Shown here: positions 1-32,463 of the stretch, piece by piece
How the letters are laid out: each line of letters begins with the position of its first letter
How positions within the stretch are numbered: position 1 is the stretch's first letter
Origin: Rhodoluna sp.
Lineage (GTDB): Bacteria > Actinomycetota > Actinomycetes > Actinomycetales > Microbacteriaceae
Length of the DNA stretch: 32,463 bases
NCBI GenBank assembly: GCA_016462375.1
Contig: JAEMTJ010000011.1
Location: 1 to 32,463 of the forward strand
Direction: 5' to 3'
Position numbers and translations under genes: made by a program
The notes under the pieces: generated by a model
The model's input: only the letters and a program-made list of their open reading frames with translations
Told to the model about the DNA's origin: nothing
Databases searched by the model: none

Positions 1-97
1 ATTGTTTTGTCCGTAAACAGGCGAAGGGAGTGTGTTGCCTGTGATACTGGCCGCACTCACACCCATTTGGTGACGGCTGCTACTTTCAATTTCCCAT

Positions 98-1428
98 TCA
101 AGACGGGTGTTGGCGTTGATGCACTGCTAGACAAGATTATTCAGATGGTTCCACATCCGGTGGGGGACCCGAATGCGCCGGCTAGAGCGATGATCTTCGA
201 TAGCGTCTATGACTCTTATCGAGGTGTTGTTACCTACGTTCGTATGATTGATGGCTCGCTCAGCAATCGTGAAAAAATCACGATGATGTCTACTAAAGCA
301 GTTCATGAATTATTGGAGATTGGTGTTTCATCTCCAGAGCCAGAGCAAACCAAAGGCTTAGGTGTTGGTGAAGTTGGTTATCTAATTACTGGCGTGAAAG
401 ATGTTAGACAGTCAAAAGTGGGTGACACTGTCACAACTGCAATGAAACCAGCAACGGTTGCTCTCAAGGGTTATTCAGAACCTAGGCCAATGGTCTTCTC
501 TGGTCTTTACCCACTTGATGGTTCTGAATATCCGAATCTTCGAGAAGCGCTAGACAAGCTAAAGCTCAGCGATGCTTCTCTGGTTTATGAGCCAGAGACA
601 TCCGTTGCTCTCGGTTTTGGTTTCAGATGTGGTTTCCTAGGTCTACTGCACTTGGAAATTATTACCGAACGTCTTGAACGTGAATTCAATCTTGAACTAA
701 TTGCAACTGCGCCTTCTGTGGTTTATGAAGTAACGCTTGATGATAAGAGAGAAATAACTGTTACTAACCCGAGCGAGTATCCGGTTGGCAAAATCTCTAA
801 AGTTCTTGAACCCATGGTTAGAGCGACAATTCTTTCTCCTAAGGACTACGTCGGTGCCATCATGGAGCTTTGTCAGGGTAGGCGAGGTGTGATGTTGGAC
901 ATGCAGTATTTCGGAACTGATCGCGTTCAGCTCAGATACGACATGCCACTTGCTGAAATTGTCTTTGACTTCTTCGATAACTTGAAATCCAAAACACAGG
1001 GCTATGCATCTTTAGATTATGAAGAGAATGGCCTAGCTGAAGGTGACTTGGTAAAGGTTGACATCCTGCTCCAGGGTGAGCAGGTTGATGCCTTCAGTGC
1101 AATTGTGCATAAAGATAAGGCTTATGCCTACGGTGTGATGATGACTGGAAAGTTAAGAGAACTTATTCCTCGTCAACAGTTCGAGGTTCCTATCCAGGCT
1201 GCTATTGGTGCAAGAATCATTGCTCGTGAATCTATTCGTGCCATGCGTAAAGACGTTCTGGCTAAGTGTTACGGAGGAGACATCTCCCGCAAGCGCAAGC
1301 TTCTTGAAAAGCAAAAAGAAGGTAAGAAGCGCATGAAGATGGTGGGACGTGTTGAAGTTCCCCAAGACGCTTTCATTGCAGCACTTTCTTCGGACAAAGA
1401 GACCAAAGGCGAGAAGAAGGGCAAGTAA
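98..1428 (+). CDS. lepA: Elongation factor 4 (LepA), 5'-truncated: G-domain end through C-terminal domain
   Basis: Translation from [13 protein letters not shown]... through ...[33 protein letters not shown] matches LepA. The ORF track starts at 7, but residues encoded before about nt 98 do not resemble LepA. Confidence 0.95.
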
Positions 1429-2657
1429 TGGCCCAGTTCCCTAAAGGTGAAACAGCACCTCAGGATGGCTTGCTTCCCGCGCAGGCAAAGCTAAACGCTG
1501 AACTAAGAACCTTTCACGCATATATCCACGTTCCGTTTTGTAAAGCACGCTGTGGATACTGTGATTTCAATACCTACACAGCTCAAGAAATCGGTTCTTC
1601 ATCGCAACATACTTTCGCCAAAGATCTAATTACCGAAATTGATTTCTCGAAGCAGGTATTAGAAAACTCTGGTGTCCCACAGCGCTCATTCAGCACAGTC
1701 TTCTTCGGTGGAGGAACTCCGACACTTCTCCCTGCTGAAGATCTGATTTCGATGCTACAAAAGATCAGAGACAGTTTTGGTATAGAGGCTGAAGCTGACA
1801 TCACAACAGAAGCTAATCCCGACGCTGTTGATGTGGATTACTTGTTCAAACTAAAAGCAGCAGGGTTCACCAGAGCGTCTATTGGAATGCAGTCTGCAGT
1901 TCCCAAGGTGCTGGCGGTATTGGAGCGCACCCATAATCCAGAGAACGTTGCGATAGCTGTGAGGGCAGCAAAAAATGCTGGCTTGGCAACGAGTGTAGAT
2001 CTGATTTACGGAACTCCAACTGAAACTATCGACGACTGGGTTGAAACACTGCAGCAAGCTATATCCCTTGATACTGATCACATCAGCGCTTACTCACTAA
2101 TTGTTGAACCCGGCACCAAACTAGCTAGGCAAGTCAAAGTTGGTGAAGTTGAAATGCCTGATGATGACATTCATGCAGAAATGTATGAGGCTGCGGATGA
2201 ACTGCTAACCAAAGCAGGGTTCACCAACTATGAAGTCAGTAATTGGTCTAAGAGTGTTGAAACAAGATCTAAACACAATCTTGCTTATTGGAAATCGATG
2301 GACTGGTGGGGTTATGGACCAGGAGCTCACAGTCATATTGGCGGTGTTAGATGGTGGAATGTGAAGAACCCTGCTGCATACACAGATCGAATAACTGCTT
2401 CACAATCACCTGCTCTGGAGCGCGAGCTTATAGATCAAGAGAACCAGAATATTGAACGGGTGATGCTTGAGACCAGGCTCGCAGAAGGAATTGATTTAGC
2501 GTGGTTAAAAAGTAAAGGTTTTGGGTCACAGGAAGTGATTTCCAACTTGATTGCGGAGCAGTTAATTGATGGTCCAGCAGTGTTCTCGGGGACGATTAGA
2601 TTGACGACAAAGGGAAGGCTTTTAGCCGATTTTGTTGTCAGAAACCTCATAGGTTAG
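1428..2657 (+). CDS. hemW: Radical SAM heme chaperone / coproporphyrinogen III oxidase-like HemW
   Basis: HAYIHVPFCKARCGYCDFNTYT (CxxxCxxC radical SAM motif), FFGGGTPTLL; TAATG junction with lepA. Confidence 0.93.
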   Translation: MAQFPKGETAPQDGLLPAQAKLNAELRTFHAYIHVPFCKARCGYCDFNTYTAQEIGSSSQHTFAKDLITEIDFSKQVLENSGVPQRSFSTVFFGGGTPTLLPAEDLISMLQKIRDSFGIEAEADITTEANPDAVDVDYLFKLKAAGFTRASIGMQSAVPKVLAVLERTHNPENVAIAVRAAKNAGLATSVDLIYGTPTETIDDWVETLQQAISLDTDHISAYSLIVEPGTKLARQVKVGEVEMPDDDIHAEMYEAADELLTKAGFTNYEVSNWSKSVETRSKHNLAYWKSMDWWGYGPGAHSHIGGVRWWNVKNPAAYTDRITASQSPALERELIDQENQNIERVMLETRLAEGIDLAWLKSKGFGSQEVISNLIAEQLIDGPAVFSGTIRLTTKGRLLADFVVRNLIG

Positions 2658-2691
2658 GACAGAATAGGATTACTACCAACTCAAGGGGGGA

Positions 2692-3276
2692 ATGGAAATG
2701 GCGAACTGTTCGCAATGTCAGAAGAACGTGATTTGGGGAAAGTATTGCGCTGATTGCAAAGGTCAGCTAAACGGAACCGTTGGCTCCGCATGGACGCCAG
2801 GTCAAACGAAATTCAAAGCTGAACATGTGAGAGCAGCTTTGCTGCACCTGACACCGCTGCCGGCTCTGTATGCTGCTCTTTGGGATGTGGGTGCGCAGGC
2901 TAGATCTGATTTGTCGGCGACTTGGTTATGTTTCTTGTACTTAGTTCCAGCGCTCATTATTCGCTTTAGACCTAAGTCAACTGATTTTGAGAGGCGTCAC
3001 GCCAACACATTCATAAATCTACAAATCAGTCTGCTCATCTACGTCCTTGTAATAGTTGGTGCCTATTATGGAGCTTTTAGTGTTTCAGGAAATGACGCAA
3101 ATAATATCAATGGGTATGACTATTCAGGGGCACCATACCTAATAACAGTTGCCAGAGTGGGGGCCGCATTTGTGTTGGTATTTAGCTCGTTTTTTATGTT
3201 GCCATTGATTGCATCACTAAAGGCCCTTAAAGGCGATAACTTCCGCTATCCAATTGCCATCCGCTTTCTGAAGTAA
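2692..3276 (+). CDS. Zinc-ribbon plus DUF4870-like membrane protein
   Basis: N-terminal CxxC...CxxC ribbon (NCSQCQKNVIWGKYCADCKG), then hydrophobic segments with ANTFINLQISLLIYVLV resembling DUF4870. Purine-rich AAGGGGGGAATGG upstream; start ATG 2692 or 2698. Confidence 0.65.
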   Translation: MEMANCSQCQKNVIWGKYCADCKGQLNGTVGSAWTPGQTKFKAEHVRAALLHLTPLPALYAALWDVGAQARSDLSATWLCFLYLVPALIIRFRPKSTDFERRHANTFINLQISLLIYVLVIVGAYYGAFSVSGNDANNINGYDYSGAPYLITVARVGAAFVLVFSSFFMLPLIASLKALKGDNFRYPIAIRFLK

Positions 3277-3278
3277 TA

Positions 3279-3305
3279 TTGGCACTCTAAGGATAAGAGT
3301 GCTAA
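3279..3305. promoter_or_regulatory. CIRCE operator (HrcA binding site)
   Basis: TTGGCACTC-TAAGGATAA-GAGTGCTAA: the CIRCE inverted repeat (consensus TTAGCACTC-N9-GAGTGCTAA) with one mismatch, immediately upstream of hrcA. Confidence 0.95.
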
Positions 3306-3332
3306 CGCTCTTGTCTTTCTTCTAATACTGGA

Positions 3333-4373
3333 GTGGTGATGATCTCGGTTCGCAATCTGGCTGTGCTTAGGGCCATAATTGAGGACTTCATCGCAACCAA
3401 CGAACCTGTCGCTTCTAAGTCTGTAGTTGAGCGTCATAACTTTGGTGTATCCAGTGCAACCATCAGAAATGACATGGCAACTCTTGAGGAAGAGGGATAC
3501 CTCTCTGCGCCTCACACTTCGTCTGGGCGAATCCCGACAGACAAGGGTTATCGAGTATTTGTGGATCAATTAATTCAGGCTGAAGCTGAATCAGTTGAGA
3601 TAAGGAAGAGCTTTACTGAACTGACAAGGCAATTCTCTAAGACACTGGATCAGTTAACCGATCTTGATGAACGCCTTGAAACTTCAGCACAGCTGCTAGC
3701 AAAGGCAACCGGAGAAGCCGCGGTGATTCAGTATCCAAATATGAATACTGTTTTAGTTAGGTCAATCGAGGTAGTGCGAGTTGCTAATAACAGGGCCTTG
3801 GTTTTACTCATTACTGAATCAGAAAGAATTCAGCAACACCTAGTTATTTTCCCAGCAGATGTTTCGGAAGAACTCCTTAGATTATTTAGAACAAAGTTTA
3901 ATGCTGCGGCTTCAGGGAAATTGATTGATGATCTGCCCGCTTTACTGAAGCCCGTGCTTGAGTCCTTCGCGCCAGCAGATAAGGGTTCAGCTCAAGTCTT
4001 CCTTGAAGGGCTGTTATTGCTTATAGGCAGCAATCGACAAGACAAGATTGCCTTTGCGGGAGCTACCAACCTCGTAAGGCATGAAGACCAATTTGCTGGT
4101 GGGTTACCTTCCCTGCTGGAGACTCTGGATCAGCAGAAGGACCTCTTTGCATTTCTTTCAAATGTTGAGTCGGCAAAACCAAAAGCAATTATTGGCTCAG
4201 AAAACAGCGTTGTTGAACTTGCTAACAGTTCATTGCTGTTGTCTTCTTATCAGAATCAAGGCGATGACCTTGCCAAGGTTGCTGTTGTTGGTCCAACTCG
4301 GATGAACTATTCAAAGAACCTTGCTGCTGTCTTAGCTCTTGCCCATCTACTATCCAACGACTCTGAGGACTAA
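3333..4373 (+). CDS. hrcA: Heat-inducible transcription repressor HrcA
   Basis: [72 protein letters not shown] is characteristic of HrcA. Start GTG 3333/3336 or ATG 3339. Confidence 0.96.
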
Positions 4374-5455
4374 TGGCCGATCACTACGAAGTGCTGGGTG
4401 TTCAACGTAACGCCAGCCAAGAAGAAATCAAGAAGGCTTATCGCAAGCTTGCGCGTCAGTTACACCCAGACATGAACCCTAGTGAAGAAGAGCAAGAGCG
4501 TTTCAAACTTGTTACCCATGCTTATGAAGTCCTAGGTGATCCACAATCCCGTCAGCAATACGACATGGGTGGCAATACTCCGTTTGGAGATATGGGTGGC
4601 TTTGGCTTTGGGGATATTTTTGAAAACTTCTTTGGTGGTGGACAACGTGGTCCTCGTCAGATGGCTGAACGCGGTCAGGATGCCCTACTTAGAGTTGAGC
4701 TAACCCTCGCTGAAGTGGTTACCGGTGTTGAAAAGAAAATTGAGATTGACACTGCTGTTACCTGTGTTACCTGCCTAGGAACCACCGCTAGACCTGGTAC
4801 TTCGGCTCAAGTTTGTGATATCTGTCGAGGTTCCGGCCAGATTCAGCGACAGGTTAGATCCCTACTCGGTAACGTTGTGACTTCTGCTCCCTGTGGATCA
4901 TGTCGCGGTTACGGTCAAACAATTCCTGACCCCTGTGTTGACTGTCGTGGACAGGGCAGGACTAGAGCAAGAAGAACTCTAGATCTAAACATTCCAGGTG
5001 GCGTTGAACACGGCTTACGTTTACAGCTAAATGGTCAAGGTGAGGTTGGTTTTGCTGGAGGACCTTCAGGAGACATTTATGTTGAGATCAGCGTTCGAGC
5101 TGATGAACATTTCGAACGAGATGGCGATGACCTTTCAGCAACATTGGAAGTGCCATTGCATGATGCAGCTCTCGGCACAGTTATTCCGATTGAAACCTTT
5201 GATGGAAGTCAAGATGTTGAAATCAAGCCAGGAGCACAATCGGGTGATGTTGTTACTCTAAAAGGTAAAGGAATCAAACACCTTAGACATAACGGCAGAG
5301 GAGATCTGCACATTCGCATTCAAGTTCAGACACCGAGCAAGCTTGATGCCAAGGAAAAAGAACTCTTCAAGAAACTTGCCGAACTTAGAAAGTCAGATAA
5401 AGCGAATCTTGCGAAAGTCAACCAGAGCACTTTTGGTCGCGGACGTAGACGCTAA
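4373..5455 (+). CDS. dnaJ: Chaperone protein DnaJ
   Basis: J-domain with HPD ([11 protein letters not shown]), G/F region, four CxxCxGxx zinc motifs ([32 protein letters not shown]). Confidence 0.96.
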
Positions 5456-6177
5456 TGGTTGAACCGTTGTTTTATATGGAAGGCCTACAAGCAGCAGTTG
5501 GTTCTGTTGTTACTCTTACTGGCCCTGAAGCAAAGCATGCTGTTTCTGTTCGAAGAATGCAGATTGGTGAAGCTGTTCAGTTAACCAATGGTTTGGGATT
5601 GAGGGTCAAAGGAACTGTATCTGCAACTAGCTCTAGCTCACTTGAACTAAAAGTTTCTGAAGTCATTAGTGAATCTAAACCTGATTTGGAGATTACTTTG
5701 GTCCAAGCTTTGGCTAAAGGCGATCGCGACGAGTTGGCAATTCAAGCTGCAACTGAACTCGGTGTCTTTAGTGTTATTCCTTGGCAGGCAGCCAGAAGTA
5801 TTAGCCGTTGGGATTCGGTCAAGGAAGTCAAAGCTCGGGCTCGCTGGCAACAGATAGTCAATGAAGCAGGTAAGCAGAGCCTTAGGGCTTTTTGGCCAGA
5901 GGTTAAGCCTTCAGTTTCAACTGCTGATTTGGTGAAGGCTCTCGGTGAGTTTGATTTGGTATTAGTCCTAGACGTAACTGGAAGCCAGGCTTTGAGTGCG
6001 GTGAAGGTTCCCAAGCAGGCTTGGATAGCCATAGTTGTTGGTCCTGAAGGCGGCATTGCTTCTGACGAGCTGGAAGTTTTAGCTGGCGCAGGGGCTCAGT
6101 TGGTAACTCTGGGGGCTAATGTGTTGAGAACTTCAACGGCTGGGCCTGCTGTTATAGCAGCCTTGACTCTTAGGTAA
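5455..6177 (+). CDS. rsmE: 16S rRNA (uracil-1498-N3)-methyltransferase RsmE
   Basis: GPEAKHAVSVRRMQIGE, QALAKGDRDELAIQAATELGV, VVGPEGGIASDE, LGANVLRTSTAGPAVIAAL. Confidence 0.93.
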   Translation: MVEPLFYMEGLQAAVGSVVTLTGPEAKHAVSVRRMQIGEAVQLTNGLGLRVKGTVSATSSSSLELKVSEVISESKPDLEITLVQALAKGDRDELAIQAATELGVFSVIPWQAARSISRWDSVKEVKARARWQQIVNEAGKQSLRAFWPEVKPSVSTADLVKALGEFDLVLVLDVTGSQALSAVKVPKQAWIAIVVGPEGGIASDELEVLAGAGAQLVTLGANVLRTSTAGPAVIAALTLR

Positions 6178-6214
6178 TCGTCGAAGCCTAAACTGATAGC
6201 AAGAGGAGTTTTCA

Positions 6215-6538
6215 TTGGATTGTATTTTCTGCAAAATCACCAAGGGTGAGTTGCCTGCGACTTTTGTTGCTGAATCAGAGCATGCGGTTGCCTTCAATGA
6301 CATATCTCCTAGACAGCCAGTTCATGTTCTTGTTGTGCCTCGTGTTCATTACACCGACGTTGCAGAACTTGCGGTTGCAGATCCTGAAGTCTTAGCTGAT
6401 GTTATTCAGCTAGGAGTTCGGGTAGCTGAACTTACTTCAACTGGCTCTTTTAGATTGCAGTTCAACACCGGTATCGAAGCTGGTCAAACTGTGTTCCACG
6501 CTCACGCTCACATAACTTCAACGACGCCGAGGGCATAA
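6215..6538 (+). CDS. HIT family protein (HinT-like)
   Basis: DCIFCKITKGELPATFVAES... and the histidine triad HAHAHI; TTG start with upstream AGGAG. Confidence 0.9.
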   Translation: MDCIFCKITKGELPATFVAESEHAVAFNDISPRQPVHVLVVPRVHYTDVAELAVADPEVLADVIQLGVRVAELTSTGSFRLQFNTGIEAGQTVFHAHAHITSTTPRA

Positions 6539-7534
6539 GTGCCAAAACAACCTAAAACACCTCAGACCACACTAAGTTTTGCTGTCACTGAAGTTGATCC
6601 TGTTTCAGTATTTGGAACCGAAGATTCTTTGCTTCGCTCGATTGAGGCGGCTCATCCTCAGGTAAGTGTTTTAGTCAGAGGTAATGAGATTTCTCTGTCA
6701 GGTAGTGAGGCAGATATTTATGCTGCTAAGAAGCTCATTGATGAAGCGATCGAGCTTTCCCTAAGAGGTGTTGCCTTGCAGCCGGCAGACATTACCCGTT
6801 CCGCCAGAGTAATTGAGCAGTCGCAGTCGCCTGCACAGATGTTAAGTCAAAGCATTCTCTCCTCTAAGGGGAAGAGCATTAGACCTAAGACTGTGAATCA
6901 AAAGAACTACGTTGATGCCATTGATGAGAACACGATTGTCTTTGGTATAGGCCCTGCCGGAACTGGTAAGACCTATTTGGCTATGGCTAAAGCAGTTCAG
7001 GCTTTACAGCGTAAAGAAGTTAGCAGAATCATTCTTACTCGTCCTGCAGTTGAAGCAGGTGAGCGTTTAGGTTTCTTACCTGGCACATTAACTGACAAGA
7101 TCGATCCGTATTTGCGACCACTTTTTGATGCACTGCACGAAATGATGGATCCTGATTCAGTGCCAAAGCTAATGGCAACCGGAACTATTGAAGTTGCACC
7201 TCTTGCTTTTATGCGTGGTAGAACACTCAATGATTCATTCATCATCTTGGATGAAGCTCAGAACACTACACCTGAGCAGATGAAGATGTTCTTGACTCGT
7301 CTAGGGTTCAACTCAAAGATGGTTGTCACCGGAGACGTCACTCAGATTGATTTACCGAACGGTAATTCAGGTTTGAAGGTAGCCACCAGCATCTTGGGCA
7401 AAGTCGATGACATGAAGTTCTGTGTCTTGGATTCCTCGGATGTGGTTAGACATTCACTGGTAGCCAAGATTGTTGATGCATATGCCAAGTTCGAGCAAAA
7501 GGCAGCTGTTAGGAAATCAGGGCCTAATCGATGA
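6539..7534 (+). CDS. PhoH-like ATPase
   Basis: GIGPAGTGKTYLAMAKAVQAL (Walker A), LTRPAVEAGERLGFLPG, FIILDEAQNTTPEQMKMFLTRLG (Walker B). GTG start. Confidence 0.94.
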   Translation: MPKQPKTPQTTLSFAVTEVDPVSVFGTEDSLLRSIEAAHPQVSVLVRGNEISLSGSEADIYAAKKLIDEAIELSLRGVALQPADITRSARVIEQSQSPAQMLSQSILSSKGKSIRPKTVNQKNYVDAIDENTIVFGIGPAGTGKTYLAMAKAVQALQRKEVSRIILTRPAVEAGERLGFLPGTLTDKIDPYLRPLFDALHEMMDPDSVPKLMATGTIEVAPLAFMRGRTLNDSFIILDEAQNTTPEQMKMFLTRLGFNSKMVVTGDVTQIDLPNGNSGLKVATSILGKVDDMKFCVLDSSDVVRHSLVAKIVDAYAKFEQKAAVRKSGPNR

Positions 7535-7995
7535 GCATTGAAATAGAAAACGAGTCTGGGGTTGATGTTCAACTAGAAGAGATTCTGAATCTTGCTGATT
7601 TTGCACTAGCCAAGATGCATATCGACCCGGCTGCTGATGTTGAAATTCTTTTGGTTGACGAGAATGTCATGGAGTCGTATCACCTGGACTGGATGCAGGA
7701 GAGCGGTCCAACCGATGTGCTCAGTCAACCAATCGACGGGCTAAGACCAGGTAAACCAAATGCTCTCACTCCAGCTGGACACATGGGTTTGATTGTGCTC
7801 TGCCCACAGGTTGCTTCGAAGCAGTCGGTAACAGCAGGGCACAGTGAGCTTCAGGAAGTACTCACTCTGGTTGCTCACTCAATACTTCACCTGTTGGGCT
7901 ATGACCATGCTGAACAAGAGGACGAGAAGGTCATGTTCTCACTTCAGCAGGAGATTGTTCGAGAATATTTGACTCATAAAGGAGCCTCCAACTAG
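7531..7995 (+). CDS. ybeY: Endoribonuclease/rRNA maturation factor YbeY
   Basis: Metal-binding HSILHLLGYDH (HxxxHxxxxxH); directly downstream of phoH with a 4-bp overlap. Confidence 0.93.
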   Translation: MSIEIENESGVDVQLEEILNLADFALAKMHIDPAADVEILLVDENVMESYHLDWMQESGPTDVLSQPIDGLRPGKPNALTPAGHMGLIVLCPQVASKQSVTAGHSELQEVLTLVAHSILHLLGYDHAEQEDEKVMFSLQQEIVREYLTHKGASN

Positions 7996-9123
7996 ATGCT
8001 CATCCTCGCCATAGTAATTGCAGTCATCCTTGCTCTGCTCACCTTGCTCTTTGCTGTCTCTGAGACGGCTATTCGTCTAAACGATGAAGATGAACGTTCA
8101 ACCGATGGTATTTCCTTTGCCCGAATGGTTCTTTTGGGCGTTTTTGGAATAGTGGTTAGCCAATCCTTCACCCCTGGCAAGTTCAATTGGTACGTAGTTG
8201 CTCTGCTCTCACTGCTCATTGTTATAGGTCTTAGCATTCTGGTACAGGTTGTCAGTCGGTCCTTTGCTAAGCATGCTTTTGGTAAACGAGTGTTAAGGCT
8301 ATTAGCGCCCGTTGTGAAGTCCATAAACATCCTCTTTACCCCTTTGTCGTTACCAACTGAAGTAACTGAAGAGTTCGAGCAAGAACTAATTGACTCGGTT
8401 GAAGAGTTATCTGAAACCATTGCTCGAGAGATCATGGTGCCAAGAATAGACATGGCAGTTATCTCGGTTGATGCATCTTTACAGGAATCGATGAGCGCTT
8501 TCTTTAGATATGGCTTCTCTAGGCTTCCAGTGATTGGTAAGAACCTTGATGACGTTAGAGGCGTCTTATACATCAAGGACGTAGCAAGGTTGATCCACGA
8601 GAATCCGGACAAGGCTGCAAGCCTAAGCAGCATTGAGGTAGCGCGTAAAGCAATATTCATTCCAGAGAGTAAGCCGGTTGATGATCTGCTGCAGGAGATG
8701 CAAAAGACTTCAACTCACATAGCCCTAATCGTTGATGAGTATGGTGGTGTTGCAGGACTTGTCACAATGGAAGATGTTATTGAAGAGATTGTTGGAAACA
8801 TCTCTGATGAGTATGACAATGACCTACCTGATGTTGAAGTCCTTGAAGATGGCTGGGTTAGGGTTAGTGCAAGGCTAGGTTTAGAAGAACTTGGTGAGCA
8901 CTTCGAGATTGAATTAGAAGACGAAGACGTTGACAGTGTTGGTGGCTTGCTAGCTAAGGTTTTAGGAAGACTACCTGGTAGATCAGATCAAATTGAGTTC
9001 TCTGGTTTGGAAATAAGAGTTGAGCGTATCGAAGGTAGACGTAAGAGAGTAATGACTGCATTAGTTCGGATGACTGAAGAACTAATCGCAGCTAAAAATG
9101 CATTTGAAGCAGATGGTGAATGA
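7996..9123 (+). CDS. CNNM/HlyC-CorC family membrane protein with CBS domains
   Basis: N-terminal TM region; EIMVPRIDMAVISVD, GFSRLPVIGKNLDDVRGVLYIKD, HIALIVDEYGGVAGLVTMEDVIEEIVGNISDEYD, CorC/HlyC C-terminal domain. Confidence 0.92.
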   Translation: MLILAIVIAVILALLTLLFAVSETAIRLNDEDERSTDGISFARMVLLGVFGIVVSQSFTPGKFNWYVVALLSLLIVIGLSILVQVVSRSFAKHAFGKRVLRLLAPVVKSINILFTPLSLPTEVTEEFEQELIDSVEELSETIAREIMVPRIDMAVISVDASLQESMSAFFRYGFSRLPVIGKNLDDVRGVLYIKDVARLIHENPDKAASLSSIEVARKAIFIPESKPVDDLLQEMQKTSTHIALIVDEYGGVAGLVTMEDVIEEIVGNISDEYDNDLPDVEVLEDGWVRVSARLGLEELGEHFEIELEDEDVDSVGGLLAKVLGRLPGRSDQIEFSGLEIRVERIEGRRKRVMTALVRMTEELIAAKNAFEADGE

Positions 9124-10010
9124 ACGAATTTAGATCAGGTTTTGTAACCTTCGTAGGTCGTCCCAACGTAGGTAAATCAACCTTAACCAATGCACTGGTC
9201 GGTGAGAAGATTGCTATTACTTCTTCTAAACCACAGACCACCCGTCGTGCCATTCGTGGCATTGTAAACACCGAAGCTGCGCAGATCATCTTGGTTGACA
9301 CTCCAGGACTGCACAGGCCTAGAACTCTCTTGGGTCAAAGATTAAATCACTTGGTTGAAAACACTCTCGGTCAGGTAGACGTTATTGGACTCTGTATTCC
9401 AGCAAACGAGAAGATCGGTCCAGGGGATGCCTTTATCAATCAACAGATTGGTGAGTATCGCAGGGCAAAGTTAATAGTTCTTGTCACTAAGAGCGAAACG
9501 GTTTCTAGAGATGCTCTGGCTAAGCAGCTTGTTGCTGTTTCTGAACTTAGGGAATGGGCAGCGATTATTCCAGTTAGCGCAGTTTCGGGTGAGCAACTTG
9601 AGGAACTCAAAGAGGTCTTAGGAACGCTACTTCCAGCTTCACAGGCTCTATACCCAACTGACATGGCAACTGAAGAAACCCTTGAAGAGCGTATCTGCGA
9701 ATTGATCCGTGAAGCATCCTTGGAAGACTCTAGAGAAGAGCTGCCACATTCACTGGCTGTGACCATTGACGAGATGGGTAAACGAGAAGAGTCGAACATC
9801 TTCGACATTCATGCCAACTTATGGGTGGAAAGAGATAGCCAGAAGGCAATCATCATCGGTAAGGGTGGCTCAAGGCTCAAGCAGATTGGCTCTGAAGCTA
9901 GGGTTGAGATTGAAAAGCTTTTAGGCCACAAGGTCATGCTCAGAATCCATGTGAAGGTTGCCCCTGACTGGCAAAGAGACCCTAAACAACTGGGTCGACT
10001 AGGAATGTAA
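9120..10010 (+). CDS. era: GTPase Era
   Basis: GRPNVGKSTLTNALVGEKIAITSSKPQTTRRAIRGI; DTPGLHRP; KH domain KAIIIGKGGSRLKQIGSEARVEIEKLLGHKVML. Confidence 0.96.
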   Translation: MNEFRSGFVTFVGRPNVGKSTLTNALVGEKIAITSSKPQTTRRAIRGIVNTEAAQIILVDTPGLHRPRTLLGQRLNHLVENTLGQVDVIGLCIPANEKIGPGDAFINQQIGEYRRAKLIVLVTKSETVSRDALAKQLVAVSELREWAAIIPVSAVSGEQLEELKEVLGTLLPASQALYPTDMATEETLEERICELIREASLEDSREELPHSLAVTIDEMGKREESNIFDIHANLWVERDSQKAIIIGKGGSRLKQIGSEARVEIEKLLGHKVMLRIHVKVAPDWQRDPKQLGRLGM

Positions 10011-10024
10011 GGCTGTGTTAGCCT
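9995..10024 (+). promoter_or_regulatory. Candidate promoter of leuL-leuA (TCGACT-N18-TAGCCT)
   Basis: -35-like TCGACT at 9995-10000 and -10-like TAGCCT at 10019-10024, overlapping the era 3' end. The predicted TSS falls at about the leader ATG (10032). Manual match only. Confidence 0.35.
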
Positions 10025-10031
10025 AGTTTTT

Positions 10032-10073
10032 ATGTTCTTCGCACTCCTGCTTAATAGCCGCGACGAGGCCTAA
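10032..10073 (+). CDS. leuL: Putative leuA leader peptide MFFALLLNSRDEA*
   Basis: ATG TTC TTC GCA CTC CTG CTT AAT AGC CGC GAC GAG GCC TAA; three consecutive Leu codons in a 13-aa ORF about 100 nt upstream of leuA, overlapping a strong stem. Confidence 0.75.
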   Translation: MFFALLLNSRDEA

Positions 10074-10094
10074 CCCCGGCCCTCCCCGTCGCGG
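10058..10094 (+). promoter_or_regulatory. Leader RNA stem-loop (attenuator candidate) upstream of leuA
   Basis: CCGCGACG (10058-10065) is an exact reverse complement of CGTCGCGG (10087-10094); the 5' arm lies in the last codons of the leader peptide. Confidence 0.7.
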
Positions 10095-10103
10095 TGCAGC
10101 TAG

Positions 10104-11906
<1,803 letters not shown>

Positions 11907-11916
11907 TACTTGAATA

Positions 11917-12642
11917 GTGCCTACCTACCGAGATGAAGCAGTTGTGCTGCGCACCCACAAACTGGGTGAAGCAGACCGTATCGTTACACTGCTAACTCGT
12001 TATCACGGTCAGGTAAGGGCAGTTGCTAAAGGGGTTAGAAGAACCGCATCGAAGATTGGTTCACGACTGGAACCTTTCATGGTGGCTGACATTCAGTTCT
12101 ATGAAGGTAGAAATCTAGATACTGTTACTCAGGTTGAATCTATCGGTGCATATGGTTCTGCAATCTCTGATGACTACGGCGCTTTTACTGTTGCCAACGT
12201 GATGGCAGAAACTGCAATGCGACTTACCGGTGACGAAAGAGCAACCCAACAGTATCTACTTCTTGTCGGTGGGCTTAGATCTCTTGCGACTAAAGAGCAT
12301 GCACCAGAGCAGATTCTTGATAGCTATTTACTCAGAGCACTAGCTGTTGCTGGTTGGGCACCTAACTTTGCTGATTGCACAGGCTGCAACATGGCCGGCC
12401 CCCATCAAGCTTTCGTTATTCAAACCGGTGGAGTGGTCTGTGATTCTTGTATGCCACCTGGGGCAGCGATTATCAGCAAGGAAGTAACGGTTCTGCTGGG
12501 TGCTCTGCTCTCGGGTGAGTGGGAGAACGTTGAGAGTGCAACTGATCAGGCTAGGTCCTCGGCATCGGCTATCGTAAGTGCATATAGTCAATGGCATATC
12601 GAGCGAGGCCTAAAATCCATGAATCATTTGGAGCGCATGTGA
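11917..12642 (+). CDS. recO: DNA repair protein RecO
   Basis: [52 protein letters not shown]-terminal CTGC...CDSC zinc site. GTG start. Confidence 0.94.
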
Positions 12643-13376
12643 GTAAAAAGTTTGTCGATGTTCCAGAGCATGTTGCCATTGTCATGGATGGCAACGGTCG
12701 TTGGGCTAACGCTAAAGGGTTAACTCGGGTCGAAGGTCACCGTGCTGGTGAAGCTGCTCTTATGGATGTCATCGAAGGTGCTATCAAAGCAGGTGTGAAG
12801 TATTTAACAGTCTTTGCTTTCTCTACCGAGAACTGGAAGAGATCTCCTGATGAGGTTAAGTTCTTGATGAACTATAACCGTGAGGTGCTAAGACGCAGGC
12901 GTGACCAGCTAAACGGTTGGAATGTGAAGATACGTTGGGCTGGTAGAAGACCCAAGCTTTGGCCGACAGTTATCGATGAATTGCTAACTGCTGAGAAACT
13001 AACTGCCAAGAACAGCGGTTTGGTATTCACAATGTGTGTGAACTACGGCTCTCGCATTGAGATGCTCGATGCTATAAATCAGATTGTTGATGACAGCAAT
13101 ACTGGCAAGCTCAAGGGCAAGGTAACTGAGAAAACCTTCCAGAAGTATTTATTGACCAAGAACCTGCCAGATGTTGATTTGTTCATTCGTTCAAGTGGTG
13201 AGCAACGGATCAGTAATTTCCTTTTGTGGCAGTCGGCTTATGCCGAGTTTGTCTTTCTGGATGTGCTCTGGCCTGATTTCAATCGAGAGCATCTTTGGGC
13301 TTCGATTGAGCAGTATTCCAAGCGGAATAGGCGTTTCGGTGGGGCAGTGGACAAGCCTAGGAAAGCCAAGCGCTAA
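12591..13376 (+). CDS. uppS: Isoprenyl transferase (undecaprenyl diphosphate synthase family)
   Basis: [67 protein letters not shown]. Start is ATG 12591 (long overlap with recO) or GTG 12639 (4-bp overlap). Confidence 0.94.
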
Positions 13377-13430
13377 GGCTAAACTTATCTAGCACCGTAA
13401 GCCAACGGCGCCAAATCATAGGGAGCAACA

Positions 13431-14810
13431 ATGGCCACCCCAAACCGTCTCGAATCAGTTATATCTCTCGCTAAGCGCAGAGGCTTCGTTTTCCCAGCAG
13501 GTGAAATCTATGGTGGAACTCGTTCTGCCTGGGATTACGGACCTTTAGGTGTTGAACTCAAAGAGAACATCAAGCGCCAGTGGTGGCGCTCGATTGTTAA
13601 CTCACGAGAGGACATAGTAGGTCTTGATAGCTCAATAATCCTTCCTCGTAAGGTCTGGGAATCTTCCGGTCACGTCAAAGAATTTGTCGACCCGCTCATT
13701 GAGTGCACCTCCTGTCACAAGCGTTTCAGAGCAGATCACCTAGAAGAAGCCTTCGAAGAGAAAAAGGGCAGAGCCCCAGCTTCGATGGCTGAGATCGCTT
13801 GCCCTAACTGTGGTGGCAAAGACATCTGGACTGAACCTAAGTTGTTCAACGGACTACTTAAAACCTATTTAGGCCCAGTTGAAGATGAATCGGGACTTCA
13901 CTATCTCCGTCCAGAAACTGCTCAGGGCATATTTGTGAACTTTGCCAACGTTTTAGGTGCATCTCGTATGAAGCCACCTTTTGGTATTGGTCAGATTGGT
14001 AAATCTTTTAGAAACGAAATAACACCGGGTAACTTCATCTTTAGAACTAGAGAGTTCGAACAGATGGAAATGGAATTCTTTGTTGAACCAGGCACTGATG
14101 AGACTTGGCATGACTACTGGATTAACGAAAGACTGAACTGGTATTTAGATCTAGGTATCAATAGGGATAACCTACGTCTTTTTGAACACCCGAAGGAAAA
14201 ACTCTCGCACTATTCAAAGCGAACAGTGGACATCGAATACAAGTTCGGTTTCCAAGGTTCAGAGTTTGGTGAACTAGAAGGCATCGCTAACCGCACAGAT
14301 TTTGACCTAACCACGCACTCTCGTGAATCTGGTGTTGATCTTTCATACTTCGATCAGGCTAAGGGCGAGCGTTGGACACCTTACGTTATTGAACCAGCGG
14401 CAGGGCTCACTCGCTCACTGATGGCTTTCCTAGTTGATGCCTATGCAGAAGATGAAGCTCCAAACACTAAGGGTGGAGTTGATGTGAGAACGGTTCTTCG
14501 TTTGGATTACCGACTAGCTCCAATTAAAGTTGCTGTTCTTCCACTATCTCGTAATGAAGATCTTTCTCCGGTTGCGAAGAACCTAGCTCAAGAGCTTCGT
14601 GGGCACTGGAACATTGACTTTGATGACTCTGGAGCTATCGGTAGAAGGTATCGTCGTCAGGATGAGATTGGAACTCCTTTCTGTGTGACTGTTGACTTTG
14701 ATTCGCTAGAAGACCAAGCGGTAACAGTTCGTGAACGAGACTCTATGGCTCAGGAACGCGTCTCCCTTGACAAACTGCGCGGATATCTGGCTGAGAAGCT
14801 AGTCAAATAA
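13431..14810 (+). CDS. glyS: Glycine--tRNA ligase (alpha2 type)
   Basis: [82 protein letters not shown]. Confidence 0.97.
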
Positions 14811-14816
14811 CCCAAA

Positions 14817-15983
14817 GTGAATACACCAGCTCTGCAGTATGGAAGCATCTCGATAGCTACGCCTGTCGTCCTCGCTCCTATGGCTGGGATAACTAACACC
14901 GCCTTTAGAAGACTCTGCCGTGAATACGGTGGTGGTTTATACGTTTCAGAGATGGTGACCTCTCGGGCTTTAGTTGAACGAACTGAAGAATCGATGAGGC
15001 TTATTGGTCATCACGAGAGTGAAGGCACTAGATCAGTTCAGCTATACGGAGTTGATCCAAAAACCATAGCCGAAGCTGTGACCATGTTGGTCGCTGAAAA
15101 CAGAGCCGATCACATCGATTTGAACTTTGGTTGTCCTGTTCCTAAGGTCACTCGTAAGGGAGGCGGGGCAGCACTGCCTTATAAACAGGATTTGTTCTCG
15201 GCAATTGTTAATGCTGCCGTAAAGGCAGCAGGGGATATTCCTGTGACAGTCAAAATGCGTAAAGGCATTGATGCTGATCATTTGACTTTCCTAGATGCCG
15301 GTAAATCGGCTCGTGATGCAGGGGTAGCGGCAGTTGCACTACACGCTAGAACCGCGTCTGAGTATTACTCAGGCAATGCAGACTGGTCAGCTATCACTGA
15401 GCTGAAAAACTCTTTAGGCGATGTCCAGGTTTTAGGTAATGGGGATATCTGGTCGGCAGGTGATGCCATCAGAATGATGCGTGAAACTGGTTGCAACGGA
15501 GTAGTGGTAGGTCGAGGATGTTTAGGAAGGCCCTGGCTCTTTGCTGACCTGCAAGCAGCTTTTGAAGAGTATGCCAAGAACCCAAACTCAGATGCAGCTA
15601 TAGATCCGATTCAGCCTAACCTTGGCGAAGTGGCTCAGGCTTTTAAGAAGCATGCGGAATTGTTGGTTGAATTCTTTGAATCTGAAGAACGAGCCTGCAG
15701 GGATATTCGTAAGCATGTGGCTTGGTATTTCAAGGGCTATCCGGTTGGTGGGGAGTTCAGGGCTGCCCTGGCTCAGGTAGAGTCCCTTCAACATATGGAT
15801 GACATTTTAGGAACCATTGATTGGTCAGCTCCTTACCCAGGGGAGCTTGCCGAAGGCCCTAGAGGGCGCTTAGGAGGAGCAAAAGTCTGTGCTCTGCCGG
15901 AGAATTGGTTGCAATCGCGAGAACTGGTCGGCGACCAGCGTAAAGTGCTTTTAGAAGCAGAGTTATCGGTGTCAGGAGGATGA
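14817..15983 (+). CDS. dusB: tRNA dihydrouridine synthase DusB
   Basis: LAPMAGITNTAFRRLCREYGGGLYVSEMV, DLNFGCPVPKVTRKGGGAALP, VTVKMRKGID, VLGNGDIWS. GTG start. Confidence 0.94.
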   Translation: MNTPALQYGSISIATPVVLAPMAGITNTAFRRLCREYGGGLYVSEMVTSRALVERTEESMRLIGHHESEGTRSVQLYGVDPKTIAEAVTMLVAENRADHIDLNFGCPVPKVTRKGGGAALPYKQDLFSAIVNAAVKAAGDIPVTVKMRKGIDADHLTFLDAGKSARDAGVAAVALHARTASEYYSGNADWSAITELKNSLGDVQVLGNGDIWSAGDAIRMMRETGCNGVVVGRGCLGRPWLFADLQAAFEEYAKNPNSDAAIDPIQPNLGEVAQAFKKHAELLVEFFESEERACRDIRKHVAWYFKGYPVGGEFRAALAQVESLQHMDDILGTIDWSAPYPGELAEGPRGRLGGAKVCALPENWLQSRELVGDQRKVLLEAELSVSGG

Positions 15984-15989
15984 TCAGCT

Positions 15990-17255
15990 ATGACTGAATA
16001 CAGCGCATTTGATCGTGCTCGCTTCATGCAAGAAGAGGGCACCAGCCGCTCGGCTAGAACAGAGTTCGCTAGAGACAGAGCGCGTGTTACGCACTCATCA
16101 GCGCTTCGAAGGTTAGGAGCTAAGACTCAGGTATTGGCTCCTGGGGCAGGGGATTTTGCTAGAACCAGATTGACTCATTCTCTAGAGGTCGCTCAAGTTG
16201 GCCGCGAAATGGCAGTGGAATTCGGAATTGATCCAGATGTTGTTGATACTGCTTGTCTAGCGCACGACTTAGGTCACCCACCTTTTGGTCACAATGGCGA
16301 GAAGGCTCTAAACGAATGGGCTCAAGACTTTGGTGGCTTTGAGGGTAATGCTCAAACACTTAGGTTGATTACTCGGATTGAACAAAAGGTTCAGAACTCG
16401 GAAGGTCAATCCTTTGGTTTGAATCTAACTAGAGCAACTCTGGATGCCTGCTGTAAATATCCTTGGACTCGTGAGAATGCAGTTAATGACACTGGTGCAG
16501 ACAGGTCAATCAAATTTGGTGTTTATGAAGATGACATCCCAGTCTTTGAGTGGATTAGAGAGGGTGCACCCGAACGATTGAAGTGTTTCGAAGCTCAGAT
16601 CATGGATTTCAGTGATGATGTTGCTTATTCGGTGCATGATTTTGAAGACGCAATAGTTGAGAACTTTATCAAGTTAGAAGAACTGTCTGTTCAGGCCAAT
16701 GAAGATCAAATTGTTTCTGAGATTGAAAGATGGAACGGTAATCGCATTCCAAGGCATGAATTAGTCTCTGCTATGAACAGATTGCAGTCTAACCAGTTCT
16801 GGCTAACATCGTTTTCTGGTGATCCAAAACAAGCAGGTCAACTCAAGAACCTAACTTCAAATGTGATTGGGTCTTTTGTTTCTAGAACTACTGAAGCAAC
16901 TTTTGCTAGTAATTCAAGTTCTGGTTTTGCAAGGTACGCAGCGGATGTTGTTGTTCCACCTGAGGTGGAGGCTGAGATTGCAATCTTCAAAGGTTTGGTC
17001 TCATTTTTCTTGATGTCAGCCCAACCTAGACAGACATACTATGAATGGCAACGAGCACTGTTATCTGAGCTTGCCGATGAACTACTAGCCACCAATGGCG
17101 AATACCTCGACCCATACTCAAGAATTCAGTGGGCGAAAGCTTCTAATGATATTGAGAAGCACAGGGTTATCGTTGATCAGATTGCTGTCTTCACCGATGC
17201 AGCTGCACTGAAGCTGCACAACGGGCTTATCGGTTCTAAGCGAAGAACTCTCTAA
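15990..17255 (+). CDS. dgt: Deoxyguanosinetriphosphate triphosphohydrolase-like protein
   Basis: RARVTHSSALRRLGAKTQV, RTRLTHSLEVAQVGRE, HD motif CLAHDLGHPPFGHNGEKAL, DDVAYSVHDFED. Confidence 0.94.
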   Translation: MTEYSAFDRARFMQEEGTSRSARTEFARDRARVTHSSALRRLGAKTQVLAPGAGDFARTRLTHSLEVAQVGREMAVEFGIDPDVVDTACLAHDLGHPPFGHNGEKALNEWAQDFGGFEGNAQTLRLITRIEQKVQNSEGQSFGLNLTRATLDACCKYPWTRENAVNDTGADRSIKFGVYEDDIPVFEWIREGAPERLKCFEAQIMDFSDDVAYSVHDFEDAIVENFIKLEELSVQANEDQIVSEIERWNGNRIPRHELVSAMNRLQSNQFWLTSFSGDPKQAGQLKNLTSNVIGSFVSRTTEATFASNSSSGFARYAADVVVPPEVEAEIAIFKGLVSFFLMSAQPRQTYYEWQRALLSELADELLATNGEYLDPYSRIQWAKASNDIEKHRVIVDQIAVFTDAAALKLHNGLIGSKRRTL

Positions 17256-19120
17256 TGGCCGGCAGAATCCCTCCTCGAGACATCGAGGCAATCAAGCACC
17301 GCACGAACATTGCTGACATTGTTGGCGAGTTTGTCCAGCTCAAGGGTGCCAGCCTTGGTTCTCTGAAAGGGCTCTGTCCTTTTCACGACGAAAAATCTCC
17401 ATCGTTTAACGTTCGCCCTGATCAAGGTTTTTACCACTGCTTTGGTTGTGGCGAAGGAGGAGATGTTTATAAGTTTTTGCAAAAGATGGAAAACATTACC
17501 TTTTATGAGGCCGTTGAAAAATGTGCCGCCAAGATTTCTTTTCAGATAACCTATGAAGCGGGATCTGGCCGCGATGAAGGTGTTAACCGAGCGAGATTAC
17601 TTTTGGCTAATGAAGCCGCTGCCAAGTTCTTTGCAGAGCAACTGGGCATACCTGAAGCTCAAACTGCAAGAGATTTCTTGACTCAGAGAAAATTTGACCA
17701 AGAAGCCTCAGTTCACTTCAGCGTTGGTTACGCACCTAAAGGCTGGAATTCGCTAGGAGATGCGCTGAAGGCTCAGGGATTTACTGAAGAAGAACTTATT
17801 AAGGTTGACCTGCTGGTGTCTAAAGATGGCAGAAGTTACGACAAATTTCGGGGCAGACTGATTTGGCCGATTAGAGATGCAACTAACTCCGTAATTGGCT
17901 TTGGTGCTCGCAAGATTTATGAGGATGACCCACTGGCTAAATACATCAACACTGGAGAGACTCCGGTTTACCATAAGTCGCAGGTTCTCTACGGACTTGA
18001 TTTAGCTAAGAAAGACATTTCGACTAAGCGTCAGGTTGTGGTCGTTGAGGGATACACCGATGTCATGGCTTGCCACCTTGCCGGGATAACCACAGCAGTT
18101 GCTACCTGCGGCACAGCATTCGGTGATGACCACATTAGAAGAATCAATCAGCTATTCGGATCTAGTGACGCACCTTCTCAAGTCATCTTTACTTTCGATC
18201 CAGATGCTGCCGGTCAAAAAGCAGCTATGCGAGCATTCGAATCTTCAGGAAAGTTTATTGCCAGCACATATGTGGCTGTTGGCCCCGATGGCTTAGATCC
18301 TTGTGATTTGCGTATCAGCAGGGGTGATGCTGCGGTAGCAGAAATGGTTGAAAGCAAGAAACCTATTTACGAGTTTGCTTTAGATCAAAAGATTTCAGGG
18401 CATGATTTATCTGCTTACCCAGGTAGGTTATCTGCAGCTGGTGCAGCCGTATCTGTGCTCACTAAGATTTCAGATCTTGGTTCGAGAGAGGAGTATGTTC
18501 GCCTTCTTGCTAGCAAAGTTCAGCTAGCTAACGATGAAATCAATCGTCTTCTCTCTGCTGAACTAACTAAGCTACGAAGCAGTGCTGTTCAGAGTGCTCG
18601 AAGAGGCGTTGAACCAGATCCAGGTGAACCACCGGTTGCCGAAGATGGCCCAGAGTTTCCAGTGCCTAATCTCAATGACCCGAACACCCGAATGGAACAG
18701 GAAGTACTCGCGGTTATTCTGCAGGCACCGACGGCACTTAGTGAAGAGGGTGTGCTGTTGGTATGCCAGCAGATGTTTGGAACACCTGCCTACGTTGTAA
18801 TCGCCGACGCTGCTGCCCAATCAATGGCTTCACTAAAACAGCCTGATTGGTTTAGCCAAATAGGAGCTAAAACACCTGAGGTTTTGCATAGCCTGTTGAG
18901 AAACCTTGCAGCGAAAGAATTACCTATTCGTGATCTAACTCAACTAAACGATTACGCAGTCAGTGTGGTCAATTCAGCACGTAAGAAAATTCTAGTTAGG
19001 CAAAAGAGTGCGCTCTTGTCAGCGTTAGGAGTACTGGATACCACCAGTCAGTTGGAAGAACACAATCGAATTCAGCAGTCATTAGTAGTTTTGGAAGAGC
19101 AGATCAGGGCAATTGAATGA
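17255..19120 (+). CDS. dnaG: DNA primase
   Basis: CHC2 zinc finger CPFHDEKSPSFNVRPDQGFYHCFGCGEGGDVYKFL; TOPRIM VVVEGYTDVMACHLAGI, FTFDPDAAGQKAAMRAF. Confidence 0.97.
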   Translation: MAGRIPPRDIEAIKHRTNIADIVGEFVQLKGASLGSLKGLCPFHDEKSPSFNVRPDQGFYHCFGCGEGGDVYKFLQKMENITFYEAVEKCAAKISFQITYEAGSGRDEGVNRARLLLANEAAAKFFAEQLGIPEAQTARDFLTQRKFDQEASVHFSVGYAPKGWNSLGDALKAQGFTEEELIKVDLLVSKDGRSYDKFRGRLIWPIRDATNSVIGFGARKIYEDDPLAKYINTGETPVYHKSQVLYGLDLAKKDISTKRQVVVVEGYTDVMACHLAGITTAVATCGTAFGDDHIRRINQLFGSSDAPSQVIFTFDPDAAGQKAAMRAFESSGKFIASTYVAVGPDGLDPCDLRISRGDAAVAEMVESKKPIYEFALDQKISGHDLSAYPGRLSAAGAAVSVLTKISDLGSREEYVRLLASKVQLANDEINRLLSAELTKLRSSAVQSARRGVEPDPGEPPVAEDGPEFPVPNLNDPNTRMEQEVLAVILQAPTALSEEGVLLVCQQMFGTPAYVVIADAAAQSMASLKQPDWFSQIGAKTPEVLHSLLRNLAAKELPIRDLTQLNDYAVSVVNSARKKILVRQKSALLSALGVLDTTSQLEEHNRIQQSLVVLEEQIRAIE

Positions 19121-20037
19121 GTGTCCAACTAAACAAAGTTGCTATCGAACCCAAATCTTTTACGGCCTATGAAAAAGCTGTGCTCGATTCTGGTTGTGTC
19201 TTATCAGAACTAGATAAAACAGTCGGTGCACTCATTTGGACCGAATACGGAAATCCCCAGGGTTTAGCAGACACTATTCTCGCTAACCCACAGCTAACCT
19301 TTGTGCAACTGCCATTTGCCGGGGTTGATGCATTCAGCGAGGTTATTCAACTACCCGTTCGCTTTGCCTGTGCCAAGGGTTCTTATAGGGAGCCAGTTGC
19401 AGAACACGCGCTGGCTTTAGCTCTTTCGCTGTCTCGAATAATTCCTGAGCGAGTTATCTCTAAGACGTGGGGTAGGAAGTTTGCTGATTCACTTTACGAG
19501 GCAAAGGTTGTCATCGTTGGCGGTGGCGGTATCACCGAGGAATTAGTTAAGTTGCTAACTCCGTTCAGGGCAGAAATCACAGTTGTTCGAAATCAAGACA
19601 TCCCTTTTGTTGGAGTGGGTAACACTGTTGGATTGGATTCTTTGGATGAAGTGTTAGGTACTGCTGACTATGTCTTTGTGGCTTGTTCGCTAACGGATAA
19701 GACAAAAGGTCTTTTTGATTTAGCTAGATTCAAGAGGTTTAAGCCAACTGCCTACTTTATAAACATCGCTAGAGGGCCAATTGTGGTAACCGATGATCTA
19801 GTGGAAGCTCTGAACTCTGGACTGATTGCCGGCGCTGGAGTAGATGTGACCAGCCCAGAGCCATTACCTGACGGTCATCCGCTCTGGGAGGCCAAGAACA
19901 TCATTATTACCCCTCATTCAGCTGATACCAACGCTCAGGTGATCAGGCTGTTCTCCGAACGGATAAGAGAGAATCTAGCCGCCTATCAAGGATTAGGGCA
20001 GTGGAGCGGATTGGTTGACCCAGAACTGGGTTACTAG
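19117..20037 (+). CDS. D-isomer specific 2-hydroxyacid dehydrogenase family protein
   Basis: FINIARGPIVVTDDLVEALNSGLIAGAGVDVTSPEPLPDGHPLWEAKNIIITPHSAD (catalytic R, E and H present); Rossmann VVIVGGGG. Confidence 0.88.
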   Translation: MSVQLNKVAIEPKSFTAYEKAVLDSGCVLSELDKTVGALIWTEYGNPQGLADTILANPQLTFVQLPFAGVDAFSEVIQLPVRFACAKGSYREPVAEHALALALSLSRIIPERVISKTWGRKFADSLYEAKVVIVGGGGITEELVKLLTPFRAEITVVRNQDIPFVGVGNTVGLDSLDEVLGTADYVFVACSLTDKTKGLFDLARFKRFKPTAYFINIARGPIVVTDDLVEALNSGLIAGAGVDVTSPEPLPDGHPLWEAKNIIITPHSADTNAQVIRLFSERIRENLAAYQGLGQWSGLVDPELGY

Positions 20038-20098
20038 CCCTGTGGTTAGCCATTGCCTCTAGTTTTTGGTAAAGTATTCAAGTTGCCCAAAGCAATAT

Positions 20099-20174
20099 TC
20101 CTCGGTAGCTCAATTGGCAGAGCAATCGGCTGTTAACCGATAGGTTCTTGGTTCGAGTCCAAGCCGGGGAGCCA
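20099..20174 (+). tRNA. tRNA-Asn (GTT), CCA encoded
   Basis: Cloverleaf read by eye: acceptor TCCTCGG/CCGGGGA, anticodon arm ATCGG-CTGTTAA-CCGAT (anticodon GTT), T-arm with GGTTCGAGTCC, encoded CCA. Confidence 0.95.
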
Positions 20175-20200
20175 TTTGAGTCAAACCTTCAGGAGAGCCC

Positions 20201-21457
20201 ATGTTTCTCTGGATTAGAGACCAGAAGTGGCTCCCAACCGTCTATTTATCCCTCGTCGCTTTAGCGGTCTTTGGGCTAAGTGATTACTTCCTACAAGGCG
20301 AGAAAACTTGGCTGGCGACTCTTCTCATGGTTGGCTCTGTCGCTTTCTCTAGAGCGTTACCTTGGCTTTCGATTGCCTTGTTTTCTTTAGGAATACTAAC
20401 ACCGCAATTCTTAGCACTGGATCCTCAACTCTCGCTCACACTCGCCACATTCAGTCTCTTAGTGCTAGCAGCCTATGGCAACAAATTGCAACGAAGAATT
20501 GGCTATGCGCTGAATGTTGGATTGGGAATAACGTCATTTATTTGGCTTATTACAACTTTGCCAGTTGGCAGATCTTTCTATGGGGTTGAGCTACCAACAG
20601 CAGAATCTAAATACGCCCTATTCGCTGCCGGATTTGTGGCAATCATTGCAATCAATGCCAATGCTTGGTTCTTCGGGAGGTTGTTTATCACCCGGGTAAC
20701 TCACGTGGGAACAAACTTTGACCGTGCGGTTCTTGAACGTGAACTAGCAGCTACTCAGCTAGCACTTGCTGAGCAAGATAGAAGATTTGAAATAGCAAGG
20801 GATGTAAATGATCTCCTTCTAGAGCAGGTGAGCGCAACTCTTAGTTCAGCTGAAGCTGGTATTTATTCTGCAAAGTCAGATTCATCAGTTGCACCTCGAA
20901 TACTTGAGAACATCTTTGAAGGGATGAAGAAATCTCACTCTGAAATCCGCAGACTTAGCGATCTACTTGGTCTGCAGGACGTCAAAGCACTCGCGTTGCC
21001 TGGTATCAGGGATCTTCCAAAACTTTTCATTAGCTACAGAGAGTTTGGCTACGGAGTCAATTACAGACTAACCGGCGAGCCGTTGGAATTAGATGATGGG
21101 GCTGAACTGGTGTTATACCGAATCGTTTTTGAGTCCTTGGAAAACATCAAGCAGCACACAGCAGAATCGACTGAAGTTGATGTTGATTTCATTTGGCAGG
21201 GAACTGCCATGCAGGTAGTGATCAAAGACAACGGTGAGGAAACCAAGAATCGATTAGAGAAAGCGCTCACTGGCTATTCCGAGCAAGACGATCATCGCGC
21301 CCTTGTCGAAAGGCCGACTGGACCTAATCTGACTGCTCTGCAGGAGCGAGCAGCGCTCTACGAAGGTGCGATTGAGTTCGCCAAGGTTCCTGGCGTTGGT
21401 TTCACCGTCTCAGCAGCTTTCCCAAACATCGCTAAGTACCGGAAAGATTCGAACTAA
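20201..21457 (+). CDS. NarL-type sensor histidine kinase-like membrane protein with degenerate DHp/ATPase motifs
   Basis: Multiple N-terminal TM segments; EQDRRFEIARDVNDLLLEQVS aligns to the HisKA_3 pattern ERxRIARELHDxxxxxL with His replaced by Asn203; C-terminal HATPase-like LVLYRIVFESLENIKQHT...VIKDNGEE...GPNLTALQERAALYEGAIEF. Confidence 0.8.
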   Translation: MFLWIRDQKWLPTVYLSLVALAVFGLSDYFLQGEKTWLATLLMVGSVAFSRALPWLSIALFSLGILTPQFLALDPQLSLTLATFSLLVLAAYGNKLQRRIGYALNVGLGITSFIWLITTLPVGRSFYGVELPTAESKYALFAAGFVAIIAINANAWFFGRLFITRVTHVGTNFDRAVLERELAATQLALAEQDRRFEIARDVNDLLLEQVSATLSSAEAGIYSAKSDSSVAPRILENIFEGMKKSHSEIRRLSDLLGLQDVKALALPGIRDLPKLFISYREFGYGVNYRLTGEPLELDDGAELVLYRIVFESLENIKQHTAESTEVDVDFIWQGTAMQVVIKDNGEETKNRLEKALTGYSEQDDHRALVERPTGPNLTALQERAALYEGAIEFAKVPGVGFTVSAAFPNIAKYRKDSN

Positions 21458-22132
21458 GTGGCACAGGAGATTCGTGTTGCGCTGATTGGTGGTTCAGAAG
21501 CAATTAGAAAATCTCGTAAAGAAATTTTGGCCACGCTAAGTCAGATAAAACTTGTCTTCGATTCAGATGGTTTCGGTGTAACTCCAGCTGAGCTTATTGA
21601 GGTCAACTTTGATGTTGCGGTGCTCGAATTACGCCTAGAAAACCAGTCTGCTCTGGATTTTTTAAAGTCAATGTATGTAATGGCAAACATTCAAAAACAA
21701 GCCTTTGGCAGAGTTTTGATTGCCACTCAGTTCAGTGATGACATCCTTCGTGTGCAGGCAATTCGAGCGGGTGCAGTCGATGCCGTGTTTGTAAGTGATG
21801 GTATGCATTCAATGCTGACAAAGATTCAACACTGTTTCGATGAGCATGCCGACTTTGCTATTCGTGAACTCTTGCCAACCCTAGATAAGCAAGAGGTGTC
21901 AGCTTCTGATTTTCAAATGATTTCCGTTTCGCTGGACACACTTGAAGCGAAGGAAGCCTTGATTTTGCATGGCTTCTGCGAACTAAAAAGCGATTCTGAG
22001 ATATCAAGTGAGGTTCACGTCACAAAATTGAAAGTTCGGCAAACCATAATCAAGGTTCAAAACTTGCTCACCCTGAACACTCGGTCGCAGCTACTGTTAA
22101 AAATGTTTGAAGTTGGAGCGTTAGCCCTCTAG
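21458..22132 (+). CDS. Atypical NarL/FixJ-family response regulator-like protein
   Basis: Receiver-like fold sequence RVALIGGSEAIRKSRKEIL...FDVAVLELRLENQSALDFL...AIRAGAVDAVFVSD and C-terminal LuxR-HTH-like LEAKEALILHGFCELKSDSEISSEVHVTKLKVRQTIIKVQNLLTLNTRSQLLLK. Starts (GTG) directly after the kinase stop. Confidence 0.75.
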   Translation: MAQEIRVALIGGSEAIRKSRKEILATLSQIKLVFDSDGFGVTPAELIEVNFDVAVLELRLENQSALDFLKSMYVMANIQKQAFGRVLIATQFSDDILRVQAIRAGAVDAVFVSDGMHSMLTKIQHCFDEHADFAIRELLPTLDKQEVSASDFQMISVSLDTLEAKEALILHGFCELKSDSEISSEVHVTKLKVRQTIIKVQNLLTLNTRSQLLLKMFEVGALAL

Positions 22133-22687
22133 CTTGTCTTGACCAGGAAGCCAACTCAGATTTGGTTTACCCCAGCCACGTTCAGCGACAATCTCAGCAC
22201 AGTCTGATTTGTGTGGTTCGGCAAGTCGATCGAAATACAGAGTTCCGTCTAGGTGGTCATATTCGTGTTGAAATATTCTGGCGAACCATCCTTCCGCGAT
22301 AATCTCAACTGGATTCCCAGCTAGATCGAAACCTTTGACTGTTGTTTTCTCAGCCCGTCTCAGCGGGAATCTTTCACCAGGCACGCTTAGGCACCCTTCA
22401 CTCTCAATGTCCCAGTCAGCCTCGCCAGCGGGGGTCTCTGATAATTCGATAGACGGGTTGATGAGAACACCCCGTTGAATAGCTCCATCCTCTGCATCCC
22501 AGTCATAAACAAAGACTCTCAGACTTACCCCCACCTGAGGGGCTGCAAGGCCTACGCCAGGGGCCTCGTCCATGGTCTCGAACATGTCTCGGACTAAATC
22601 TCTCAGTTCTTGGTTAAATTCGGTAACTGCTAGGGCTTTAGTGTGTAATACGGGGTCTCCGGTAATCACAATCGGTCTGATAGGCAT
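22121..22687 (-). CDS. def: Peptide deformylase
   Basis: GVGLAAPQVG, EGCLSVPG, FQHEYDHLDG: the three deformylase motifs. Confidence 0.97.
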   Translation of the reverse strand: MPIRPIVITGDPVLHTKALAVTEFNQELRDLVRDMFETMDEAPGVGLAAPQVGVSLRVFVYDWDAEDGAIQRGVLINPSIELSETPAGEADWDIESEGCLSVPGERFPLRRAEKTTVKGFDLAGNPVEIIAEGWFARIFQHEYDHLDGTLYFDRLAEPHKSDCAEIVAERGWGKPNLSWLPGQDKLEG

Positions 22688-22766
22688 TATCCAAATTTAC
22701 CCTAGAGGGGCATATCTAGCGCTTCTGACTAGGCTTATAGAAACCTTTAGGAGAATTGGGGAAGTC

Positions 22767-23678
22767 TTGAAGATCATCGCCATCGGACTTGCGCTGATTT
22801 CAGCAGTCGCGTTAGCCATTGGCGCTCAGATGCAGAATGACGCCGTTGGTAAGAAGGCTGCTCTCTCCGGCAGGTCTCATGTGAGCTTCAGGCAACTTTT
22901 GGATCTGCTAAAGCATCCAAGATGGGTAACTGGTCTAACTATTTCTGCGTTTGCTCTAATTTTGCAATTTACAGCACTTCTTCTTGCGCCGCTTATTCTT
23001 GTTCAACCCATTGGTGCAATTGCTTTGGTAATAACTTCAGTTCTGAATTCTAGAATCACCAAAACAAAACTGAACTCAGCGTCCATCTTTGCCATCGCGC
23101 TTTGCACTGCAGGGTTAGGCGCATTCGTGCTAATGGCTCACCAGGTCGCTGTCGAACCAGAAATTGACGACGGTAACCTGATGTTAATTCTTGCCATGGC
23201 GGTCCTCCTTATTGCTATATTCAGTTACATATTCTTCAGCGGAGCTAGCCGATTCAAGCCCCTTACATTCATTATTGGTGCCGGAGTGCTCTACGGTTTC
23301 GTTGCGACGCTAACCAAGGTGGTAGTTAAGCGCTTGTTCAATCAGGACGGTTTTAATCGGATAGTCAGTGGATCATTTGAGTGGGAAACCGACTCACTGA
23401 CATTGTTTGCACTTTTGAGCATGTTGGCAGCAGCTTTCTTGGGTGGTTGGTTTGTGCAGAATGCCTATGCTTCAGGACCCCCAGATTTAGTGGTAGCTGG
23501 ACTTACGGTAATCGATCCGTTGATTGCGGTGAGCATCGGTGTGGTTATCCTAAATGAAGCTATGAACGCTCCGATGCCAATCATGATGGGTTTCCTAGGA
23601 TCTGGTGCCATGTCGGTTATGGGCGTTTACCTTCTATCAAAAGTCCATCCGCAGGTATCCACATCACGGGCAAGTTAG
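22767..23678 (+). CDS. DMT-superfamily-like multi-TM transporter
   Basis: About 9-10 hydrophobic segments; IGLALISAVALAIGAQMQND..., PLILVQPIGAIALVITSVLNSRI. Likely start TTG 22767 with upstream AGGAG; the N-terminal extension in the ORF track (from 22572) runs antisense to def and is probably not translated. Confidence 0.7.
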   Translation: MKIIAIGLALISAVALAIGAQMQNDAVGKKAALSGRSHVSFRQLLDLLKHPRWVTGLTISAFALILQFTALLLAPLILVQPIGAIALVITSVLNSRITKTKLNSASIFAIALCTAGLGAFVLMAHQVAVEPEIDDGNLMLILAMAVLLIAIFSYIFFSGASRFKPLTFIIGAGVLYGFVATLTKVVVKRLFNQDGFNRIVSGSFEWETDSLTLFALLSMLAAAFLGGWFVQNAYASGPPDLVVAGLTVIDPLIAVSIGVVILNEAMNAPMPIMMGFLGSGAMSVMGVYLLSKVHPQVSTSRAS

Positions 23679-23734
23679 CCCTGTTCGGATAAACTCGAGG
23701 GGTGGTCAATTGGAACCACATCTTTTGAACTCAT

Positions 23735-25219
23735 TTGACCAGGATAGACAGGTTTTTAGCGTTGGCTGAATCGATTAGACATCCAGGGGAACCCCTTAGG
23801 GTTTTGATTGCCTCAGATACATTCCCCCCAGATATTAATGGCGCGGCCAGATTTACCGAGCGTCTTGCTGGTGGACTAGTAAGAAACGGTAACAGGGTGC
23901 ACGTAGTTGCCCCAGCGATAGATAAGAACTGGGGAACTTTTTTAGAGACGCACGACGGCATGGAAATGACTGTGCACCGGATAAAATCTCACAAACTCCT
24001 GGTTCACAAAACACTGAGGTTTGTGATGCCCTTTACCATCAAGAAAAAGATGGACCGGATCCTCGATAGCTTCGAACCGGATGCCATCCACTCCCAGTCA
24101 CACGTTGTAATGGGTCGAGCACTAGCTAAAAGTGGACACGAGCGAGACATCAACCTGATTGCTACCAACCACCTGATGCCAGAGAACATGCTGCGTTATA
24201 TCCCACTGCCGAAGTTCCTTGAGAAAAGAATTATCCGCAGTCTCTGGAGAGACAGCGGCAAGGTGTTCTCTCAATTCGATCAGGTCACTACTCCAACCAG
24301 AAGAGCTGCTCAATTACTTGAAGATGCCACTGGCATAAGCAATGTCCTAGCAATCTCTTGCGGGATTGATGCGACTAAGTTTGCTAACGCAACTCCAACT
24401 ACTAACAAGCCTTTCAGAGTGCTTTTTCTAGGACGCCTCGATTGGGAGAAACACATTCACAACCTGCTTCGGGCGGTAGCTAAGTTACCTGCAGAAATTG
24501 ACTTTCACGTTGAAATTGCCGGCGATGGCAATCAACGCAAATATTTGGGGGAGTTGGCAAAGGAACTAAAGATTTCTGGCCGGGTTACCTTCTCCGGTCA
24601 CATCTCCGAGGCAGAACTTCCGCTTGCCTATGAGAAAGCAACTGTGTTTGCAATGCCTTCGATCGCTGAGCTGCAATCGATTGCAACAATGGAAGCCATG
24701 GCCTCAGGCAGACCGGTCATCGCGGCTAACGCTATGGCACTGCCTCACCTAGTTCACGACGGCGATAACGGCTATCTTTTTGAACCCGATGATGTGGATG
24801 ACTTTACTAAGGCTCTGCTCAAGGTTGCCACTGCAAATCAGAAAGAACTGGATCGTTTGTCAGAGAACTCGCTTCACCTAATTCAGTCGCACGACATCAA
24901 ACGCACGTTAGCAATCTTCGAAGGTCTTTATAGGGCGGAAGACGGCTCTAAGCGAGAGACAGACGACAACCAACCCGAATACATGAAGCCAATCGGTAAG
25001 CTCAATGTGGCCGTCAGGCGCGCAGAACAGCGGATGCGCAGGCAGACGCTAACAGCACTTGGCAAGATCTCAGAGCTTGGGGATGAGATAAAGGATGGGC
25101 TTGAAGAACTAAGAGAAGATGTCAAACGCCAAGCGAAGAAGGTCGATAGACAGGTGCGCAAAGGTGTCAAGAAAACTGTTACTAAAGCCAAAGAAGCTAT
25201 AAAGCGTTTGGACGAGTAA
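23735..25219 (+). CDS. GT4-family glycosyltransferase with basic, charged helical C-terminal extension
   Basis: RVLIASDTFPPDINGAARFTERLAGGLVRNGNRVHVVAP; FRVLFLGRLDWEKHIHNLLRAVAKL; EIAGDGNQRKYLGELAKEL; FAMPSIAELQSIATMEAMASGRPVIAAN. TTG start proposed. Confidence 0.88.
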   Translation: MTRIDRFLALAESIRHPGEPLRVLIASDTFPPDINGAARFTERLAGGLVRNGNRVHVVAPAIDKNWGTFLETHDGMEMTVHRIKSHKLLVHKTLRFVMPFTIKKKMDRILDSFEPDAIHSQSHVVMGRALAKSGHERDINLIATNHLMPENMLRYIPLPKFLEKRIIRSLWRDSGKVFSQFDQVTTPTRRAAQLLEDATGISNVLAISCGIDATKFANATPTTNKPFRVLFLGRLDWEKHIHNLLRAVAKLPAEIDFHVEIAGDGNQRKYLGELAKELKISGRVTFSGHISEAELPLAYEKATVFAMPSIAELQSIATMEAMASGRPVIAANAMALPHLVHDGDNGYLFEPDDVDDFTKALLKVATANQKELDRLSENSLHLIQSHDIKRTLAIFEGLYRAEDGSKRETDDNQPEYMKPIGKLNVAVRRAEQRMRRQTLTALGKISELGDEIKDGLEELREDVKRQAKKVDRQVRKGVKKTVTKAKEAIKRLDE

Positions 25220-25233
25220 CCTAGTAGAGGCTG

Positions 25234-25310
25234 GGGGCGTTAGCTCAGCTGGTTAGAGCAGCGGACTCATAATCCGTCGGTCGCGGGTTCAAGTCCCGCA
25301 CGCCCCACCA
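25234..25310 (+). tRNA. tRNA with CAT anticodon (elongator Met or Ile2), CCA encoded
   Basis: Acceptor GGGGCGT/ACGCCCC, anticodon loop CTCATAA (CAT), T-arm GCGGGTTCAAGTCCCGC, encoded CCA. Not initiator-like: position 1-72 is paired. Confidence 0.93.
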
Positions 25311-25415
25311 GGTAACACTAAAGGGTCTGTATGTAATAGTTGTCAGCGCTACCAAGCTTGGGTCTCTTCCTGTTCCTGCAGAAATTCATCACCTCGAGCC
25401 AAACTATTGGAGCGG

Positions 25416-26987
25416 TTAGAGGTTAGCCCTAAAAATCTCTTTGCCAGCTTTATAGGTTGCCAACACCTTGGTTTTGATTAGATGTTCAGCGGCGACTTCG
25501 AAGAGATTCTGATCTAGTAAAACTGCATCAAAAGGCTGACCTAATTCAAGTGTGCCTGTCTCAGCACTGTTGAGCATCAGCTTCACATTTCTAGAGTATG
25601 CAGCTATTGCCTGCTCAACGCTGACTGCTTGAGCGAAGTTATGGCGAGGTTGACTTGAATGCTCTCGCCTGTTCACAGCCACAGCTAAACCTTTGCTCGG
25701 TTCATAACTGGAAATCGGCCAGTCGCTTGAAAATACAGTTGTAACGCCCGATTCAAACATGTCGTTGAAGGCATAGAGACGCTCTAAACGTTCCTTGCCC
25801 AAGTGTTTTTGGCAACTGAGCAGTAAGCCGTTGTTCTGTGCCCAGTAGGGCTGGACACAGGCTACTACTCCAATAGTTGTCATTCTCTTTAGTAGTGATT
25901 GATCTGTGAGCTCTGCGTGAGCAATTACTGGGGGATAAGTAAAGTTCTCTAGTTCAGCCAACACATCTAGGCAGAGGCTAGTTGCAGCGTCCCCAATGGC
26001 GTGGATGTGGATTTGGAACCCGTTCTTGTGAGCCAGGGCAATCGCCTCTCGAAATTTTTCTGCTGGCCAAATGGCTTGGCCGTGTGATCCGGTCGATAAA
26101 TATGGATCAATAACTAATGCGCTGGCACTGCCAAAGACACCATCAGCGAAGAACTTTATGCTGGTTCCTCTAACTTGGGCTTGGGTTTGCTCTAAGGTTG
26201 CTCTCTGTTCTAAGAAGTACGGGAGTTCCAGGTTGAAGGTAATTGGGTCTGCCCTAAAGCCAAGGGTGTAGTCCAGAGAAAGTTCACCAGTTTGCCACGC
26301 TGCTAGATAAGTCTCGGCCATTCCCTTATCGATCCAAGCATCGAAACATTCGACTATTCCAGCTGCAGCTAACTTTCTGTCTGCCCAGAGTAATGCTGCA
26401 ACATCTTCTTCTAGAGTTAGTTTGGGAGCAAGATTCATCACCAGAGACATTGCAGGCCAGTCACGTAGGATTCCGGTTGGAATTCCGTCGTCGTCTACAT
26501 CGATGCTTCCAGAGTCCAATTCCGGTAGCCTGCCGCTTAGCAACCCGGCAACTTCAAGCGCCTTTGAATTTACCCAGAGGGTGTGATGATCATCGCCGTG
26601 CAGCACTACCGGTTTGTCATTAACCGCCTTATCCAATGTTGCTCGATTGAAATCCATGTCAAGGGACCTATCGAATACGGCACCGTCAAGCCAGGACATT
26701 GCTGCATTTGATTCTGAGTAATTCTTTAGCTTTTTGATTAGCTCTGCTTCGGTTAGGCAATCTGATATGTCCAATCCTCGGGACTCGCGACCAGCAAACA
26801 GTGGATGGGTGTGACCATCTCTAAAAGCTGGAGATAAAAAATTACCCTTGAGATTTATTACCTGCTGAATCTCGCTGGTCGAGAATTCAGCTTCGCTAGT
26901 GACTATTCCTTGGTCAGAGACGAATACTGAATTGGCAAAGAGCGAGTTACCCAAATAGATGTCACCTGAGTGAAACTTTGTTGCCAA
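25416..26987 (-). CDS. Amidohydrolase family protein (YtcJ-like)
   Basis: LSPAFRDGHTHPLFAGRES (HxH), FADGVFGSASALVIDPY, HIHAIGDAATSLCLDVL, VFSSDWPISSYEP. TTG start immediately after the tdk stop. Confidence 0.88.
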   Translation of the reverse strand: MATKFHSGDIYLGNSLFANSVFVSDQGIVTSEAEFSTSEIQQVINLKGNFLSPAFRDGHTHPLFAGRESRGLDISDCLTEAELIKKLKNYSESNAAMSWLDGAVFDRSLDMDFNRATLDKAVNDKPVVLHGDDHHTLWVNSKALEVAGLLSGRLPELDSGSIDVDDDGIPTGILRDWPAMSLVMNLAPKLTLEEDVAALLWADRKLAAAGIVECFDAWIDKGMAETYLAAWQTGELSLDYTLGFRADPITFNLELPYFLEQRATLEQTQAQVRGTSIKFFADGVFGSASALVIDPYLSTGSHGQAIWPAEKFREAIALAHKNGFQIHIHAIGDAATSLCLDVLAELENFTYPPVIAHAELTDQSLLKRMTTIGVVACVQPYWAQNNGLLLSCQKHLGKERLERLYAFNDMFESGVTTVFSSDWPISSYEPSKGLAVAVNRREHSSQPRHNFAQAVSVEQAIAAYSRNVKLMLNSAETGTLELGQPFDAVLLDQNLFEVAAEHLIKTKVLATYKAGKEIFRANL

Positions 26988-27584
26988 CTAGCCACGCTCG
27001 TTGAGATAGCAAACGCCACAGAGCGATTCGTAGGTAACTTCAACACCATCGATAGCAACTTGATCGCCATGGAAAATGAATTCGCCATCAAACTTTCTGG
27101 CATTGAACATTGCCTTTCGGCCACAGCGGCAAATTGTCTTTAGTTCTTCTAGAGAATGGGCAATCTCCATAAGGCGGAGCGAGCCAGGGAAACCGTTGGT
27201 GAGGAAATCGGTTCTTATGCCGAACGCCAATACCGGAACACCATCTAGAACTGCAAGTTCAAAGGCTTGATCTACCTGGTCTCGAGTTAAAAATTGAGCT
27301 TCGTCGATTAGTAAGCAGGAAAGGTTTTTTACACCTGGAATGATTAAAGAGTCATTGGCACGTTCGTGAGCTAGTTCTCTAAGGTTTGATTCTGGGGTTA
27401 TGAGAAAGTCGACTCTACGGTCAACACCTAGTCTTGAGACGATTGTCGAGTCGCCCTTAGTGTCCACGGCTGGCTTGGCGATTAGCACCTGTTGGCTGCG
27501 CTCTTCGTAGTTGTGAGCAACCTGAAGCAGTGCTGTGCTCTTACCGCTGTTCATTGCTCCATAGCGGAAATACAACTTAGCCAT
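26988..27584 (-). CDS. tdk: Thymidine kinase (type II)
   Basis: LYFRYGAMNSGKSTALLQVAHNYEER, LLIDEAQFL, zinc-ribbon cysteines CRCG...CGVC. Confidence 0.95.
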   Translation of the reverse strand: MAKLYFRYGAMNSGKSTALLQVAHNYEERSQQVLIAKPAVDTKGDSTIVSRLGVDRRVDFLITPESNLRELAHERANDSLIIPGVKNLSCLLIDEAQFLTRDQVDQAFELAVLDGVPVLAFGIRTDFLTNGFPGSLRLMEIAHSLEELKTICRCGRKAMFNARKFDGEFIFHGDQVAIDGVEVTYESLCGVCYLNERG

Positions 27585-27731
27585 CTTGAGCCCTTTCTAG
27601 CCTTCTCCAATGCTAGAGCGGAACTGGTTTAGGTTTGCGCATTTGGCTCGCTAGTCGTAATCTATAACCCTTACGAATCAGATCAGGACGTTGGGGAAGA
27701 CGCACCTAGTGTCTGTTTCGGAGGACTCATC

Positions 27732-28199
27732 ATGGCCAAAGGCCAGATACCCAGCAGGTTAGTAATTCACGCCTGCCCGGCAGCCGAGACTCATCGGATC
27801 TCCTCAATCGACTCTTGGATTAATCAGCCATTGCTATTAGGTTTTCAAGCTGGCAGCGTCAATCTTCGTTTGACTGCCCTAGAGGCTGAAGAATTAGCAT
27901 CCGAATTGGCTTTGGTTTCAAACATTACCTTTGAACTAATCCAAGCTGGTCGTGACTCTGGTGTCTTGTTCATGCATTTGCCTGGACAAGGAATCTTTAG
28001 AGGAGAGCTAAACGCTGCTGGCTCGCTGACTCTAAGTGAAGAGCGGTTGCAGTTGATGCTAGAGCAGGCAACAGGAAATCATCGAGAGTTCACAAGATTG
28101 CTTAGGTTGGCTTTAGGTCAGTCTTGGGATGATCTGTTAGAACCGTTTAGGGCTGTTAGACATTCGGAGAATGTGGTGCTGCTAAATCGTGCTGGTTAG
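27732..28199 (+). CDS. DUF3145 family protein
   Basis: Overall pattern (VIHACPA..., FELIQAGRDSGVLFMHLPGQGIFRGELNAAGSLTLSEERL) and position next to fabF resemble actinobacterial DUF3145 proteins. Confidence 0.75.
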   Translation: MAKGQIPSRLVIHACPAAETHRISSIDSWINQPLLLGFQAGSVNLRLTALEAEELASELALVSNITFELIQAGRDSGVLFMHLPGQGIFRGELNAAGSLTLSEERLQLMLEQATGNHREFTRLLRLALGQSWDDLLEPFRAVRHSENVVLLNRAG

Positions 28200-29431
28200 T
28201 TATATGAACGGAATGCAATAACCGCGTTGTGTCCACCGAAACCAAATGAGTTTGAAATAGCCAAAACATTATCGCCAAGCGGCCTAGGGCTTGTCACAAC
28301 ATCAAGAATGATTGCCGGATCTGGATCATCAAGGTTGATGGTCGGTGGAGCAACCTTCTCGTGCAAAGCAAGAATTGTGAATATAGCTTCGATTGCGCCT
28401 GCTCCACCCAATAGATGACCGGTAGAGGACTTGGTAGCTGATAGTGGAATGTTCTTGAGGTTATCGCCAAAGACTCGCTTCAGTGCTGTGTATTCAGCAA
28501 TGTCACCGACCGGTGTGCTTGTCGCATGCGCATTGATGTGTCCAACATCTTCAGGCTTTGCTCCTGCCATCTCTAGAACTCCGATAACTGCACGTGCGGC
28601 CGCAGTGCCCTCTGGATCTGGGGCGGTGATGTGATGAGCATCGCTGGTGACGTAGCCGCCTGCTAGTTCAGCGTAAATCTTTGCTCCACGAGCAAGTGCG
28701 TGTTCTTCAAGTTCTAAAACAATTGCTCCAGCGCCTTCACCCATGACAAAACCGTCACGGTTGATGTCATATGGTCTTGATGCTTTAGCGGGTTCATCGT
28801 TGCGGCGAGAAAGTGCATGCATCGCAGCAAAGGCTGCCATCGGCAGTGGATGCATCGCTGCTTCACAACCACCGGCAACCACTATGTCAATCTCACCTGA
28901 TCGCAATCTGGTGATCGCATTAGCAATAGCTTCAGTTCCAGAAGCACAGGCTGAAACAGAAGTTCTAACTCCACCACGAGCAGAGATGTCCATTCCAATA
29001 GCTGCGGCTGGCCCGTTAGGCATCAGCATAGGAACTGTCATCGGGAGAACTCGCCTTGGGCCTTTTGCTAGCAGAGTGTCATAAGCGTCTAGCAGAGTCC
29101 AGACACCACCGATGCCGGTAGCAAACTCAACTGAAAGGCGTTCTGGAACGTACTCGGTGATTCCTGCATCAGCCCAAGCTTCTCTTGCAGCAATGAGAGC
29201 AAACTGGCTAGAAGGATCTAGTCGCTTCGTTTCTTGAAGCGTCAGTACTGCTGAAGCATCAACCTTGGCGCGACCAGCAAAGGTAACAGGTAGTTCGTGT
29301 CTTGAAACCCATTCGTAGTCAAGGGTTACGATGCCAGATTCACCAGCAAGCAGTGCCTGCCAGGTGGACTTGACGTCGCCACCGAGTGGCGTGGTAGCGC
29401 CAAGCCCGGTAACAACTATTTTTTGATTCAA
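28196..29431 (-). CDS. fabF: Beta-ketoacyl-ACP synthase II (FabF)
   Basis: KIVVTGLGATTPLGGDVKSTW; Cys active site TSVSACASGTEAI; NAHATSTPVGD; TKSSTGHLLGGAGAIEA. Start likely TTG 29431 (…LNQKIVVTG) rather than the track's 29473, which would overlap acpP. Confidence 0.95.
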   Translation of the reverse strand: MNQKIVVTGLGATTPLGGDVKSTWQALLAGESGIVTLDYEWVSRHELPVTFAGRAKVDASAVLTLQETKRLDPSSQFALIAAREAWADAGITEYVPERLSVEFATGIGGVWTLLDAYDTLLAKGPRRVLPMTVPMLMPNGPAAAIGMDISARGGVRTSVSACASGTEAIANAITRLRSGEIDIVVAGGCEAAMHPLPMAAFAAMHALSRRNDEPAKASRPYDINRDGFVMGEGAGAIVLELEEHALARGAKIYAELAGGYVTSDAHHITAPDPEGTAAARAVIGVLEMAGAKPEDVGHINAHATSTPVGDIAEYTALKRVFGDNLKNIPLSATKSSTGHLLGGAGAIEAIFTILALHEKVAPPTINLDDPDPAIILDVVTSPRPLGDNVLAISNSFGFGGHNAVIAFRSYN

Positions 29432-29438
29432 GACTTTA

Positions 29439-29687
29439 TTAGCCCTGTGCTGAGGTGATGAAGTTAACTGCATCGCCTACGGTTAGTAGGTTCTTCACTT
29501 CTTCATCAGGGATCTTTACGCTGAATTTCTCTTCAGCGTTGACGACGATGGTCATCATTGAGATTGAGTCGATGTCTAGGTCGTTGGTGAAAGATTTCTC
29601 CAACTTCACAGAGTCGGTATCGATACCAGTCTCTTCATTAACAATTTCGGCTAGGCCGGCTAATACTTCGTCGTGCGAAAGTGCCAT
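29439..29687 (-). CDS. acpP: Acyl carrier protein
   Basis: 82 aa; DLDIDSISMMTIVVNAEEKFSVKIPDEEVKNLLTVGDAVNFI with 4'-phosphopantetheine Ser in DS. Confidence 0.96.
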   Translation of the reverse strand: MALSHDEVLAGLAEIVNEETGIDTDSVKLEKSFTNDLDIDSISMMTIVVNAEEKFSVKIPDEEVKNLLTVGDAVNFITSAQG

Positions 29688-29725
29688 TGATTTTGCTCCT
29701 TGTTGGTTTGTTTGTTGGGTAAAGT

Positions 29726-30730
29726 CTAGGGCAGAACTACTACTTGGGCGGCGAAGGCAAGACCTGCGCCAAAGCCGATCTGGAGGGCTAAGCCGCCAGA
29801 TTTTACAACTCCATCCTTCAGCAATTGGTGCATAGCCAAAGGAACGCTGGCAGCCGAGGTGTTACCGGTTTTTGCAATATCCCTTGCAATAGCAACAGAT
29901 TCAGGCAGTTGCAACTGTTTAACCAGCTCATCAATGATCCTCATGTTTGCCTGATGAGTTACTAGAGCAGAGAGGTCTTCGGCTTTTATACCAGCAACCT
30001 CTAGGGCTTGCTTAGCTACTTTGACCATTTCCCAAACCGCCCATTTGAAGACTGTTAGACCGTCCTGTCGCATGGTCGGCCAGTTTGACTCACCATCTCT
30101 GAAATCTAGAAGAGACGCGGTCATTCCCACCGATGGCCATTTAGAGCCGTCAGAGCCCCAAACTGTCGGTGAGATCCCTGGTTCATCGGAAGGTCCAACA
30201 ATTGCCGCCCCTGCTCCATCAGCCAAGAGGAAAGATATGGAGCGATCCGTTGGATCAATAAAGTCACTTAGCTTTTCTCCACCGACTACCAATACATATT
30301 TTGCAACACCCGATCTAACTAGCGCGTCAGCTTGAGCGATGCCGTAGCAGTAGCCGGCACAGGCTGCTGAAATGTCATAAGCCGGTGCAGGGTTTGCACC
30401 AATTAGCTCAGTGAGCAGAGTTGCGGCCGACGGAGTCTGGTATGGGTGGCTGATGGTGCTAAAGATAACGGCACCAATTTCCTGCGGAGAGATGCCGGCC
30501 CCGGCGATTGCTTCGTTAGAAGCTTCCACTGCCATATCCATTAGCGACTGATCTTTATCGGCCCGAGCTCGGGTAATTATTCCGGTGCGCTGTCTAATCC
30601 ATTCGTCACTTGAATCAATTGGTCCAGCAATTTCATCGTTTGTCACTATCAAGCGACCACGGGCTGCTCCGAGAGAATAGATCTTGCTGAAAAGAACAGG
30701 TTGGTATTGGTTTAGTTTTGCGTGAGTCAT
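29726..30730 (-). CDS. fabH: Beta-ketoacyl-ACP synthase III (FabH)
   Basis: SAACAGYCYGIAQA (Cys), VTHQANMRIIDEL (His), GNTSAASVPLAM (Asn). Confidence 0.96.
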   Translation of the reverse strand: MTHAKLNQYQPVLFSKIYSLGAARGRLIVTNDEIAGPIDSSDEWIRQRTGIITRARADKDQSLMDMAVEASNEAIAGAGISPQEIGAVIFSTISHPYQTPSAATLLTELIGANPAPAYDISAACAGYCYGIAQADALVRSGVAKYVLVVGGEKLSDFIDPTDRSISFLLADGAGAAIVGPSDEPGISPTVWGSDGSKWPSVGMTASLLDFRDGESNWPTMRQDGLTVFKWAVWEMVKVAKQALEVAGIKAEDLSALVTHQANMRIIDELVKQLQLPESVAIARDIAKTGNTSAASVPLAMHQLLKDGVVKSGGLALQIGFGAGLAFAAQVVVLP

Positions 30731-30734
30731 CTCT

Positions 30735-31646
30735 CTACTTCCCTAGACGTGCAATCAGACTATTGGCAGAATCAAGATCTGCTGGGGACTTAAGTGCAAC
30801 GATCTCAACGCCTGGCATTCCGCGCTTGGCCAATCCAGCCAATGTTCCGGCGGGACAGAGTTCGATGACACCTGTTACTCCAGCACTTACCATTGCTTGC
30901 ATACATAGATCCCAACGCACTGAGTTAGCAACTTGTCCGACAAGGAGGGCCATGAATTCTGTTCCGGTACTGACAGACTGTCCTGCTTGGTTCGACCAGA
31001 TGCTGACTTCAGGGTTCTGGAGCTCCAATGAACTTGTGAATGTTTGAAGTTCGTCAACCGCCGGTGCCATGAACTTGGTATGAAAGGCCCCAGCAACACT
31101 CAGTGGAATTACCTTGGCACCTTCTGGAGGGGAAGAAACTAGATTTTGAATAGCTAACTTTGAGCCAGCTGCGACAACTTGCCCTGCTCCATTGAAGTTT
31201 GCTCCAGACAGACCAAGTGCAGTCAGTTTTGCAATCACAACTTCTTCAGCTCCGCCAAGAATTGCTGCCATCGATTGTTCCGATGCAGCAGAAGCTTTGG
31301 CCATTGCTTGCGCACGAACATTCACTAACTGCATAGCGCTCTGATTGCTTATGATTCCCGCGATACTTGCAGCACTCACTTCACCGACAGAGTGTCCAGC
31401 AACTCCTGAGATTTCGACAAGGTTTAAAAGGTTTGCACTTGCAATGCTTGATGCAACAATCAAAGGTTGTGCAACAGCGGTATCTCGAATAGTTTCTTCA
31501 TCGCTGAGTGTTCCATGCTTTATCAGATCGATAGAGATTACGTCAGAAAGTTGAGCAAACTGTTCTCTGAACGCTGTTATTTCTAACCATTCACTTAGAA
31601 AGCCAGGTTTCTGAGAGCCTTGACCAGGGCACAGGAGAACGATCAT
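30735..31646 (-). CDS. fabD: Malonyl-CoA:ACP transacylase (FabD)
   Basis: LLCPGQGSQKPGF, GHSVGEVSAAS, VPLSVAGAFHTKFMAPA. Confidence 0.95.
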   Translation of the reverse strand: MIVLLCPGQGSQKPGFLSEWLEITAFREQFAQLSDVISIDLIKHGTLSDEETIRDTAVAQPLIVASSIASANLLNLVEISGVAGHSVGEVSAASIAGIISNQSAMQLVNVRAQAMAKASAASEQSMAAILGGAEEVVIAKLTALGLSGANFNGAGQVVAAGSKLAIQNLVSSPPEGAKVIPLSVAGAFHTKFMAPAVDELQTFTSSLELQNPEVSIWSNQAGQSVSTGTEFMALLVGQVANSVRWDLCMQAMVSAGVTGVIELCPAGTLAGLAKRGMPGVEIVALKSPADLDSANSLIARLGK

Positions 31647-31649
31647 TGG

Positions 31650-32463
31650 CTAAGCGTCTCCACCTGATACGCCAGAAGTTCCAGCGCTGACATCAAGTAG
31701 ACGATACTTATCGATTGCAAGCTGAGGGATGTGTGGAGCCACTTCGCCTCGAGATGCAAGTTGTTCGAGCACTCTAACTACAATCGATGGACCATCAATC
31801 TTGAATGAACGTCTGGCTGCAGCTCTTGTGTCGGAGAATCCAAAACCATCAGCACCTAAAGTTGCATATTCGCCTGGGATCCACTTGCGGATTTGGTCAG
31901 GCACCTGATGCATGTAGTCGGTTACACCAATAAACGGACCAGGTGAACCGGCAAGCTTGTTGGTTAGGTAAGGAAGCGGAGCAGGGTCTGTTGGGTAAAG
32001 GAACTTCTGTTCATCGCAGGCAAGAGCGTTTCTTCTCAGTTCGCTCCAAGATGTAACCGACCAGATGTCGGCTGAAACATTCCAGTCATCATGCAGAAGT
32101 TGCTGTGCTTCGTAAGCCCAAGGGACTGCAACACCGGAGGCGAGAATCTGTGCCTTCTTTGTTGAATCCCCTCCAACGCTTATCCGATGGATGCCTTTTA
32201 GGATTCCTTCAACGTCAACACCAACTGGTTCTGCTGGTTGCACAATTGGTTCGTTATAGACAGTGATGTAGTAGATAACGTTTGGATCAACATGTGTTCC
32301 GCCATACATTCTCTCGATACCGGCTCTTATGATGTGTCCGATTTCATATCCGTAAGCGGGATCGTAAGTTAAAACGCCGCTGGTGGTTGCGGCAATGATA
32401 GGAGAATGACCATAAGCGTGCTGGAGGCCTTCACCGGTCAGTGTTGTTCTTCCAGCGGTAGCG
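31650..32463 (-). CDS. aceE: Pyruvate dehydrogenase E1 component, C-terminal part (continues past window end)
   Basis: Open frame to the window edge: ATAGRTTLTGEGLQHAYGHSPIIAATTSGVLTYDPAYGYEIGHIIRAGIERMYGG...; ENVIYYITVYNEP-like and LGADGFGFSDTRAAARRSFKIDGPSIVVRVLEQLA. The track's 31650..32309 is only the internal Met start. Confidence 0.95.
   Translation of the reverse strand, partial: ATAGRTTLTGEGLQHAYGHSPIIAATTSGVLTYDPAYGYEIGHIIRAGIERMYGGTHVDPNVIYYITVYNEPIVQPAEPVGVDVEGILKGIHRISVGGDSTKKAQILASGVAVPWAYEAQQLLHDDWNVSADIWSVTSWSELRRNALACDEQKFLYPTDPAPLPYLTNKLAGSPGPFIGVTDYMHQVPDQIRKWIPGEYATLGADGFGFSDTRAAARRSFKIDGPSIVVRVLEQLASRGEVAPHIPQLAIDKYRLLDVSAGTSGVSGGDA

Follow-up and report, generated by a model that had tools for sequence, protein, structure and literature searches.

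Can a sensor kinase and its adjacent response regulator be kept as a signalling pair when the residues of phosphotransfer are missing on both sides? The question is raised by positions 20201-22132 of a stretch of 32,463 nucleotides from Rhodoluna sp. (contig JAEMTJ010000011.1, here called the window), where a kinase open reading frame is directly abutted by a regulator open reading frame. The kinase (HK; 20201..21457, ATG start, 418 aa) shows HisKA_3/DesK architecture, and the regulator (RR; 21458..22132, GTG start, 224 aa) combines a pseudo-receiver with a LuxR-type helix-turn-helix (HTH), both according to AlphaFold2 models and Foldseek searches; all features given here lie on the + strand.

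A conserved locus beside tRNA-Asn

A tRNA-Asn(GUU) gene (20099..20174, ARAGORN) ends 26 nt upstream of the HK start, and the same tRNA stands directly upstream of HK at every locus reaching that far in the genus, by which the Rhodoluna-like Luna-cluster Microbacteriaceae are meant. The gene order dus-dgt-dnaG-2HADH-tRNA-Asn-HK-RR-def(convergent)-NIPA-GT4 is kept across the genus where contigs reach, with a spacing between HK and RR of -8 to +9 nt (42 loci measured, both ends read). An AGGAG ribosome-binding site lies immediately 5' of the HK ATG, and a promoter scan between the tRNA and HK returned no sigma-70-like promoter and nothing above chance. Since the 26-nt gap contains only the ribosome-binding site, transcription of the pair may start at the promoter of tRNA-Asn. 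The layout of tRNA-Asn followed by a kinase is kept genus-wide and also occurs in several sister genera. At the other end, the 3' end of RR and the convergent def overlap by 12 nt (22121-22132), and the NIPA-like transporter frame (22572-23678) has its listed start inside def, on the opposite strand, so that its true start is probably located further downstream.

HK was found, with the RR gene adjoining, in 30 of the 36 genus genomes searched (window genome included), and the genomes without it are fragmented assemblies, mostly incomplete. Further copies were collected by a named-genome scan of Rhodoluna sp. and Micrococcales/Microbacteriaceae MAG records, leaving 49 HKs and 49 RRs after duplicate removal, with the phospho-His site covered in 48 of the HKs. 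Both genes have thus been retained side by side in about 50 species whose genomes are very small.

Catalytic residues kept and lost

HK consists of an N-terminal membrane part with several predicted helices (aa 1-165, 20201..20695), which is the fastest-evolving region of the protein and matches DUF7134 in 8 of 37 relatives, a degenerate DHp domain (HisKA_3; aa 188-260, 20762..20980), which is the most constrained domain in the clade of the window, and a CA domain (HATPase_c, Pfam match; aa 265-410, 20993..21430), which holds the slowest sites. The window HK matches HATPase_c over the Pfam cut-off and HisKA_3 under it (17.5 vs 24 bits), and all 37 aligned genus HKs match HisKA_3 at E ≤ 0.01. 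In the AlphaFold2 model (pLDDT 81.7, pTM 0.44), the best Foldseek matches are DHp-CA structures of DesK, among them the H188V and H188E mutants with AMP-PCP or ADP, and DivL (4q20) is also on the list; a sequence-profile search of the PDB returns DesK and VraS.

The position of the phospho-His is occupied by Asn203 (AAT, 20807..20809) in the motif IARDVNDLL, where the HisKA_3 consensus reads ELHD. Among the 48 orthologs covering the site, Asn is found in 22, Ser in 15, Thr in 10, Ala in one, and His in none; in the full-length HKs used for site rates only N, S or T is present. Given that the phospho-His is missing in just 0.3% of HisKA_3 domains generally (PMC12632262), its absence from 48 of 48 genus orthologs means that the non-His state is not a matter of chance. 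The alignment of these 48 sequences contains no alternative His common to all of them, and a DHp His near position 246, present in 30 of 49 HKs, is Y, F or Q in the remainder. The ATP site (N315, K342-D343-N344-G345, G398, and G400) is invariant in 49/49 HKs. HK therefore retains the N, G1, and G2 boxes of the HATPase_c domain that mark an active HisKA_3 kinase, and does not have the phospho-accepting His of the ELHD motif. Moreover, the phosphatase-motif (DxxxQ) position, which is Glu208 in the window (20822..20824), is among the slowest 4% of HK sites, being Gln in 39 of 48 HKs and E/D in a clade of nine to which the window belongs. A pseudo-histidine kinase is defined by Collins and Childers, as relayed in PMC12632262, as a protein of histidine kinase fold that is devoid of one or more core functions, yet is retained within a two-component network. 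On the basis of its fold, the absence of the His, and its low omega, HK can be classed as a putative pseudo-histidine kinase, linked to RR genetically through adjacency.

RR gives a weak match to Response_reg, and its receiver departs from the canonical pattern (PF00072: an acidic pair, Asp, Thr/Ser, and Lys) at every one of these sites: Gly11-Gly12 (21488..21493) replace the metal-binding acidic pair, Glu57 (GAA, 21626..21628) the phospho-Asp, Ala89 (21722..21724) the conserved Thr/Ser, and Val112 (21791..21793) the conserved Lys. Of the 49 RRs, none has the second, Mg-binding acid or the catalytic Lys, the first acid is Asp in 28, the acceptor position reads D in 35, E in 9, G in 3, and N and A in one each, and the Thr/Ser position holds T in 30 and S in 6; the first acid, the acceptor Asp, and the Thr/Ser are thus additional losses of the window receiver. 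Since a pseudo-receiver is a receiver fold missing at least one of the five residues (Bourret and colleagues, PMC12632262), all 49 genus RRs belong to this class. The RR model (AlphaFold2, pLDDT 91.3) is a receiver-HTH protein whose best Foldseek matches in the PDB are LiaR, VraR, and other NarL-type regulators. Its C-terminal LuxR-like HTH (aa 150-224, 21905..22129), seen as helices in the model and strongly conserved in the window clade, has the four-helix LuxR/GerE form of NarL/FixJ regulators by fold and only weakly by sequence, with GerE matched in 4 of 41 RRs and either GerE or Sigma70_r4 in some relatives. The preliminary description, made from the window alone, had thus read correctly the abutting DesK-like and NarL-like genes, the exchange of His for Asn203, and the simultaneous replacement of several receiver residues. 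The check that it suggested, on whether Asn at the His site and Glu/Gly in the receiver are conserved, gives a mixed outcome: the site is never His, but is Asn in just 22 of the 48 and otherwise S, T or A, and the Gly-Gly pair is common to all nine window-clade members, but Glu57 is confined to 9 of the 49 RRs.

Selection, descent, and the order of the losses

In the window clade, codon models give an omega of 0.054 for the whole HK (membrane part 0.066, DHp 0.013, CA 0.024) and of 0.030 for the whole RR (receiver 0.042, HTH 0.014), each value being the second, final estimate of its run; as dS is saturated for most pairs, these figures are approximate and indicate strong constraint, not precise values. 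The closest pair, L113/L115, yields 0.032 for HK and 0.082 for RR at a dS of about 0.2. Site rates point the same way, with a mean of 0.44 in DHp helix 1 (aa 188-226) vs 1.40 in the membrane part and with the ATP-binding residues among the slowest in HK. Strong purifying selection acts on HK and RR alike, and their frames are intact throughout, which agrees with the earlier opinion that this is not simple pseudogenisation and answers the dN/dS comparison suggested with it (omega about 0.03-0.06). Nor does only this genome deviate, the case that had been set against that opinion, since the His is missing from every ortholog.

The slot between tRNA-Asn and the convergent def is occupied in other Microbacteriaceae by a family-wide second kinase, named HK2 here, of roughly 310 aa and mostly 32-38% identity to the genus HK over DHp-CA in the loci fetched. 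In many loci, a canonical kinase-regulator pair precedes HK2, and a stand-alone canonical receiver and/or azlC lies between HK2 and def. In the tree, HK2 and the genus HKs are sister groups, apart from canonical kinases, and from synteny and tree alike the genus HK descends from the HK2 gene beside tRNA-Asn. The phospho-His site of HK2 is H in 28 of 40 sequences and Q, G, F or L in the other 12, which requires seven changes, while N315, G345, G398, and G400 are kept in 40/40 and D343 in all but one (E). Because the His has been lost repeatedly with the ATP site essentially intact, the His is dispensable in the HK2 family and the ATP site is not. The HK2 proteins without phospho-His and with the ATP site kept are L132, L133, L135, L136, L142, L144, L156, L159, L166, L168, L070, and L075. 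All nine HK2 with a neighbouring receiver have H, vs 19 H and 12 non-H among those without one (Fisher p = 0.037, not corrected for phylogeny). The stand-alone canonical receiver, which has no output domain, follows HK2 in L150, L152, L154, L157, L160, and L167, in some beside azlC, and the nine HK2 with such a receiver all have, in addition to the phospho-His, a His at the phosphatase position. At L155 (2429-2848), a small SHOCT-domain frame (under the Pfam cut-off) stands between the canonical regulator and HK2 of the family-type operon.

The genus HKs form one clade with full support, which places a single loss of the His on the branch leading to the genus. Parsimony on the genus tree requires eight changes at the acceptor Asp, six at the first acid, four at Thr/Ser, and one from Gln208 to E/D, the last of which sets apart the nine-member clade of the window (G000, G027, G016, G025, G011, G033, L092, L093, and L094), where the acidic pair is always GG and residue 89 is Ala or Ser. 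The loss of the His came first and the erosion of the receiver later and unevenly, the window clade being the extreme case; one early loss in the kinase and repeated later losses in the receiver indicate that the receiver was freed after the His had gone. The preliminary description had inferred a co-evolved loss on both sides, and this stands in so far as no ortholog has a phospho-His and no receiver has the second acid or the Lys; it was not, however, one concerted event, as the acceptor Asp persists in most RRs and was lost along several branches. Mirror-tree partial correlation was 0.38 for HK-RR vs 0.42 for HK-2HADH and 0.46 for RR-NIPA, so that background pairs are equal to it. A descent of RR from the stand-alone receiver of the family found no support: the genus RRs are a clade of their own, and their scores are higher with full-length LuxR-type regulators, an effect due in part to the greater length of the latter.

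Probable signalling without a phosphate relay

Strong selection on both genes in dozens of species makes it probable that the pair signals in some way other than a phosphate relay. As to how, the balance tips slightly towards a conserved pseudo-two-component system, in which a membrane-anchored scaffold that binds ATP would act on a pseudo-receiver transcription factor through docking and not through phosphotransfer. HK would be a membrane-anchored DHp-CA protein with ATP binding and dimerisation predicted to be kept and with the usual His not available for phosphorylation, and RR a NarL/LuxR-type transcription factor whose receiver would be incapable of normal phosphotransfer chemistry. A signal and/or the occupancy by ATP vs ADP would shift the conformation of DHp-CA and thereby change how the pseudo-receiver docks on DHp helix 1, a conserved element, and docking or release would then set the dimerisation and DNA binding of RR; allosteric docking or sequestration would thus replace the phosphate relay. 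Against this reading stands the retention of Asp57 (35/49), Thr/Ser89 (36/49), and Gln208 (39/48) in most relatives, as would be expected if some phosphatase or acetyl-phosphate function had remained outside the window clade. A broader proposal, tentative and put at somewhat less than an even chance, is that the kinases of the tRNA-Asn/def locus are a lineage for ATP- and signal-gated docking in which the phospho-His is freely lost, and that the Luna-cluster genus joined to it a LuxR-type pseudo-receiver, giving a two-component switch free of phosphotransfer.

The main rival is a phosphatase-only sensor, in which the kinase half is dead and HK dephosphorylates an RR that receives its phosphate from acetyl phosphate or a different kinase. 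The His is not required for the phosphatase activity of HisKA_3 proteins (PMC12632262), and the retained residues just named, with a DxxxQ-type Gln208 at a very slow site, would suit such a role; nevertheless, none of the 49 receivers has the second metal-binding acid or the Lys, and the window clade has E/D at 208, Gly as first acid, and Ala/Ser instead of Thr. This reading is unlikely overall and cannot explain the window pair, but it may hold for other members of the genus. It is rather unlikely, too, that RR is constitutively active and controlled by its expression, e.g., through read-through from the tRNA-Asn promoter, with HK as an antagonist or passive anchor without ATP switching. The proximity of the tRNA, the separate ribosome-binding site of HK, and the empty promoter scan would accord with this, as would the frequent constitutive activity of characterised pseudo-receiver regulators (PMC12632262), whereas an ATP pocket that does not vary among about 50 species implies a need for bound nucleotide.

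A heterodimer, with the pseudo-kinase pairing with or being cross-phosphorylated by another kinase, has precedents in DivL-CckA of Caulobacter and in the truncated ChrS pseudokinase with HrrS of Corynebacterium glutamicum (PMC9491836), and the complete genus genomes G006 and G017 encode another HisKA_3 kinase whose His is intact (FLHD/YLHD; L175 and L176). However, searches of complete G149 and of the window genome, which is 90% complete, found no such kinase. In G149, HK is the single HisKA_3 protein at E ≤ 0.01, which speaks against compensation by a DesK-type paralog in that genome; in the window genome, the sole other, weak HisKA_3 match looks like a peptide-chain release factor. Phosphorelay signalling in general persists in the genus, which has three HisKA kinases and several canonical regulators, but kinases of the HisKA class are not expected to heterodimerise with HK, and the heterodimer is considered quite improbable. 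Even less credence is given to a relay still running through another residue, Ser/Thr203 or another His: position 203 is restricted to N, S, T or A and a His near 246 is common, but Asn is the commonest state and the one in the window, the His near 246 is replaced in other HKs, and none of the 49 RRs has intact receiver chemistry. Finally, signalling genes do get lost in streamlined genomes, and loss of the His recurs among HK2 proteins, yet gene decay or sequencing error is practically ruled out by the agreement of 48/48 orthologs, the low omega, the invariant ATP site, and the intact frames.

The HK-RR pair shares domain architecture, gene order, and fold with DesK-DesR and other NarL-type systems, but is devoid of the phospho-His, the second acid, and the Lys, and in the window also of the first acid, the Asp, and the Thr. 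DivL resembles HK in having a DHp-CA region without phospho-His that is kept for protein-protein signalling; it differs in being of the HisKA and not the HisKA_3 class, in modulating the kinase CckA, and in answering to a normal regulator, DivK, rather than to an operon-encoded pseudo-receiver. The ChrS pseudokinase, which carries a CA frameshift, is likewise an actinobacterial HisKA_3 kinase turned pseudokinase, but it arose in laboratory evolution, lost CA and not the His, and its normal regulator is phosphorylated by HrrS (PMC9491836). BldM, WhiI, and CmrT resemble RR in joining a receiver fold that is missing catalytic residues to a DNA-binding output; however, 18 of the 20 pseudo-receiver regulators in PMC12632262 are orphans, CmrT lies beside a normal kinase, and none is described with a His-less kinase. 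A conserved operon of two pseudo-enzyme partners, a 'pseudo two-component' system, or AzlC-linked Microbacteriaceae kinases were not found in the literature searched, with most subscription papers lying outside it. Pseudo-kinases and pseudo-receivers are known separately, and no description of a stable operon pair of both was found: they have mostly been met singly, in otherwise normal networks or as orphans, whereas at this locus the two genes of a single operon are both degenerate and have stayed side by side in small-genome species.

Pseudo-receiver switching has been described as a mystery (PMC12632262), and Rhodoluna lacicola, a transformable model organism (PMC11577799), belongs to the same cluster, so that phosphate-free two-component signalling is directly testable. 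HK2, the positional ortholog and sister clade of the genus HK with the same ATP site, differs in still having the His in most of the sequences sampled and in being followed by a canonical stand-alone receiver and/or azlC and not by a LuxR-type regulator; this family provides repeated natural experiments in which the His was lost again and again and the ATP site was kept.
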